This document shows positions 1 to 64,000 of a stretch of DNA of 64,000 nt, one piece after another (position 1 is the first letter of the stretch; the number at the start of each line of letters is the position of its first letter). Source of the DNA: Candidatus Loosdrechtia aerotolerans (GTDB taxonomy: Bacteria; Planctomycetota; Brocadiia; Brocadiales; Brocadiaceae). The notes below the pieces were generated by a model. It saw only the letters and a program-made list of their open reading frames with translations, made no database searches and was not told the DNA's origin. Location: assembly GCA_021646405.1 (NCBI GenBank), contig SOER01000006.1, positions 1-64,000 on the forward strand, written 5' to 3'. A program made the position numbers and the translations under genes.

Positions 1-76
1 TGAGATTGATTGGGGATGTCTTGAAATATTCTCCCAATAACTCTTTTTCTTCTTCTGTTAAAACAATTTTTTCCAT
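1..76 (-). CDS. Partial transposase-like N-terminus at window edge
   Basis: On the minus strand an ATG at 76 opens a 25-codon frame that runs off the left edge; it begins MEKIVLTEEEKELLGEYF. The charged start is what one expects before the helix-turn-helix of IS630-type or related transposases. The neighbouring glycosyltransferase is cut off at just this point, which supports an inserted element. Family assignment is tentative because only the first residues are visible. Confidence 0.4.
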   Translation of the reverse strand, partial: MEKIVLTEEEKELLGEYFKTSPINL

Positions 77-105
77 CCTTTATATTTTAACAGAAATATG
101 ACATT

Positions 106-300
106 TTGTTTTTACAGAACTATATTACAGGTTACCTGGCGAAAGATATTGATGAATTTGTTAAAAAAGTATCCTATTTACTGGAGCATAGAGAAGAACG
201 GCAGGAAATGGGAAAACGAGGACATGAGTTCATACGGGAAAATTTCCTTGTTCCGCGCTTAGTGAGAGAAGAGATTGGATTATATCGTGAACTTGCATAA
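106..300 (+). pseudogene. 3' stump of a GT4-type glycosyltransferase
   Basis: The frame ending at 300 encodes about 60 residues matching the C-terminal end of family GT4 (GT-B fold) glycosyltransferases: a TGYLA segment, a helix with repeated Glu/Arg, a MGKRGHEFIRENF helix and a closing LVREEIGLYREL. Trehalose-synthase-like GT4 enzymes end in a similar way. The catalytic core and all upstream domains are missing, and the upstream DNA belongs to a putative insertion sequence, so this is the remnant of a gene truncated at its 5' side. No ribosome binding site precedes the first start codon. Confidence 0.6.
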
Positions 301-336
301 AAAAAATGATGTTCAATGAATTAATTTAAAAAGTGT

Positions 337-1983
337 CTATTGAGAGATATTGTAATCCTTAAAGAATGGATCTCGTGCTAGCTTTTCTTTATAAGAAGTG
401 TTTTGTTGTATAAGATTGGATAAGATACTTGAGACTTTTTCCCTGTTTCCAAGAAAAACATAGGTACAGGCCATATTATAAAGGACATCAAAATAATCTG
501 ACTTTATCATAAGTGCGATCTCGTAGGCCTCTATTGCTTCATCATACCTGTGGAGTTTGCATAAAGCTATACCTTTAATATTTAATATCTCATAATGTTC
601 AGGCCTTAGGATAAGTGCATTATCAAAACTTTTCACTGCATCATCATACTTTTCCAGAAAATATTGGGATAATCCTTTATTATACCATGCCTCAGACACA
701 TTCGGATTAATCTTAATTGCTGCATCAAATGCCTTTACCGCTTCATCGTACCTTTTGAGTTGGGCAAGTACTTCTCCTCTATTGATCCATGCCTTTATGT
801 AATCAGGCTGTAATGCAATAGCCCTGTCCAACGCATCAAGTGCCGCATCATACCGTTGCAATCCGTTAAGTGCCAAAGCCTTATTTGTCCAGGCAGGAAA
901 AAAGTCTGGAGATATTTGTATGGATTTTTCGAGGGAAACGATTGCACTCTCGTATTCTTTGATCAATATCTGGCAAAGTCCCTTATTACTCCAGACCAAA
1001 TATGCTATGGGATTTAGTTCTAATGCTTTATCAAAAGCATTAATAGCTTCACTATATCTCCCCTGCTGCGTCAGAGAAAGTCCTTTCACATTCCAACCTT
1101 CCACAAAATCTGGCTTGATTTTCAGGGCAGCATTAAACGCCTCGATAGCTTCTTTACCCTTGCCAATGTCATCCAGAGACATACCTTTATCTATTAATGC
1201 AACATAATGGCCCGGATTCAGTTTCAACACATGATCAAATACTGAAATAGCCTTTTCATGTTGGTTTAACCGAAGCAACATAAGCCCTTTTCGGTATAGC
1301 AGCTCGTCATTCAGAGGCATAAGCTCCACGGCCCTCTCATATACTTTAAGCGCCTCCTCAAATTGTCTCATCTGTGCAAGCGTAAGCCCTTTTAAATCAA
1401 GTGCATCTATGAAATCGGGCTTGAATTTAAGGGCCTTATCAAAGGCAGTAATAGCATCATGAATCTTTCCTATTTCAAGGAAAACGAGTCCAATATTATA
1501 GCACACTTCATGCGAATCATGCCTGATCTTTATTGCATGGCTAAATGCTTCAATGGCTTCCGGATATCTTCTCAGCCGAAGCAATAAAATACCTTTATTA
1601 TTCCATCCTTCAAATTTTTTGGGATTAACATCTGTTGCCTTACCAAATGCCTCTACAGCCTCCTGAAAATTGCCAAGATTAAGGAAAGAATTACCAATTG
1701 CAATCCAACCATAATAATACTCAGGATTCATTTCCGTTACCTTTTTAAAGGTATATAAAGCCGCTTCATAATCTCCCTTCCCATACGAGGTCATACCTTC
1801 TTCCATCAAAGAGGACTTTGTATCACAAGAAAAAAGATCCTTTGCTGAAATATCAGGAAAAGAGCATTCACCTTCTCTTTCAAATAAATTTTGTGTACAA
1901 GCAGCCTTATTACTGTAAAAAACTGATATGGATATTATGAGGATTAAAATGATTTTAAAACACCATATATCTTTTTCCCACAT
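337..1983 (-). CDS. Exported TPR-repeat protein
   Basis: A 548-residue protein. It starts with a short charged stretch and a hydrophobic signal segment (about residues 9-28), then a Cys-containing linker to about residue 55. The rest is a continuous array of roughly 13-14 tetratricopeptide repeats of 34 residues, with the usual pattern of W or Y near position 4, G-A at 8-9 and P at 32 (NPEYYYGW, KPDFVEGW, QPDYIKAW). TPR arrays bind other proteins, so a periplasmic or anammoxosome-side scaffold is plausible, but no partner is evident. It is a single gene transcribed away from the copper island. No enzyme domain is seen. Confidence 0.85.
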   Translation of the reverse strand: MWEKDIWCFKIILILIISISVFYSNKAACTQNLFEREGECSFPDISAKDLFSCDTKSSLMEEGMTSYGKGDYEAALYTFKKVTEMNPEYYYGWIAIGNSFLNLGNFQEAVEAFGKATDVNPKKFEGWNNKGILLLRLRRYPEAIEAFSHAIKIRHDSHEVCYNIGLVFLEIGKIHDAITAFDKALKFKPDFIDALDLKGLTLAQMRQFEEALKVYERAVELMPLNDELLYRKGLMLLRLNQHEKAISVFDHVLKLNPGHYVALIDKGMSLDDIGKGKEAIEAFNAALKIKPDFVEGWNVKGLSLTQQGRYSEAINAFDKALELNPIAYLVWSNKGLCQILIKEYESAIVSLEKSIQISPDFFPAWTNKALALNGLQRYDAALDALDRAIALQPDYIKAWINRGEVLAQLKRYDEAVKAFDAAIKINPNVSEAWYNKGLSQYFLEKYDDAVKSFDNALILRPEHYEILNIKGIALCKLHRYDEAIEAYEIALMIKSDYFDVLYNMACTYVFLGNREKVSSILSNLIQQNTSYKEKLARDPFFKDYNISQ

Positions 1984-2342
1984 AATCTATCTTCCTTACA
2001 CATTATTGGTGATAAATGGATATAATCGTTATAAATAACGTTATTCTTATACGTATGCAAATTGAACGCCGGAAAAAAACAGGAAACAGAGAATAAGATA
2101 TAAGCATATATTATTATTCAACCTATAAAATTTAAACTGTGAGAAATAGATGTCCCCACTATCTAAATAAGGAATTGATTGTCTAAATTCAGGCATTAAC
2201 GATGCCAGATAATGGGCAGGTAGTAACTAAAAGCTGAAAAACACTTGATTTACTACCATTTGTCGGTACTATGAAGTTTGTTAAATCCACCTGTCCAACT
2301 TCTGAATAGTATTCCTACTATCTTTTCCTAGGAGGAATGACA
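1984..2342. other. Divergent intergenic region
   Basis: About 360 AT-rich bases lie between the divergent TPR gene and the copper operon and must hold promoters for both. A 12-base palindrome, AATAACGTTATT, lies at 2034-2045. No RNA gene or convincing -35/-10 pair was identified by eye. Confidence 0.4.
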
Positions 2343-2678
2343 ATGGCGGTATGGATAATAACAATTGTTTTCTATTTGACACTATTAACGGGGTGTGCTG
2401 TCCAAACACCTCAGTTACTATTATCTACCAACGATCCTGCAAATCCAAACGCCCCGGAATCTCCGTTTTCTCCACGGCCAGATTTACTCCAATCCGGGAT
2501 ACCTGACACAGAAGAACAACCACCTGCTGAATTGTTATCTCCTACCCATCTACCTACAACCTATACCTGCCCGATGCATCCAGAAATAATACAGTCAAAT
2601 CCGGGTAAGTGCCCTGCATGTGGAATGAAATTAGTTCCACCAGAACCTTCCAAAACTGATTCGAAGTGCAAACAATGA
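2343..2678 (+). CDS. Heavy-metal-binding-domain lipoprotein
   Basis: Small lipoprotein with a hydrophobic signal and lipobox LTGC (Cys 18), a Pro-rich linker, and a C-terminal heavy-metal-binding domain reading YTCPMHPEI, then NPGKCPACGMKLVP. This YHS-like CPMHP...CPxCGM module is common at the N-terminus of copper ATPases and CusB adaptors. The start at 2343 is chosen because GGAGG (2331-2335) lies 7 bases upstream; the in-frame ATG at 2337 is too close to it. The stop overlaps the next ATG (ATGA at 2675-2678), so it is translationally coupled to the TolC-like gene. Likely role: binding copper in the periplasm and passing it to the efflux or oxidase partners. Confidence 0.8.
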   Translation: MAVWIITIVFYLTLLTGCAVQTPQLLLSTNDPANPNAPESPFSPRPDLLQSGIPDTEEQPPAELLSPTHLPTTYTCPMHPEIIQSNPGKCPACGMKLVPPEPSKTDSKCKQ

Positions 2679-4135
2679 ATTACAAGCCAGTAGGTATATT
2701 TGTAACGCTCATGGGCATTGGGGGGCTTACTGGATGTGCATCAGTTCCAAAAGAGGCAGGATTTCCGGATGTTCAGAAGGCCATTGAGCAGCGCACGAAT
2801 CAACGTATACACTGGAATCAGGGTACGCCAGAAGATGCTGCGGTGGCCGAACTCGCCCGGTCCATGTTACGCCGGGAATTAACCATAGATAATGCCGTGC
2901 ATATTGCATTGCTTAACAATCGGTCATTGCAGGCAATATATGAAGAGCTAGGTATTGCTCAGGCTGATGTGGTTCAGGCCGGCCTGCTGCGGAACCCCAC
3001 CTTTTTTGCTAGCTTTAGATTCATGGATAGAGCTATAGAAGGGCATCGGGAGGTTAACACCGAGTTTTCGGCAGACCAGGACTTTCTCGATTTGCTTATG
3101 CTTCCTTTGAGAAAAAAGGTAGCTGTAGCGCAATTTGAACAGGCAAAGCAGCGTGTTAGTAACGCAGTTTTGGATCTTGCAAGAGAGGTACGGGTTGCTT
3201 ATTACACCTTACAAGCTGATGAACAAACACTGGAAATGCGCCGGACTGTGGCCCATGCTACGGAAGCAGCAGCCGAACTTGCTAGCCGGCAGTTCGAGGC
3301 CGGGACTTTAAAACAGCTTGACGTGGATAATCAACAAGGATTCTACTATCAGGCAAGACTCGATATGGCCCGTACCGATGTCCAAATTATTGCCGATCGT
3401 GAACATTTAAACCGTCTGATGGGGATTTGGGGAACAGATACAATGTGGAAGTTTCCTGGCCGGTTACCTGCATTACCAGAGTCTGAGATCCCGCTGGAAC
3501 ATCTGGAGTCACTGGCTGTGGCACAACGTATGGACCTTGCTGCTGCACGGCATACCGTACAGGCGGTAACTTTATCCCTATCATTAACGAAAAAATTCCG
3601 GTATTTTTCTGTATTTGAATTTGGCGTAGATACGGAACATGATGCCACTGAACGGGTAAACCTTACGGGACCGCATCTGTTAATTGGATTACCGATCTTC
3701 GACCAACGGCAGGCTGCAATTGCCCGATTAGAAGCTCAATTACGGCAGAGTCAACAACAGCTTTCCGCTCTGGCCATTGATATACGTTCGGAGGTCCGTG
3801 AGATGCGCGACCGGCTTTTAGCTGTCCGCAATATTGTTAAATACTATCAAGATGTTATACTTCCCCTTCGACAGAGGATTGTAGACGAATCACAACTTTA
3901 TTATAACGGTATGCTCATTGGGGTGTATGAGTTGCTTTTGGCTAAGCAAAATCAAATCAACGCTGGCCGTGAATACATTGATGCATTACGTAACTACTGG
4001 GTCACAAGATCAGATTTAGAACATGCCGTTGGGGGTCGCCTGATAGTTACCGGAGAGACCACCCGGCCATCTTCACAACCGATGGAACAGCCAGCTACTC
4101 AACCATCCGAACCTTCTCAACATATTCATCATTAA
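2675..4135 (+). CDS. TolC/CusC-like outer-membrane efflux lipoprotein
   Basis: A 486-residue outer-membrane efflux protein. It has a lipobox (LTGC, about residues 18-21), the long alpha-helical repeats of the OEP family with typical LAREVRVAYYTL and ASRQFEAGTLKQLDV segments, and a His-rich tail (QHIHH). The family forms trimeric beta-barrel/alpha-barrel ducts that carry metal ions or drugs out. The ATG at 2675 overlaps the upstream stop. A possible GTG at 2666 would only extend into the upstream gene. No RND pump (CusA) or membrane-fusion protein (CusB) is encoded next to it, so its inner-membrane partner must be elsewhere. Neighbours point to copper. Confidence 0.85.
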   Translation: MNYKPVGIFVTLMGIGGLTGCASVPKEAGFPDVQKAIEQRTNQRIHWNQGTPEDAAVAELARSMLRRELTIDNAVHIALLNNRSLQAIYEELGIAQADVVQAGLLRNPTFFASFRFMDRAIEGHREVNTEFSADQDFLDLLMLPLRKKVAVAQFEQAKQRVSNAVLDLAREVRVAYYTLQADEQTLEMRRTVAHATEAAAELASRQFEAGTLKQLDVDNQQGFYYQARLDMARTDVQIIADREHLNRLMGIWGTDTMWKFPGRLPALPESEIPLEHLESLAVAQRMDLAAARHTVQAVTLSLSLTKKFRYFSVFEFGVDTEHDATERVNLTGPHLLIGLPIFDQRQAAIARLEAQLRQSQQQLSALAIDIRSEVREMRDRLLAVRNIVKYYQDVILPLRQRIVDESQLYYNGMLIGVYELLLAKQNQINAGREYIDALRNYWVTRSDLEHAVGGRLIVTGETTRPSSQPMEQPATQPSEPSQHIHH

Positions 4136-4146
4136 GGAGATTCATT

Positions 4147-5421
4147 ATGATTACCCGACGTAAAATGCTATTTTCCAGCGCAGCGGCACTGCTAACGGGC
4201 GGTTTTTCTATGTTACTGGGCCGCAGTCAACCAGAGGCTGTAGATACTCAAACAACACAACCCTCTCCAATCAAACCATCCACGAATGGTCTATCTTATA
4301 TACCTGTGGTCACACCCAACGGAAGCACACTCCCCTGGGAGTGGGACAACGGTGTGAAAGTTTTTCACTTGATCGCAGAGCCGGTAAAGCGGGAATTTGC
4401 ATCCGGAATGACCGTTAACTGCTGGGGCTATAACGGACAAACACCCGGTCCAACGATTGAGGCAGTGGAAGGTGACCGTGTACGTATCTTAGTTACCAAT
4501 AAGCTTGCCGAACATACTTCAATTCACTGGCACGGTGTACTCCTGCCCAACGGAATGGACGGTGTTGGAGGATTAACTCAAAAACAAATAAAACCAGGTG
4601 AGACCTATGCCTATGAATTTACCCTTCGTCAGCACGGTACTCAAATGTACCATCCACATGCTGATGAGATGTTGCAGATGGCAATGGGAATGGAAGGTTT
4701 TTTTATCATACATCCTAAAGAACCGGAACGAACGCGTGTTGATCGTGATTTTTGCATTTTTCTGCAAGAATGGTTTATAGAACCTGGTACGAGTACTCCA
4801 AATCCTGCTATCATGACAGATTTTAACATCTTCACATTTAATAGCCGTGCATTTCCAGGTACTGCGCCACTCGTAGCCCGTCTGGGAGACCGCGTCCGTA
4901 TCAGGATTGCCAACTTGAGTATGGACTCCCATCCGATCCATTTGCATGGCTACAGCTTTACAATTACTGGTACAGATGGTGGTCCAATTTCTCCCTCAGC
5001 TCAGTGGCCTGAGACCTCAGTTAACGTTCCACCGGGCACCACACGGGACATCGAGTTTATGGCCAATGCTCCGGGAGACTGGGCATTCCATTGCCACAAG
5101 AACCACCATGTCATGAACGCCATGAGCCATGATATACCAAACATGTTGGGGGTAAAACAAAAAGGGGTAGAACAAAAGGTACAAAACCTGCTGCCGGATT
5201 ATATGGCCATGGGTGAGAGCGGCATGTCCGAAATGGCAACAATGAAGATGCCCCTACCACGAAATACCCTTCCCATGATGACCGGAGAGGGACCGTTTGG
5301 TCCACTGGAGATGGGTGGTATGTTTACCGTATTAAAGGTACGTGAGGATATAACAACCTATGATGACCCTGGGTGGTATCAACCCCCCAAGGGTACTGTA
5401 GCATGGTTAGTAACCGATTAA
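4147..5421 (+). CDS. Tat-exported multicopper oxidase
   Basis: A 424-residue multicopper oxidase, probably a periplasmic cuprous oxidase for copper tolerance. The N-terminus has a Tat-type signal (TRRKMLFSSAAALLTGG). All four copper-binding motifs are present: HWHG (127-130), YHPHADE (168-174), HPIHLHG (262-268) and HCHKNHHVMNAM (315-326, with the T1 Cys). A Met-rich tail (MSEMATMKM, MPL, MMTGEG) could hold Cu(I). The length fits the compact two-domain class. It starts 11 bases after the TolC-like gene with SD AAGGAG, forming one operon with the two genes upstream. Its last 15 bases overlap the convergent gene on the other strand. Confidence 0.9.
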   Translation: MITRRKMLFSSAAALLTGGFSMLLGRSQPEAVDTQTTQPSPIKPSTNGLSYIPVVTPNGSTLPWEWDNGVKVFHLIAEPVKREFASGMTVNCWGYNGQTPGPTIEAVEGDRVRILVTNKLAEHTSIHWHGVLLPNGMDGVGGLTQKQIKPGETYAYEFTLRQHGTQMYHPHADEMLQMAMGMEGFFIIHPKEPERTRVDRDFCIFLQEWFIEPGTSTPNPAIMTDFNIFTFNSRAFPGTAPLVARLGDRVRIRIANLSMDSHPIHLHGYSFTITGTDGGPISPSAQWPETSVNVPPGTTRDIEFMANAPGDWAFHCHKNHHVMNAMSHDIPNMLGVKQKGVEQKVQNLLPDYMAMGESGMSEMATMKMPLPRNTLPMMTGEGPFGPLEMGGMFTVLKVREDITTYDDPGWYQPPKGTVAWLVTD

Positions 5422-5796
5422 ACAACTGCACTGATAAATTATCTTTTGCACTGGTTCCCAATCGTTTTCTTTGCATAATTTACAAGGCTGTTCTTTTCCT
5501 TCCTGTTTGTCTACAACATTTCCGCAGTTTTTGCATGCAAGGTGTTGTGTATTCGCAATAAATGAGCTCGCCAGTTTCTCATCCTTTACAAGCAAGGCCA
5601 CGTTTCCCTCCGCAAGGGATTGTATTCTTTTACTTCTAAATGACAGCTTACTGGAAAGCCTCTGGAGACCCAATACGCAAAACAAGATTACTATGCCTGG
5701 CAACAGACCTGTTTTAGGCTCTTGTATGGGTTGGGCAACGATAGCACCGATAAACAAGATATTGGGAGGACACCATATTCGAGGTTTCTTATTCAT
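5407..5796 (-). CDS. Small membrane protein with zinc-ribbon tail
   Basis: A 129-residue protein of unknown function. It has a hydrophobic segment at about residues 30-48 (GLLPGIVILFCVLGL), a basic stretch, then a C-terminal half with a treble-clef or zinc-ribbon-like set CKNCG and CKLC, plus a later Cys pair. Its ATG (5794-5796) overlaps the stop codon of the ATPase-like gene by one base, so the two are translationally coupled and probably work together. A metal-binding helper for that protein is possible but not shown. Confidence 0.6.
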   Translation of the reverse strand: MNKKPRIWCPPNILFIGAIVAQPIQEPKTGLLPGIVILFCVLGLQRLSSKLSFRSKRIQSLAEGNVALLVKDEKLASSFIANTQHLACKNCGNVVDKQEGKEQPCKLCKENDWEPVQKIIYQCSCLIGY

Positions 5797-7145
5797 TATT
5801 CTCTGGAGTGATCCACCTTGAGAAAAAGTGGGAAACGTAGGCTAAGGGAATTGATTACTACCAGGACAGAAGAAAATATCATTGCTAACTCCACATATTC
5901 TGATTTCAGGCTCATACCAAAAACCGGATACAAGGCCCCTGTCGCAATGGGAATGCCTAATGCATTAAATAAAAAGGCCCAAAAAACATTCTGCTTTATT
6001 TTCGACACTGTTCTGCGTCCCAGTTGTACCGCCTTTACCATATCTAGCAGATCATTTTTTACCAGGATAATGTCACCATACCTCTTTGGGATATTCATTC
6101 CCGTACCAAGTATAATCCCCGCGTCGGATTGTGTTAGTAGGGAAACATCGGAGCCGCTGTTATTAACTACGCCAACTCTCATACCCTGCCGCTGAAACCT
6201 CTCTATAATCTCTTTTTTTTCATTCGACGATATCCTGTTATAGTATTCATCGGCACCTCTCCCTGATTGTTCTGCAAACTTTGTCATCTGTTCACGATCC
6301 TCTGCTATGACAACAACCTTCATATTCATTCTTTTCAAATGCACAATAGCATCTTGTTCTTCTTGTTTTAACCCGTGTATATCAAATATAATCACATGTA
6401 ACCGTGCAATCTTTTCAAATGCAGCGGAGTGTTTGACAATAATAGAATGCTTCAGCCCTTTTCTACTGGCAACCAGAGTGGCTGCTGGCGTAACCCAGCA
6501 GAGGGAGCACGGACACGCAATTACGAGCACTGCGATTGACATCTTCAATGCCCACAAAAAGGGATGTTCCCCGGCAAGGTGGTAAAAGAAAAAGTACCAG
6601 CAGACAAAGGTTACAAAAGATAAACCAATTGCTATGAGAACCGATATGTGAGATATCTTGTCTATAAGCATCCGGAAATGCCCGTGATCCATGTACTCTT
6701 TCTCCTCTGTCAGTACCGGAGACCTGTCAGTCTTTAACTTCATGGAATTTCGGAGTGCCAGATCTGCCCTTTTCCTTACCCGTTCATCCATATATTCTCC
6801 AATATGACTAAAAGTAACGAGCATTACTGACGTCATAAAAAAGGCATGATCCGGTATAGCAAAGATACCCTGAGCTGCCAGGTTACCATACACATATGCA
6901 GCCAGGATTCCTAAGGAAATGAGTACACACATATTAACAATGCGGTTCTTAATAGATTCATATGCACAGGCAAAAAACAGTATTCCCGGACCCAGTACTG
7001 TCATAGTCGCAATAACCATCATGATATGTGGCATAACGGTATGAGTTACACCTGACAGAGGGATATACATTAGTGCCATCATGATACTACAAGCGATAAT
7101 ACTGGAGATAAGCCATCCCATTTGAAAAACGAGCAGAAAAAACAA
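5796..7145 (-). CDS. Shortened P1B-type ATPase lacking catalytic motifs
   Basis: A 449-residue relative of copper-exporting P1B ATPases, which normally have 700-800. The membrane part is well kept: the nMxVLxxLG-type helix at 71-79, the CPC ion-binding motif at 211-213 (CPCSLC in place of CPCALG), and the C-terminal segment KIKQNVFWAFLFNALGIP. The soluble machinery is not. The A domain is reduced to about 25 residues without TGE, the phosphorylation site reads DIHGL (255-259) instead of DKTGT, the nucleotide-binding domain is gone, and GDGxND is replaced by NNSGSD. It therefore cannot pump by the usual cycle. The frame is open and undamaged. Start uncertain: TTG at 7145 or ATG at 7121, neither with a clear SD. 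It is coupled to the small gene downstream. Confidence 0.75.
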   Translation of the reverse strand: MFFLLVFQMGWLISSIIACSIMMALMYIPLSGVTHTVMPHIMMVIATMTVLGPGILFFACAYESIKNRIVNMCVLISLGILAAYVYGNLAAQGIFAIPDHAFFMTSVMLVTFSHIGEYMDERVRKRADLALRNSMKLKTDRSPVLTEEKEYMDHGHFRMLIDKISHISVLIAIGLSFVTFVCWYFFFYHLAGEHPFLWALKMSIAVLVIACPCSLCWVTPAATLVASRKGLKHSIIVKHSAAFEKIARLHVIIFDIHGLKQEEQDAIVHLKRMNMKVVVIAEDREQMTKFAEQSGRGADEYYNRISSNEKKEIIERFQRQGMRVGVVNNSGSDVSLLTQSDAGIILGTGMNIPKRYGDIILVKNDLLDMVKAVQLGRRTVSKIKQNVFWAFLFNALGIPIATGALYPVFGMSLKSEYVELAMIFSSVLVVINSLSLRFPLFLKVDHSRE

Positions 7146-7202
7146 GAAGTTGACGGATTGTAGTACAGATTTTATAATGCAGAATTTAGTAAAGTACGGA
7201 GA

Positions 7203-7216
7203 TTCAAAGGGGATTA
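7203..7216 (+). repeat. 14-base repeat, left copy
   Basis: TTCAAAGGGGATTA here is repeated exactly, in inverted orientation, at 7805-7818, so that the pair brackets the Cys-rich protein gene. Both copies lie in the 5' regions of copper-type genes (the ATPase-like gene and the copper-storage-like gene). They could be operators for a shared regulator or ends of a small element. Confidence 0.5.
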
Positions 7217-7369
7217 ATCTGAGTCGTTTATTACTATAAACTCATTCTGGTTTTACAAACACCCAGAATGTATAGCCAAAAGCGCCTGCTTTTCGAAACT
7301 TTTGGGATGTTTTCTTGCAATTGTTATTCACAATCTCGAAAATTTGTTTCCTTGACTATAAGGTCCTAC

Positions 7370-7738
7370 TTACACACGTTGGGTTGCCATATCGGCCATT
7401 TTCCGGCAGGAATCTGCACAACGCCTGCAAACATCTGCGCACTTCTTCATCTGTTCGTCATCAAAACTATCACAATCAGTTGCACATTTCATACAAATTT
7501 CTGCACAAATAGAGCATGCTTGTCCCGACCAGTCAGAGTTCCTTAGCATAAAGCTGGTGCTGCCTATGCAGGCATCTATGCAATCCTTCAGCAGTTTAAT
7601 GTGACCTGCCTCTGCATGTTTTCCTCCCTTCTCTAAACAATATGATGCTGTTTGCATGCAAATTTTGTAACAATCCAGGCAATCATTAATACACTGCTCC
7701 ATTTCTTTTGACATCTGTGTTGTTGCTGTAATAGCCAT
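7370..7738 (-). CDS. Cys-rich four-helix copper-storage-type protein (DUF326/Csp)
   Basis: A 122-residue protein with about 16 cysteines spaced as CxxxC and CxxC along four predicted helices (CINDCLDCYKIC; DCIDAC; CSICAEICMKCATDC; CADVCRRCADSC). This is the hallmark of the DUF326 / copper-storage protein (Csp) family, whose four-helix bundles fill with Cu(I). No signal peptide is seen, so it is probably the cytosolic type (Csp3-like). A strong SD (AAAGGAG) precedes ATG 7738. A 7-base inverted repeat (TTCTTCC-TTT-GGAAGAA, 7753-7769) and the 14-base repeat at 7805-7818 lie upstream and could be control sites. It belongs with the surrounding copper genes. Confidence 0.85.
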   Translation of the reverse strand: MAITATTQMSKEMEQCINDCLDCYKICMQTASYCLEKGGKHAEAGHIKLLKDCIDACIGSTSFMLRNSDWSGQACSICAEICMKCATDCDSFDDEQMKKCADVCRRCADSCRKMADMATQRV

Positions 7739-8198
7739 AACAATCTCCTTTCTTCTTCCTTTGGAAGAATGAATATCTGTCTGTTATACATCAACCGACA
7801 AAGCTAATCCCCTTTGAAAAAAGATAACTACCAATAATTAATAGAACCTTACGTAAACCTTCAAACAGCATGCCAATTAGCAGAATCAAACACTATTGCC
7901 TATTGATATCTTAACTCATATAATTACAAACAGTTGTTGTGTTTCTCCTGTGTGTACTACAGCATACAATGCTTCTGTAATTACATACATTCCATACAAA
8001 TATATTTTTTACATTCTATGAAAAATCAAAACAGAGGGTTGATTGTAAGGGTATAGGGCCTTATATTTTGAAAATACTTCTTTCCTGCTACCTTCCCTGT
8101 GGCATTCATATTGCGAAAATTCCATTTTGAGAGTGTTGAAGCCCCACGGATTCTCGCACTTATTACTTATCCTAAGAATCCCCTGGGAGATACCAATA
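7739..8198. other. Intergenic region with repeat copy
   Basis: About 460 AT-rich bases. It contains the hairpin-forming TTCTTCC/GGAAGAA pair (7753-7769) and the inverted copy of the 14-base repeat (7805-7818), both upstream of the Cys-rich gene. Nothing else was recognised between 7819 and the ATPase remnant. Confidence 0.4.
7805..7818 (-). repeat. 14-base repeat, right copy
   Basis: Exact inverse of the 14-mer at 7203-7216 (TAATCCCCTTTGAA on the plus strand). Read on the minus strand it lies about 70 bases upstream of the Cys-rich gene start, a position where an operator or promoter element would sit. A GTCG word follows both copies a few bases later. Confidence 0.5.
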
Positions 8199-8441
8199 AT
8201 GAGCCATGCTGATATGTTAAGAGATTTTAAAATACGTTTTTGGGTATCTCTTGACGTAACAATACCAATTTTAGTCCTTTCACCTCTTATTCAATCGTTC
8301 TTCGGTTTCCCTATTGGAAGGAGAGGTATTTTTCTGGGAGCTTGTTACCTTGATTGATATCCGGCAGTGGGTGCCATTATTATGTCAGTAAGTACGATTA
8401 TTGTTGCTATTAATGCACGAATGATTTCTTATAAGAAATGA
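8199..8441 (+). pseudogene. Collapsed copper P-type ATPase remnant
   Basis: The frame from ATG 8199 (SD GGGAG at 8184-8188) encodes HADMLRDFKIRFWVSL, then TIPILVLSPLIQSFFGF. This is the entry into the first membrane segments of CopB-type heavy-metal ATPases. After about 20 unrelated residues it hits TGA (8355-8357) and, in the same frame, continues as YPAVGAIIMSVSTIIVAINA to a stop at 8441, which is the conserved last helix of the same family (PAVGAxxMSxSTxIVAxNA). Some 600 residues in between have been deleted. The gene is dead, but its two ends show that a full copper ATPase once lay in this operon. Confidence 0.7.
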
Positions 8442-8453
8442 GAGGAGGTTATC

Positions 8454-8822
8454 ATGAACCGTATTTTATGTACTATTTTAACATGTTCTTTTGCAGTTGG
8501 TTTCACTCATGTATGTTTTAGCAGAGTTATGTGGGCATATGAGAAAGATTATGGAATGAAGAATGAACGCAGCCGTGAATCAACCGGGCATATAGCTCAA
8601 ATAAAGGCAGAAGAGAAAGGTAAAAAGGCTGAGGTCGCAGAAGACCCTGTATGCGGTATGGAGGTTCGTACTACAGAAAAGGCATTATCAGAAGAGTACC
8701 AGGGAAAGACTTACTATTTCTGCTCAGAGTACTGCCATAAAGCCTTTAAAAAAACTCCTCAGGCCTACACCACCCCTTCTAAGATTCCTGGATACGGGAA
8801 AGAAAGGGACACATATTATTAA
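8454..8822 (+). CDS. Exported YHS-domain protein
   Basis: A 122-residue protein with an N-terminal signal sequence (hydrophobic stretch about 4-22, likely cleavage near VMWA at 25-28), a charged linker, and a YHS domain at about 63-105. The domain has DPVCGM (64-69) and the pair FC-SEYCH (Cys 90 and Cys 94). YHS domains bind metal and are often attached to copper ATPases or copper reductases. SD GAGGAGG precedes the ATG. It follows the collapsed ATPase by 12 bases, so it was probably that pump's accessory protein and has outlived it. A periplasmic copper-binding role is inferred. Confidence 0.8.
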   Translation: MNRILCTILTCSFAVGFTHVCFSRVMWAYEKDYGMKNERSRESTGHIAQIKAEEKGKKAEVAEDPVCGMEVRTTEKALSEEYQGKTYYFCSEYCHKAFKKTPQAYTTPSKIPGYGKERDTYY

Positions 8823-9521
8823 ATATAGGATAAAAGTCAAAGGGTTCGACTTAAAAAACCAGAACACACGAAGATCAAATGTAAATATCTTCTCACTACT
8901 CATAATTTTATCATTTGATAATTTATTTCCTGTATGTCACAGTTCTGACTTACACACTTACGTGCCATGTCACACCCGATGTATACCATTAATAACGTGT
9001 GTGGCATGGATACGTCTGTGTTCTCGTACAATCGCCATGCAAACAAAGAGTTTGAGAAGAGAGTAATAGCGTGTATAGGAAAGGAAGAGAAAAGTATTTT
9101 TACAAGCTCTTCATATATCCAATATCTTAGACAAACTTTTCAGCTTTTTTAGACGTGCTTTCAATCTTTGGGTTTTTTAACCCTTTTCGTCAGGAGTGAA
9201 AAAATCGTTTTTCCAATTTTTATGGAGATGTATAATAATTTTATTTTGCAGATAAATTATTTTGTATTTTCGGCACATTATATGCGATAAAGTAGCCTGC
9301 ATTTCTTATAGAAACTACATTTAAAATTATACTAACTGATTTAGCCGTTTATCCAACATTCAAGAGGTTTTTTATATCCCTTGTAATTTCAAAGGCTTAT
9401 AAAACTGATATTTTATTGCTTAATTAATTAAGCCATTAAATAACAATAACTTAAAAAATTGGACCTCTTGAATGTCGGGTTTATCTTAATATTCATCTCA
9501 CTTTATAAAAGGAGGAGAAAA
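8823..9521. other. Long intergenic region
   Basis: About 700 bases. A short frame at 8967-9152 has no ribosome binding site and no recognisable family. GGGTTTTTTAACCC (9170-9183) could form a small hairpin. The 9356-9475 part is an inverted-repeat element (separate entry). No RNA gene was recognised. Confidence 0.4.
9356..9475. repeat. 120-base inverted-repeat element (MITE-like)
   Basis: The 13-mer ACATTCAAGAGGT (9356-9368) is matched by its exact inverse ACCTCTTGAATGT (9463-9475). Inside the element is a perfect 16-base palindrome, GCTTAATTAATTAAGC (9418-9433). The size, terminal inverted repeats, AT-rich interior and absence of coding capacity resemble a miniature transposable element. 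Alternatively it is a long cruciform or regulatory structure ahead of the gene at 9522. No target duplication is obvious. Confidence 0.45.
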
Positions 9522-9884
9522 ATGACAAGCCGAAGGTTTATGGGGATAGTTTCATCTGCGGTTATAGCTGTTAGTGTGTTATTGTTGGGAAGTAATTATG
9601 TTTACGCGGAGAAAGAAGCAAAAAGGAAATTAGGAAAGGTAGCAGTAGAGCCCGGGAAAAAGACAGTGACAGGTAGATGTCCAAAATGTAAATTGGAACG
9701 TGAAAGGCCAATAAAGGGAAAAGCATATCAACCGGTACAATGGAAAATGAAATGCCCGGAATGCGGGACTGAAATGAATGAAACCCTTGTTATATACTGC
9801 GATGAATGTGGAGCAGAATTCTTAGAATGTCCAGTCTGCAGGGGACAACATATGAGAGAGGCTGAAGAAGAGGGCTTTGAATAG
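9522..9884 (+). CDS. Exported four-CxxC zinc-ribbon-like protein
   Basis: A 120-residue protein of unknown function. ATG 9522 follows a strong SD (GGAGGAG). Residues 1-29 form a signal peptide ending near YVYA. The mature part holds four CxxC pairs: CPKC (53-56), CPEC (78-81), CDEC (93-96) and CPVC (103-106), which would form two zinc ribbons or bind another metal. The tail is acidic (EAEEEGFE). Zinc ribbons outside the cytoplasm are uncommon. No operon partner is seen; a terminator-like hairpin follows. Confidence 0.75.
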   Translation: MTSRRFMGIVSSAVIAVSVLLLGSNYVYAEKEAKRKLGKVAVEPGKKTVTGRCPKCKLERERPIKGKAYQPVQWKMKCPECGTEMNETLVIYCDECGAEFLECPVCRGQHMREAEEEGFE

Positions 9885-10262
9885 ATATAAGTAGACAGGA
9901 TATTGTTTATCCATTACCAGAATAGTAATTATATAAACAATGAAAACATAAGCAGGGGCTGTCCAAATCCTGGAATACATAAAAATAGAATTTTGGACAG
10001 CTCCTGCTTTGTTTATCAAGGATCTGTAGCAGCAAAGTTCATGAAAAATCGAATTCAAATACTTTTAACCTTACATTAAATACGAGTAATCCTTCCGGCG
10101 TACATTATTTATTATTGAAACAACTTTAAATCCTTCACACCTTCTGTCTCTAACCAGCCATAAAATTTCTCTGTACTGAATCTTGACTAATCCTTTAATA
10201 ATATCTACTATAGATATATAACTGGAATAACAAAGAATGAACTTAGGAAGGATACATGAACT
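9885..10262. other. Intergenic region upstream of glgC
   Basis: About 380 bases. The first part carries the hairpin at 9951-10008. The rest is AT-rich and should hold the glgC promoter, but I could not pick out a convincing one. Confidence 0.4.
9951..10012 (+). terminator. Terminator-like hairpin after the zinc-ribbon gene
   Basis: AGCAGGGGCTGTCCAAA (9951-9967) pairs with TTTGGACAGCTCCTGCT (9992-10008) over 17 bases with one G-T wobble, and a T-rich run follows. The 24-base loop is longer than in most intrinsic terminators, so a small repeat element is an alternative. Confidence 0.5.
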
Positions 10263-11507
10263 ATGTCATTTGACTTTGATTGTAAATTATTTAACAAAAT
10301 ACTGGTAATGGTCTTGGCTGGAGGGCAAGGGGAGCGGCTGTATCCGTTGACAAAAGACAGAGCGAAACCAGCGGTACCTTTTGGTGGTACATATCGGATT
10401 ATTGATTTTACCTTAAGTAACTGTATCAATTCAGGGTTGCGAAAGATATGCGTCCTGACTCAGTATAAATCGTATTCTTTAGACAGACATATGAGGGTTG
10501 GATGGAATATATTTAATAATGAATTGGGTGAGTTTATCGAAAATATTCATCCACAAAAAAGAATAAGTGATATGTGGTACCAGGGAACTGCTGATGCCGT
10601 CTTTCAAAATATTTATGTGCTAGAGAGAGAGCGCCCTGAAATGGTTTTAATACTTGCCGGTGATCATGTCTATAAGATGGACTACCGGGAGTTGATAAAT
10701 TTCCATATATCTCAAAAAGCAGATCTTACAGTACCATGCGTTGAAGTTCCTATAGGCGAGGCAAGTAGATTTGGAATTGTAAGTATTGATAATGCACAAC
10801 GAATTATCAATTTTAATGAAAAACCGGCTCATCCGGAACCAACACCAGCAAATCCGGAAGTAGCGCTCGTATCCATGGGCATCTATCTCTTTAATACAGA
10901 GCTGTTGGTGAAACGAATAATCGATGATACAAAAAAAGATACGGAGCATGATTTTGGAAGAAGTATTATTCCATCAATGATTGACAAAGACAGATTATTT
11001 GCGTATATTTTTACTGATAAGGATAACAGGACAACCAGGTACTGGAGAGATATTGGCACGCTTGACGCATACTGGGAAGCCCATATGGATCTTGTCAAGG
11101 CGGAACCTGTTTTTAATCTTTACGATAAAAGCTGGCCCATACGTACTTACCACCCACAATTTCCACCCGCAAGGGCTAATATTTCAGCAACAGTTCCAGG
11201 GGAGAAATGCGGCATGATCCTTGATTCTCTTATTTCGAATGGTTGCATTATTAGTGGTGCCCAGATAAAGAGATCTGTTATCTCGCCTGATGTACTGATT
11301 GACTGTCACTCTGAAATCTATGATTCGATTATTATGGAGGGGGTAAGGATTGGTAAAAATGTCAAGATCCGAAAGGCCATTATTGATAAATTTGTGGTAG
11401 TCCCGGACGGAAAATACATTGGTTATAACGGAAAAGAAGATACAAAACAATTTACCGTTACTCAAAAAGGTGTTGTTGCTGTACATAAAGAGATGCCTCT
11501 GCTTTAA
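10263..11507 (+). CDS. glgC: Glucose-1-phosphate adenylyltransferase
   Basis: ADP-glucose pyrophosphorylase, 414 residues, the usual length. It makes ADP-glucose from glucose 1-phosphate and ATP for glycogen synthesis. The nucleotidyltransferase domain opens with LAGGQGERLYPLTKDRAKP (about 18-36), followed by PFGGTYRIIDF, the GTADAVFQN segment and the LAGDHVYKMDY metal-binding region. The C-terminal part is a left-handed beta-helix with hexapeptides (VIIS, IIMEGVRIGKNVKI), where allosteric effectors bind in this family. SD AGGAAGG lies upstream. No other glycogen gene is adjacent. Confidence 0.95.
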   Translation: MSFDFDCKLFNKILVMVLAGGQGERLYPLTKDRAKPAVPFGGTYRIIDFTLSNCINSGLRKICVLTQYKSYSLDRHMRVGWNIFNNELGEFIENIHPQKRISDMWYQGTADAVFQNIYVLERERPEMVLILAGDHVYKMDYRELINFHISQKADLTVPCVEVPIGEASRFGIVSIDNAQRIINFNEKPAHPEPTPANPEVALVSMGIYLFNTELLVKRIIDDTKKDTEHDFGRSIIPSMIDKDRLFAYIFTDKDNRTTRYWRDIGTLDAYWEAHMDLVKAEPVFNLYDKSWPIRTYHPQFPPARANISATVPGEKCGMILDSLISNGCIISGAQIKRSVISPDVLIDCHSEIYDSIIMEGVRIGKNVKIRKAIIDKFVVVPDGKYIGYNGKEDTKQFTVTQKGVVAVHKEMPLL

Positions 11508-11557
11508 ATAATATTCCGTACATTACAATATAACGTAAATGGAAAATGAGGTGTACT

Positions 11558-11926
11558 ATGAAAACAATTCTTGTAGTAGAAGATGATAAAAATCAACTCT
11601 TGCTCTATAAACAAGAACTCACATTAGAGGGTTATAACGTTATTACTGCTCAAGATGGCTGTGAAGCTGTTGAAAAGGCAAAGGAACAGATCCCGGACTT
11701 GGTTGTAATGGATATAAATATACCGAAGATGAATGGTATTGAGGCAATGGGGAAAATTCTCAGCGAACGAAGGAAGGTACCTATTATTATTAATACGGCT
11801 TATAGCAGTTACAAAGACAATTTCATGTCATGGCTGGCAGATGCTTATGTCATTAAATCCTCGGACTTGAAGGAATTAAAAAACAAAATAAAGGAATTAC
11901 TGAAAAAAACCGAACAGAATGTATAA
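11558..11926 (+). CDS. Single-domain response regulator receiver
   Basis: A stand-alone receiver domain of 122 residues with no output domain. The acidic pair is at Asp 9-10, the phospho-acceptor at Asp 52 (VVMDINIPKMNG), Thr in the INTAYSS segment, and Lys in YVIKSS. Such CheY-like proteins pass signals between kinases or act on protein targets. ATG 11558 is preferred over 11546 because the GAGGTG at 11549 acts as SD for it. No histidine kinase gene is adjacent; the 51-base gap to glgC makes co-transcription possible. Confidence 0.85.
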   Translation: MKTILVVEDDKNQLLLYKQELTLEGYNVITAQDGCEAVEKAKEQIPDLVVMDINIPKMNGIEAMGKILSERRKVPIIINTAYSSYKDNFMSWLADAYVIKSSDLKELKNKIKELLKKTEQNV

Positions 11927-12238
11927 ATAAAATGGAATAGGCTTACCTTGTGAAAAATATTTACGATACCTGACGCCCATTATTCTCACCTCCCTTCTCC
12001 AATAAAAAAGACAACAGGTCATGAGAGGTCAGGTCTCACAACCGTTACCCTGTTACCCGGGTTCCCCCAGGTATATATCCAATAGCGCCCCGACCACGCC
12101 TGCTTATCAGCACGAATCCCATCTATACCGCTTATCATATTGAACAATGTAAATATTGAAATTTGATAACGATTGTTTTATCATATTCTTTCTTTTTATC
12201 TTTCTGAGTCAACAATCTCTACCTGTTTCAGGGATTGC
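11927..12238. other. Intergenic region with GC-richer patch
   Basis: About 310 bases between the receiver gene and the VTT gene. The patch at 12019-12138 is clearly more GC-rich than its surroundings and has an open minus-strand frame (separate entry). Nothing else was recognised. Confidence 0.35.
12019..12138 (-). CDS. Possible 39-residue ORF or gene fragment
   Basis: A minus-strand frame from ATG 12138 to TGA 12019 encodes 39 residues with a plausible, aromatic-rich composition (WSGRYWIYTWGNPGNRVTVV). No SD precedes it and no family is recognised. Its base composition differs from the flanks. It could be a fragment of a larger lost gene, or chance. Confidence 0.2.
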   Translation of the reverse strand: MISGIDGIRADKQAWSGRYWIYTWGNPGNRVTVVRPDLS

Positions 12239-12901
12239 ATGAGTATGATAAACAGTAAAAAAAACGAAAGTAAAATTTTTGTATGGGCTCGGCTAGGAAT
12301 CCTCATCTTTATCGCGGGAGGGGTAACACTTATATTCTATAAGACTGGATTAATCCATTTTTTTATTAATCAAAAGAAAATAACCCAATTTCTGCATTCT
12401 CTTGGTGCTGCGAAACCTGCCGGATTTATACTTTTACAAATTTTTCAGGTTATTGTAGCGCCTATTCCGGGAGAGCTTACCATATTTCTGGGAGGGTATT
12501 TATTTGGACATCTTGGGGGAATTATTTTATCCACTATCGGGTTAACCCTAGGCTCCTATATCGCATTTATTCTGGCAAGGATTTTAGGAAGGCCTTTTGT
12601 AGAAAGTTTCGTACCAAAGGCAATAATCGACCGGTTCGATTATTTCCTCCATCGAAAGGGTGCCTTCCTTGCCTTTATACTCTTTACCATCCCCGGTTTT
12701 CCCAAAGATTATTTCTGTTATATCTTAGGATTCGGACACCTTACCACCTTAGAGTTTTTTTTAATTTCCGGAACAGGAAGATTACTCAGCACTATTTTCC
12801 TGGCCCTGGGAGGAAGCTATTTGAGGAATCAGCAGTACAGAAGTTTTTCCATTTTTATAGGAGTTGTCATAATAATCGTCTTTTCAGTATTGTCCGGATA
12901 A
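12239..12901 (+). CDS. VTT-domain (TVP38/DedA-like) membrane protein, 3' end replaced by IS
   Basis: An integral membrane protein of about 220 residues with the VTT/SNARE-associated domain: six or so hydrophobic helices, APIPGELTIFLGGYLFG (about 80-96), the GSYIAFILARILGR segment and the IPGFPKDYFCYILGF re-entrant loop. The family moves or flips lipids or lipid carriers across the membrane. ATG 12239 is chosen because the hydrophobic N-terminus follows it; the SD is weak. Its last four codons (TTG TCC GGA TAA) are the left end of an insertion sequence at 12890. Joining 12889 to 14197 restores an in-frame tail of about 17 residues (RWQKTKVLPGKKYSTVS). The truncated protein is probably still membrane-inserted. 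Confidence 0.8.
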   Translation: MSMINSKKNESKIFVWARLGILIFIAGGVTLIFYKTGLIHFFINQKKITQFLHSLGAAKPAGFILLQIFQVIVAPIPGELTIFLGGYLFGHLGGIILSTIGLTLGSYIAFILARILGRPFVESFVPKAIIDRFDYFLHRKGAFLAFILFTIPGFPKDYFCYILGFGHLTTLEFFLISGTGRLLSTIFLALGGSYLRNQQYRSFSIFIGVVIIIVFSVLSG

Positions 12902-14061
12902 GTATTTGCGTAGTCATAATTTTTTGTATGTTCTTTGAAATTGTGTTGAGAAAAGTTTCCAAAATCGAGATTTCGAGCCTCATTGTTAATCTTTATTCTC
13001 AGTTCCCTGACTCGTTTAATAGAAACTTTCTCTTTGAAATTATTATGACAGTAGATCGCTAACAATAAATAGGTTATTAACCCTGCAAGTATTTGTACCA
13101 TGAGCCCATATTGCGATCTTGCTATAAGGTGATAGACTTTAAGATGGCGTTTCCACCATCCAAAGAATATCTCGATATCCCAACGAAGCTTATAAATATA
13201 CGCAACCTCTTCAGCGGTGATGTCGTATCGATCTGTAGCGACCCAATATTCTTTACCATCAACACGGTATCCGATAAGTCGAACCGGTTTTTTTGTTTGA
13301 TTTACATTAGGTGTTCCAAGGAGAACAGTGGCATCATAGAAGACAATAGAATCAGGGTTTACAGGATTAGTCTCTATAACCGTTTTATGGGTTTTTCTTT
13401 TGATGCGGCATACAAAGTGTTTTTCTTCAGTTTGCCATAAGTCAAAATCCTTATGGCATTGATAATAACGATCCATAACACCTGTCTGACCGGCAGAGAG
13501 TATCTTGTTTACAAAGGGACGTTCATCACCTTTACCGTCTGTGAGAAATATTTTTGTGGGGATAGAATGGTTAATATCAAAGCCAAGATGTGCCTTTGCT
13601 TTTTTTGAACCATCTCTATAGTCTGCCCAATGCATGGAAAGGACGGCATCTATTAATGATCCGTCAATAGAAACGATATCTCCAAGGGATTCATGTTGTT
13701 TTGGTAATATTTGAGCAGCATCAGCCTGAAGCCTTTGAAAAATATAGAGTAATTGCTCCAGCCCTCTGTGGTTTATGGCTTCGAAAAAGCTGCTTTTTTT
13801 AATACCATCAGGAGGAGCTATGTTTGTTTTTGCAAAATCATCTTTTTCGAGTACCTCAAGGAGGTGTCTTCCAGAGGAGTGTTCCTCAAGATGATAAAAA
13901 ATGAGCGCTCTGAGTTGTTGTTCAAAATTCATTTGCAAAGACCTGTTTCCTTTTGACTGGAGAATAGGCACATGGTTAATAATGTTATCAATAGGGACTA
14001 AGAGTTCATGAAATGAAGGTATCTTTTGCTTTTTACTTAACGGTTCAATCGTATATGGCAT
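12829..14061 (-). CDS. IS4-type DDE transposase with read-through C-terminus
   Basis: A 410-residue transposase. The DDE catalytic features are visible: VSIDGSLIDA (first Asp), TGVMDRYYQCHKDF (second Asp) and the YIYKLRWDIEIFFGWWK segment typical of IS4-family enzymes (Y-x2-R-W-x-I-E). SD AAAGGAG precedes ATG 14061. The last 20 or so residues lie outside the element. In the other inverted repeat the same position reads TAA, here it reads TAT (12898-12900), so the original stop has been lost and translation runs antisense into the VTT gene. The enzyme is otherwise intact. Confidence 0.85.
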   Translation of the reverse strand: MPYTIEPLSKKQKIPSFHELLVPIDNIINHVPILQSKGNRSLQMNFEQQLRALIFYHLEEHSSGRHLLEVLEKDDFAKTNIAPPDGIKKSSFFEAINHRGLEQLLYIFQRLQADAAQILPKQHESLGDIVSIDGSLIDAVLSMHWADYRDGSKKAKAHLGFDINHSIPTKIFLTDGKGDERPFVNKILSAGQTGVMDRYYQCHKDFDLWQTEEKHFVCRIKRKTHKTVIETNPVNPDSIVFYDATVLLGTPNVNQTKKPVRLIGYRVDGKEYWVATDRYDITAEEVAYIYKLRWDIEIFFGWWKRHLKVYHLIARSQYGLMVQILAGLITYLLLAIYCHNNFKEKVSIKRVRELRIKINNEARNLDFGNFSQHNFKEHTKNYDYANTYPDNTEKTIIMTTPIKMEKLLYC

Positions 14062-14196
14062 TTTTATAACTCCTTTATAATTAAAGTGTTATAAAAATTT
14101 TGCCATGGGTATTTATTTTAAAAAGTCAAGCAAAAAATTACCTCCATACAAAAAAATTTTGTTGATTATTTGCTTCGCAAATACTTAACCGGACAA
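12890..14196 (-). mobile_element. 1.3 kb insertion sequence, IS4-like
   Basis: The ends are 21-base inverted repeats, TTGTCCGGATAAGTATTTGCG at the left (12890-12910) and its inverse with one difference at the right (14176-14196). The element holds a single DDE transposase gene on the minus strand. No target-site duplication is visible next to the ends. It sits in the 3' end of the VTT gene. Family placement rests on the transposase motifs. Confidence 0.85.
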
Positions 14197-14359
14197 CGCT
14201 GGCAAAAAACAAAAGTGTTACCCGGAAAAAAGTATAGCACCGTTTCTTAGTTTGATACATATGGGGTGCAAGGGGAAGGATCTCTTGTCTATCCTCTCCC
14301 GCACATTGAATCATCTCAACACCTGAAGGGATATACGATTATGAGATTTTTGTACGAAG

Positions 14360-15460
14360 TTATGCCTTAACGAACCTTTTTCCCGAAAGCTGCCTTACCA
14401 GTTTCTTTATCTCGAGAATCATAAGGGTACTTGATACAACAGAAGTGGGGAGTCCGGTTGCCTGTATAATTTCATCGATGTCCTTTGGGTTGCTTGATAG
14501 GAGCGAGAATATCTTTCTTTCCTGTGAATTAAGTGACAAACTTCTTGGGTCATTGGTGATTGCAGCATCTGGAGAATCTAATATTTCTGCGACTGGCCCC
14601 AGCTCTTGTATGATATCGGCAACATCCTCAACGAGCTTAGCGCCCTCCTTGATTAATCTATGCGTACCCTTGCTGTACGCGTTGTCAATATTTCCCGGAA
14701 TAGCAAAGACCTCCTTGCCCTGTTCGAGCGCCCATCGTGCAGTTATTAAAGAACCGCTGTTTAAGGCCGATTCAACTACAAGAACGCCGAGCGAGAGGCC
14801 GCTGATTAATCTGTTTCTCGGTGGAAAATTACGAGGATCAGGTGGTGTATTCATGGGAAGTTCAGATACAAGGGCACCATGCCGGGCAATTTGTCCCGCC
14901 AACTCCATATTCTCCCGCGGGTATATCACGCCAAGGCCACAACCGAGGATTGCGATAGTACGTCCATCGGAATGTATAGCGCCACGATGAGCAGCGGCAT
15001 CTATCCCGCGTGCCATCCCGCTGATGATACAGAACCCCTTTTGAGCAAGCAACCTGCTAAAGCGTTCTGCCTGGGATAACCCGTAATAACTGCAATATCG
15101 CGCCCCTACGATCGCCATAGATAAAATATCTGTTTTCCGGATACTTCCCTTAATATAAAGGACGAGTGGCGGATCATATAAAGTCCTGAGTTGCTGCGGA
15201 TAAGCATCACTTATATAGGGAATAATCTGAACATCTTTCTTTTCTGCTAAATCGATTTCTGTCTCAATATCAATGTTTCTGGAGATCTCACGAATTGCAG
15301 CGGAGAGTTTTGGTCCTACACCTTGTACCGTTTCTAGTTCTTGTTTGGATGCATCAAGAATTGCTTCCGAAGAGCCGAATTTTTCCAGGAGCGCTTTATG
15401 CGTTCTTGCTCCAATCCCTTTTGTCATACTTAGCCGCAGTATTGCTTCAAACTCTTTCAA
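14360..15460 (-). CDS. dprA: DNA-processing protein DprA/Smf
   Basis: A 366-residue single-strand DNA-binding protein that protects incoming DNA and loads RecA in natural transformation. It has a helix-hairpin-helix N-terminus (about 1-60, VQGVGPKLSAAI), then the Rossmann-like DprA core: VGARYCSYYG, SGMARGIDAAAHRGA, ILGCGLGVIYP, PPRNRLISGLS and GSLITARWALEQG. A C-terminal winged-helix domain (about 300-366) ends it. It lies just downstream of aroB with a 34-base gap, so the two are probably co-transcribed. No other competence genes are in the window. Confidence 0.93.
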   Translation of the reverse strand: MKEFEAILRLSMTKGIGARTHKALLEKFGSSEAILDASKQELETVQGVGPKLSAAIREISRNIDIETEIDLAEKKDVQIIPYISDAYPQQLRTLYDPPLVLYIKGSIRKTDILSMAIVGARYCSYYGLSQAERFSRLLAQKGFCIISGMARGIDAAAHRGAIHSDGRTIAILGCGLGVIYPRENMELAGQIARHGALVSELPMNTPPDPRNFPPRNRLISGLSLGVLVVESALNSGSLITARWALEQGKEVFAIPGNIDNAYSKGTHRLIKEGAKLVEDVADIIQELGPVAEILDSPDAAITNDPRSLSLNSQERKIFSLLSSNPKDIDEIIQATGLPTSVVSSTLMILEIKKLVRQLSGKRFVKA

Positions 15461-15494
15461 TGTTTGGCCTCCGGTATTTTCATTCCGTAAGCAT

Positions 15495-16580
15495 TTATAG
15501 GGGCTTATGTAATACGCGGTGCAGGATTTCTTCTGTTACTTTGTCAGATATAACAACCTCGCCAATACTTACCGGAAGGATAAAGCGCAGCCTGCCATCT
15601 AAAGCCTTCTTGTCGAGGTAGAGGGTTCTTATAATATCTTCTGGCCTTAAACCTGAATGGAGTGACAAACCTAATTGCCTGATCAGTAAAAGCTGCCGTT
15701 CAAATACATCATTATCACACATTCCCAACTCGATGGCTATTTGTGATGCATACAGCATACCGATAGCCACCGCTTCTCCATGTCTGAATTCCTTATAGTG
15801 TGTAAGTGATTCGATGGCATGACCTATGGTATGTCCGTAGTTTAATACCGCACGGAGATTTTTTTCTGTCTCGTCTTTCTCTACTATATCCGCTTTGATT
15901 TGACAGGATGCTTCCACAATTCTTTCAAGGGCGCTGGTGGCTAAATGCAGTATGTCGGGCAGAAAGTTTTCCAAATACTCAAACAGCTCCCTGTCTCTGA
16001 TGACCCCATACTTAATTACTTCTGCCAGGCCTGCTATAAGCTCTTCTTTTGGCAGGGTAGAGAGCGTGTCGATATCGATAAAAACGGCCTTCGGCTGGTA
16101 AAAGTTTCCTATCATATTTTTGCCTTTCGGGTGGTTTACTGCAACCTTGCCACCTACACTACTATCTACCTGTGCGAGCAGCGTGGTAGGTACTTGCACA
16201 AAGGGTATACCACGCATGAATGTAGCTGCTACAAAACCGCTTATATCTCCAATGACCCCACCACCGAGTGCAACAATCAATGAACCTCTGTCAAGTTTAT
16301 GTTCAAAACAGGCATCATAAAAGGTTGATGCTGTTTTGAGGGTTTTCTGTCCTTCCCCCGGGTCTATGGATACTACCCTTACATCAAAATTGTGCCGCAG
16401 GAGGCTGTCGGTTACAACGTCGCCGAAGATACCACCTGCATTCCTGTCGGTAATTATGAGCGCCCTGCACGGTTTTACTTTTACCTCTTTCGAAAGTATC
16501 TCCCCAATTCTTGAGAGGAAGTCCCTGTCTATGAAAATATTATACCCGTTAACGGGTAAATTAACTCGCACAGTCTTCAT
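15495..16580 (-). CDS. aroB: 3-dehydroquinate synthase
   Basis: Second enzyme of the shikimate pathway, converting DAHP to 3-dehydroquinate with NAD and a divalent metal; 361 residues, the usual size. The NAD-binding GGGVIGDISGFVAATFMRG and PTTLLAQVDSSVGGKVAVNH segments are present, as is the metal-binding Glu/His set with YGHTIGHAIE and FRHGEAVAIGM. The cytosolic enzyme feeds chorismate to TrpE, also in this window. First gene of an aroB-dprA pair. Confidence 0.95.
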   Translation of the reverse strand: MKTVRVNLPVNGYNIFIDRDFLSRIGEILSKEVKVKPCRALIITDRNAGGIFGDVVTDSLLRHNFDVRVVSIDPGEGQKTLKTASTFYDACFEHKLDRGSLIVALGGGVIGDISGFVAATFMRGIPFVQVPTTLLAQVDSSVGGKVAVNHPKGKNMIGNFYQPKAVFIDIDTLSTLPKEELIAGLAEVIKYGVIRDRELFEYLENFLPDILHLATSALERIVEASCQIKADIVEKDETEKNLRAVLNYGHTIGHAIESLTHYKEFRHGEAVAIGMLYASQIAIELGMCDNDVFERQLLLIRQLGLSLHSGLRPEDIIRTLYLDKKALDGRLRFILPVSIGEVVISDKVTEEILHRVLHKPL

Positions 16581-16852
16581 GCACTTTTAAAAAATCTCAT
16601 ATATTTATAATTTAAAAGGAATATGGATAACGTACATACAATATTAACGAGCGTTAAAGCGTGTGCTAACAGGACTGGTTAATAATAAATATTATACTCT
16701 ATTATAAAGTATCCGTAAATATAATATATTATGAATAAAAACTGAGAATGTACTCTAAAGGATGCACTCAATGGAAGGATGTAATAATGCGATATAAGCA
16801 GGAGGATGTCTTTACCGATGGAGAAGAGAAGAAGGAATTATACATAACAGCT

Positions 16853-18097
16853 CTACAATTTGTTGAGAATAATGCTTGCATTATGCCCACCGAAGCCAAA
16901 TGAATTGGAGAGAACTTTTCTTATCTCTTTTTTACGGGCAGTATTAGGAGTAAAGTCTAATTCCGAGTATTCAGGATCAGGTGTTTCATGGTTAGTGGTT
17001 GGGGGGACAACTCCCTCTTTTATTGCCAGGGCGCAGATTATAACCTCAACACTGCCTGCAGCTCCTAATTGATGGCCCAACATGGATTTTGTAGAACTTA
17101 TCGGAATCTTAGGGGCATTTTGACCAAAAACATTTTTGATAGCCATCATTTCGATACTATCACCAACAGGGGTAGACGTAGCATGAGCATTGATATAATC
17201 GATCTCTTCCGGGTTACATTTGGCATCTCTTAAGGCGTTCATCATACATTGAGTAGCACCGCTGCCATTCTGTTCCGGCGCCGCGATGTGGTATGCATCA
17301 GAATTAAGCCCGTATCCTGCTATTTCTGCATAGATGGGTGCACCTCTTTTCTTTGCCAAATCGAGATCTTCAATAACAATAACACCTGCCCCTTCCGAGA
17401 GGACAAAACCGTCGCGATTTTTATCAAATGGCCGGCTGGCCTTTTGTGGCGCATCATTTCGCATAGAGAGGGCCTTCATAGCGCTAAAACCACCGAGGGC
17501 TAATGGGGTAATTACAGCCTCAGAGCTTCCCGTAATCATAATATCAGCATCCCCCCTCTGAATAATACGCATAGCCTCGCCTATAGCATTCAGGCCTGTT
17601 GTACATGCAGTAACCAAGGCATAATTGGGCCCTTTTAGTCCAAAACGTATTGCAATCTGGGCAGAAGCAGCGTTAACCATCAGTTTGGGAATCATAAAGG
17701 GGGATACCCGTGAAGGGCCTTTCTTAAGAAGAACAGTATGTTGAACCTCAAGTTCCTGCAAACCACCCATGCCTGAGCCAATTACAACTCCCACTCTCGT
17801 ACTGTCGCAACGGTCAAGTTTTAACCCGGCGTCCTCTATAGCATAGATAGCAGCAACTACAGCGAACTGGGTAAAACGTTCTAACCTGCGTATTTCTTTA
17901 ACATCAAACCATTTGCCTGGATCAAAACCGCTAACTTCACCACCAAAATGCACATCAAAATCAGAGGTATCAAAACAGGTAATAGGCTTAACACCGCTTT
18001 TCCCTTCACAGAGTGCTGTCCACAACTGATTTTTTTCCAATCCTAAGGGCGTAACCGCACCGAGGCCGGTAATAACAACTCTTCGCCGTTCCTGCAT
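16853..18097 (-). CDS. fabF: Beta-ketoacyl-ACP synthase II
   Basis: Condensing enzyme of type II fatty-acid synthesis, 414 residues. It elongates acyl-ACP with malonyl-ACP. Active-site Cys is in ACTTGLNAIGEA, the two His in INAHATSTPVGD and MLGHQLGAAG, and the gatekeeper FGGHN near the end. Last gene of rpmF-plsX-fabH-fabD-acpP-fabF, only 2 bases after acpP. The reductase fabG, often between fabD and acpP, is not here. Confidence 0.95.
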   Translation of the reverse strand: MQERRRVVITGLGAVTPLGLEKNQLWTALCEGKSGVKPITCFDTSDFDVHFGGEVSGFDPGKWFDVKEIRRLERFTQFAVVAAIYAIEDAGLKLDRCDSTRVGVVIGSGMGGLQELEVQHTVLLKKGPSRVSPFMIPKLMVNAASAQIAIRFGLKGPNYALVTACTTGLNAIGEAMRIIQRGDADIMITGSSEAVITPLALGGFSAMKALSMRNDAPQKASRPFDKNRDGFVLSEGAGVIVIEDLDLAKKRGAPIYAEIAGYGLNSDAYHIAAPEQNGSGATQCMMNALRDAKCNPEEIDYINAHATSTPVGDSIEMMAIKNVFGQNAPKIPISSTKSMLGHQLGAAGSVEVIICALAIKEGVVPPTTNHETPDPEYSELDFTPNTARKKEIRKVLSNSFGFGGHNASIILNKL

Positions 18098-18099
18098 CT

Positions 18100-18333
18100 C
18101 TATTTGTGTTCCTCAATATATTTAATAGCATCCCCCACCGTACGTATCTTCTCTGCATCCTCATCAGGAATATTCATATCAAAGGCATCTTCGAATTCCA
18201 TAATTAACTCTACCGTATCCAGAGAATCGGCTCCCAGATCATTAATAAAAGATGTTTCCTTTGTGACCTGTTCAGGTTTTACTCCCATTTGTTTTGTTAT
18301 AATTTCTTTTACTTTATCTTCTATTGCAGCCAC
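18100..18333 (-). CDS. acpP: Acyl carrier protein
   Basis: A 77-residue acidic four-helix protein that carries growing acyl chains on phosphopantetheine at Ser 37 in [10 protein letters not shown]. Helix II and III residues ([19 protein letters not shown]) match canonical AcpP. A good SD (AGGAGG, overlapping TAATGAACC context) lies just before ATG 18333. It sits between fabD and fabF. Confidence 0.96.
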
Positions 18334-18357
18334 GGTTCATTACCTCCTTAATTTGAA

Positions 18358-19311
18358 TTAAACCGATTTCATAAAATATTTAAAGGCCTCTACGGTATCA
18401 ATACTCATCGTTTTCTGATTAGAATCAATCCTTCGCATAAGTCCCGATAATGATTTTCCCGGACCGATTTCATAAAATTGATTAAATCCATTCTGTATGA
18501 GCATACGCATTGATTGGTGCCACCGTACAGGATTATCTAACTGTTTTGCCAGCGACGTTTTTATCTCATGAGATTCGCACATATATTCGGCGTTAACATT
18601 TGCCAGAACAGGAACTTTTGATTTTAAAACAGGGGTTAACTCAAGCTCCTGTGAGAGCTTATTACTTGCAATGCTCATCAATTCAGAATGGAACGCACCG
18701 TCTACTTTTAAGGGAATAACCATTTTTGCCCCCCGTTCCTTCGCGATGAGGGATGCTTTTTCGAGAACTCCTGTTTCACCTGAAACAACTACCTGCCCCG
18801 GACAGTTATAGTTTGCAGCAGAAATTACTCCGAAAGATCTCAACTCCTCACATATCTGTTCCACCTTTCCATCATCCAATCCAATAATAGAAACCATTCC
18901 TCCCCGAACCGAATTGCATGCCTCCTGCATAAATGTACCCCGTTTATACACCAACTTTACTGCATCATGAAAAGTCAGCGAGCCAGCGCACACATGGGCT
19001 GTGTATTCTCCGAGACTCAACCCGGCAGCGGCAGAACACCCATTGATTTGAATCGGGACATTTCTCTTTACTACCTCCAAAATCGCTAAGCTGGTTGTAA
19101 GTATGGCCGGTTGGCATATCGAAGTCATGTTTAACTCTTCTTGTTTCCCTTCAAAGCAGAGCGTAGCGATATCGAATCCCAGGACTTCATTTGCCTGATG
19201 AAACACGTCCTGTGCTTCTCTAAACTGTAAATAGAAGTCCTTACCCATCCCCACATATTGCGTACCTTGTCCAGGAAAAAGATATGCTGTCTTCTGCATG
19301 GCATTCACCAT
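18358..19311 (-). CDS. fabD: Malonyl-CoA:ACP transacylase
   Basis: Loads malonate from CoA onto ACP; 317 residues. The family start LFPGQGTQYVGMG is followed by the nucleophile motif, here GLSLGEYTA (GHSLGE in many FabDs: Leu replaces His before the Ser). The catalytic His is in VDGAFHSELM. ATG 19311 overlaps the fabH stop (ATGGTGA), showing translational coupling; ATG 19299 is an alternative start. Confidence 0.94.
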   Translation of the reverse strand: MVNAMQKTAYLFPGQGTQYVGMGKDFYLQFREAQDVFHQANEVLGFDIATLCFEGKQEELNMTSICQPAILTTSLAILEVVKRNVPIQINGCSAAAGLSLGEYTAHVCAGSLTFHDAVKLVYKRGTFMQEACNSVRGGMVSIIGLDDGKVEQICEELRSFGVISAANYNCPGQVVVSGETGVLEKASLIAKERGAKMVIPLKVDGAFHSELMSIASNKLSQELELTPVLKSKVPVLANVNAEYMCESHEIKTSLAKQLDNPVRWHQSMRMLIQNGFNQFYEIGPGKSLSGLMRRIDSNQKTMSIDTVEAFKYFMKSV

Positions 19312-20294
19312 CTAATAACTGAAGATCCCCATGTTAATCCACCACCAAAAGCCACCAGCATAACAATATCCCCCCTTTTCAAGCGCCCCTCTTTTCGCGC
19401 TTCATCGATTGCAATAGGAACAGAGGCCGAAGAAGTATTTCCGTATTTATCGATATTTACAAATGCTTTTTCCATAGGTAAACCAAGCCTTTCCATGGTT
19501 GCTTCAATAATTCTCATATTGCTTTGGTGAGGAATGATCAAATCAATATCTTCAAGTTTTAAGCTATTTTTTTCTGCCGTCTCTAAAATCAAATTTGTCA
19601 TATTATTAATCGCCAGCTTGAATACTTCTTTGCCTTTAAATTGTATATAATGTGCCCGCTGTTGAATTGTTTCGGGGGAAGAGGGATATTTTGATCCTCC
19701 TCCCGGCATAATAAGCACATCTGCTTGTGATCCATCAGCTACTAAAGTAGTCGAAAGAATTTCATGTTTTGTAGCACTTTTTTGGATAATAACAGCACCA
19801 GCACCATCTCCAAACAGTACACATGTTGAGCGGTCTTTATAATCGGTAATTTTCGATAAACATTCAGCACCAACTACCAAAACGGTTTTTCCAGCCCCGG
19901 AGTTTACAAAGCTCTCTCCAATCGCTAATGCATAAATAAATCCGCTGCATGCAGCCAAGATATCAAATGCACCCGCCTTCGGTGTTCCTAATTTATGTTG
20001 CAAATAACACGAGGTTGCGGGAAAGATATGATCGGGTGTAATGGTAGAGGTAATAATCATATCTATATCCTGTGCTGATACCCCGGCATCTTCCATTGCC
20101 CTTAACGATGCCTGAACACCGAGATCTGATGTTATAACACCATCATCAACGATACGGCGCTCCCGAATACCTGTTCGCTGAACAATCCATTCATTACTGG
20201 TATCAATCATCTTTTCCAAATCATAATTTGATAAAATTTTATTTGGCAGATATGAGCCTATGCCTGTGATTGAAGCCCTGTGATTATGTTGCAT
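19305..20294 (-). CDS. fabH: Beta-ketoacyl-ACP synthase III
   Basis: Starts fatty-acid synthesis by condensing an acyl-CoA primer with malonyl-ACP; 329 residues. The catalytic triad is visible: Cys in LAACSGFIYAL, His in IPHQSNMRI and Asn in KYGNTSSAS. The N-terminus ITGIGSYLPNKILSN is typical. It follows plsX by 44 bases and overlaps fabD. Confidence 0.95.
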   Translation of the reverse strand: MQHNHRASITGIGSYLPNKILSNYDLEKMIDTSNEWIVQRTGIRERRIVDDGVITSDLGVQASLRAMEDAGVSAQDIDMIITSTITPDHIFPATSCYLQHKLGTPKAGAFDILAACSGFIYALAIGESFVNSGAGKTVLVVGAECLSKITDYKDRSTCVLFGDGAGAVIIQKSATKHEILSTTLVADGSQADVLIMPGGGSKYPSSPETIQQRAHYIQFKGKEVFKLAINNMTNLILETAEKNSLKLEDIDLIIPHQSNMRIIEATMERLGLPMEKAFVNIDKYGNTSSASVPIAIDEARKEGRLKRGDIVMLVAFGGGLTWGSSVIRW

Positions 20295-20338
20295 GTATAA
20301 TTTTCATTACCTGAGGAGATTAATAGGTAGCAAGTTAA

Positions 20339-21358
20339 TTAAGCCACATTTGCTGAAAGTACACTTGTCTTTTCAACTTCAGAGATAATATGCTCATTGA
20401 TGTTATTTTTTGCTAACGTAAGCGCAACTTTTATAGCATTTTGGATAGCTTTAGAATCAGATCTGCCATGACATATGATGCATATACCATTAACTCCCAG
20501 CAAGGGAACACCACCATATTCCGCAAAATCGACTTTAGCCTTTAATGGTTCAAACGCTGACCTACATAATAGGAGACCCAGTTTTGCCCAAAAACTCTTC
20601 TTTGCTTCTGCTTTAATTGTTGACAGGAGACCCATGGAGAGCCCTTCTGCAAACTTCAACAAAATATTTCCAATAAAACCCTCACATATAACTACATCAG
20701 CTTTATCATCAAATATTTCACGACCCTCTACATTCCCGATAAAATTTAAATTTGAGCCAGAAAGAAGAATAAAGGCCTCTTTCGCCAGATCGTTTCCTTT
20801 TACATCTTCTTCTCCAATGTTGAGAAGCCCGACCTTCGGATTTCCTATACCAAACATGTGCCTGCTAAAAACGGTAGCCATAATCCCGTACTGGAGAAGA
20901 TGGATGGATTTACAGGCGATGTTTGCGCCAACATCAATAATCAGACATGTCCCGTTTCGCGTAGGAAACGTAGCGATGATACCCGGACGCCGGATACCTT
21001 TCAATGTCCGCAAGTACATTGTCGATGCTGCAACCGTTGCACCCGTATGCCCTGCACTCACTATAGCAACGGCCTCTCCCTTTGCTACAAGCTCTGCACT
21101 CCGGGTAACAGATGAATTAATTTTTTCACGTATGGAACATGTTGCAGGATCATTCATCTTAACTACTTGAGATGCATGATGGATGGTAATATTTCCCGGG
21201 ACCACTTTATAATGATCCAGCTCGCGTTGTATAACATTCGCATCGCCAACTAAAATGACACCATCGTCCTGCATTTCCCGGGCTGCCAAAACCGATCCCT
21301 TGATAATTTCATAAGGGGCCTTATCTCCCCCCATTGCGTCTACTGCGACTCTCATCAA
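20339..21358 (-). CDS. plsX: Phosphate acyltransferase PlsX
   Basis: Makes acyl-phosphate from acyl-ACP for phosphatidic acid synthesis; 339 residues. The N-terminus RVAVDAMGGDKAP is diagnostic, as is the SAGHTGATVAAS segment. It starts 5 bases after the rpmF stop, the classic rpmF-plsX arrangement linking ribosome and lipid synthesis. Confidence 0.95.
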   Translation of the reverse strand: MMRVAVDAMGGDKAPYEIIKGSVLAAREMQDDGVILVGDANVIQRELDHYKVVPGNITIHHASQVVKMNDPATCSIREKINSSVTRSAELVAKGEAVAIVSAGHTGATVAASTMYLRTLKGIRRPGIIATFPTRNGTCLIIDVGANIACKSIHLLQYGIMATVFSRHMFGIGNPKVGLLNIGEEDVKGNDLAKEAFILLSGSNLNFIGNVEGREIFDDKADVVICEGFIGNILLKFAEGLSMGLLSTIKAEAKKSFWAKLGLLLCRSAFEPLKAKVDFAEYGGVPLLGVNGICIICHGRSDSKAIQNAIKVALTLAKNNINEHIISEVEKTSVLSANVA

Positions 21359-21363
21359 ATTTT

Positions 21364-21591
21364 TTACCTTTCAACAGTAATAACCTGTTTACCTCGGTAA
21401 TATCCGCAATTATGACAAACGGTATGCGGTTGATTTACCTGTTTACAATGGGAACAGATATATCGTTTTGAACGTATACCAGCGCCTTTTTCTAGGTTTT
21501 CAGCTAGCGGGATAACAGGAGGAGTCAGTTTATCATGTGTGCGTCTTTTACGGGTTCTTGAGTTCGAAAACCTTCTTTTTGGATTTGGCAT
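21364..21591 (-). CDS. rpmF: 50S ribosomal protein L32
   Basis: A 75-residue L32 with the basic N-terminus MPNPKRRFSNSRTRKRR and a zinc ribbon (CSHC ... CHNC). The family has about 55-60 residues; the extra length is an internal linker. First gene of the lipid operon. Its ATG is preceded by GAGGTG and, 30 bases further up, by a strong terminator hairpin, so its expression is probably controlled at the leader. Confidence 0.93.
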   Translation of the reverse strand: MPNPKRRFSNSRTRKRRTHDKLTPPVIPLAENLEKGAGIRSKRYICSHCKQVNQPHTVCHNCGYYRGKQVITVER

Positions 21592-21614
21592 GTATCACCT
21601 CTATAAAAATTACT

Positions 21615-21683
21615 TATTCAAAAAAAGAAGTATTGGGAAGATGTTCAGGAATAGAGATATTATTAAGAGCTTCCCAATACTTC
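21615..21683 (-). terminator. Intrinsic terminator in the rpmF leader / after alaS
   Basis: On the minus strand, GAAGTATTGGGAAG (21683-21670) pairs perfectly over 14 bases with CTTCCCAATACTTC (21640-21627), and seven T follow at 21626-21620. It lies downstream of alaS and only 36 bases upstream of the rpmF ATG, but after a promoter at 21772-21745. It can act as an alaS terminator, and for transcripts from that promoter it acts as an attenuator. Confidence 0.75.
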
Positions 21684-21744
21684 ATCGCAATTCCCAGAGT
21701 AAAATTCCCCTGTTTTAGTTGAACTTACCTTTTGAATCAAAAAA

Positions 21745-21772
21745 TTCTATATAGATATACCACTATTGTCAA
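21745..21772 (-). promoter_or_regulatory. Sigma70-type promoter for rpmF-plsX-fab
   Basis: The minus strand reads TTGACA (21772-21767), a 16-base spacer and TATAGA (21750-21745). It lies between alaS and rpmF and points to rpmF, giving a leader of about 140-150 bases that contains the terminator hairpin. Confidence 0.6.
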
Positions 21773-21826
21773 GGAAAAACTCCGACAATGGTGTGTGTGT
21801 CTTCTCTTGAAAACCGGTAAATAGCG

Positions 21827-24496
21827 CTAACATACATTAGCGTACTTTTCCTGAACTTGCTTGCTCAGCAACTCCTCAGCAAAGGCGAGGGCATCATCTA
21901 ATTTCTCTACCCGCTGTCCTCCTGCCTGTGACATATCAGGCCTGCCACCTCCTCCGCCACCAATCAACTTTGCCACTTCTTTTGAGATGTTCCCCGCATG
22001 AATACCACATTTAACCAAATTGGAGGTTATTGTAGTAATGATGGTAGCCCGTCCATTTTGCGCTGCCCCCAGTACAATTGCCATATCTTTATCTGATTTC
22101 ATCAACATATCAGCTGTTTTTCGCAAATCGTCTACAGTTACATCTTCCAGTTTTTTTGTGATTATCCTTACACCTGAAACCACTTTGGCATCCTGGATAA
22201 GAGAACGTATCTTACTCTGCAGCACGTATTGTTTTAATTTGCCGATCTCTTTCTGGAAATTTTTTAATTCATTGATACTGTCCTGTATTTTCGCAATGAG
22301 TTTCTCCTCATTTGTATTCAGGATTTCACAAACGTGTTGAATGATCTCTTCTTTTTCCCTATCCCTCTTCAATGCAGCCATACCGGTAATTGCTTCGATA
22401 CGTCTAATTCCTGCTGCAATGGAAGATTCGCCCGTAATCCGAAACAACCCAATCGCTCCTGTACTGTTTACGTGAGTTCCGCCGCAGAGCTCTTTACTGA
22501 GATCTCCAATGGAGACCATTCTGACAGTCTCACCATACTTTTCTCCGAAAAGAGCTAAAGCACCGGCATTTTTTGCCTGTTGAAGGGTTAATTCTTTTGC
22601 TGTTACATGGATATTCTCTAAAATCTTCTCATTCACGAGGTCTTCAATTCGTAGTATTTCTTCTCTTGTTAAACCGGAGAAGTGATGAAAATCAAAGCGT
22701 AATCGGTCTGGAGTTACCAGGGAACCGGCCTGTTCTGCATGTTGGCCTACCACTTTTCGCAGGGCATAGTGCAGAATGTGGGTTACGGAATGATTTTTAC
22801 GGATAGAATTTCTCCGTTCAATATCAATTTTTGCATCGACCAAACTCCCATTCTTTAGCTCCCCCGTTATTACCTTTCCTCTATGCAGGATAAAATCATG
22901 ATTTTTTTTTGTATCAGAGACATGAAAAAGGTTACCATTTGATTCTAAAACACCGGTATCACCCACTTGTCCGCCAGACTCACCATAAAAAGGTGTTTTA
23001 TCCAGAATTACCGTTGCCTCTTCTCCCGTACTGATTCTATCGACAAGCTGGTTATTCTGGACAATGGCAATTATTTTGCCTTCACAGGTATGTTGATCAT
23101 AGCCGAGAAATATAGAACCTTTGGAGATATCTTTAATTTTACTGAGCGGACCAGTATCAAAGACTTGTCCCCTCATATGAGAAGCCGCCCTTGCTTGTAA
23201 TCGTTGCTTTTTCAGTTCTTCTTCAAATCCTACGGTATCGACGGCAAACCCTTTCTCGCTGAGAATTGCTTCTGTCATATCCAAAGGGAAGCCATAGGTG
23301 TCGTAAAGTTTAAAAGCCTCTCTACCAGAAAGGACACTTTCTCTGTTTTTCTGCAAGGTTTTCATAAACTCTTCCAGTATAAGTGTACCCTGTTCCAGCG
23401 TTTCATGAAATTTATCCTCTTCATTTTTTATTATTCGCGCAATGTTTTCTTCCCGCTGTTTCAGATCAGGATAATAATCCTTCATCACATTACTGATAAC
23501 AGGTATTAATGTATATAAAAAACTATCTTTTACACCCAGTTGTGTGCCATCTCGTATAGCCCGCCTCAATAGTCGCCTTATAACATATCCACGGCCCTCA
23601 TTACCCGGCAGAACACCATCAGATATGCAAAACACACAGGCTTTTATATGATCTGCAATACGCCGCATGAGGACAGCGTTTCCATTGTTGTGAACACGAT
23701 AATTTAATTGTGTAATATCCTCTATGCATTTGATAATCGGGATAAAGATATCAATATCGAAATTCGTCTGTACTCCCTGCATAACTCGCGCCATTCTCTC
23801 TAATCCCATGCCGGTATCTACATTCCTATGGGGCAACGGTTCCAGCTTACCACCTTCCTTCCGTTCATATTGGGTAAAGACGAGGTTCCATATTTCTACA
23901 AATCGATCACAATCACATGCGGGTTCGCATGCCTTTCGCCCGCAACCAACACCCTCCCCCTGATCAAAAAATATCTCAGAGCACGGACCGCAAGGACCAT
24001 TAGGACCCAACTTTGGGGCATTTGATGGCCAGAAGTTATCTTTTTCACCGTATTGATAAATTCTCGGTTCAGGTATATGAATATATTTTTCCCATATTTC
24101 ATGCGATTCCTGATCATTTTTGTAGACACTTATACAAAGACGTTCTTCTGAGATCTTTAACTCTTGTACCAGAAATTCCCAGGCCCATTCAATCGTCTCC
24201 TTCTTAAAGTAATCACCGAAAGAGAAGTTTCCTAGCATTTCGAAAAACGTGTGATGGGAGGGCGTCTTTCCTACGGTATCAATATCCCCTGTACGGAGAC
24301 ATTTTTGACAGGTAGTAGCCTTTTTAAAACCTAAATTCCCTTTCCCCAGGAACATGTCTTTAAACTGATTCATTCCTGCGCCAGTAAAGAGAAGCGTAGG
24401 GTCGTTTTGTGGAACAAGGGAGTCACCAGACCAAATAACGTGGGATTTCTTCTCGAAAAATTTCAGGAATCTCGTGCGAATCTCGTTTGTCTTCAT
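21827..24496 (-). CDS. alaS: Alanyl-tRNA synthetase
   Basis: Charges tRNA-Ala; 889 residues, full length. The N-terminal class II catalytic domain starts with the IRTRFLKFFEKK segment and has FTGAGMNQFKDMFLG. The editing domain carries the zinc ligands HSVTHILHYAL and CGGTHVNSTG, and the C-terminal DHHA1 domain ends near the Gly-rich GGGGGGRPDMSQAGG. Last gene of gltX-thpR-recA-alaS, 54 bases after recA. Confidence 0.96.
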   Translation of the reverse strand: MKTNEIRTRFLKFFEKKSHVIWSGDSLVPQNDPTLLFTGAGMNQFKDMFLGKGNLGFKKATTCQKCLRTGDIDTVGKTPSHHTFFEMLGNFSFGDYFKKETIEWAWEFLVQELKISEERLCISVYKNDQESHEIWEKYIHIPEPRIYQYGEKDNFWPSNAPKLGPNGPCGPCSEIFFDQGEGVGCGRKACEPACDCDRFVEIWNLVFTQYERKEGGKLEPLPHRNVDTGMGLERMARVMQGVQTNFDIDIFIPIIKCIEDITQLNYRVHNNGNAVLMRRIADHIKACVFCISDGVLPGNEGRGYVIRRLLRRAIRDGTQLGVKDSFLYTLIPVISNVMKDYYPDLKQREENIARIIKNEEDKFHETLEQGTLILEEFMKTLQKNRESVLSGREAFKLYDTYGFPLDMTEAILSEKGFAVDTVGFEEELKKQRLQARAASHMRGQVFDTGPLSKIKDISKGSIFLGYDQHTCEGKIIAIVQNNQLVDRISTGEEATVILDKTPFYGESGGQVGDTGVLESNGNLFHVSDTKKNHDFILHRGKVITGELKNGSLVDAKIDIERRNSIRKNHSVTHILHYALRKVVGQHAEQAGSLVTPDRLRFDFHHFSGLTREEILRIEDLVNEKILENIHVTAKELTLQQAKNAGALALFGEKYGETVRMVSIGDLSKELCGGTHVNSTGAIGLFRITGESSIAAGIRRIEAITGMAALKRDREKEEIIQHVCEILNTNEEKLIAKIQDSINELKNFQKEIGKLKQYVLQSKIRSLIQDAKVVSGVRIITKKLEDVTVDDLRKTADMLMKSDKDMAIVLGAAQNGRATIITTITSNLVKCGIHAGNISKEVAKLIGGGGGGRPDMSQAGGQRVEKLDDALAFAEELLSKQVQEKYANVC

Positions 24497-24550
24497 AATT
24501 GATAACGAATTATTTTTCCACTATTCTTAAAAGAGGACCTTGCTTGCTTT

Positions 24551-25597
24551 CTATTCAGAATCTTCTTCAGAATTCTTCTCTGTTCCTATCCCAGGCTTTA
24601 TCTTTCTCAGAATAGCCTGTTCAATTTCACTCTTTAATTCAGGGTTTTCTTCTAAAAATTGTTTAGAGTTTTCTCTTCCCTGCCCTAATCGTGTTTCACG
24701 GTAAGAATACCAGGTACCGGATTTTTCTACAATCTGATGTTCGACACCGAGATCTATGATATCACCTGAGCGGGATATCCCTGTATTGTATATAATGTCA
24801 AATTCTGCCTTTTTAAACGGGGCAGCAACCTTGTTTTTTGCAATGGTAGCGCGAACCCGATTTCCAATTATTCCGTCACCATCTTTTATACTGCCAATTT
24901 TTCGAATGTCGATACGCACTGAGGAATAAAATTTTAATGCCCTGCCACCGGGTGTTGTCTCAGGATTTCCCCCATACATCATACCAATTTTTTCCCTGAT
25001 CTGGTTTATAAAGATAATGCTTGTTTGTGATTTTGAAATACAGCCCGCCAGTTTACGTAATGCTTGTGACATAAGCCTTGCTTGCAATCCTATATGTGAA
25101 TCACCCATTTCTCCCTCAATTTCTGCACGGGGAACGAGGGCTGCAACAGAGTCTATCACAACAACATCTACCGCATTACTTCTTACTAATAATTCCGTGA
25201 TTTCAAGTGCCTGTTCACCTGTATCCGGCTGGTTAACCATAAGGTTGTCTAAATCTACTCCTAACTTCTTCGCATAGTCAGGATCCAGGGCATGTTCGGC
25301 ATCAATAAATGCAGCCATACCGCCATCTTTCTGAGCGCTGGCAATAATATGAAGTGTAAGAGTCGTTTTACCCGAAGATTCCGGCCCAAAAATTTCTACA
25401 ATCCTTCCCCGGGGAATGCCGCCAACACCCAATGCTATATCCAGAGACAACGCACCTGTCGAGATTATGGGGACATCTACCTTTGTATCGCCTCCCAGTC
25501 TCATTATCGTCCCTTTTCCATATTGTTTCTCAATATGTGAAATTGCCCTGTCCAAAGCCTGTTGTCGTTTTTCTTTTTCTCCTTCTGTTTTGACCAT
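24551..25597 (-). CDS. recA: Recombinase RecA
   Basis: ATP-dependent strand-exchange protein, 348 residues. It has Walker [10 protein letters not shown], Walker [11 protein letters not shown], the [11 protein letters not shown]2-region motif and an acidic tail (EKNSEEDSE). It probably works with the DprA encoded in this window during DNA uptake and repair. Located between thpR and alaS. Confidence 0.97.
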
Positions 25598-25630
25598 AGT
25601 AAAATACTCTATAAAAAGTTATATGTTGTG

Positions 25631-26194
25631 TTAAATTAAATGAATACTGTTTAGCCTCATATACAGAGGTCCGCTTCGCGACAAGATGCTTTCCATAAGA
25701 GCCACCTGGTTTACCTGTTCCAGCCCAAAATTAAATCCATGATACGCATGTAAGGTTTCTAAAAGTTTTCTTACGTTCCTTCGTGTCTTTATACGCCCTA
25801 CGGTGAGGTGTGCCTCAAAGGGTCTGTTCTCGTGTTTCACACCTAATGCCATTAATTGACTGTCGAGCCTTTCATGAATTTTTGTTAAAACCCTTTCAGA
25901 ATCTATGGTATCAACAAAAATAACCCGTGGGTTTTTTTCTGTCGGAAAAACACCTACACCTATATAACTAAGGTCAAACGGGTGTATATCGGTTACAGAA
26001 TTTTTTATTATACGAACAATAGCATCCACTTTCTCTTTATCAACGGAACCAATAAATTTTAGCGTGATATGAAAATTCTCTGGTGCTACCCAACCGACGT
26101 CTATATCTGCACTCTTAAGCCGATCCTGGAACTCTGTGAGTTTCCTCCGGGTGTCCTCTGTAATCTCTACTGCGATAAATAGCCGTACATTCAT
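25631..26194 (-). CDS. thpR: RNA 2',3'-cyclic phosphodiesterase
   Basis: A 187-residue member of the 2H phosphoesterase family. The two catalytic HxTx motifs are HITL (in ENFHITLKFIG) and HLTV (in FEAHLTVGRIK). The enzyme opens 2',3'-cyclic phosphates in RNA. The position just before recA is common for this gene family. It starts 66 bases after gltX. Confidence 0.9.
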   Translation of the reverse strand: MNVRLFIAVEITEDTRRKLTEFQDRLKSADIDVGWVAPENFHITLKFIGSVDKEKVDAIVRIIKNSVTDIHPFDLSYIGVGVFPTEKNPRVIFVDTIDSERVLTKIHERLDSQLMALGVKHENRPFEAHLTVGRIKTRRNVRKLLETLHAYHGFNFGLEQVNQVALMESILSRSGPLYMRLNSIHLI

Positions 26195-26260
26195 ACCCTT
26201 GTGTGCCCGTTAGACTTTTTATTTTGGCAGGAGTTATGGTATAAAAGTACGTTCGCCCTG

Positions 26261-27628
26261 TTAATCCTGCGAACAAGCTTCTCCCGCTTTTTCTATTTTT
26301 ATTGCCTTTTGTTTTTCCGAGAGATTTTTTATTGTATAATCAAGCCTTTTGAGGGTTTTCTCTTTTCCCAGGAGTTCCATTGTCTCAAAAAGTCCTGCAC
26401 TCACGCTTTTTCCAGTAATAGCTACCCTTATCGGCTGGGCAAGTTTTGAGAATCCTACACCCGTTTTTACTGTTAGGGCCCTCAGGGAGTCTTCCAGTTT
26501 CTCCTTATTGAAATCCTCTACCGACAGGACAGCTGAATATACCTCTCTTAAGAGATCAGTCATTCCTTCTTTTTGCAGGAATTTTTCTCCTGCAGCCCGG
26601 TCATATTCAGGTATATCAACAAAGAAGAATCTTGTCTGGTTCAGCAAATCCTGAAAGGTCTTAAACCGCTCATGATACAATTGTATCAGATTTGTCAGCC
26701 ATTCTGAAGAAATTCCTGTTATATCAATGTCCGATTTTTCAAAAAACCGCCTAACCTCCGGTGTGAGTTGTTCAACAGGTGTATTTTTAATATATTGACC
26801 ATTCATCCAATCCAATTTTGTCGTATTGAATTGTGCACTGGTCTTATTTACACGTTTTAGGGTAAACTTCTCAATCATTTCCTGGATTGATAAGATCTCC
26901 TGATCGTTTCCCGGCGACCAACCGAGAAGTGCGAGAAAGTTTACTAAGGCTTGAGGTAAATAACCCTTATCCCGGTATTCAGTTACAGAGGTTGCACCAT
27001 GACGTTTACTTAACCTTGATCCGTCCTCTCCAAGAATCATAGGAATATGAGCAAATTCCGGTATCTTAAATCCAAGGGCATTATAGAGAGCGATTTGTTT
27101 CGGGGTATTCGATATATGGTCATCCCCCCGAATAATATGGGTAATCCCCATATCAGCGTCATCTACGGTGCAGGCAAAATTGTACGCCGGAAAACCATCT
27201 GCCTTAAGAATTACAAAATCCTCAATGAGGGATGTATCAAAGGTAATCGTGCCGCGGATAAGGTCATTAAGCTCTGTTATCCCATCTTGCATTCTGAAGC
27301 GAATAGCCTTACGACCTTCTGTATCAGTATCATAAAACGCTTTCCCCTGAGCCACCAATTTTTCTGCATATTCTTTATAGATCGCTAATCGCCGGCTTTG
27401 AAAATATGGACCTTCGTCCCATTGCAACCCTAACCATGTTAAGCTATCAAGGATAGCCCGGGTGGCCTCTTCTGTAGAACGTTGCCGGTCGGTATCCTCT
27501 ATGCGCAGGAGAAAAATACCTTTATTGTGTCTTGCAAAAAGCCAATTATAGAGTGCCGTTCGTGCCCCTCCGATATGGAGATAGCCTGTCGGACTAGGTG
27601 CAAAGCGGACTTTAACAAAAGAGTTCAG
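26261..27628 (-). CDS. gltX: Glutamyl-tRNA synthetase, CTG start
   Basis: Charges tRNA-Glu; about 455 residues. The HIGH motif lies in APSPTGYLHIGGARTAL and KMSKS appears as RLSKRHG. In this frame no ATG, GTG or TTG exists between the upstream stop (about 27679) and codon 68, well inside the conserved catalytic domain, so the usual start codons cannot give a working protein. A CTG at 27628-27626 lies 5 bases after an SD-like AAAGGAAG (27641-27634) and gives the N-terminus (M)NSFVKVRFAPSPTG, as expected for GltX. I choose CTG as start. First gene of gltX-thpR-recA-alaS. Confidence 0.9.
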   Translation of the reverse strand: MNSFVKVRFAPSPTGYLHIGGARTALYNWLFARHNKGIFLLRIEDTDRQRSTEEATRAILDSLTWLGLQWDEGPYFQSRRLAIYKEYAEKLVAQGKAFYDTDTEGRKAIRFRMQDGITELNDLIRGTITFDTSLIEDFVILKADGFPAYNFACTVDDADMGITHIIRGDDHISNTPKQIALYNALGFKIPEFAHIPMILGEDGSRLSKRHGATSVTEYRDKGYLPQALVNFLALLGWSPGNDQEILSIQEMIEKFTLKRVNKTSAQFNTTKLDWMNGQYIKNTPVEQLTPEVRRFFEKSDIDITGISSEWLTNLIQLYHERFKTFQDLLNQTRFFFVDIPEYDRAAGEKFLQKEGMTDLLREVYSAVLSVEDFNKEKLEDSLRALTVKTGVGFSKLAQPIRVAITGKSVSAGLFETMELLGKEKTLKRLDYTIKNLSEKQKAIKIEKAGEACSQD

Positions 27629-28129
27629 TGTTTCTTCCTTTCTGTAAAATACTATGTTTACAAAAAATCGTTGTTTCTATAATTTAAAATACACTTCCTT
27701 TTATCTTCAAGAATATGTGAGTAAGGATAGTTATGGAATTTACGAGATTTTACCTGATATTGATTCACTATAAAACCTGATAAGGCACTTACCCTGTAAA
27801 ATCCCTTGTAAGTTTTCTGGGATGACTGCGTGTTGTGAATTAATGACTTCTTTTATTATTCATAATGGAACTTTTTATTCTGCTTAATTGTAATACTATA
27901 TCATAACGGATTTAGAATAAAAGTGTCAAGCGTTTTATTAACCATTCAGAATGAAGAAAATGGGTTTTATTTTGTAAAAAAAGGAGATGGGTAAGGAGTA
28001 CAAACTGAACACAGAAAACCTTCTAAACGTGTGTTATATCAGTGAATTTTTATAAGGGCATTACCGTAAAAAATAGGGGCACGCGTCAACGTGCCCCCGA
28101 TAAAAATGACCTTCCTGAGAAAAAATCTC
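27629..28129. other. Intergenic region between the octahaem gene and gltX
   Basis: About 500 AT-rich bases. The right part holds the octahaem gene's terminator (28068-28097), the rest the likely gltX promoter. No RNA gene or small ORF was recognised. Confidence 0.4.
28068..28097 (-). terminator. Intrinsic terminator after the octahaem gene
   Basis: GGGGCACG (28076-28083) and CGTGCCCC (28090-28097) form a GC-rich 8-base stem with a 6-base loop. On the minus strand it is followed by TATTTTTT (28075-28068). It ends the octahaem cytochrome transcript. Confidence 0.8.
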
Positions 28130-29941
28130 TTATTCAGCTATGCACTCTTCGCCATCATGTTTGCAAGCCGTTTTATCAACATCGCCAGGTTTTCTTCTCC
28201 ACCCAAGGAGTAAATCAGTATATTCGCCATGTTTCCAGAAATCATATGCCTTGTGTTTAATACCTACTTTATCCTCAAGTGCTTTCATCCTTCGTAACCG
28301 GCTCGCCTCATCCTTTATTTTAACAAGCCAACGGTCCTGCAAGAAGGCACCTTTTCCGTAGGTAGCACCATACATAGCTCCATGGGCCATAGCCTTATAG
28401 ATAGCATTTGTGATATAGACCAGCATTTCAAAAGAAAGACGTTCTATATTAGAAACGTTGAACATCCTGGCTTCACCGCCCGGCAACAGGCTAAAAGTAT
28501 AGTGTCCCGCATAATCCGGAGCCAGATCGCTTGGCATTGGATCGAGCATGCCGTCATTGTAAAGATCAATCACAACCTTCATCACTTCACGCCACTTTGT
28601 AAAGCTCACCTTCACGGCCTCATCCATTGCGTTGAGCTGATCTGCTGCGAATCTCGGTGAATGGCATCCTTTACATGTATCAATCCAATCCTCCCTTGAC
28701 TCTTTGTATCGCGGTGCTCCCCGGTCTACAAGGGATGTACCCATATGGCTATAAATTGTGCTGAATTTTTGAGTATTGTGTTCGCCATTCCTCATATGGC
28801 AAAATGCACAGGTGGGAGCTTTATAATTTTCAGGCTTCAGCGGTTTCGACCAATCCCATGAATGCTGATTTGCCTCATAAATCATCCCGTGGTATGATTC
28901 CTTGTACATCTCATACTCATAGTGGTCAAGTCCCGTATGGCAGATACCGCAATTGTTTGGCTTTCTTGCCTCTGCGACAGAAAAATCATGCCTTGTATGG
29001 CATCCATCGCATCGGTTCTCAGCAATGGCATGACACGTAGCACAGGCAGTTACTTCTTCTGCCGGCTTTTCTATATGCCATGCAGCTTCCAATACGTTTA
29101 CATGGAATGCCTGGGTATGCGATCCGATACCACCACTGCGGTGACCTGCCTGTTGTTCCGGATGACACTCACCACAATGCCGCCAGGAAGGCATATACAA
29201 CTGCTGGTGGTCATTTCCATGACATTTGTCACAGCCTACTACCTCTCCTTTTTCATTTGCGGCATGCTTGCTTTGTTTCCATTGTGCAACAATACCAGGT
29301 GTTTGTACCGTATGACACATGATACACTGTTCATTTTTAAATTCGCCGGGTACTTTTTGGGTTGGCGTATAATAATGATCCGGGTCATACCATCGTATAA
29401 CAGGTAAAAAATTGAATAATTTTCCAAACTTACCTTCACCAGGAAACACCTCTTTTGGACCGGTGTAAGTTGCTGTTAGCCCAAAATGATAAAGATCGCC
29501 AGAATCATCGGGACCTATCTTTTCCCCGGTTAATTCAGAAACAATCTGCTGGATCGTTCTCTTATCCGGTGAGTAAGATAGTGTTTCTGTTTCTTCTGAT
29601 GCACAGCAAGCATGTGCTTCATTCTTCGTTTTAGGGGTGGTCTCAGATACCTTAGGTTTTGTTTCGGTCTTTGTTTTGGGGATTATTTCTGACTCTTTAG
29701 ATTCCGTTTCGGAGGTTGTTTCAGAGGCGGCAAGCTTCGTTTCTGTGCGAGAAGCCACCTTTTTTTCTTCCTCCTTCTGGTGAACAACTGGCTGAATAGC
29801 AACTACTGGCTTTTCATTAATAACTCCTGGGGTAACAGCTTCTGTTGTTCTTAAGCCTGTCTGTTTACAACTAAATTGTACTGAGGTAAACAATACCAGC
29901 ATCAGTACTATCAGGACAAAAGATTTCGTTGTTTTACCCAT
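28130..29941 (-). CDS. Octahaem HAO-like cytochrome c, lipoprotein-type N-terminus
   Basis: A 603-residue multihaem protein. Eight CxxCH motifs are at 206, 237, 256, 300, 311, 331, 378 and 423, spaced as in hydroxylamine oxidoreductase-type octahaem cytochromes. Supporting HAO-family segments include HDF (318-320), CHTGLDHYEYEMYKESYHG (334-352) and ERLSFEMLV...YKAMAH near the C-terminus. The fourth haem would be the catalytic one. Whether the tyrosine that cross-links haem P460 in oxidative HAOs is present cannot be settled by eye (candidates Y524, Y528). The N-terminus is unusual: a signal with FSC lipobox (Cys 25), then about 90 residues of Thr/Glu/Lys-rich low-complexity linker, suggesting a membrane-tethered enzyme. 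It is last in a run of small redox-type genes and ends in a terminator. Confidence 0.88.
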   Translation of the reverse strand: MGKTTKSFVLIVLMLVLFTSVQFSCKQTGLRTTEAVTPGVINEKPVVAIQPVVHQKEEEKKVASRTETKLAASETTSETESKESEIIPKTKTETKPKVSETTPKTKNEAHACCASEETETLSYSPDKRTIQQIVSELTGEKIGPDDSGDLYHFGLTATYTGPKEVFPGEGKFGKLFNFLPVIRWYDPDHYYTPTQKVPGEFKNEQCIMCHTVQTPGIVAQWKQSKHAANEKGEVVGCDKCHGNDHQQLYMPSWRHCGECHPEQQAGHRSGGIGSHTQAFHVNVLEAAWHIEKPAEEVTACATCHAIAENRCDGCHTRHDFSVAEARKPNNCGICHTGLDHYEYEMYKESYHGMIYEANQHSWDWSKPLKPENYKAPTCAFCHMRNGEHNTQKFSTIYSHMGTSLVDRGAPRYKESREDWIDTCKGCHSPRFAADQLNAMDEAVKVSFTKWREVMKVVIDLYNDGMLDPMPSDLAPDYAGHYTFSLLPGGEARMFNVSNIERLSFEMLVYITNAIYKAMAHGAMYGATYGKGAFLQDRWLVKIKDEASRLRRMKALEDKVGIKHKAYDFWKHGEYTDLLLGWRRKPGDVDKTACKHDGEECIAE

Positions 29942-30056
29942 AACTTCTTTCTCTCCTCATAATTTTCTTGAACACCGTATACAATGATAAACTGTTTATT
30001 TTCCTATTCTGTAATTACACAACACTATGCCTCCTGATATAAACCATAATTGTTTT

Positions 30057-30293
30057 TCACCTTTTTGTTATTTCAACTTTCCAGACATCAGGCCCTTGTT
30101 CGATATATTTCCAGTCCATTTGTCCTTTCCGCTCAGCATCTAATTGGTACTTTAAGGGTTTTGGATCATGGTCGTTTATCAGGACCATTATCTCCCCTGT
30201 CTTCAGGGCGTCAAATGTATTAAAAATCTTTGGGTGTCTCTCTCTTGGTACAATGTTTCTGACATCAAGTATAATAGGTGAAGCATCACTCAT
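30057..30293 (-). CDS. DUF2249-domain protein
   Basis: A 78-residue TusA-superfamily protein: the start ILDVRNIVPRERHPKIF, the FDALKTGEIMVLINDHDPKPL core and a closing W-K-V-E-I strand are the DUF2249 pattern. Such proteins often occur with nitric-oxide and nitrite-related genes, but their biochemistry is poorly known. A strong SD (GAGGGGG) precedes ATG 30293. It stands between the cupin pair and the octahaem gene. Confidence 0.8.
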   Translation of the reverse strand: MSDASPIILDVRNIVPRERHPKIFNTFDALKTGEIMVLINDHDPKPLKYQLDAERKGQMDWKYIEQGPDVWKVEITKR

Positions 30294-30330
30294 TCTTACC
30301 CCCTCTGTTCGAACGCTTAAAATAGTCTAT

Positions 30331-30639
30331 TTATGGTCGTGGTATGATAGACGCAAGGACAACCATTTGTTCATCCGCTTTTATTCCGTGCGCTTCCATA
30401 CTTTTACACACTGCTACAGAATCCGGTTTGACCTGATATGTTTTATCCCCAATAAGGAAAGAACCCTTTCCTGAGATTACGAGCATTACAACCTGCGGTT
30501 GAGCTGTATGAGGAGGAACCTCCTGTCCCTTTTCCAAACAGAATAAAACCATTCGCATGGCATCACTATCAAACAGGATCTTCGATACATATTTTTCCTT
30601 TGAGAATTCTATATGTTCGCTTAAATTAATCTTTCCCAT
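30331..30639 (-). CDS. Small cupin protein (second copy)
   Basis: A 102-residue single-domain cupin. It has the metal-binding pattern around VPPHTAQPQVVMLVISGKGSF (positions 41-61) and a second motif with EAHGIKA. It is a clear paralogue of the cupin just upstream (shared IxFxKE, PPHxxQ, GKGxF). Only one His is present where classical cupins have two, so metal binding may be altered. ATG 30639 lies 3 bases after the upstream stop; the SD is inside that gene's end. Confidence 0.8.
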   Translation of the reverse strand: MGKINLSEHIEFSKEKYVSKILFDSDAMRMVLFCLEKGQEVPPHTAQPQVVMLVISGKGSFLIGDKTYQVKPDSVAVCKSMEAHGIKADEQMVVLASIIPRP

Positions 30640-30642
30640 TTT

Positions 30643-30945
30643 TTACCCTGCACTTATAGCCAAAACAACCATCCGTTCCACACACCTCATTCCCCTTGAA
30701 GAACCTTCCGGGGCAATGATTACCGAGCCTTTTTCCATATCAATTTTCTGCTCATCGAGCGTAAAAACCCCTTTACCTTCCTTCACGTAGAACACCCCAA
30801 TATTCTGCCCTGCATGAGGAGGTATTTCCTGTCCCGGCTCCATACAAATAAGGGGCATTTTTATCTGCGGCGATGCGTACAAAATGTTCGGGATAAAATG
30901 TTCCTTATGAAATTTTATTTTTTCTTCTAAATAAATTGGCTCCAC
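30643..30945 (-). CDS. Small cupin protein (first copy)
   Basis: About 100 residues, single cupin domain with IPPHAGQNIGVFYVKEGKGVF and a second half ending in SSRGMRCVERMVVLA. Start uncertain: TTG 30957 is too close to the GGAGG SD, ATA 30951 has ideal spacing, and GTG 30945 is the first standard codon at workable (13-base) distance. It forms a tandem with the next cupin and probably a heteromer or related pair. Function unknown; in this block it may bind a metal or small redox ligand. Confidence 0.75.
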   Translation of the reverse strand: MEPIYLEEKIKFHKEHFIPNILYASPQIKMPLICMEPGQEIPPHAGQNIGVFYVKEGKGVFTLDEQKIDMEKGSVIIAPEGSSRGMRCVERMVVLAISAG

Positions 30946-31109
30946 GTTTATTCGCAAACCTCCACATTCTCACAGAATCATTCAATAAATACATCGTATT
31001 TCCGGTATTCCATCTGCCATAAATCACAACTATTTATTTTACCACTGTTTATGCTGATATACCACTCCTCTCCCAGCCTGGAATTCTGTATATGAATGAA
31101 AGTTACATA

Positions 31110-31340
31110 CTATTGAGAGGTTTTGTTAAGCTCTTGTTTCACCACATCATTCAACTCTTTAACAAATTTATCAACATCGGTATTATGCATCATACAAGCA
31201 AGGTTTATATCCTCGGTACCGAAGGAAGGACAATCGAAACATCCTTTCCCAAAATACTTTGCGAATACTGCTTTTGTTGCGGGATATTTCTTTACAACCT
31301 CTCCGGTGCTCATTTTTTTTGTTATGAGTAAATTATCCAT
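31110..31340 (-). CDS. DUF1858-type small protein
   Basis: A 76-residue protein of the DUF1858/ScdA-N type: ITKKMSTGEVVKKYPATKAVFAKYFG in the first half and a GCFDCP Cys pair (about 33-36), with a third Cys near 49. Members are linked to hybrid-cluster proteins and nitrosative stress. SD AGGAGG lies 8 bases before ATG 31340. It is separated by 152 bases from the cupins and by 77 bases from the radical SAM gene. Confidence 0.8.
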   Translation of the reverse strand: MDNLLITKKMSTGEVVKKYPATKAVFAKYFGKGCFDCPSFGTEDINLACMMHNTDVDKFVKELNDVVKQELNKTSQ

Positions 31341-31416
31341 CGTAGTTTCCTCCTATTCAATAATAACTGAAAAGGTTTTATAGAAGACAGAGGGAAGATA
31401 TCCCTCTCCTTTTGCC

Positions 31417-32658
31417 TTAGTTCACTCCTGCAAGGTTTACCTCCTGAACTGCCGTTTCAACAGGTGCGATATCCTCTATTTTTACTGGCAACATCACATT
31501 TGATGGAAGAGGATCAATATATTTTTTCCTGTATGCTTTACTCTGCATACGACATGTAGGATACCTCTTGTTAAAGTCAGGGTGCGATACCATTTTTTTC
31601 CATATTTCCTGAATAGGCATTTCACGTACGTTTCCAAAGCTGATTGGATTGAAATCACAAGGATTGATATCACCATACGCCGTCATATAAAACTGGGATT
31701 GCGCTCCGTAACAACCAACACCACGGGGAGAATTAATTATTGACATGCAGTTTATTCCCATGGGGTGATCCATCTCATGGTATTTTTTCGTAAGCGCAAT
31801 TAATTGTTTCCGGTCTTCGGCAGTTAATATTTTTGATGTATCTTTTAAGAACCGGCCTGATGGTATACAATCAAATATCGTTACCTCAGAAAAACCCTGG
31901 TCCTGTGCGATTTTCAAGAGCTTTTCTACTTTCCCCGTTTTAATACTTTCGCTGGTTGCATAGGTTGATATACCTGTCAGGATACCTGCCTTTCGGCAAC
32001 GCTCGGCCCCTTCAAATGCCTTTTGATAGCAACCGGGCACTTTCCTAAATTCATTATGCAATGCAGGTTCACTGCTGTCGATAGAAATATTTAACGAAAA
32101 CAACCCTGCATGGGCAAGCCTTTGAACATTCTCTTCTGTAAGAAGTAACCCGTTGGTAAATATCATGGTAACGGCTTTTGTTTTATCCACGTGACGAATA
32201 AGATCATAAAGATCTTCACGGAGCAATGGTTCTCCGCCTACGTAAATAACAAGGCTCGCACCAAGATCTAATGACCCATCTACAACGGTTTTTATCTCTT
32301 CTACGGTAAGCTCTTTTTTGGTGAGATCAGTAAAAGGATCGGCGCTGCAGTGGATGCACTGGCATTGACACTTATGGGTTATAGCAAGATTTGCAGTAAC
32401 GGGGAACGCCATCTTATACAGCATCATTCTAAGCTTTCTTTCCAGGAATCGCATCCCTGCCTGGCTGGGAAATGGTGGATTATAAAGGTTGTATACATGG
32501 TTCCCGTTGACTTTGGCAATCACTTTTAAAGAATTTAGCTTTTCAAAAAATTGGTCCACATATGGCTGCAGCATTTTTCCTAAAGTTCCCCCGGCCCTCC
32601 CAACAACCTTTCCTTCAACAACCTCTGAATCGATATGTAAAAAATCAAATGATGTCAT
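31417..32658 (-). CDS. Radical SAM / SPASM protein
   Basis: A 413-residue radical SAM enzyme. Residues 1-85 form an extra N-terminal region. The 4Fe-4S/SAM motif is CxxxCxxC at 97, 101 and 104 (CQCQCIHC, with an additional Cys at 99), followed by GGEPLLREDL. A C-terminal SPASM-like region has GCYGAQ, NPCDFNPISFGNV and CRMQSK for auxiliary clusters. This architecture occurs in peptide-modifying maturases and in the haem-forming NirJ/AhbC-D enzymes. No precursor peptide is seen, while a haem protein lies nearby. SD GGAGG is inside the end of the Gfo/Idh gene (stop-TT-ATG), so it is tightly coupled to it. Confidence 0.85.
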   Translation of the reverse strand: MTSFDFLHIDSEVVEGKVVGRAGGTLGKMLQPYVDQFFEKLNSLKVIAKVNGNHVYNLYNPPFPSQAGMRFLERKLRMMLYKMAFPVTANLAITHKCQCQCIHCSADPFTDLTKKELTVEEIKTVVDGSLDLGASLVIYVGGEPLLREDLYDLIRHVDKTKAVTMIFTNGLLLTEENVQRLAHAGLFSLNISIDSSEPALHNEFRKVPGCYQKAFEGAERCRKAGILTGISTYATSESIKTGKVEKLLKIAQDQGFSEVTIFDCIPSGRFLKDTSKILTAEDRKQLIALTKKYHEMDHPMGINCMSIINSPRGVGCYGAQSQFYMTAYGDINPCDFNPISFGNVREMPIQEIWKKMVSHPDFNKRYPTCRMQSKAYRKKYIDPLPSNVMLPVKIEDIAPVETAVQEVNLAGVN

Positions 32659-32660
32659 AA

Positions 32661-33689
32661 TTAATCCTCCATACTTGACATATGGGCCAATTTAAGGTTT
32701 TTCTCTATTTCACATAAAATATCATTTGCAACTTCAATGGCTTTTAGCCCTTCCTCTCCTGAGACGAGAGGGTCGTTATGCTGTATAACACAACTCACAA
32801 ATGATTCGAGTTCGCACTTGAGTGGTTCATAATCATCCATTTTGATATGCTCAATCTTTAACAGGTCTCCAAAAACATAACCTCTTAAATCGGCAATAGT
32901 GGAGACATCCATTTCGGAGACGTTCAACGACTTCAGGGTCAGCGCCGGCGATTTTCTATATATTAACGCATCCTTTTTCTGATAATCAATGGAAATATAC
33001 GAATCTTCAGAGAATAAGCGTATCTTTCTCATCGGTGTAAGAGATACACGACTTGCCGTGATATTTGCAACGCAACCATTGTTAAACTGAATGCGAACGT
33101 TTGCGATATCTTCTTTATCGGAGATGACATTTACTCCTACGGCATCCAGTTTCTTCACCCTTGAACCCGTTATATGAAGAATAATATCAATATCGTGTAT
33201 CATTAAATCCAATACGACACCAATATCAGCAGAACGAAATGTAAAAGGACTTAAACGATGACATTCAATAAACCTTGGGTTAATAGCAAATTTTTTTATG
33301 GCCACTATTGCAGGATTAAACCGTTCAATATATCCAGCCTGCAGTATTACCCCTCTTGTTTTACTGATATTTATCAGATCGCGGGCCTCAGATGTGGTAC
33401 CTGTCATGGGTTTTTCAACGATTACATGAACCCCGTTTTGAAGAAATTCCTTCGCAATAGCGTAATGGAGTGTTGTAGGCACAGCTATGCTTACGGCTTC
33501 TACTTTATTCAGTATATCTTTATAGTTCAGGTAATAGGGGACGTTGTAGAGCCGGGCAATTTTCTCTGCCTGTTCCGGATGGGTATCAACTACTCCAACC
33601 AGCTCTACTTCGGGTAGTTTTGTATATACCCGCGCGTGTTCTTTTCCTAAATGTCCCACACCAATTACTGCAACTTTTAGTCTTCGCAT
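32661..33689 (-). CDS. Gfo/Idh/MocA-family oxidoreductase
   Basis: A 342-residue NAD(P)-dependent sugar oxidoreductase. The Rossmann start is VGVGHLGKEHARVY, the conserved VEKPM motif supplies the catalytic-region Lys, and the second domain has HDIDIILHITG. It follows lpxA by 61 bases. In some bacteria a Gfo/Idh enzyme beside lpxA is GnnA, which oxidises UDP-GlcNAc at C3 to make GlcN3N-type lipid A. That is possible here, but its aminotransferase partner GnnB is not in the window. Confidence 0.85.
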   Translation of the reverse strand: MRRLKVAVIGVGHLGKEHARVYTKLPEVELVGVVDTHPEQAEKIARLYNVPYYLNYKDILNKVEAVSIAVPTTLHYAIAKEFLQNGVHVIVEKPMTGTTSEARDLINISKTRGVILQAGYIERFNPAIVAIKKFAINPRFIECHRLSPFTFRSADIGVVLDLMIHDIDIILHITGSRVKKLDAVGVNVISDKEDIANVRIQFNNGCVANITASRVSLTPMRKIRLFSEDSYISIDYQKKDALIYRKSPALTLKSLNVSEMDVSTIADLRGYVFGDLLKIEHIKMDDYEPLKCELESFVSCVIQHNDPLVSGEEGLKAIEVANDILCEIEKNLKLAHMSSMED

Positions 33690-33750
33690 TCCAATCTCAC
33701 CCAGATACTCTTATAAAGCATATATTCTCTATTTTGATAAACGATATTGT

Positions 33751-34575
33751 TTATCCGACAGATACCGGCGAGTACCGAAATGCCTCGCGGTATCTTCCAA
33801 ATTTACCCTTATCAACATTTCTTAAAAAATTTATCAGATAACTCACTTCAGGGAAAATATCCTTTTGTTTCTCTAATTCCTCTAAGCTTTTCTTTCTATT
33901 CAATGTATTCTTGCGGAATAGTATTCGAAATGCCTTTTTGATCTCTTCAATCTTCTCCTTTGAGAATCCTTCCCTTTCCAGTCCAATGGTATTTACCTGA
34001 CGTATTTTTGCCGGATGTCCTTCAATTATTACATATGGCGGTACATCCTGAACGATCCGGCTATGACCTCCTACATAAGCATATTGCCCAATAGTAACAA
34101 ACGGCTGTATACCAACGAGGCCCATCAACTTTGCACATCTTTCAATAGTGACATGCCCGCCTAACAATACTCCATTAGCTAAAAGGACATTATTTTCTAT
34201 AACACAGTCATGCGCAATATGTGCATAGGCCATAAAAAAGTTAGCATTCCCTATTATTGTCTTACCTCCGCCACATGCTGTACCTATATTAATCGTTACG
34301 CCTTCCCGAATTACATTGCTGTCCCCCAGGAGCAGGGAGGTGCTTTCGCCATGGTATTTAAGGTCTTGCGGTTCAGCACCCAATACTGCATTAGGATAAA
34401 CAATGTTATTCTTTCCTAATGTTGTATTACCGGTAATCGTCACATGGTTTCTAATGATTGTTCCGTCTCCAACCGTGACGTTTTCACCCAGAATCGAAAA
34501 AGGCCCAACCTCAACATTATCACCCAGGACGGCATCGGGATGTACAATTGCGGTTTTATGAATTTTTATCCCCAT
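33751..34575 (-). CDS. lpxA: UDP-N-acetylglucosamine acyltransferase
   Basis: First enzyme of lipid A synthesis, 274 residues. It is a left-handed beta-helix built of hexapeptides (IHKTAIVHPDAVLGDNVEVG) with the catalytic His region MAYAHIAHDCVIENN and the helical C-terminus GFSKEKIEEIKKAFR. Located between lpxC and the Gfo/Idh oxidoreductase. Its presence indicates an LPS-type outer membrane. Confidence 0.94.
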   Translation of the reverse strand: MGIKIHKTAIVHPDAVLGDNVEVGPFSILGENVTVGDGTIIRNHVTITGNTTLGKNNIVYPNAVLGAEPQDLKYHGESTSLLLGDSNVIREGVTINIGTACGGGKTIIGNANFFMAYAHIAHDCVIENNVLLANGVLLGGHVTIERCAKLMGLVGIQPFVTIGQYAYVGGHSRIVQDVPPYVIIEGHPAKIRQVNTIGLEREGFSKEKIEEIKKAFRILFRKNTLNRKKSLEELEKQKDIFPEVSYLINFLRNVDKGKFGRYREAFRYSPVSVG

Positions 34576-34631
34576 TTTTTCCTTTTCTTTAATATACTCC
34601 CCGTTTTATTTTATGGCATCGTGTATGTGCC

Positions 34632-35498
34632 TTAATTTTCTCTATCGTTTGCCCTTGCAATCTTTTCGGCCAGCAATACATTTAAGGAATGACCAGACCT
34701 GTTTGCAATAATGCGGCCCTGAATTACTACATTAGCCAGATAGAGATCTCCCACAAGATCCAAAATCTTATGTCTGACAAACTCATTTTGAAAACGCAGT
34801 ATTGCAGGTTCCATAGAGATGGGTCTTGTTACTTTTCCATTTTTGTGAATAATAAGACTGTTGAAATCAGTAATCCCTTTTCCCAGACCGAGCCTCTTAA
34901 ATTCCTCAATATTAGTACTTAAGCCAAAGGTCCTTGCAGGTGCAATTTCTTTACAAAAATTCTCCTCAGTAAATTCAATATCAAACGTCTGCTGTTCTAG
35001 AAAGGAACCATCAAAATCAAGGGTGTATGACAGTGCCATTCCTTTTTCATAAGGCGCTGCCATAATACTTGCATTACCGTTACTTACGAAAATGGGAGAT
35101 GTGACGGTGAAAACTCTTTTTTTGCCGTCTAACTCAACAATGCCAGCCTCCTTAAGAATCTCTAAAAACACCTGAGCGCTTCCGTCACCCGAGGGAATTT
35201 CCCGGCCATCGACCTCAATCTCTATATTATCGATACCCAATCCTGCCAGTGCTGCCATGAGATGTTCTACACATTCAACTTCAGCCTTTTCTTTTTTTAA
35301 AAATATACGCCTTTCATTACCCGATAAGGCATATACGTGGGCAGATATCCTCGGCTGATGCGGAAGATCCACACGGACAAAATATATTCCAGAATTTAAA
35401 GGCAATGGTTTAAAGCGAAGCTTTGTACACTCACCCCAAAACATTCCTCTGCTGGAAAATTCAATTTCTTGTCCAATCGTCTTCTGTGCAGTATTCAC
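34632..35498 (-). CDS. lpxC: UDP-3-O-acyl-N-acetylglucosamine deacetylase
   Basis: The committed, zinc-dependent step of lipid A synthesis; 288 residues. Zinc and catalytic residues are in VEHLMAALAGLG, FVRHKILDLVGDLYL and NRSGHSLN. It starts at GTG 35498, 3 bases after the ompH stop, with SD AAAGGAAAG. Forms the run dnaB-bamA-ompH-lpxC-lpxA. Confidence 0.94.
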   Translation of the reverse strand: MNTAQKTIGQEIEFSSRGMFWGECTKLRFKPLPLNSGIYFVRVDLPHQPRISAHVYALSGNERRIFLKKEKAEVECVEHLMAALAGLGIDNIEIEVDGREIPSGDGSAQVFLEILKEAGIVELDGKKRVFTVTSPIFVSNGNASIMAAPYEKGMALSYTLDFDGSFLEQQTFDIEFTEENFCKEIAPARTFGLSTNIEEFKRLGLGKGITDFNSLIIHKNGKVTRPISMEPAILRFQNEFVRHKILDLVGDLYLANVVIQGRIIANRSGHSLNVLLAEKIARANDREN

Positions 35499-35501
35499 AA
35501 A

Positions 35502-36170
35502 TTACTTTCCTTTGTTTGCTTCTGCATAATTCTTGTTTAAGGCAGCAACCACCTTACTGGTAATATCAACACCTTCAGAATTATAGAGAACTGTTTTTAT
35601 CCCTACCTTAAATTGCAGTTCAGAAATTCCTCCGCTCTGCAATTCCGGCTCTTCTTTCTTAATAATAAGATCGTAGTTTTCACGTTTACCTATATTCTCT
35701 ACTTCCCTACACACTTCTGAATACAGGTTTTCAAAATAATCCTTATATTTTTTTACCAGACTCTTTTCTGCATACTTTGCATACGATTCCAATTCAATAT
35801 TCTTTTTTTCAAAAGCCTCTTCATTTTTTATTCGTGCTTCACTTCCTAAATCGAGGAGTTGTATCTTTTCTTTTAAATTAACGAGCTCTTTCTTTTTATC
35901 GTTAATAATCTTCTGATAGTGCTTTTCCTGTTCTTTCAATTGGGCATCAAGGGTTTTTCTTTTTTCATACTTTTCAAACACTGCGTTTAAATCAATAACC
36001 CCTATTTTTATGTTTTGCGATGGTGAAGCAATTGCATTTTGGTCTTTTCCTTGTATGGTCTGCAATAAAAATAAAAACACATACAAACAAGCGAATGTTG
36101 TTACCATGAACGTGAGACTTTTTGCTCTTCTCTTCTTATAAATCTTATAAAATGGAATATTTAATTTCAT
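35502..36170 (-). CDS. OmpH/Skp-family periplasmic chaperone
   Basis: A 222-residue Skp-like protein. It has a basic N-terminus with a hydrophobic signal (about 20-38), then KIGVIDLNAVFEKYEKRKTL and a long Lys/Glu-rich coiled coil (about 75-165), the tentacles that hold unfolded outer-membrane proteins. It follows bamA, its functional partner, and precedes lpxC. Confidence 0.88.
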   Translation of the reverse strand: MKLNIPFYKIYKKRRAKSLTFMVTTFACLYVFLFLLQTIQGKDQNAIASPSQNIKIGVIDLNAVFEKYEKRKTLDAQLKEQEKHYQKIINDKKKELVNLKEKIQLLDLGSEARIKNEEAFEKKNIELESYAKYAEKSLVKKYKDYFENLYSEVCREVENIGKRENYDLIIKKEEPELQSGGISELQFKVGIKTVLYNSEGVDITSKVVAALNKNYAEANKGK

Positions 36171-36172
36171 AA

Positions 36173-38551
36173 TCAGAAACTACTCCCCCCTCCAAAATTA
36201 AAGGAAAATGATTCGGTATCGTCCTCGTCCTCTTTTATAATAGGAATACCATAATCAATGGATATGGTAGAACGTCCGAGGAAAGGTATGCTTAGTCTCA
36301 GCCCAACACCTGCTGATACCCTAAAACGATCAAAATTAATATCACGAACAGCCCTGTCCACCTTCCCGCTATCTACAAAAACTGCTGCACGAACGACATC
36401 TTGATATATAGGAATAAGATATTCGGTATTTATCAACATTAAAATATTGCCGCCAATCTGATCACCAGTTCCCCTATCAACAGGAGATACCCCTCTAAAA
36501 TCAAACCCCCGGAGAGAGCCGTAACCACCCGCAAAAAATCTTTCAAATATAGGAACATCTTCTCCGGTAAGTGATTCAACTATCCCAAGTGTTCCGCCGT
36601 AAGCAAGGACATGCTTGCCCCACCTTGGCACTTCAAAAAGTGTACGGAATTTGGTTAACTGGAATTTGTATTTTACAATATCAACATCCAGTCCTGCAAA
36701 CTCTAATGAGCTTTCTCCCTCATAACCTTCTGCCGGTGCGAATATATTATCAGTTCTGTTTATCATTGCTGACAAGGTAATACCGGCCTTTAAATGACTC
36801 CCCTCTGCATCCAGTACTGCTTGAGGGGTATCCTCCCTTTCGTCATCCCGCCGATCGATATCAATAACGTTAAATTCCGGAATCAATCTTACAAAAAAAT
36901 CTTTGGAAATCTCTCTTCCTACAGAAACCCTGGAACCAATTGTCTGTTGTTCATATTCTGTATACCACCTTAAATAATTAAAGAGACTCAGACCTACACT
37001 ATACGGAGAATCAAATATGAACGGGTCCGTGAGGGATGCCAGGATCTCTGTCCTTTCAAAACCAGGGCTAAAACGTAATGTTAATATTTGTCCAGCGCCC
37101 CGAAAGGCATTTCCCTGCAAAAAATCATTCCAGCTTTTTGGTAAATCAGAAATATCAAAGTTTCTGTCTGTGTACGAGATATCACCAAATGCTCCGATAT
37201 TTGCACCGTAACCACCACCAAACCGCAGCATTCCTGTTCTTCCCTCTTTTACTTCAACAATAATATTCTGGTTATATGGTTCGGTACCAGGCTCAAAATT
37301 AATACCTACCGGCATACCAGATTCCATATCAAAATATCCGGTATTGGTAAGTCGTCTCTGGCTATCACGTATCTTTTCTGTATCTAATTTTTCTCCGGGA
37401 TAAAAGGTAAGTTGCCTCCGGATGACATTATCCCTTGTCTTATCATTACCAACAACCTTGATCTTTTCGATATAATATCTCTCTTTTTCATCGATCGTGA
37501 ACGTGATATACACCTCCGCACCTTCAGAACCAAATGTATGCTTCTCCTCTACGCGTGTACCAATATATCCCTGTTCACCATAGAGCAGGCGTATCTGATA
37601 GGTATCTTTTTCAAGTGCATCTAAAAAGAATGGCCCCCCTTCTAGAAGCTTTAATTTCTCCTTTATTTCCTCTTCTGTAAAAAGCTGCGCCCCCCTTATC
37701 TCTAAATCTTTTACATAATACCGTTCACCTTCATTTACATGAATGGTAATGTGCATCCTATTCTCGTCTTCATATGAGATTTCCCAGCCAACATCAACGT
37801 CTAGCCACCCATTATTCATGTAAAATTCTTTTAATTTCACTATGTCTGACTCAAATTCTTCTTCATTAAATCTACCGGGAAATATGAATGTCGGGAAACG
37901 CTTTTGCCGGGTCTCCATCTGCTTCAGAAGTTTTCTTCGCTTGAAATTTTTATTCCCTACAAACCGGATCTTTGCAATACGGATTCTTGGGCCTTCAAGG
38001 ATATTGAAGATAACAATATTTTTTCCGTCAACAGTCTTACTTTCTGCACGTACTTCTATTTTCGGATAATTTTTTTTGATATAGAACTCTCTAATTTTGT
38101 CTTCGTCTAATTTGAGGAGGTAACGTTTTAGATAATCACCCTCTTTCAATTCAATGAGGTCTTTGAGTTTTTTTGTTTTTATTTTTTCATTGCCAAGAAA
38201 CCGTATTTCATCGATTATTTCTCGTTCTGAGACGAAAAATATAAGCTTTAGCCCTCCTGCTATCTCTTCCAGCTCTACCTCGATATTATCAAAGAACCCC
38301 ATTGACCATATTGCGTCGACATCCTGGTTAATCAACTTCGGATCGTAAAGATCGCCCTCCTTCACACGAATACTACTGCGAATTGCGGCAGTGCTAATCC
38401 GTTGATTCCCTTTGATTTCAATCTGTTTAATGACCTGGGATATTTTTTCCGCCGTTTCAGCACAGAGAAATTTTACATAGACAAAACAGCAAGTCATCGC
38501 TAGCAAGAGAAATACGCTTGTTCCCAGTAACAAGGTCCTGTATTTCATCAT
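36173..38551 (-). CDS. bamA: Outer-membrane assembly factor BamA
   Basis: A 792-residue Omp85 protein. A signal anchor (about 8-28) leads to five POTRA domains (about 40-440, each with the IxxIxxxGNxxxxxxxIRxxL pattern) and a 16-strand barrel with the conserved GGYGSLRGFDFRGVSP loop and C-terminal FNFGGGSSF. It inserts beta-barrel proteins such as the porin in this window. Its ATG overlaps the dnaB stop (TAATG). Confidence 0.95.
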   Translation of the reverse strand: MMKYRTLLLGTSVFLLLAMTCCFVYVKFLCAETAEKISQVIKQIEIKGNQRISTAAIRSSIRVKEGDLYDPKLINQDVDAIWSMGFFDNIEVELEEIAGGLKLIFFVSEREIIDEIRFLGNEKIKTKKLKDLIELKEGDYLKRYLLKLDEDKIREFYIKKNYPKIEVRAESKTVDGKNIVIFNILEGPRIRIAKIRFVGNKNFKRRKLLKQMETRQKRFPTFIFPGRFNEEEFESDIVKLKEFYMNNGWLDVDVGWEISYEDENRMHITIHVNEGERYYVKDLEIRGAQLFTEEEIKEKLKLLEGGPFFLDALEKDTYQIRLLYGEQGYIGTRVEEKHTFGSEGAEVYITFTIDEKERYYIEKIKVVGNDKTRDNVIRRQLTFYPGEKLDTEKIRDSQRRLTNTGYFDMESGMPVGINFEPGTEPYNQNIIVEVKEGRTGMLRFGGGYGANIGAFGDISYTDRNFDISDLPKSWNDFLQGNAFRGAGQILTLRFSPGFERTEILASLTDPFIFDSPYSVGLSLFNYLRWYTEYEQQTIGSRVSVGREISKDFFVRLIPEFNVIDIDRRDDEREDTPQAVLDAEGSHLKAGITLSAMINRTDNIFAPAEGYEGESSLEFAGLDVDIVKYKFQLTKFRTLFEVPRWGKHVLAYGGTLGIVESLTGEDVPIFERFFAGGYGSLRGFDFRGVSPVDRGTGDQIGGNILMLINTEYLIPIYQDVVRAAVFVDSGKVDRAVRDINFDRFRVSAGVGLRLSIPFLGRSTISIDYGIPIIKEDEDDTESFSFNFGGGSSF

Positions 38552-39885
38552 TATGTACTACCTGCTGAAGCTAAACTCTCAAATCGCATAATATTGGAAC
38601 GGAATACGAGCTTCACTGCCCCGGTAGGTCCGTTCCGTTGTTTCGCGATAATAAGTTCTGCAATATTATCTTTTTCAGAATCGTAGTAATTATCCCTGTG
38701 TAAAAGAATAATTACATCTGCGTCTTGCTCAATAGAACCGGATTCACGCAAATCAGACATTCTTGGTTTGTGCCCTTCTCTTGCTTCAACAGATCTATTT
38801 AATTGTGATACAGAAATTACAGGAACAGATAGCTCCCTCGCAAGTGATTTTAGGCCTCTGGATATGATGGAAATTTCCTGCTGGCGACTCTCAGCCCGTG
38901 ACGATTCCATCAATTGCAAATAGTCTACCACAATTAATTGAATATCATATTGTGCTTTTAATCTGCGCGATTTTGCACGCACTTCCAATATGGTGAGACC
39001 GGGTGTATCATCAATAAATATCGGGGCTTCAGAAAGTGATCCTAATCCAAAAGAAAGATTACTCCACTGTCTGTCATCTAAAAAACCCATACGCAGTTTG
39101 TGGGCATCTACCTGCGCATGGGAACAGAGCATGTTTTGAGCTACCTGTTGTGCGGACATTTCCAGGGAGAATAGCACTGCAGCTTTTTTCTCAACAACAC
39201 CTATATGCTCGAGAATATTTAAGGCAAGACTTGTTTTGCCCATACTTGGCCTTGCAGCAATGATAATAAGCTCGGAAGGTTGTAATCCGCAGGTAAGGTC
39301 GTCTAAGTCGTAAAAACCTGTGGATAACCCGGTTAATCTGTTCTGTCTGTCATTCAGATTTTCAATGCGGCTAAAGGTTAATTTGAGGACATCGTGTAAT
39401 TTCGTTGATGCGGTAGTAAATTTTTTTTGCGTAATATCGAAGATTGCTCTTTCAGATGAATCGAGCAAGGTGTCGGTATCCAGGGCCTCATTAAAGGATT
39501 CTTTTTGAATATGTGCTGCAACTTCGATTAAATTCCTTTTAATTGCTTTTTCACGTACTATATGAGCATAATATTCTACATTTCCAATAGTAGGAACAGC
39601 CTCTTCCAGCTCTACGAGATATTCTATTCCTCCAACTTTTTCCAGCAAAGAACGTTTTTTAAGTTCTTCTCGGAGAATAACCAAATCGACCCTTTGCCCT
39701 TTATCATAGAGATCCAAAATGACTTGAAATAGCTCCTGATGTGCTGTTTTATAAAAACTCTGTTTATTAAGAATAGGAATGATTAAGCTAACTACCTCAT
39801 TATCCAGAAGCATTGCACCCAACACACTCATTTCAGCTTCGACACTCTGAGGTAATGTACGTTCAAGTATAGGCTCAGCAGCCAT
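38551..39885 (-). CDS. dnaB: Replicative DNA helicase DnaB
   Basis: Hexameric helicase, 444 residues. The N-terminal domain begins LPQSVEAEMSVLGAMLLDN; the RecA-like core has Walker A ARPSMGKTSLA, Walker B LIVVDYLQLM and the arginine-finger-region KQRNGPTGAV. Genes rpsF-ssb-rpsR-rplI-dnaB form a known bacterial grouping, seen here in full. Confidence 0.96.
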   Translation of the reverse strand: MAAEPILERTLPQSVEAEMSVLGAMLLDNEVVSLIIPILNKQSFYKTAHQELFQVILDLYDKGQRVDLVILREELKKRSLLEKVGGIEYLVELEEAVPTIGNVEYYAHIVREKAIKRNLIEVAAHIQKESFNEALDTDTLLDSSERAIFDITQKKFTTASTKLHDVLKLTFSRIENLNDRQNRLTGLSTGFYDLDDLTCGLQPSELIIIAARPSMGKTSLALNILEHIGVVEKKAAVLFSLEMSAQQVAQNMLCSHAQVDAHKLRMGFLDDRQWSNLSFGLGSLSEAPIFIDDTPGLTILEVRAKSRRLKAQYDIQLIVVDYLQLMESSRAESRQQEISIISRGLKSLARELSVPVISVSQLNRSVEAREGHKPRMSDLRESGSIEQDADVIILLHRDNYYDSEKDNIAELIIAKQRNGPTGAVKLVFRSNIMRFESLASAGST

Positions 39886-39908
39886 TATCGTACTTCCTCA
39901 AAAAGTTA

Positions 39909-40376
39909 TTAAATTTCTTCTGGCTGAGTAGTTTCCTCTCTTACTACCAACACCTTACATGTTGTTTGCATCTCCGCGTTTATAGCAACAACAATGCTGT
40001 ATTCACCACACATTTTAATTGGATTATCTAATCTAATCATTTCCTTACTTATCGGATATCCTTCTTTCGCTAAAGCCTCTGCAATAAGAGCGGGAGTCAC
40101 AGAACCAAAAAGCCTGCCTTCTTCATTTGCTCTAACAGGTATTGTACATGAAGCAGCAGAGAGCTTCTCAAGCGTATCTCTCAAGCGCTCGTTTTCTTCT
40201 TTCAACTGCAAGGCCATTTTTATCTTTTCTTTTTCTATGAGTTTCAGATTAGCCGGGGAAACATACGTCGCAAACCCTTTTGGTAATAAATAGTTCCTTG
40301 CATACCCCTTGCTTACATTTACTACATCGCCAATTCTGCCTAGCTTATCTATATTTTTCTTTAACAGCAATTCCAT
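39909..40376 (-). CDS. rplI: 50S ribosomal protein L9
   Basis: About 155 residues. The N-domain MELLLKKNIDKLGRIGDVV is followed by GYARNYLLPKGFA, the long helix and the C-terminal domain. ATG 40376 is chosen because SD GAGGAGG lies just upstream and the family begins there; an upstream ATG at 40430 adds 18 unlikely residues. Confidence 0.94.
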   Translation of the reverse strand: MELLLKKNIDKLGRIGDVVNVSKGYARNYLLPKGFATYVSPANLKLIEKEKIKMALQLKEENERLRDTLEKLSAASCTIPVRANEEGRLFGSVTPALIAEALAKEGYPISKEMIRLDNPIKMCGEYSIVVAINAEMQTTCKVLVVREETTQPEEI

Positions 40377-40486
40377 AATTTTTATTCCTCCTCGGTCAAA
40401 TTTATCATGCATACCAGCTACAGAAGGCATAATAAATTTTTATACGGTAATTATTATTTCTTTTCTTATCATATAACAGTAATAAT

Positions 40487-40708
40487 TCAGGCCACATAAG
40501 GAAGCAGAGCCATAAATCTTGCCCTTTTAATAGAGGCCTTTACTATATGTTGATGATAAGCACAATTCCCGGAGCGTTTTCTTGAGAAGAGTTTTCCCTG
40601 ATTTGTTGTAAGCTTTTGCAAGTTATGAGTATCCTTGTAATCTACCTCATCAATTCCCTGCCTACAAAACCTGCACTTACTCGTCTTGCTAAACCTTTTT
40701 TTACTCAT
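40487..40708 (-). CDS. rpsR: 30S ribosomal protein S18
   Basis: A 73-residue S18. It begins with KKRFSKTSKCRFC, giving a zinc-type Cys pair, and has the conserved RKRSGNCAYHQHIVKASIKRARFMALLPYV. Located between ssb and rplI as usual. Confidence 0.95.
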   Translation of the reverse strand: MSKKRFSKTSKCRFCRQGIDEVDYKDTHNLQKLTTNQGKLFSRKRSGNCAYHQHIVKASIKRARFMALLPYVA

Positions 40709-40749
40709 AAAATCTTATCCTTTTTACCTATAAAAATTTTCAAAAAATT

Positions 40750-41187
40750 CTAGAATGGTATTTCTTCGCTATTAATATCCAGATTTATATCCTCGGGTAT
40801 CTCTCCCATGGATTTCCCTTCTTTGGTTGATGTGCTGATACCATCTGAGCGTTTTGTGCCCCCCCCGATGAATTCAAAATTGTCTGCAATAACGCGAAGC
40901 GTGTTACGTTTCTGACCGTCTTTTGTTTCCCACTGCTCATATTTAAGGCGTCCTTCTATAAAAATGGGGTTTCCTTTACTGAAATATTCGCCGATAACTT
41001 CTGCTCTCCGCCCAAAAATGCTGATATCAACGAAACATACTTCTTCTTTTTTCTCTCCGTTTTTGGCAGTCCTGACACTATTTACTGCAATCCCGAAACT
41101 AGCGACGGCCAAACCTGCCGGGGTGTATCGTAACTCAGGGTCCCGGGTAAGATTCCCCATAAGAAAAACTTTATTAAGACTTGCCAT
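40750..41187 (-). CDS. ssb: Single-stranded DNA-binding protein
   Basis: A 145-residue SSB: OB fold starting [20 protein letters not shown], a short polar linker, and the acidic interaction tip EEIPF at the C-terminus. It keeps single strands open for DnaB and RecA, both encoded here. Confidence 0.95.
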
Positions 41188-41272
41188 ACTTTTACTCCTT
41201 TAAAAAATCTCTATAAATACACTTTTATAAGATTTGCTCTACAAACCCTAAGTACGGCTGTGTCCTGGCATA

Positions 41273-41695
41273 TTATAGTTGTACATCATTGGAAGTATTG
41301 ATTGCCATATCGGCCTCTTCCAGCAATTCTTCAGTTGCAGGTTCCGGTATTCTGTTTATATCTTTCGCTGCTTCAGGTTCCGTTATACCAATCTGAGATA
41401 CATCTTCAATCTTGCTATCTTTAACAATTAAAAAACGAATAATGGAATCAGAAAGTTGAAGATCCCTTCTAATAGCCGCAACAGCCATACTCTTTGCATT
41501 AAAATGGATAAGAAAATACGTCCCGCGTTTGTGCCCATTGACCTTATACGCTAATTTTTTCTCACCCCAGTTTTCTGATTTTAGAATTTCTGCACCGTTC
41601 TTTTGCAAAATATCATGGATATGTTTGACAACAGTGTCCAGTTCAGTGTTTGCATACGCATTATCGATTAAAAACAGACCTTCATACAATCTCAA
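41273..41695 (-). CDS. rpsF: 30S ribosomal protein S6, TTG start
   Basis: A 140-residue S6 with RLYEGLFLIDNAYAN at the start and the conserved KLAYKVNGHKRGTYFLIHF core, then an acidic tail. The start is taken as TTG 41695, which lies 8 bases from SD AGGAGG; the earlier in-frame GTG 41704 overlaps that SD. Heads the rpsF-ssb-rpsR-rplI group. Confidence 0.9.
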   Translation of the reverse strand: MRLYEGLFLIDNAYANTELDTVVKHIHDILQKNGAEILKSENWGEKKLAYKVNGHKRGTYFLIHFNAKSMAVAAIRRDLQLSDSIIRFLIVKDSKIEDVSQIGITEPEAAKDINRIPEPATEELLEEADMAINTSNDVQL

Positions 41696-41768
41696 AATTC
41701 TCACCTCCTAATTTATTATTTTACAACAAAATATAATCCTAATCATATTTTTTTCAATGTCAAAAAAA

Positions 41769-42323
41769 TCAGTTAAATTTATTCATGCAGACATCAATTC
41801 CCTCAAGAATCCACATATGTAATGCCTGGCAAGCTTTTTCGAGTACCTCTGCCAGAGCAACCTCTTCCTCTTTTGAAAAGGGAGAAAGAACATAATCACG
41901 TGGGTTACCTGCAGAGGGTCTTCCTATTCCAACCCGTAAGCGAGGAAAATCTGCAGATCCTAAATGGGTTGCAATAGAGACTAAGCCCCGATGTCCACCG
42001 CTTCCGCCACCACGCTTAATACGTATTTTACCTAAGGGGAGGTCCAGATCATCACAAATAACCATAAGGTCCTGCAATACGCATTTATACATTCCGATAG
42101 CTTCCTTAACGGCAACTCCGCTTACATTCATAAATGTTTGTGGTTTTAATAAAGCAACACCTTCGCTTTCCAACATTCCCTTACTGAAAAGGGATTGAAA
42201 TTTTCTCGTGTTACATACCGTACCAAGGCGGGAAGCGAATTGGTCAACCACCATAAAACCAATATTATGCCTCGTTTTAATATACCTCTCCCCCGGATTC
42301 CCCAAACCAATAATCATCTTCAT
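41769..42323 (-). CDS. pth: Peptidyl-tRNA hydrolase
   Basis: Recycles peptidyl-tRNA; 184 residues. It has IIGLGNPGERYIKTRHNIGF with the catalytic His, KPQTFMNVSG, and DDLDLPLGKIRIKRGGGSGGHRGL. It follows rplY by 15 bases, a common pairing. Confidence 0.95.
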   Translation of the reverse strand: MKMIIGLGNPGERYIKTRHNIGFMVVDQFASRLGTVCNTRKFQSLFSKGMLESEGVALLKPQTFMNVSGVAVKEAIGMYKCVLQDLMVICDDLDLPLGKIRIKRGGGSGGHRGLVSIATHLGSADFPRLRVGIGRPSAGNPRDYVLSPFSKEEEVALAEVLEKACQALHMWILEGIDVCMNKFN

Positions 42324-42338
42324 ACATCCAGGTTTGTG

Positions 42339-42971
42339 CTATATCCCTCCAGCTTCTTCCTCTTTTGGCTTCTTGGTAATTACCTCGGGTTCAGCCAAGA
42401 GCTCCTCTTCAGGCACTTCTTTTTCCCCTGCAGCCTGGTGCACGGACACAACAACCAAATCACCGTTTGATATGTACCGAACGCCCTCCAGCGATGGTAA
42501 TTCCCTAACATGAATTGACTTGCCCAAGCCGAGTTCTGATATATTTATCTTTATTTTTTCAGGTATCGCAGTTGGGAGGCACTCTATTTCTACATCCTTC
42601 ATTACATGAGCCAACATCCCTCCCTCTTTTACCCCGGCAGCCTCCCCTATTAATTCAACGGGTACCCACAACGTAACGCTTTCGTTGAGGTCAATGCGCG
42701 AGAAATCTACATGGAGTATACAGTCCTCAAGGGTATCATATTGAACGTCCTTTACCAGTGCAGATTCTTTCTTATTATCAAAGCTTAAACGAATCATTCT
42801 TGCTCCAGTACGAAGTACCTTCGAAAGTTGATCTTCCCGCAGGGAAAGCATGACATTATCGAGGTTATGACCATATAATATCGCCGGGATGTTTCCTTCC
42901 TTTCTCAATTTTTTAACAGCTCTACTGCCTTTTGTTGTTCTTTTTTCTGCTATCAAATCTAAGATTTCCAT
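42339..42971 (-). CDS. rplY: 50S ribosomal protein L25/Ctc
   Basis: A 210-residue long-form L25 (CTC type). The 5S-rRNA-binding N-domain starts ILDLIAEKRTTKGSRAVKKL and has PAILYGHNLDN. A second beta-domain (about 90-185) is followed by a Glu-rich tail with EEELLAEPE. It precedes pth. Confidence 0.92.
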   Translation of the reverse strand: MEILDLIAEKRTTKGSRAVKKLRKEGNIPAILYGHNLDNVMLSLREDQLSKVLRTGARMIRLSFDNKKESALVKDVQYDTLEDCILHVDFSRIDLNESVTLWVPVELIGEAAGVKEGGMLAHVMKDVEIECLPTAIPEKIKINISELGLGKSIHVRELPSLEGVRYISNGDLVVVSVHQAAGEKEVPEEELLAEPEVITKKPKEEEAGGI

Positions 42972-42996
42972 CTGTATTTACTCCTAAACAAAATAA

Positions 42997-43965
42997 TTAA
43001 ACGAAAAGAGAACTCACAGATTTATGCCGGTGAATTCTCATAATAGCTTCTCCCAGTAGTTCAGAAATCGATAATACCTTAATTTTATTATTGATGCTTT
43101 TTACCTTTTCGTTCAATGGTATCGTATCGGTTACTATAATTTCTTTAATTGGTGCGTTATATAATTTTTCAACCGCTGCCCCACAAAATACAGGATGGGT
43201 AGCACCTACATAAATATCTTTTGCACCCTTTTCCTTCAGCACATTTGCGGCCTCTGCAATCGATCCCCCGGTAGCAATCAGGTCGTCCATCAGTATCACA
43301 TTTTTATCATATACATCCCCGATTACGAAACCAATGTGCGTTTCTTCAGGGCCCACCCTTCGTTTATCAACAACAGCCAGTTTTATTCCTAATTTTTTAG
43401 AGTAATTTCTTGCCAGTTTTATACCCCCGACATCAGGTGACACCACCACCCAGTCATCAGACCGTAACCCTTCAAAATGCTTTGAAAGTACGGGAAAAGC
43501 AAGCAAATGGTCAACCGGAATATCAAAAAACCCCTGTATTTGAGCTGCGTGCAGATCAACAGTAAGCACCCGATCAGCACCAGCCTCTGTGATGATATTT
43601 GCTACTAATTTTGCTGTTATTGGTACGCGTCCCTCATCTTTCCTATCTTTTCTTGCATATCCATAATACGGCAATACTGCAGTAATACGTGCAGCCGATG
43701 CCCGTCTTAGACAATCTATGAATATCAAAAGCTCGGTTAAATTTTCATTGACAGGAGGACACGTTGGCTGTATCAGGAATATATCAGCTCCGCGAACATC
43801 CTCATTTACTTTTATATCTATTTCACCGTCGGGGAAACGTCCCACATATGCATTTCCTAACTGGATTGATAAATAATCACAGATCTTCTTTGCCAGTTCA
43901 GGATTAGCATTTCCCGTAAAGATCTTTAAATGATCTATTTCTTCGAGCCTTCTTTTCTTGTCCAT
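42997..43965 (-). CDS. prs: Ribose-phosphate pyrophosphokinase
   Basis: Makes PRPP from ribose 5-phosphate and ATP; 322 residues. Motifs: IFTGNANPELA, GRFPDGEIDIKVNEDVRG, LPYYGYARKDRKD, the metal-binding VLTVDLHAAQIQGFF, and the PRPP-binding VILMDDLIATGGSI. Sits between the broken glmU and rplY. Confidence 0.96.
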   Translation of the reverse strand: MDKKRRLEEIDHLKIFTGNANPELAKKICDYLSIQLGNAYVGRFPDGEIDIKVNEDVRGADIFLIQPTCPPVNENLTELLIFIDCLRRASAARITAVLPYYGYARKDRKDEGRVPITAKLVANIITEAGADRVLTVDLHAAQIQGFFDIPVDHLLAFPVLSKHFEGLRSDDWVVVSPDVGGIKLARNYSKKLGIKLAVVDKRRVGPEETHIGFVIGDVYDKNVILMDDLIATGGSIAEAANVLKEKGAKDIYVGATHPVFCGAAVEKLYNAPIKEIIVTDTIPLNEKVKSINNKIKVLSISELLGEAIMRIHRHKSVSSLFV

Positions 43966-44001
43966 TTTACCCTTCTGTAAAAAAAGCCCAACGTTCTCTA
44001 T

Positions 44002-44580
44002 TCAATTTCTCACCTGTGCACTATCCTCTCTATACGTGCCGGCATCTACATAAACAAAAGGTCCAATACAACAATGCTTACCTATAACTACATTTCTACA
44101 AATACTAAGTAAAGGAATATACCCTTTTATATATACTATGGAAATCCCGGGAAATACGTCCATAACCCTGCAGTTTATCCAAATATGCCGTTAATAATGT
44201 TATATCGGCTCATATTCTCTATTTACAGCAATAAGCTTTTTTACTGTTTGTGGCTTAATGAGAGGAGTATCGCCATTGAGTATTAAGACAGTGTCGGTCG
44301 TACTTGGAAGAAGGTGTTTGGCAGATGTAACGGCATGTGCAGTTCCCAGCTGCTCACGCTGTACTGCAACTTCGACTGGAATTCCTTTAAGACTATCTCT
44401 TACTTCTTCTTTCTTGTCTCCTATAACAATGATTATCTTAGAAATCTCAGCCATTCGTACAGCGTTAATAACACACTCCAAAAGGGTTACACCGCATACC
44501 TCGTACAAGACCTTAGGTCCCGAAGTCCGCATACGTGTACCCCTGCCTGCGGCAAGAATAATCGCTGTGGTATTTTTCAT
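44002..44580 (-). pseudogene. glmU: Broken glmU (uridyltransferase/acetyltransferase)
   Basis: An intact GlmU N-terminus (AIILAAGRGTRM at 5-16, GTAHAV, LILNGDTPLI) stops at TAA 44200 after 126 residues. In the +2 frame the DNA continues as TLLTAYLDKLQGYGRISRD, the next conserved GlmU stretch, so a frameshift lies near 44205. Further on, another frame gives CRNVVIGKHCCIGPFVYVDAG, a scrap of the C-terminal hexapeptide helix, ending at TGA 44002. About 300 residues between these parts are deleted. A full GlmU has about 450. The gene cannot make a working enzyme, so the cell needs another UDP-GlcNAc pyrophosphorylase. Confidence 0.85.
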
Positions 44581-44644
44581 CCCTCTTCATCCAGTGCAAG
44601 AAATTTAAAAGGCTGTTTCACTTGTTCTCTTCTATAAAATAGAA

Positions 44645-44718
44645 TGGCTACCCGGGGAGGATTCGAACCTCCAATAAGAGAGCCAAAATCTCTAGTGTTA
44701 CCGTTACACTACCGGGTA
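44645..44718 (-). tRNA. tRNA-Gln (anticodon TTG)
   Basis: Cloverleaf read by hand on the minus strand: acceptor TACCCGG (44718-44712) pairs with CCGGGTA (44655-44649). The D arm includes GTGTAACGGTAACAC, the anticodon stem AGAGA/TCTCT encloses TTTTGGC (anticodon TTG), and the T arm is GGAGG-TTCGAAT-CCTCC. The discriminator is G and CCA is encoded. The U1-A72 pair and G73 are typical of glutamine tRNAs. Confidence 0.93.
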
Positions 44719-44758
44719 GCAATAATTTTAGAAAAAAGATCTTACTAAGAAGCCTTTT

Positions 44759-46417
44759 CTATTCCGCAATCAACACAGCCCCTTTATCCGCAGATGTTAC
44801 ACATCTTGCATACCGGGCTAATAAACCATGCGTTATCTTTGGCCCGGGAGGTTTCCATTCTGCCCGACGCTTCATGAGGACCTCTTCTGCAACATGTAAA
44901 TCTATTCTCCGGTGAGGAATATCTATAGTTATTTCATCGCCATCCTCTACGAATGCAATAGGTCCGCCTGCCATTGCCTCTGGAGATACATGTCCAATGC
45001 ACGGCCCCTGGGTGCCACCTGAAAAACGTCCATCGGTAATAAGCGCTACAGATTCGTCCAGCCCCATGCCTACAATTGCAGCTGTAGGTGCTAGCATTTC
45101 CCGCATTCCTGGTCCACCACGAGGTCCCTCATACCGTATTACGATTACCGTACCCTTCCCTATTTGGGAACCCATTATGGCCTTCATAGCTGCTTCTTCA
45201 CTATCAAATACCTTCGCCAAACCGGTAAAATTCATCATCTTTTCGGATATAGCGCTCTGCTTTACTACAGACCCGTCCGGCGATAAATTTCCATATAAAA
45301 CAGCAATACCGCCCTCTTTATGATAAGCATTCTCTTTTGAATGGATAATTTCTTCGTCATAAACCTCCGCTGTTTCTGCAATTTCTTTTGTCGTTAAGCC
45401 ACAGACGGTCAGACAATCGTGCAAATTGTCGTGCAGGCGATTCATAACGGCCGGAATACCACCGGCATAGTATAAATCCTCGAGCAAGTATTCTCCACCC
45501 GGCTGTAAACTCGTTATATGAGGAGTCCTTGCGCTGATTGTATCAAATAATTTTAAATCGATCTCAACACCTGCTTCCTTTGCGATAGCGGGAATATGCA
45601 AACAGGTGTTCGTAGAACCACCAAGTGCCATATCAACCATAATGGCATTCTCAAATGCCTTTTGGGTCATGATTTTTCTTGCAGTAATGCCCTTCTTAAC
45701 AAGTTCTACAATCTGTTTTCCACTCTTGTATGCAATTCGTTCCTTCTCGGAGGAAATCGCTAGTGAGGCAGCACATCGCGGAAGTGAAATCCCTAACGCC
45801 TCAGATACACATGCCATCGTATTCGCAGTATAGAGTCCTTGACAAGAACCGGGACCCGGGCATGCATCCATCTCCAGGCAGGATAATTGTTCATCATTAA
45901 TCTCACCTTTTCTCCTTCTCCCTACTGCCTCAAAAGTATCCTTCACCAGGGATAGCCGTTGTTTTCCATGCCGGCCGGAAACCATTGGACCCGCTGTTAC
46001 TACAATTCCCGGTATATCCAGCCTCGCTACACCCATCAACATGCCAGGGGTAATTTTATCGCAGTTTGTCAGCAGTATCAATCCGTCCAGACAGTGGGCA
46101 CTAGCTACACATTCAACGATATCTGCTATAAGATCTCTTGAGGCAAGAGAGTAGTGCATCCCTTTATGCCCCATAGCGATCCCATCGCAAACACCCGGCA
46201 CACCGAAAACAAAACTGATCCCGCCGCCAGCATGGATTCCTTTTTCAATAGCCCTCTCCAGGGCCCGCATATGGATATGACCAGGAATGAGGTCGGTAAA
46301 GCTACTCGCAATTCCAATAAATGGTTTTCCCAAATCCTCTTTACCTAAGCCTGTTGCATAAAGTAAAGCCCGGGCCGGTACACGTTCGAGCCCCTTTGTA
46401 ATGGTATCGCTTCGCAA
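44759..46417 (-). CDS. ilvD: Dihydroxy-acid dehydratase
   Basis: Iron-sulphur enzyme of valine/isoleucine synthesis, 552 residues. Cluster and active-site segments are [33 protein letters not shown] and [19 protein letters not shown]. It stands alone upstream of the tRNA-Gln gene and may be transcribed into it. Confidence 0.95.
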
Positions 46418-46726
46418 AATGTTTACATACCTTTCTCATGTATAGATTACCGTAATTATATACTACTAAGCCTTTTTATTATAGCGAAAAGCTTTCCAAT
46501 GTCAAATTAAAACTCTTCTCTTCTAACCATTGCCGGAATACTTACTGAAATTCTTCTTGACTTTCAGATGGCATTTTGATGAAATGCCGAATAGAGCAAA
46601 TTCAGTTACCTTCCTTGAATTATCTGCATTTTGCCACGATGATTTTCGTCAGCGCATATCTTTATAAAAATTGATGGTGGCAAGCAGTCTCAATACCATG
46701 TCCATTTTCGATTGAAAGGAGTTCCT
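46418..46726. other. Divergent intergenic region
   Basis: About 310 bases between ilvD and the YqaA-like gene, holding promoters for both. GGCATTT-TGATG-AAATGCC (46570-46588) is a small hairpin without a T-run. No riboswitch or leader peptide was recognised. Confidence 0.35.
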
Positions 46727-47356
46727 GTGAGCCCTATAGAACAAACAGAACTTGTCCGGGTGAAAAAGGCAGGTTTACACAGAAGACTGTATGAATGGGT
46801 ATTACATTGGGCGCATACCCCTTATGGAACTATTGCCCTTTTTGCACTTGCATTTTGCGAATCATCCTTTTTCCCGATCCCTCCTGATGTGCTTTTAATG
46901 GCACTTGCATTTTCAATTCCTAAAAAATCTATTAAATACGCAGCTGTCTGTTCTGCAGGTTCTGTTTTGGGCGGTTGTTTTGGTTATTTTATTGGTTATC
47001 AATTTTTCGAATATGTAGGAATACCTATCCTGAATTTTTACGGGATAATGGAACAGTTTCATTTTGTCAGAGAGAAATATCATGCAAATGCATTTGCCGC
47101 TGTCGCTGTCGCTGGATTTACGCCTATTCCTTATAAAGTTTTTACCATTGCAGCAGGTGTTTGCAAAATTAATATGTGGACGTTTATCATGGCATCGGCA
47201 CTGAGCCGCACGGGAAGGTTTTTTATTATAGCAGTACTTGTTTATCTCTATGGGCCAAAAATTAAAAATTTTATCGATAAGTACTTTAATAGTATTTCCA
47301 TTGCCTTTGTCGTGATACTTATCGCAGGTTTCTTCATTGTTAAATTATTTAAATAA
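46727..47356 (+). CDS. YqaA-like VTT-domain membrane protein
   Basis: A 209-residue membrane protein of the DedA/YqaA group. It has ALAFCESSFFPIPPDVLLMAL, FGYFIGYQFFEYVG and GFTPIPYKVFTIAAGV, the paired re-entrant motifs, plus a C-terminal helix. Start GTG 46727 is chosen for its SD AAAGGAG 6 bases upstream. Lies 12 bases before the Memo gene and probably shares its transcript. Confidence 0.85.
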   Translation: MSPIEQTELVRVKKAGLHRRLYEWVLHWAHTPYGTIALFALAFCESSFFPIPPDVLLMALAFSIPKKSIKYAAVCSAGSVLGGCFGYFIGYQFFEYVGIPILNFYGIMEQFHFVREKYHANAFAAVAVAGFTPIPYKVFTIAAGVCKINMWTFIMASALSRTGRFFIIAVLVYLYGPKIKNFIDKYFNSISIAFVVILIAGFFIVKLFK

Positions 47357-47368
47357 GGGAAAATACGT

Positions 47369-48385
47369 ATGGGGCGATTCCTTTTTTTTATTACATTTTT
47401 TGTAATTGTCATATCAAAAACCACATTCACAACCGATATCTTATCGGCTCAAACAAGAAGCGCGACCGTTCAAGTATCTCAACAGGAGGTCTGGGATTCT
47501 CAGGCAGCAGGTCGTTTTTATCCTGGCGATGAAAATGCCCTGAAAGACCAGATACATACTTTCCTTAAGAATGTTACACCACCGTCCCGAAAAGGTAAAC
47601 CAATGGCTATTGTCTCTCCACATTCAGGCTATCAATACTCAGGTCAGGTAGCCGCTTATGGATATAACGCCATCAAGGATCACGATTTTAACAGGGTTAT
47701 TATCCTGTCTGCAAGTCATTTTATGAGTGGCAAGCGATTTCGCGGTGTATCGATTCTTAATGTAAAAGCCGTTAAAACCCCTTTAGGCCTGATTCCTGTA
47801 GATCAGGAAGCATGCAATACCCTGCTGAACACCAGCAGAAATGTAACAAAAAACCTTTCTTCAAGGGAAATAGCGCTCTTTGGATCATATGACGATGCTT
47901 ATCAGGGAGAGCATTCCCTGGAAACACAATTGCCTTTTCTGCAAATGACCCTTGGTGACTTTAAATTGATTCCTATTCTGGTAGGTATACTTATTGGCAA
48001 TGACTTCGACCAAATTGCACACGCCCTTCAACCGTTCATCGATGATAAAACACTTATTGTTGTGAGTTCGGATTTTACTCACTATGGTAATGGATTTGGT
48101 TATGTGCCATTTAAAAATGATGTGGAAAAAAATATTAAACACCTTGATTATGGAGCATTTGAGAAGATACTTTCAAAAGATTTTGAAGGACTAAAAATGT
48201 ACAGAAAAACGACCGGGATAAATGCTTGCGGGATAATCCCCATTGCACTGCTTTTAAAATTGCTCCCTCAGGATGCTCAGGGAGAGGTTTTAAACTACGA
48301 TACTTCTGGTCATAAAATGAAGAATTTTTCCTTCTCTGTAAGTTATGCATCTATTTTATTTACAAAACCAACGGAAACTCAATGA
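47369..48385 (+). CDS. Memo-family protein with signal peptide (AmmeMemoRadiSam B)
   Basis: A 338-residue Memo-like protein. Residues 1-30 form a hydrophobic signal, unusual because most Memo proteins are cytosolic. The Memo domain begins AGRFYPGDENALKDQI, with IVSPHSGYQYSG, ILSASHF and SSDFTHYG, matching the His/Asp/Cys-lined pocket of copper-binding dioxygenase-like Memo proteins. The stop overlaps the next ATG (ATGA). Confidence 0.85.
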   Translation: MGRFLFFITFFVIVISKTTFTTDILSAQTRSATVQVSQQEVWDSQAAGRFYPGDENALKDQIHTFLKNVTPPSRKGKPMAIVSPHSGYQYSGQVAAYGYNAIKDHDFNRVIILSASHFMSGKRFRGVSILNVKAVKTPLGLIPVDQEACNTLLNTSRNVTKNLSSREIALFGSYDDAYQGEHSLETQLPFLQMTLGDFKLIPILVGILIGNDFDQIAHALQPFIDDKTLIVVSSDFTHYGNGFGYVPFKNDVEKNIKHLDYGAFEKILSKDFEGLKMYRKTTGINACGIIPIALLLKLLPQDAQGEVLNYDTSGHKMKNFSFSVSYASILFTKPTETQ

Positions 48386-48957
48386 GGCAACTCTCTCCCT
48401 TGGATAAACAAGCAAAAAAAATCCTCCTGGATATTGCCCGAAAGAGTGTTGAGGCAGCCGTAAAACAAAAACCCATTCCGGATATTTCTTGCAATCATCC
48501 GGACCTCCAGGGAAGACAGGGGGTTTTTGTCACCCTGAAAATACAGGGAAACCTCCGCGGTTGCATCGGTAGCTTTGTGTCTGATATACCACTTTACCAA
48601 TTGGTATATGATATGGCCGTCTCGTCGGCAATGGACGACTTTCGGTTTGAATGCAATCGTATTAAATCTTCGGATCTGAAAGACCTGGAGATAGAGATCT
48701 CTGTACTATCAGAACTAAGACCAATTAATGATCCCCTGGATTTTGAACTTGGCAAGCACGGTGTGTTCATAAAAAAAGATTTTCAGACAGGATGCTTCTT
48801 ACCACAGGTTGCATTAGAAACCGGATGGAGCAAAGAAGAGTTCCTTTCTTACTGCTGTTCAAACAAAACAAATTTATCTCCCAATGCCTGGAAAACCGGA
48901 GATATAGAAATATTTGTTTTCACCGTGGAAATTATCAATGAAAAAGATGTCACATAG
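48382..48957 (+). CDS. AMMECR1-domain protein (AmmeMemoRadiSam A)
   Basis: A 191-residue AMMECR1 protein with GVFVTLKIQGNLRGCIGSF near residues 54-72 and the LEIEISVLSELRPI segment. It has no signal peptide. Translation is coupled to the Memo gene (ATGA). The third partner, the AmmeMemoRadiSam radical SAM protein, is not adjacent. The biochemical role of the family is unsettled. Confidence 0.9.
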   Translation: MRQLSPLDKQAKKILLDIARKSVEAAVKQKPIPDISCNHPDLQGRQGVFVTLKIQGNLRGCIGSFVSDIPLYQLVYDMAVSSAMDDFRFECNRIKSSDLKDLEIEISVLSELRPINDPLDFELGKHGVFIKKDFQTGCFLPQVALETGWSKEEFLSYCCSNKTNLSPNAWKTGDIEIFVFTVEIINEKDVT

Positions 48958-48976
48958 TTTTTCAGAGAAATACTCA

Positions 48977-49138
48977 TTATTTACTTCTGTTTTCAAGAAC
49001 ACGCCCTAAAAAAAACACCGTCACGCCAATGAATAACATAAGGACCTCCATTTTCATAGAATCTTTTACGATTCCGAAATACAGGGCGTATAACGCTGTA
49101 ATCATGCCAATGATCTGAATAATTCTACCAAAACTCAT
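48977..49138 (-). CDS. Small two-helix membrane protein
   Basis: About 53 residues from ATG 49138 (SD GAGAGGG): two hydrophobic helices, IIQIIGMITALYALYFGI and MLFIGVTVFFLGRVL, with a short basic tail. No family recognised. It lies 17 bases beyond trpE on the same... opposite-facing convergent side of AMMECR1, probably the last gene of the trpE transcript. Confidence 0.6.
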   Translation of the reverse strand: MSFGRIIQIIGMITALYALYFGIVKDSMKMEVLMLFIGVTVFFLGRVLENRSK

Positions 49139-49188
49139 CCGTTTTACCCTCTCATAGAAAACAGGTCGCATTTATAAAAAGACTCACG

Positions 49189-50685
49189 TTATAATCGGTT
49201 CATTTTTTCTGCAAGCCCTATTGCTTTTAACAGGCCTTTCGCCTTGCTTAATGTTTCTTCGTACTCCCGTTCCGGAATAGAATCCGCTACAATGCCGGCA
49301 CCAGCCTGGATATAAGCATTATTGCCTTTCAGGATAACCGTGCGAATCGTTATACAGGTATTTATATTCCCAAAAAAATCAAAATAACCTACTGCTCCCC
49401 CATACGGACCACGTTTCGTCGGTTCAATCTCATCAATGATTTCCATTGCCCGTATTTTCGGAGCACCAGATAAAGTACCAGCAGGCAGGCATGCCCTGAG
49501 CGAGTCAAATGCGTTTTTATCATTCTGTAATTCACCGCATACGCTGGAAGTTATATGCATTACATGGGAATATCTTTCAATTATCATCTTTTCATCGATA
49601 CGAACACTTCCATACTGCGATACCCTTCCCACATCATTCCTTCCCAAATCTAACAGCATGATGTGTTCGGCGCGCTCTTTTGGATCAGCAATAAGTTCTT
49701 TTTCAAATAATGCGTCCTCTTCAACATCTTTTCCCCTTTTTCTTGTACCTGCAATAGGTCTTACCGTAATCTTTCGGTTTTCTACCTTCACCATGACTTC
49801 AGGAGAAGACCCAATAAGTTTCAGATCTCCCATTTTCAGGTAAAACATATACGGAGACGGATTAATTATCCGCAGGACCCGATAGATGTTAAAGGGGTCT
49901 GCATGCGTTTTTGTTTGCAGGCGTTGTGAAATGACAACTTGAAATATATCACCGGCACAAATATATTCTTTACAACGATCTACTGCCTGAAGAAAATTAG
50001 TTTTCTGGAAATTCGAGGTAAACGAAATATCGTTTTCTTCTCCCGGTGTAATGTCATCGCTGAGGGACATAACCGGTGTCCGCAATTTTTCTATAATACG
50101 GTCTATTCTCTGTAAAGAATCAAGATACACATTTTCTAAAGAGTCCCCAATAATCTTTGCTGCACATACCACTGTAATGGTTTTTGTTACATGATCAAAG
50201 ATAATCGTAGAATCATAAAACAGCACATGAATATCCGGAAGTGCGAGATCATCGTGTGGAATTTGTGGTAATCGCTCGAAAAACCGTATGCTATCATAGC
50301 CAATGTAACCAACGACACAGCTAAAGAATGTTGGCAGGCCATTCACCTGTACCGGGGTAAAGGCATTCAATTCATTATGCAAAACCTCCAGAGGATCTGC
50401 AGCATACAGTATTTTACCATGAGAGACACCCCGTTTTATCTCAACACGGTTACCAAAGGCAGTAAATTCCATGAATGGATGAGAACCTAGGAGGGAATAT
50501 CGGGCAATCTTTTCCCCGCCGGTGGCACTCTCAAGTAAAAATGCGTGTTCCGAATCAGCAATCTTCTGGAAGGCGGAAACAGGAGTGAGGGTATCTGCAA
50601 ACAGCTGTCGATAAACCGGTATAAGATTACCTTTTGCAGCTAACTGTTTGAATTCATCGAACGTTGGATAGCAACTCGTATTCAT
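49189..50685 (-). CDS. trpE: Anthranilate synthase component I
   Basis: Converts chorismate to anthranilate for tryptophan; about 498 residues. The N-terminus has the LLESATGGEKIARYSLLG feedback-region motif, and the chorismate-binding core has SPSPYMFYL-type SPSPEVMV, IAGTRKRG, HIMLLDLGRNDVGRV and LSGAPKIRAMEIID. ATG 50685 is preferred because the upstream codons to 50790 run into a terminator hairpin. No trpG/trpD neighbour. Confidence 0.93.
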   Translation of the reverse strand: MNTSCYPTFDEFKQLAAKGNLIPVYRQLFADTLTPVSAFQKIADSEHAFLLESATGGEKIARYSLLGSHPFMEFTAFGNRVEIKRGVSHGKILYAADPLEVLHNELNAFTPVQVNGLPTFFSCVVGYIGYDSIRFFERLPQIPHDDLALPDIHVLFYDSTIIFDHVTKTITVVCAAKIIGDSLENVYLDSLQRIDRIIEKLRTPVMSLSDDITPGEENDISFTSNFQKTNFLQAVDRCKEYICAGDIFQVVISQRLQTKTHADPFNIYRVLRIINPSPYMFYLKMGDLKLIGSSPEVMVKVENRKITVRPIAGTRKRGKDVEEDALFEKELIADPKERAEHIMLLDLGRNDVGRVSQYGSVRIDEKMIIERYSHVMHITSSVCGELQNDKNAFDSLRACLPAGTLSGAPKIRAMEIIDEIEPTKRGPYGGAVGYFDFFGNINTCITIRTVILKGNNAYIQAGAGIVADSIPEREYEETLSKAKGLLKAIGLAEKMNRL

Positions 50686-50733
50686 GCAACCCGTCAATGC
50701 ATTACCTATTACCGAGAGGTATTTCAAAAACTT

Positions 50734-50763
50734 TATATATATACAGAGTAAATTGTCTTTCAA
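50734..50763 (-). promoter_or_regulatory. Possible trpE promoter inside a terminator tail
   Basis: The minus strand reads TTGAAA (50763-50758), an 18-base spacer and TATATA (50739-50734), about 50 bases upstream of the trpE start. The -35 overlaps the T-run of the porin terminator. Confidence 0.4.
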
Positions 50764-50794
50764 AAAAAATGGGTGTTGCCTAAGCAACACCCAT
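50761..50794 (-). terminator. Intrinsic terminator after the porin gene
   Basis: ATGGGTGTTGC (50769-50779) and GCAACACCCAT (50784-50794) form a perfect 11-base stem with a CTAA loop. On the minus strand eight T follow (50769-50762). It ends the porin transcript before trpE. Confidence 0.9.
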
Positions 50795-50857
50795 TATACT
50801 GAATAAAAAACCACAACGCAATTACTACCATAACAAAAAATACGTCAACACTTAAAA

Positions 50858-52528
50858 TTAAAAGGTAACGGTAGTCTGTATATATCCCCAGTGGGTATCA
50901 AAATCTTCAAAACCGCCGCCACCGGCGCTGGTAATCCAATCCTCAGAATTGAAGAAGGAATATCCTGCAAGGAGCTTTACATTCCTGTATAAATCATAAC
51001 TTATTGTCAGATCTATTTCTTGTGCAAGATTATCATCGTTTGTTGTAAAACCACCGGCCGGACGACCTGCAGCTAAAAGTCCTGAAGCAAAGTACCAGCC
51101 GTCCTCTTCTTCATCCAGCAAGAAGTAATGATAATCAAACTGCACGGTAAGTTTGCTCGTAGGCACAACCTTTATGTTGGCTCTGAAGTCATGCATGTTT
51201 CTCCACCCAACCAGATCAATAAAACCGTAGTTGCCCTGCCAGTGGTTGGTTGGATAAAGATTATCAAAGGTCTCATGAGTACTATCATCTACATCGCTGT
51301 CACCCGATGCAAAATCGTATTCAAACCCAAAACGAGGTGTCCATGGCATCTCTCTCATGGTATAACCAACCCTACCGGCAAACGCCCATGCCCGGTGAGT
51401 CTGATCGCCATAATCACCAAACTGACCATGGGCCTCCAGTGTATAGTCTATTGCCTCGAAATTAGGCACCTTACCATCGAGCCGCGCTCCAATATCATGA
51501 ACAACAACATTTCCATCGCCTGCAACAGCAAAACCATCGATAGTGGCGCTATTAACGTTGTTATCCTGATCATTCTTTTGAATGTACATAAGTTCTAAGA
51601 GAGCGCCAGGTAAAAGCTTTTTAAATCCCAACATGGCGGCATAGATACTCTCATCTGAGTTCCCGTCGTTATCCTCAGTCGCGTTAAGAAAACCATCCTC
51701 ATCAACAGTTACAGCAAATACCTCTGCGTGAATGGCATCGGTATCCCACATAAATCTGCCGCCATCAAAAACTCGACCAAGATTTGACCATACGAAATTA
51801 CCAATAACCCTATGATCGCCCCATATGATCTCCTGACGTCCAACTCTTACAGTTAATGGTAGGTCAAAAAGGTTTCTTACATCAAAGTAACCCTGGTGGA
51901 TATCCATACGATTGTTTGCACTATCATCAGTAAAACCTACTGTCGTACCTTCCCCACCAAAAACCCTTGCATCTTGTAATTGAATAAATATCCTCAAATG
52001 CTCATTTACATCACCGTCGGCCCAGAGCCTTGTCTGATTTAATACATACTCAGCATCTGTACCAGCTGCTGGTCCTCTTGCTGTAGAGCTAGCACCAGCA
52101 ATCATAGGGTCTATCGCATTATAAAACCCGTTCGCATACTCGGCCCTTGTCCTGATCTGCGCACCCAGTTTTACCCGTTTCGCGAATTCCGAGTATACAT
52201 TTCCGGTAAGGTCTTCTGCCTTTATTGTTGGTTCGGCCTGGGCAGCGGTTCTCAGTTCTTCCTTGAGTGTACTCACTTCATTTTTTAACGCCTCAACATC
52301 CTCTCTCGTTTGTGTATCAGGTGTTGCTGCAGCAGCTGCGAGCTTCTCCTGTTTAACCGTTTCAATCTGCTCAGTTAAATTTAGCACGGCTGCCTTTAAA
52401 GCGTTTAACTCCTTTTCCATCTCTTCTATCGACTTCCCTTCTGCCCCAAAAGTCAGGGAACAGATAGCAACGCAGAAGACGGCAGCTGAAAAACTGCCAA
52501 TCATTGTCTTCCACCAAGCATTTTTCAT
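50858..52528 (-). CDS. Alginate-export-type outer-membrane porin
   Basis: A 556-residue outer-membrane protein. Signal peptide 1-29 (ending TFGAEG), a trimerising coiled coil about 31-95 (EEMEKELNALKAAVLNL), then a beta-barrel of the alginate-export type: LGAQIRTRAEYANGF, TRLWADGDVNEHLRIFIQLQDAR, VRVGRQEIIWGDHRVIG and the final aromatic strand GYIQTTVTF. Strong SD (GGGAGG) and terminator suggest high expression. The substrate is unknown; a general diffusion channel is likely. Confidence 0.85.
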   Translation of the reverse strand: MKNAWWKTMIGSFSAAVFCVAICSLTFGAEGKSIEEMEKELNALKAAVLNLTEQIETVKQEKLAAAAATPDTQTREDVEALKNEVSTLKEELRTAAQAEPTIKAEDLTGNVYSEFAKRVKLGAQIRTRAEYANGFYNAIDPMIAGASSTARGPAAGTDAEYVLNQTRLWADGDVNEHLRIFIQLQDARVFGGEGTTVGFTDDSANNRMDIHQGYFDVRNLFDLPLTVRVGRQEIIWGDHRVIGNFVWSNLGRVFDGGRFMWDTDAIHAEVFAVTVDEDGFLNATEDNDGNSDESIYAAMLGFKKLLPGALLELMYIQKNDQDNNVNSATIDGFAVAGDGNVVVHDIGARLDGKVPNFEAIDYTLEAHGQFGDYGDQTHRAWAFAGRVGYTMREMPWTPRFGFEYDFASGDSDVDDSTHETFDNLYPTNHWQGNYGFIDLVGWRNMHDFRANIKVVPTSKLTVQFDYHYFLLDEEEDGWYFASGLLAAGRPAGGFTTNDDNLAQEIDLTISYDLYRNVKLLAGYSFFNSEDWITSAGGGGFEDFDTHWGYIQTTVTF

Positions 52529-53347
52529 TATTTTTCCTCCCTTTCAAAAAATTTGTCAAACCCCAATTTCTATTTATCTACCATAATGAAAAACGAATAT
52601 CACCTCACTATATTAAGTTTTAGATTAGCCGCCTCCTTTCTCCTTTTCGATATGTTACATCCACCCCAGACAATCCATCCACCGTTACGAAAAACAAAGG
52701 GGAATCGATATTCTATTTTTAAATTACAAAAGAATCAAGTAATCTTTCATAAATATACGCCTTCTTAAATAGTATTAACATTAGCATGCTCATAAAATAT
52801 GTTATTATGTCTTACAACAATGCAGTGTTTATAACAGAATACGGAACAAATTTTATTCCAAAAAATATTTTTATCATTAAAAGCCGTCTTAGTACTGAAA
52901 TAATTGAGAGTTAACACAAATATAGGGAAAAAAGTATTTACCTTTCAGAGGGTGAAATGTTACAGCCCTAATATTTCATAATGAAAGATTTTTTGCAATC
53001 TGAAGAAATAATTCTTATTAAAAAGGCAGAACAACCTTAAAACGAACAAGTAATTATTCTTGGAACATTATGGGATTGATATAGTGTTATACAATTTATA
53101 TATATTAAATAAATGAATTATTGTTAATCTGAAGTATTTTCCCGTTGTGTTTTTTATATGTGTGGTTTCATTTCTTGTTAACTACAGTTAACATTATTTC
53201 GTTAATTTAGGATAATTATTAATTTTCTGTTGACTAATTATGACATGCCTTTATAATTTGCTTGATCCATAATCATTTGCCGATAACAAAATATGCTGAA
53301 GCAACGATATAGAATAATTTACTTTATCTCATAACAAAAGGGTCGTT
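52529..53347. other. Long intergenic region
   Basis: About 820 AT-rich bases between the divergent porin and SPFH genes. A clear sigma70-type promoter for the SPFH gene lies at 53230-53257. No RNA gene or ORF of interest was found in the remainder; it may hold porin control sites. Confidence 0.4.
53230..53257 (+). promoter_or_regulatory. Sigma70-type promoter for the SPFH genes
   Basis: TTGACT (53230-53235), 16 bases, then a consensus TATAAT (53252-53257). It points towards the SPFH gene starting at 53348, giving a leader of about 85 bases. Confidence 0.65.
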
Positions 53348-54532
53348 ATGGACAAACATTTTAAGCCAAAAAATAAATTCCACCGCCTTTATCGAAACAT
53401 AATCGTGGCGGTTATTGCACTGTTCATAATTGCAGGGGGGATATACGGCGGCAGGGAACTCAGCTGGAAAGAGATCGCAGCAGATGAAGTTGCTGTAGTT
53501 ATCAATAATCTTACCGGAAACATAAAACTGGTTAATCGGGCAGGTGCTATACTATACTATCCTTTTATTCAGGATATTTACATACTCGATAAACGTGAAC
53601 AGATATTAAAGATGACTGCTGCAGAAATAGACGAAAGGCACCCACAGGGCAATCCGCTCATTATTAAAACGATTGATGGTGGAGATGTAATACTGGATCT
53701 GCAGATACAATATTTTTTAAACCCTGAATATGCGATGTATATTGTACAGAATACAGGGACGGGAGATGTTTATAAGAGGAAATGGTTATATGACTACTCC
53801 CGCACTATATGTTATTACAATTATGGAGAATTAACCCTGGGTGAATTTCCTATTGCGTCAAAACGTGACGAAAAGGCGCAGCAGGCGAAAGAAGAGATCA
53901 ACGAAATGCTAGATCCACACGGTTTTTACGTCACTTCAATAAACCTTACCGATTATCGCTATTACCGGGAATATGCCGAGAAAATTCAGGAACGAAGGCT
54001 GGCTGATAAAGAGGTTGAGGAGCAAAAGACAAGGGCTAGTGCAGCCCGGGAGAATCAGCGAAGGGTGATTGTAGAAGAGACAAAAAAACTGGAGGTGGCT
54101 GTAGCACGGTTTCAAGGAGAAGTTGATAAACGAATCATGGATGCAAGGGGTGCTGCAGAAGCAAAAAGGCAAGACGGAGATGCATATTTAATCCAAAAAA
54201 AGCTTGAGGGTGATGCTGAATACGAAAGGCTTGCAAGGCAGGCAGAGGCAGTCCTCGCGACAGTAAAATCAGAGGCATTTGGAATTAGGGCGTTGCGTGA
54301 AGCGTTAGAGGGAGACGGGGGAAGAAACCTGGTACGACTTGAGTACGCAAAACGCTTAAAGCAGGCAATAATCAGAAGCCAGCCTATTATCAGACAAGGT
54401 ATAGAGACACCGCAAAGTATACAAAGGTTTAAATATATTGAGGATGCACCAAAAATTGACTATATGTTCCCGGAACCGCCCGATGCAGCACTGGTTAGTC
54501 CATTGAAACCTGGCCCGGATAAGTCGCCTTAA
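53348..54532 (+). CDS. SPFH/band-7 membrane protein 1
   Basis: A 394-residue prohibitin/stomatin-like protein. It has one N-terminal membrane helix (about 17-37), a band-7 domain (about 45-215: ADEVAVVINNLTGNIKLV, IKTIDGGDVILDLQIQYFL), and a long Ala/Glu/Lys/Arg-rich coiled coil (about 215-330). Such proteins form ring scaffolds on membranes and regulate proteases or membrane domains. It is paired with a second SPFH gene 156 bases downstream, like HflK/HflC. Confidence 0.85.
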   Translation: MDKHFKPKNKFHRLYRNIIVAVIALFIIAGGIYGGRELSWKEIAADEVAVVINNLTGNIKLVNRAGAILYYPFIQDIYILDKREQILKMTAAEIDERHPQGNPLIIKTIDGGDVILDLQIQYFLNPEYAMYIVQNTGTGDVYKRKWLYDYSRTICYYNYGELTLGEFPIASKRDEKAQQAKEEINEMLDPHGFYVTSINLTDYRYYREYAEKIQERRLADKEVEEQKTRASAARENQRRVIVEETKKLEVAVARFQGEVDKRIMDARGAAEAKRQDGDAYLIQKKLEGDAEYERLARQAEAVLATVKSEAFGIRALREALEGDGGRNLVRLEYAKRLKQAIIRSQPIIRQGIETPQSIQRFKYIEDAPKIDYMFPEPPDAALVSPLKPGPDKSP

Positions 54533-54688
54533 TACAAATAATGCACAGTAGCGGATGTGTGGAGGTGAAAGAGCACAAGAGGGATGTAGGTTCTTATAGT
54601 TTGTCTTGCTCTACACTATGTATACCATCCTGTTTCGAATGTTTTCAAGTACATTAGAAAGTTTTAACTTGTTAGGTAAGAGGGGAAA

Positions 54689-55855
54689 ATGCAGTTAGGA
54701 AGATTCACAGCCAAATATATAATCCCGGTGAGTATCCTTATCCTTATAGCCATTTTTGTTATAGGAATAAAGTTCTTTGTGATAAAAGTAGGAGTTGATC
54801 AGGTAGGGGTGAGGACGATTATCTGGGGTGTGAAGAGAGGTATCGTCCAAAAGGACTATGGCCCTGGATGGCATAGGGCAATTTCCTCCATCGATCAGTG
54901 GGACCTGTATGACGGTACAGTACAAACCCTTGAACTTGCAAAAGAGCCTTCCGGCATTGGTAGTGATGAGCGGAAGGAAGCTGCTGTACGAACAGCTGAT
55001 GACTACGATGTCTCTGTTGATATGGTTATAAAATATCAAATACAGAAGGGTGAAGCATGGAAAATAAGGCAGGATTTGGGTGCGGGTGAGCGGTATAAAA
55101 TCATAGTCGAAAACGAGACGCGTGATACGGCACGAAGTGTTTTTGGTAAGATGGTAGAGCGTGATTTATATGATCCTGAGGAAAAGAGAAAAAGGGCAGA
55201 AGAATGTAAGCAGCAATTATCAGAAAGGCTTGCTTCCCGCCATCTCAAGGTTATCGATGTACTCATTCTCGAGATGAGATTTGACCCGCAGCTTGAAAGA
55301 AAGATTAAGAATATTAAGCTGGCTGAGCTTGATAACGTTTTAAATATATCAAAGGCGCTTGCCGCTGAACAAAGGGGTATCACCCAAACAATTGATGCGG
55401 ATACAGAGGCTATTGCACAGAAGATTGGTGGTGATAAGGAAAGGGCAATTACCGTCCTTGACGCCGAAACAACGAAAACCACGATTCAACTGCTTGCAGA
55501 GGCTGATAAATACTATATTCAAAAGAGAGCAGAAGGGGATCTCTATAAACAAGAACGCATAGCTGAGGGATCGCTTTTGATTGATAAGGCAAAAGCTGAG
55601 GGTGAACGGTTGAGACGAGAAGCGCTGTCTGGTACGGGTGGTGATATTATTATCGCTATGGAAGCGGCTCGTAATATGAATCTGGCAGATATTAACCTGT
55701 CAAGCCTTGATCTAAACTTGCTTGATATTGACGATATGACTACGCGTTTTGGCGTTTCGGACGAAAAAGGAACAATTCGGGTAGATTCAGAAATCTTCAA
55801 AAAGGTACAGGAGATGTTGAAACAGACAGAGGATAAAGAGACTAAAAAACCGTAG
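54689..55855 (+). CDS. SPFH/band-7 membrane protein 2
   Basis: A 388-residue SPFH protein with membrane helix about 12-33, a band-7 domain (VGVDQVGVRTIIWGVKRG, DDYDVSVDMVIKYQIQ), and a coiled coil with repeated AEGDLYKQERIAEGSLLIDKA-like segments. Its partner precedes it. A terminator-like hairpin follows. Likely a hetero-oligomeric ring with protein 1; not close enough to name HflC. Confidence 0.85.
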   Translation: MQLGRFTAKYIIPVSILILIAIFVIGIKFFVIKVGVDQVGVRTIIWGVKRGIVQKDYGPGWHRAISSIDQWDLYDGTVQTLELAKEPSGIGSDERKEAAVRTADDYDVSVDMVIKYQIQKGEAWKIRQDLGAGERYKIIVENETRDTARSVFGKMVERDLYDPEEKRKRAEECKQQLSERLASRHLKVIDVLILEMRFDPQLERKIKNIKLAELDNVLNISKALAAEQRGITQTIDADTEAIAQKIGGDKERAITVLDAETTKTTIQLLAEADKYYIQKRAEGDLYKQERIAEGSLLIDKAKAEGERLRREALSGTGGDIIIAMEAARNMNLADINLSSLDLNLLDIDDMTTRFGVSDEKGTIRVDSEIFKKVQEMLKQTEDKETKKP

Positions 55856-55882
55856 TAGCTTTACCAATACATTGTTATTTGG

Positions 55883-55920
55883 AGCACAAAAATGGTTCAA
55901 ATGAACCTTTTTGTGCTTCT
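55883..55920 (+). terminator. Terminator after the SPFH pair
   Basis: AGCACAAAAATGGTTCA (55883-55899) pairs with TGAACCTTTTTGTGCT (55902-55917) over 16 bases with one bulged T; a T-rich run follows. Confidence 0.65.
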
Positions 55921-56132
55921 TCCACATTGACTCAAAAACATTTCTCTTTTCCTTAACCTCGTAGAGAGCGAGTAGCCAATCTTTTAGAGAAGAGACAATT
56001 ACAGCTTTTCAATAATATGGAACATTTTTTGCTCACCATATATATAAATGAGTAAATTAATTACTTTTACTTAAATAGCTTCCTCATTTACCAAACATCA
56101 CTATTACTATATTTCTTACGTTTACACTAAAT

Positions 56133-56699
56133 ATGAATATATATCGAAAATGGCTTTTTTTCTCTCTTCTGTCCTCTGTCCCTTTTTTTACCAGTTGTGA
56201 TCGTACAAAACCATCATTGCCCGACCTTTTAGTGGTTAATCAACAAATTGCTACTGCAACGGACCCCGAAGCAACTAATAATGACTGTGATACGCTGGTA
56301 ATTACCTGCATTGATTATCGTTTTGCTGCTGCAAATCAGGAGTTTATAAATGGCACCTTAGGGTTAAAAGACAATTACGATCATATTTCAATCCCGGGAA
56401 GCATCTATAATCTGATAAATCAAGAAACGCGCTCGCTCTTGTTCAGTAAATTTGCCCTTGCCGTACGGCTTCATTTAATAAAACGGGTTATTATTATAGG
56501 ACACAAAGATTGTGGAGCATACGGCGGTTCTCCGGTTTTTGGGTCAGAGATAGCAGAGTATGAAACCCTTTGTGCAGATTTAATAAAAGCAAGGGAGTTA
56601 TTAATAGAAAAATATCCTACGCTTGATGTAGACTTGTTTTTAGAGTCATTGAATCATGACGGAGATAAGGCTAAGGTTCTTTTTGAAAAGATATATTAA
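56133..56699 (+). CDS. Carbonic-anhydrase-like lipoprotein 1
   Basis: A 188-residue exported protein with a lipobox (FFTSC, Cys 22). The beta-carbonic-anhydrase zinc pattern is present: Cys 59, Asp 61, Arg 63 (TCIDYRF) and His 124, Cys 127 (GHKDCGAYGG). The IPGSIYNL segment fits the family's oligomer-core region. It is shorter than classical beta-CAs (about 220) and closer to the Pro_CA_2-type putative group. First of three tandem paralogues. The C-terminal half may be altered, so activity is not assured. Confidence 0.75.
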   Translation: MNIYRKWLFFSLLSSVPFFTSCDRTKPSLPDLLVVNQQIATATDPEATNNDCDTLVITCIDYRFAAANQEFINGTLGLKDNYDHISIPGSIYNLINQETRSLLFSKFALAVRLHLIKRVIIIGHKDCGAYGGSPVFGSEIAEYETLCADLIKARELLIEKYPTLDVDLFLESLNHDGDKAKVLFEKIY

Positions 56700-56814
56700 A
56701 AATGAGAAAAGGTGAAAACAGGGTTTCCATCACTCTACTTCACAAAAATCATATGGTAAAGAAACTGCAAAACCGGAAAACATAACCAATCTATGACTGT
56801 TTGGAGCATACACT

Positions 56815-57438
56815 ATGAATTACTATACAACAATACGAAAATATTATGTCGTTACCTTTATCGTTTTACTCGGATATATTATAACCAGTACCTTTTTTTC
56901 AAATATTTCCCTCGCAGAAGGAGAGAAATCAAATACCCAAAAAGAGGAGAGTACTCATGACAACAGACAAGAAGGAAAACCGGTACAATACTCAAGATTT
57001 TTCGATCAAAAGCCCCACTGGTGTGAAGCGTTGATAATTACGTGTAGTGATTTTCGGTTTACTACTGCCACGCAGCAGTTTGTGAATGACAGGCTAGGAT
57101 TAAAAGGAGACTATGATTACATATCGATCCCCGGTTCAATACGAAACCTTACAGATTCAAAAACCAGGGATATTGTTTTAAACACCTTTGGAGTATCCGT
57201 ACGTCTGCACCATGTAAAACGTATTATTATCCTGGGACATCAGGATTGTAGTACCGGCTACGGCGGCTCTAAAAGCTTTTCAAAACCACTGGCAGAATAT
57301 AAAACAATTTGTAAAGATTTAAAGAAGGCCCGAAAAATGATATGCAAAAAGTTTCCACATCTAAAAGTCTACCTGTACTATAGTACTGTTTTATGCCAGG
57401 ATCACCAGCGTATCTATAATTTTAAACAAATTTTGTAA
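56815..57438 (+). CDS. Carbonic-anhydrase-like exported protein 2
   Basis: A 207-residue paralogue, the most divergent of the three. It has a cleavable signal (about 11-34) instead of a lipobox, a charged linker, then Cys 77, Asp 79, Arg 81 (TCSDFRF) and His 142, Cys 145 (GHQDCSTGYGG, one residue longer than its siblings). Zinc ligands are kept. It lies between two closely similar copies. Confidence 0.75.
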   Translation: MNYYTTIRKYYVVTFIVLLGYIITSTFFSNISLAEGEKSNTQKEESTHDNRQEGKPVQYSRFFDQKPHWCEALIITCSDFRFTTATQQFVNDRLGLKGDYDYISIPGSIRNLTDSKTRDIVLNTFGVSVRLHHVKRIIILGHQDCSTGYGGSKSFSKPLAEYKTICKDLKKARKMICKKFPHLKVYLYYSTVLCQDHQRIYNFKQIL

Positions 57439-57457
57439 TATTTGAGAGCGAACTATC

Positions 57458-58021
57458 ATGAATATCTATTGGAGATGGATCTTATTTTTTATTTTCTCTT
57501 CTATCCCATTTTTTGGTTGTACTTATACAAAAGCACCTTTATCTGATTTAGCAGCAGATAGTCAACATGTAATTACCTCAGAGACCCCGAATGCTGCCAG
57601 AAGCGACTGTGATACGCTGGTAATTACCTGCATTGATTATCGTTTTGCTGTTGCAAATCAGGAATTTATCAACAATACTCTGGGATTAAAAGATCATTAT
57701 GATCACATTTCAATCCCGGGAAGCATCTATAACCTGATAAATCAAGAAACACGCTCACTTTTGTTCAGCAGATTTACCTCTTCCATGCGGCATCATTTAA
57801 TAAAACGAGTTGTTATTATTGGACATAAAGATTGTGGAGGGTACGGAGGGTCTTCGGCTTTTGGTTCAGAGATAGCAGAGCATGAATATCTGTGTACAGA
57901 TTTAAGAAGAGCGCGGGCATTAATAATAGAAAAGTATCCTACACTTGACGTAGACCTATTTTTAGAGTCCTTACATCATGAAGCAGATAAGGTAAGGGTT
58001 CGTTTCGAGAAAATACTGTAA
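57458..58021 (+). CDS. Carbonic-anhydrase-like lipoprotein 3
   Basis: A 187-residue lipoprotein (FFGC, Cys 21) very similar to copy 1, down to long identical DNA stretches (CDTLVITCIDYRFA, IPGSIYNLINQETRSLLFS). Zinc pattern Cys 58, Asp 60, Arg 62, His 123, Cys 126. Nearest-pair identity of copies 1 and 3 suggests a recent duplication flanking an older copy 2. SD GAGAGCGAA is weak. Function as for copy 1. Confidence 0.75.
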   Translation: MNIYWRWILFFIFSSIPFFGCTYTKAPLSDLAADSQHVITSETPNAARSDCDTLVITCIDYRFAVANQEFINNTLGLKDHYDHISIPGSIYNLINQETRSLLFSRFTSSMRHHLIKRVVIIGHKDCGGYGGSSAFGSEIAEHEYLCTDLRRARALIIEKYPTLDVDLFLESLHHEADKVRVRFEKIL

Positions 58022-58067
58022 AATATGAAAGGCGGGACTGTTTAGGAACTTCTTAAGACCAACTTTC

Positions 58068-58106
58068 GTATACGCAGGAACAGTTGGTAAACTGTCCCTG
58101 CGTATA
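58068..58106. terminator. Hairpin between convergent genes
   Basis: GTATACGCAGGAACAGTT (58068-58085) pairs with AACTGTCCCTGCGTATAC (58089-58106) with one mismatch and a GGT loop. Located between the third CA-like gene and the convergent FGE-like gene; a bidirectional terminator is likely, though T-runs are weak. Confidence 0.6.
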
Positions 58107-58174
58107 CCAGTATCTTTTATGGAGAAAACTTTTAAGCAATCCCTATTACCCAATAATATTTCATATTTATAAAT

Positions 58175-59002
58175 TTATTCCTTAACCGGTTTAACACACC
58201 GAAATCCTATTTGCGGACTCTCTGCATGCCAGGGCACCCGGTAACGCGCAGCACACCTCGCATAATGTCCGAAATAGAGGAAACTCCCCCCACGAACAAC
58301 TTTTTGCGTACCTGATTCAGGGCCTTTGGGATTCTTCAAAGGTGAGGTGTAATAATAGTTTTGGTCATAATAATCGGCACACCACTCCCATGCATTCCCT
58401 GCCATATCATAACATCCGTAAGGACTTTTACCCTTTTCATACATACCCACAGGTGTTGTTCCTCTGAATCCGAATACGCGGTAGTCCGTCTCCCATACAT
58501 TACACTTATCTTTATCAAATGTATTATTGCCCCAGGGCCATAACCGCTTATCTGTTCCCCGCGCTGCCTTTTCCCATTCAGCCTCTGTCGGTAATCGTTT
58601 CCCGGCCCAGGTTGCATATGCAACCGCATCTTCCCAGGTAATGCCAACAACCGGCTGGTTATCTTGATTAAAACGTGCATCATTCCAGCAGCGAGGCATA
58701 CGATAGCCTGTTGCTTCAACAAATTCCCTGTACTGCTTATTGGTTACTTCGTACTTATCTATATAATAGGCGTCCAGGTAAACTGTATGTTCGGGCCCGT
58801 CGTAGATGTTGTATGCCAGATCAAATGTCCAATCGTAATACGTGTTTTCACCCATAGTAAATTCGCCTGCTGGTATCAAAACCATATCAGGGTACTTCTC
58901 TTCATCATTATTAGCAGCAAAGGATTGCCTGAAAGAGAAACTGGGATAGAGAAGAACACATATTACTATGATAAGCAGTATAAAGATTTTATAACAAGCC
59001 AA
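58175..59002 (-). CDS. Exported formylglycine-enzyme-like (SUMF1) protein
   Basis: A 275-residue protein with an N-terminal signal helix (about 6-30) and an FGE-sulfatase domain: MVLIPAGEFTMGENTYYDW, VYLDAYYIDKYEVTNKQYREF, WEDAVAYATWAGKRLPTEAEWEKAARG, and the C-terminal GGSFLYFGHYARCAARYRV...IGFRCVKP. The family includes sulfatase activators and many other enzymes and binding proteins; the exact role is open. Start is TTG 59002 with SD AAGGAG about 11 bases upstream; no nearer ATG fits. It is coupled to the coiled-coil gene (4-base gap). Confidence 0.85.
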   Translation of the reverse strand: MACYKIFILLIIVICVLLYPSFSFRQSFAANNDEEKYPDMVLIPAGEFTMGENTYYDWTFDLAYNIYDGPEHTVYLDAYYIDKYEVTNKQYREFVEATGYRMPRCWNDARFNQDNQPVVGITWEDAVAYATWAGKRLPTEAEWEKAARGTDKRLWPWGNNTFDKDKCNVWETDYRVFGFRGTTPVGMYEKGKSPYGCYDMAGNAWEWCADYYDQNYYYTSPLKNPKGPESGTQKVVRGGSFLYFGHYARCAARYRVPWHAESPQIGFRCVKPVKE

Positions 59003-59005
59003 TTC

Positions 59006-60106
59006 TTAGTATCTCTCCTTGGGAACAATCTCATATCTGGCTATATCTAATGGTGTATAACCACTAATTATTTCATTAAAGGTTCGAACTTCATCCTTCT
59101 CAAAGCCCTTAACAGAGAAGTCCTGGCTAAAGAGAAGCATATCGGATGTATTGTAAATCTTAACCGTAAACAATACAATACTTCGGCCGTATTCCGATAA
59201 ATTTTTTATCTCGCCCTGAATTTGTGAAGAAGACCCGAAAGGAAGGAGTTGCACATCCCGGATATAAAAACCCTCACCAATACCGGTATAACCCTCTTCT
59301 TCAGGTGTAGGGACATGTTCTTCTTTCACTGGCACGGTTACTGCCTCCGGAACTTCTGCGGCCTCTGCAACCTTTTCGGTTTCTGCCTCTTCACCAGTAA
59401 CCTCTCCCCGCGGTGCCTCTGCAGTTACTGTTTCAGTTCCGACGGTAACAGGACCTGCGGTCTCTAATTTTTGTATCTGTTCTTGTAAGCTTACAATTTG
59501 CTTCAGCTGTCCCTCCGAGGCTTGTATATGCGTTTTAACATTTTCCTCAGCGGCTTCAAGCCTTCTTGCTTGTTCATCAAATCTCTCTGTCATTGAATCA
59601 AATCTCTCTGTCATTGACCTGCTGAGATCATCAATCGCCTTTTTAATGGGTTCCAGCGGCATCTCTGCCTCTTTATATCGTTTTTCGAGTACCGCTGTTT
59701 TTACTTCCTGATCCTCAACTCGTTTTGTTAATTCAGATAATAATTTTTTCAAAAGATTCAACGTATCACCGAAAGAGGCTATTGCAGCACTCACCTCTGC
59801 AACAGACGCGCTCCGTTCCATTGCTACTACCCTCGAAAGGATTGTTTCGTATCTCCCCTCCAGCCCTTTTATCTCTTTTGCAGCATCTTTTACCGGGGTC
59901 AAACTCTCTTTCACCTCTTTTTGTAAGGCATCAAATTTGGTATTCAATGCATCAAAATTCTGCATCCAGCCTGCAAGCGATCTTTGAAAACTCTCCAGAT
60001 TTTTCAAGACATCCCGCGATTCTTCCTGAGCACTAACATTTTTTGCACCTATGACAAGGGCAAAGGCGACTAATAACATACAGATCACTGAAATTATACG
60101 TTTCAT
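59006..60106 (-). CDS. Exported coiled-coil protein
   Basis: About 366 residues from ATG 60106. Signal peptide (about 2-24, ending NVSAQ), a long coiled coil of roughly 190 residues with duplicated SMTERFD, an Ala/Glu/Val/Thr-rich linker (about 220-260), then a C-terminal beta-rich domain of about 90 residues (YIRDVQLLPFGSSSQIQGEI, VKIYNTSDMLLFSQDF) of unknown type, perhaps FxLYD-like. Probably an extracytoplasmic structural or binding protein; partner of the FGE-like protein. Confidence 0.75.
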   Translation of the reverse strand: MKRIISVICMLLVAFALVIGAKNVSAQEESRDVLKNLESFQRSLAGWMQNFDALNTKFDALQKEVKESLTPVKDAAKEIKGLEGRYETILSRVVAMERSASVAEVSAAIASFGDTLNLLKKLLSELTKRVEDQEVKTAVLEKRYKEAEMPLEPIKKAIDDLSRSMTERFDSMTERFDEQARRLEAAEENVKTHIQASEGQLKQIVSLQEQIQKLETAGPVTVGTETVTAEAPRGEVTGEEAETEKVAEAAEVPEAVTVPVKEEHVPTPEEEGYTGIGEGFYIRDVQLLPFGSSSQIQGEIKNLSEYGRSIVLFTVKIYNTSDMLLFSQDFSVKGFEKDEVRTFNEIISGYTPLDIARYEIVPKERY

Positions 60107-60312
60107 TGAATAGAACCCCAATTAATGAAAAAAGTATCACATATAAATGAACGTCATAAATTGTAACAAAAAACTTCGTCTACCGCAAATAGTAACTAAA
60201 AAGGGTTAATGAGTTTAAAATTGATTTTGAAATGTAAAATTGTTATTATTTTAAATTAAGGAAAGTTTTTCATAGTAATTTTCATGGCTTATTATTTCAA
60301 GAGAGGACAATA

Positions 60313-61899
60313 ATGTTGGTTTTGATAACCGATGAACTCCCTGATGTTTGTGTAGAAATACTGAAAAAGGCAGGCCTTGAGGTTTTAAAAAAACCAGGGG
60401 TAAAGACTGATGAGCTGAAAGCCCTTATTGATACCTGTGACGGGATAATACTTCGCAGCGGCACAAAGATTACCGCCACCCTGCTGGAGAACACGAATAG
60501 CCATAAACTAAAGGCCATTTGTCGTGCAGGTGTTGGCGTTGATAATGTTGATGTTCCGGCTGCAACGAAAAAAGGTATCGTGGTTATGAATACACCGGAA
60601 GGAAATATTACTTCAACGGCCGAGCACACCATTGCCCTGTTATTTTCCCTTTCGCGTTTTATTCCGCAGGCATGTTCATCGATGAAAATGGGCAAGTGGG
60701 AACGCAAGCAGTTTACCGGTACGCAGATTGCCGGAAAAACGATAGGTATTATTGGATTAGGCAGGGTAGGAAGGCAGGTAGCAAAACGGGCAGCAGCATT
60801 GGAAATGAAGGTTATTGGATACGATCCATTTATTTCTCCAGAGGTTACTTCTCAATACAGTATCCATATTTCTCATGATCTGAAAGAGTTGCTCTCTCAG
60901 GCTGATTACATTACTATTCATGTCCCCTTCAATAACGAAACCAAAAATCTTATAAAACAGAGAGAATTTTCCTATATGAAAAAGGGTGTTCGAATCATCA
61001 ATTGCGCAAGGGGAGGTATAATATCAGAGGAAGACCTGTTTAGCGCCATAAAAAATGGCCACGTTGCAGGGGCTGCGATTGATGTGTTTGAAGTAGAACC
61101 GCCCACAGGAAATAAATTGCTTGAGTTAGATCAGGTTGTCGTAACGCCTCATTTAGGTGCATCTACGGAAGAAGCCCAGTATGCTGTTGCTGTCGAAGCG
61201 GCCGAACAGATGGCAGAAGCACTTACAGGAAAAGGGTTTAGAAATGCAGTAAACCTTCCACCCCATAATCCCGAGGAGTATGCTATCCTGAAGCCGTATA
61301 TTACCCTTGCAGAAAAAATGGGATCACTTCTTATTCAGATTGCACGGGGAAACATACAGGCGGTTGATATTATTTATACAGGAGATATTTGCAAGAGGAA
61401 CATCCGGCTTATTACGGATAATCTCCTGGTAGGATTACTGAAACCTTCTCTTGAAGACGGGGTAAATATTGTCAGTGCACCGATTCTTCTATCGGAACGT
61501 GGAATCAAGATCAATGTAACCACAAGCAATCGTACGAGTGATTTTACAAGTCTCATTACTGCCAAAATAACTACCGCAACGGGAGAGATAATAGTTTCAG
61601 GGACCGTTTTTGGCAAAAACGAACCAAGAATTGTTGATATTAATGGTTACGGAGTAGAGGCAACGCTTAACGAATATATGCTTATTCTTTTCGGGAAAGA
61701 CAAGCCCGGATTTATTGGTGATATAGGTTCCGTTCTCGGACAAAAAAAAATAAATATCGCCCAGATGACATTTGGCAGGAAAGAAATCGGGGGAAATGCT
61801 ATTACTGTTTTAAATGTTGATGCAACAATACCAGCAGAGTGTTTACAGCAAATTGAGCGGTTAGACCATATAAAATCTGTCCATCTCATCAACCTTTAA
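60313..61899 (+). CDS. serA: D-3-phosphoglycerate dehydrogenase
   Basis: First step of serine synthesis; 528 residues, the long three-domain form. NAD site GLGRVGRQVAKRA, substrate and catalytic segments RAGVGVDNVD, NCARGGIISE, and HLGASTEEAQ; then an allosteric substrate-binding domain (about 320-450) and a C-terminal ACT domain (about 455-528) for feedback control. SD GAGAGG. Single gene. Confidence 0.95.
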   Translation: MLVLITDELPDVCVEILKKAGLEVLKKPGVKTDELKALIDTCDGIILRSGTKITATLLENTNSHKLKAICRAGVGVDNVDVPAATKKGIVVMNTPEGNITSTAEHTIALLFSLSRFIPQACSSMKMGKWERKQFTGTQIAGKTIGIIGLGRVGRQVAKRAAALEMKVIGYDPFISPEVTSQYSIHISHDLKELLSQADYITIHVPFNNETKNLIKQREFSYMKKGVRIINCARGGIISEEDLFSAIKNGHVAGAAIDVFEVEPPTGNKLLELDQVVVTPHLGASTEEAQYAVAVEAAEQMAEALTGKGFRNAVNLPPHNPEEYAILKPYITLAEKMGSLLIQIARGNIQAVDIIYTGDICKRNIRLITDNLLVGLLKPSLEDGVNIVSAPILLSERGIKINVTTSNRTSDFTSLITAKITTATGEIIVSGTVFGKNEPRIVDINGYGVEATLNEYMLILFGKDKPGFIGDIGSVLGQKKINIAQMTFGRKEIGGNAITVLNVDATIPAECLQQIERLDHIKSVHLINL

Positions 61900-61904
61900 T
61901 CTTT

Positions 61905-62633
61905 TTAAGAGATAGATTCTGTTAAACGTAATGCATTTATTCCTGGTAGGCCGGCTTCATATATTTTCTCCACCGCATGCTTGATATTATATTTAACACG
62001 CTTGGTTTTCACGATCTTTTTTTCTGAATCATAAACAACACAACAGGCCCTAAGATCCCAATCTCGGGGCTGGCCTACACTTCCTACATTAATAAGCGCT
62101 TTCTCCTTCGCATTTAAATCGATGATAGACCCTCTTTCAACGTATCTGATCCCATTATCAAGAAGAATCGCCAATGGAACATGGGTATGGCCATAGAAAC
62201 ATATAGGTGTTTCCAATAAATCAAGACTCAATTGTGCATCAGGTTCCGTTACTATATAGTAAAAACATTCCGGATGATTAAGAGAACCATGTACAAGAGT
62301 AATTTCATCAAGCTCCACAACTAGGGGCAGTTTTTGTAAATAATTTCTATGGATATGAGAGAGTTGTTCTCTCGTCCAAAAAACAGCAGCCCGTGCATCG
62401 GCATGGAAATATCCCACAGGAAATTTGTCTACAACGGCATAATCATGATTCCCCGCCACGCTTATACAATTCAACTCGATTAACAATTCGATGCACGCTA
62501 CCGGCTCAGCAGCATAGCCAACGATATCTCCAACGCATAATATCTTATCAACATTCTCCTGCTGTAACTCATCAATTACCGCAGTAAGCGCATCATAATT
62601 ACTATGTATATCTCCTATAACTCCGTATATCAA
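61905..62633 (-). CDS. Metallophosphoesterase (YfcE/MJ0936-type)
   Basis: A 242-residue calcineurin-like phosphoesterase with all metal motifs: GDIHSN (7-12), VGDIVGY, GNHD (82-85) and GHTH. Substrate unknown; such enzymes hydrolyse phosphodiesters or dinucleotides. Convergent with serA, whose stop is 5 bases away. Confidence 0.88.
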   Translation of the reverse strand: MIYGVIGDIHSNYDALTAVIDELQQENVDKILCVGDIVGYAAEPVACIELLIELNCISVAGNHDYAVVDKFPVGYFHADARAAVFWTREQLSHIHRNYLQKLPLVVELDEITLVHGSLNHPECFYYIVTEPDAQLSLDLLETPICFYGHTHVPLAILLDNGIRYVERGSIIDLNAKEKALINVGSVGQPRDWDLRACCVVYDSEKKIVKTKRVKYNIKHAVEKIYEAGLPGINALRLTESIS

Positions 62634-62727
62634 TCATAAGCCCTTTCTTAATATTCTATTAAGTAATTATCGAATTATAAACGGATCCATTTATCAGTAT
62701 TAATGAGAAATGGCATTTTTCCACGAA

Positions 62728-63540
62728 TCAATTACACTCCCTTTTATCGAAAAAATCAAGCGCAAGCGTCAAAACGAGTGTTATATAGAGAATTGCATAT
62801 ACTATTGATAACAGTATGTAAGATAAGCCAATATTTTCAAATGTATTTCCCGCAGAAAGCGTATTAAAATAACCGAGATTTGGGAAAAAAACAAAAAAGA
62901 ACGATGCGTACCACAGAAGTGCATTTTCGAAAAAAGAGGCAAAATTTCCAACAACAAAGACAAATACACAGAAACTCAGATTAGACACCATTGTAAAAAA
63001 AACAGAACCGCTAATAGCAATAGAACAGATAATTGCTACCTGTAAAAAGGCGAAAAGAAGGTCTAAAAGGGTATGACAACCGATATCTACCAATGAGGAA
63101 AAGAAGCCATTGTGATATTCAATGAAACCCTTCATACTCAAAGACAGGATTAAAACCCCTCCCATTATAAAAAACACAAAAGAAATAACCCCTAATATCC
63201 CCAGGAATTTACCGAAAAGGATAGATCTCTTATCAATGGGTTTGCACAGCAGAGTTATAAAAGTACCCTTCTCTCTTTCCTTCGATATAGCATTCGTTGC
63301 ACAGAGCGATGCAAGACAGAGACAGCATATCATGATCGTTGATATCCCCATTTCCTTTATCATTCTTAACTCCTCACCAAAGGCAAATAAGGTAAAGGAG
63401 AGCGAAAGAAATATAAGTAGGCATCCTCCAATCAAAATAAAAAAGAAAATTGCCTGCCGTGTTATCTCTCTTGCTGTAATGGTAGCAATGGTTATCGGCG
63501 TTGATTCACAAAAACCCTTGCAAATTTTAAAAAATCTCAT
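62728..63540 (-). CDS. ABC-2-type transporter permease
   Basis: A 270-residue membrane protein with six hydrophobic segments. ITAREITRQAIFFFILIG near the start, then SKEREKGTFITLLCKPIDKRSILFGKFLG, is the hallmark of ABC-2 permeases of the Nos/GldF type. The ATP-binding gene is not in this window. Substrate unknown. Confidence 0.8.
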   Translation of the reverse strand: MRFFKICKGFCESTPITIATITAREITRQAIFFFILIGGCLLIFLSLSFTLFAFGEELRMIKEMGISTIMICCLCLASLCATNAISKEREKGTFITLLCKPIDKRSILFGKFLGILGVISFVFFIMGGVLILSLSMKGFIEYHNGFFSSLVDIGCHTLLDLLFAFLQVAIICSIAISGSVFFTMVSNLSFCVFVFVVGNFASFFENALLWYASFFFVFFPNLGYFNTLSAGNTFENIGLSYILLSIVYAILYITLVLTLALDFFDKRECN

Positions 63541-63560
63541 ACACTCTAATAAAAAAGAAA

Positions 63561-63576
63561 TGTTTCACGTGAAACA
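63561..63576. promoter_or_regulatory. parS centromere site
   Basis: TGTTTCACGTGAAACA, a perfect 16-base palindrome identical to the consensus parS of bacterial chromosomes. ParB binds and spreads from it to segregate the origin region. It lies 160 bases upstream of parB. Confidence 0.95.
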
Positions 63577-63695
63577 TCCTTATGATAAATTTTCAAATAT
63601 TAGTAAGCTTATCGTTCCATCTTACAGTGGATAATTCTTCATCATATCCCTATAAAAGGCCTGTATATTAGGTTAGATACTAGCATTCCTGTCCT

Positions 63696-63715
63696 ATGAT
63701 TTCAAATGAAATCAT
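63696..63715. promoter_or_regulatory. Palindrome before parB
   Basis: ATGATTTCA-AA-TGAAATCAT is a perfect 9-base inverted repeat with a 2-base spacer, ending 6 bases before the parB SD. It could be an operator or leader hairpin controlling parB. Confidence 0.45.
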
Positions 63716-63735
63716 GTACAAAAGGAGTATTTATT

Positions 63736-64000
63736 ATGTCGAAAAAAGAAAAGCTCAGCCGCGGTTTACAGTCATTGCTTGGTGGTGTTATTGGTGTGGA
63801 AGAGGAGATACAGCAGGATAAAGAAGTAGAACAGAACGCCATTATAAAACTTAACCCACACGATATTATGCCCAACGATCTTCAGCCGCGCGATACCTTT
63901 AACAAGGAAGAAATACACGGTCTTATGGAATCTATTAAAAAACATGGCATTCTGCAACCAGTTATTGTAAGGCCTACTACGGATGGTTACAGGCTTATTG
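63736..64000 (+). CDS. parB: Chromosome-partitioning protein ParB, 5' part
   Basis: The first 88 codons are visible; the gene runs off the right edge. It begins KKEKLSRGLQSLLGG, the usual ParB/Spo0J start, and reaches the ParB N-domain IMPNDLQPRDTFNKEEIHGL and KKHGILQPVIVRP, which binds CTP and drives spreading. SD AAAGGAG precedes ATG 63736. No parA lies just upstream, where it normally is. Confidence 0.92.
   Translation, partial: MSKKEKLSRGLQSLLGGVIGVEEEIQQDKEVEQNAIIKLNPHDIMPNDLQPRDTFNKEEIHGLMESIKKHGILQPVIVRPTTDGYRLI

Follow-up and report, generated by a model that had tools for sequence, protein, structure and literature searches.

The window analysed here, 64,000 nucleotides from contig SOER01000006.1 of Candidatus Loosdrechtia aerotolerans, derives from an anammox bacterium (Brocadiales). 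Anammox energy metabolism runs on NO, hydroxylamine and hydrazine, and each bacterium carries about ten HAO-like proteins, most of them with unstudied functions. One of these, an octahaem protein, is encoded in the window at the end of a row of minus-strand genes for a radical SAM/SPASM protein, a DUF1858 protein, two small cupins (A and B) and a DUF2249 protein, the last four being referred to here as the cassette. Upstream lies a set of envelope genes, among which the names LpxA, LpxC, OmpH and BamA were given from sequence and context without a family search. The hairpin behind the octahaem gene is strong and carries a T run, and almost every relative has a terminator-like hairpin 3' of its orthologous gene. 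The preliminary description of five same-direction genes leading to the octahaem gene and a terminator is correct as to anatomy, strand and terminator, but gaps and synteny place the radical SAM gene outside the set. The features are summarized in Table 1.

Table 1. Features of the octahaem locus in the window
Feature	Position	Strand	Remarks
Intrinsic terminator 3' of octahaem gene	28075..28098	-	Hairpin + T run
Octahaem HAO-like protein gene	28130..29941	-	603 aa, eight CxxCH, P460-type active-site residues
N-terminal signal/weak lipobox (VQFSC, Cys25) + E/K/T-rich linker to ~residue 127	29560..29941	-	
DUF2249 protein	30057..30293	-	78 aa, predicted TusA/SirA-like fold, no cysteine
Small cupin B	30331..30639	-	102 aa
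Small cupin A	30643..30957	-	104 aa, TTG start
DUF1858 / hybrid-cluster-protein-associated redox-disulfide domain	31110..31340	-	76 aa, conserved CFDCP + CMMH
Radical SAM/SPASM protein	31417..32658	-	Last gene of upstream envelope operon; judged outside set
Envelope operon: GFO/IDH/MocA oxidoreductase, LpxA, LpxC, OmpH-like, BamA-like	32661..38551	-	

In a profile search the octahaem protein has Multi-haem_cyto and Hao_C domains above cut-off, and its best PDB match is the HAO of K. stuttgartiensis (4n4j, 646.9 bits). The cross-link tyrosine, whose meaning in HAO-like proteins is a matter of general knowledge and of published work (PMC12758564), is present at the aligned position (Y in GATYGKG), as is the distal Asp-His pair (GLDHYEYE). 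Judged by its sequence, the protein is a member of the HAO-like family and, by these residues, of P460 type. A hydrazine dehydrogenase identity was rejected, the score of 466.7 bits being below the NF052343 equivalog cut-off of 900, and an AlphaFold model with a mean pLDDT of 40 was set aside. The tree alignment shows the cross-link tyrosine and the distal Asp-His pair retained in all orthologues except one. The exception is found in a congener (G033), where tyrosine and distal Asp are both lost, and provides a natural experiment, namely an octahaem orthologue without the cross-link tyrosine.

A lipobox followed by a Thr/Glu/Lys linker of about 90 residues had also been described for this protein. 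The tail is real, with E, K, T, S, P and A making up 71% of residues 26-125, but the lipobox in the window is weak: the Gln at -3 makes VQFSC fail a strict PROSITE-like pattern, and it passes a loosened pattern only. Most orthologues have a canonical lipobox, and a PROSITE-like match occurs somewhere in the tail in 23 of 30 sequences. In Kuenenia orthologues the cysteine is missing from this position.

The radical SAM gene is separated from the GFO gene by 2 bp and from the DUF1858 gene by 76 bp, and these gap sizes, together with synteny, group it with the upstream envelope operon and apart from the small genes. It is a member of the BamA-OmpH-LpxC-LpxA-GFO operon. The earlier idea that this SPASM enzyme modifies the octahaem protein or its haem does not hold, since the gene is linked to LpxA and GFO genes in non-anammox planctomycetes too and is absent from a complete Kuenenia-type genome (G032), which keeps the cassette and an octahaem gene with intact active-site residues. 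As its presence and absence do not follow those of the octahaem gene, it was rejected as an octahaem maturase. It was also rejected as a known haem enzyme, with scores far below the AhbD and NirJ equivalog cut-offs. The partner set of the octahaem gene is now separated from a radical SAM gene that could mislead those searching for a P460 maturase.

Within the cassette, the DUF1858 protein passes the NCBI hybrid-cluster-protein-associated model. The predicted fold of the DUF2249 protein is nearest to TusA/SirA, with a best Foldseek E of 0.01 and Z scores of 8-9, little higher than the 7-7.5 of unrelated folds. A TusA match in a protein without cysteine gives no function, and a role as sulfur carrier was rejected for the same lack of cysteine. 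The small cassette proteins have no obvious signal peptide, and no cupin B was detected at the expected position in most genomes of Brocadia type (g3) and of g11. The gap between the radical SAM and DUF1858 genes ranges from 29 to 1137 bp across relatives, with no conserved palindrome or terminator visible by eye, and promoter-like sites are no commoner than in shuffles.

The small genes had been linked to nitric-oxide and nitrite chemistry, and a tie of their families to NO, nitrate and nitrite chemistry is borne out by domain fusions in relatives and by experiments in Thermus and Bradyrhizobium. Elsewhere in the Planctomycetota, DUF2249 domains form fusions with hemerythrin, once in a cluster that also includes a small cupin gene, and DUF1858 domains occur joined to NnrS. 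In genus g19 of family f4, an HAO9-like gene lies directly behind the gene for an NnrS protein with ScdA_N and DUF1858 domains. In Thermus, nitrate reductase is affected in both expression and activity by DrpA (DUF2249) and DrpB (DUF1858 and two DUF2249) (PMC6282519); NnrR controls a DUF1858 gene in Bradyrhizobium (PMC6710368), and haloarchaeal DUF2249 genes are up in denitrification (PMC11218638). Among the papers listed in a literature search, none joined anammox with DUF2249 or DUF1858. By analogy with these systems, the cassette is best read as a putative N-oxide- or NO-responsive accessory set of Drp type.

The order DUF1858-cupin-(cupin)-DUF2249-octahaem-terminator occurs in 30 of the 31 assessable Brocadiaceae genomes and is thus not peculiar to this one; the position of the octahaem gene directly behind the DUF2249 gene (likewise 30/31) is far beyond chance. 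The cassette order itself is kept in three contexts: Brocadiaceae have it behind the radical SAM gene, Scalindua-like genomes beside dnaA-dnaN-gyrB, and family f5 near a LysM-YkuD gene. Most Scalindua-like genomes have the cassette with no octahaem or other HAO gene nearby. Octahaem orthologues with the tyrosine and the Asp-His pair occur in f3 and G059 with no cassette detected, and in G033 the octahaem gene lies about 2.7 Mb from a persisting cassette. The four small genes form a separate unit, and since cassette and octahaem gene each occur without the other, the cassette is not dedicated to the octahaem protein. It adjoins an HAO-family gene twice by separate events, in Brocadiaceae and in G049 and G058, where an HAO9-like paralogue lies directly upstream of it; the chance of two such joins is estimated roughly at ~3e-4. 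GltX, which follows the octahaem gene in the window, was not found behind it in any other locus, so the octahaem gene kept its final place as its downstream neighbourhood changed.

Tentatively, and with somewhat less than even confidence in the reading as a whole, we propose that a Drp-type cassette and a P460-type octahaem oxidase are two modules that became adjacent at the base of the Brocadiaceae. The first module would be cytoplasmic and comprise the DUF1858 redox-disulfide protein, one or two small cupins and the TusA-fold DUF2249 protein. It may work like Thermus DrpA/DrpB, responding to nitrite, NO, hydroxylamine or nitrosative damage and adjusting the expression or maturation of nitrogen-redox enzymes. 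The second module would be secreted: a P460-type octahaem enzyme from the HOX/HDH subclade, which would oxidise hydroxylamine or a related N compound and probably serve as a scavenger. A lipid anchor would keep it at a membrane in most species, whereas in Kuenenia it would have another attachment or none. In Brocadiaceae the octahaem gene immediately follows the cassette where an envelope-biogenesis operon ends, and the modules may be co-transcribed. A functional link between them is suggested; the association may be incidental, since most Scalindua-like cassettes have no HAO gene nearby and some families have the octahaem gene without the cassette. A more specific scheme, in which a lipid-anchored, hydroxylamine-oxidising octahaem protein sits on the Brocadiaceae envelope outside the anammoxosome, expressed from an outer-membrane biogenesis operon under a NO/hydroxylamine-sensing cassette, is a long shot.

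One alternative is plain inheritance of the Brocadiaceae order, together with the remainder of the operon, from a single ancestor, the genes having been placed in tandem once at the BamA-Lpx operon end without working together. Such coincidence accords with the equally conserved order of the whole upstream operon, with the independent distribution of the modules across the order and with the persistence of the cassette in G033; it is nevertheless rather unlikely in view of the second join in G049 and G058, the DUF1858-NnrS gene beside an HAO9-like gene in g19 and the constant last place of the octahaem gene. Improbable, too, is a cassette that serves redox or Fe-S repair in general (RIC/HCP-like) during nitrosative stress and is unrelated to HAO-like enzymes, with the octahaem protein an independent envelope protein for electron transfer or detoxification. 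The prismane-associated character of the DUF1858 domain, the hemerythrin fusions of DUF2249 and the Scalindua-like cassettes favour repair, but the cassette or DUF1858 repeatedly adjoins HAO-family genes. The dedicated assembly or protection set of the preliminary description, which would mature or protect the octahaem protein with or without the radical SAM enzyme (e.g. by P460 cross-link formation), draws on the strict adjacency in Brocadiaceae and on G033, the sole genome with the octahaem gene split from the cassette and also without the tyrosine and distal Asp, but is quite improbable given the separate occurrences above, intact active-site residues in G032 despite its missing radical SAM gene, HOX and HDH that carry the same tyrosine away from the window genome's single cassette, and small proteins without obvious signal peptides for a haem c attachment that is extracytoplasmic.

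One HAO-like protein of anammox bacteria gains a fixed genomic partner set, which is probably N-oxide-responsive, as judged from domain families studied elsewhere. The cassette becomes a testable candidate for the way in which anammox bacteria detect or tolerate the intermediates of their own metabolism.

The octahaem protein is very probably K. stuttgartiensis kusta0043, a known paralogue, the name being based on length, identity and distribution. At 591 aa, the G032 orthologue matches the published length exactly (PMC3482989), and it is 92% identical to that of Jettenia over 225 columns (published value 89-91%). The protein probably corresponds to clade HAO4 of Okubo et al. 2021, which is reported absent from Scalindua (PMC12758564); the octahaem orthologue is likewise absent from g20. 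Unlike the protein in the window, the Kuenenia kusta0043-type protein is without the lipobox cysteine. HOX (KsHAO kustc1061, PDB 4n4j) shares the eight haems, the cross-link tyrosine and the Asp-His pair, but is only ~60% identical, belongs to a separate clade, has no long linker tail and is extended between haem motifs 1 and 2 by a stretch that the octahaem protein is missing. The HAO9-like paralogue of the same genome (contig C31) is 63% identical, with Glu-Gln in place of the distal Asp-His and no long tail. As in Thermus, a single-domain DUF2249 protein and a DUF1858-containing partner are encoded in one cluster; DrpB fuses DUF1858 to two DUF2249 domains, whereas here the proteins are separate with one or two cupins between. 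Thermus DrpA/DrpB are encoded beside a respiratory nitrogen enzyme, nitrate reductase, whereas the neighbours here, in place of nar genes, are envelope genes and the gene for an HAO-like protein.

The genome containing the window (G000, contig C58) is that of an anammox member of the Brocadiales and comprises 3.26 Mb in 61 contigs. The minus strand encodes, in order, a GFO/IDH/MocA oxidoreductase (GFO), a radical SAM/SPASM protein, DUF1858, cupin A, cupin B, DUF2249 and an octahaem protein followed by a terminator, with successive gaps from GFO to the octahaem gene of 2, 76, 152, 3, 37 and 115 bp. Eight CxxCH motifs and the Multi-haem_cyto and Hao_C domains are found in the octahaem protein; among solved structures its best match (646.9 bits) is 4n4j, the hydroxylamine oxidase of K. 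stuttgartiensis. The gene order is conserved beyond the window: a contig search found it in Brocadia, Jettenia, K. hertensis and other Brocadiaceae, and coordinate comparison placed the octahaem gene directly behind DUF2249 in 30 genomes of this family. DUF2249 was present in 32 of the 33 Brocadiaceae within a survey of 62 Brocadiales genomes, the lone exception being a 58% complete genome. Cupin B was not detected at the cassette position in most genomes of g3 (a Brocadia-type genus) and g11, and the contig of G043 runs out at the block, which puts octahaem adjacency at 30 of 31 assessable Brocadiaceae genomes. The octahaem gene of Brocadiaceae also terminates an outer-membrane/lipid A operon (Table), a position that could hint at an envelope location, not the anammoxosome.

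Coordinates of the features discussed
Feature	Location	Context
Octahaem protein	28130-29941, minus strand	window, 603 aa
Radical SAM/SPASM gene	31417-32658	window
Operon ended by octahaem gene	28130-38551	window
Relocated octahaem orthologue	L132:6573-8255	G033, congener of the window's genome
HAO9-like paralogue	L150:7767-9356	window's genome, contig C31
NnrS-ScdA_N-DUF1858 protein	L161:7420-9768; L170:6458-8887	genus g19
160-aa DUF1858 protein	L208:3168-3650; L209:251-730; L210:3683-4165	family f3

The radical SAM gene is a member of a different system, and its assignment to the set was mistaken. Its orthologues (73-91% identical) end the operon BamA-OmpH-LpxC-LpxA-GFO-radical SAM in Brocadiaceae and families f2 to f4; at most f2-f4 loci rpsB, tsf, pyrH and frr follow (names from sequence reading), and neither cassette nor octahaem gene is found there. 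Non-anammox planctomycetes have it at 53-57% identity, near LpxA and GFO in 3 of 6 loci; two others are too short to judge and one (L227) lacks such neighbours. It is missing from the Scalindua-like genus g20, and cleanly so from the complete Kuenenia-type genome G032, where DUF1858 lies within ~10 bp of the GFO stop. Because G032 retains the octahaem gene and the radical SAM gene is linked to LpxA/GFO elsewhere, this distribution (g20, G032, f2-f4, non-anammox planctomycetes) rules it out as a required maturase of the octahaem protein. The gene is highly conserved and linked to LpxA/GFO across several planctomycete families (window, L225, L226, L228), although Scalindua-like genomes and G032 have lost it; a role in the lipid or sugar chemistry of the envelope is possible.

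The cassette recurs as DUF1858-cupin A-(cupin B)-DUF2249 in Scalindua-like genomes, in many adjoining dnaA, dnaN and gyrB (names from sequence reading), and, in family f5, close to a LysM-YkuD gene. In G060 DUF2249 is missing from the set. Among these cassettes only those of G049 and G058 have an HAO-like neighbour, an HAO9-like paralogue that lies immediately upstream in the same orientation. Octahaem orthologues 66-74% identical occur in f3 genomes and G059, where a search detected no cassette. The two modules are therefore distributed independently outside Brocadiaceae, and the reading as a dedicated set was too strong. By a rough estimate, the probability that HAO-family genes were joined separately twice in ~4 contexts by chance is near 3e-4, assuming ten HAO-like genes in 3000 and independence of contexts. 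The f3 genomes also encode a 160-aa protein whose C-terminal half carries DUF1858 and whose N-terminal half looks similar; in L210 it comes after a DUF4438 protein.

The octahaem protein is very probably kusta0043, as its G032 orthologue matches the published 591 residues and identity to Jettenia (PMC3482989), and its distribution agrees with clade HAO4 (PMC12758564). On that identification, a metatranscriptome of anammox granules shows its expression (table value 327.7 vs 2944 for hydrazine dehydrogenase; PMC4913261), and its level drops upon hydrazine exposure (PMC12053348). In a 60-row tree the orthologues form a supported Brocadiaceae clade nested in a larger group with f3, g21/g22 and HAO9-like sequences, outside which hydroxylamine oxidase (HOX) and hydrazine dehydrogenase fall. 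All of these orthologues but one retain the cross-link tyrosine, described for oxidative HAOs (PMC12758564), and the Asp-His pair. In the HAO9-like paralogue and its relatives Glu-Gln replaces the distal Asp-His and Tyr is kept (all readable sampled sequences), and their chemistry may differ from that of HOX. The tail described earlier, comprising signal, lipobox and an E/K/T/P-rich linker of roughly 50-125 residues, is a real Brocadiaceae feature, the long linker being absent from f3 orthologues; the lipobox claim fared less well, as the window's protein fails the strict pattern. With 23 of 30 sequences passing and the lipobox missing at the site in Kuenenia, anchoring is not a conserved property, and the protein is likely membrane-anchored in most species.

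The one-contig genome G033 provides a natural experiment, with the octahaem gene (0.69 Mb) away from the cassette (3.42 Mb), beside cytochrome b/c and Rieske proteins on the opposite strand. The frame is open and keeps 119 of 123 otherwise invariant columns and all eight haem motifs, but has a deletion at the cross-link Tyr and Glu in place of the distal Asp. This single case may represent either a shift to a reductive type without the Tyr or decay.

The small proteins belong to families with ties to nitrogen-oxide chemistry, as originally suggested. DUF1858 scores above the cut-off of the NCBI hybrid-cluster-protein-associated redox-disulfide model and keeps CFDCP and CMMH in all lineages. 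In DUF2249, RH and NDHxPxPLxYQ are conserved out to distant fusions; its predicted model (pLDDT 93) is nearest to the TusA/SirA fold and has no cysteine. Other Planctomycetota have DUF2249-hemerythrin fusions, one of them clustered with a small cupin gene, as well as fusions of DUF1858 to NnrS; in genus g19 the gene directly upstream of an HAO9-like gene encodes an NnrS/COX1-like membrane protein that contains two stretches each of ScdA_N and DUF1858. Thermus DrpA (DUF2249) and DrpB (DUF1858 and two DUF2249), proposed as nitrate sensors, change nitrate reductase expression and activity (PMC6282519), a Bradyrhizobium DUF1858 gene listed beside nnrR depends strongly on NnrR (PMC6710368), and four Haloferax mediterranei DUF2249 genes are up under denitrification (PMC11218638). 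The best-supported reading of the cassette is a putative accessory role that responds to N oxides. Overall, the block combines a known HAO-family enzyme with small proteins of known, N-oxide-associated kinds in an arrangement that is new.
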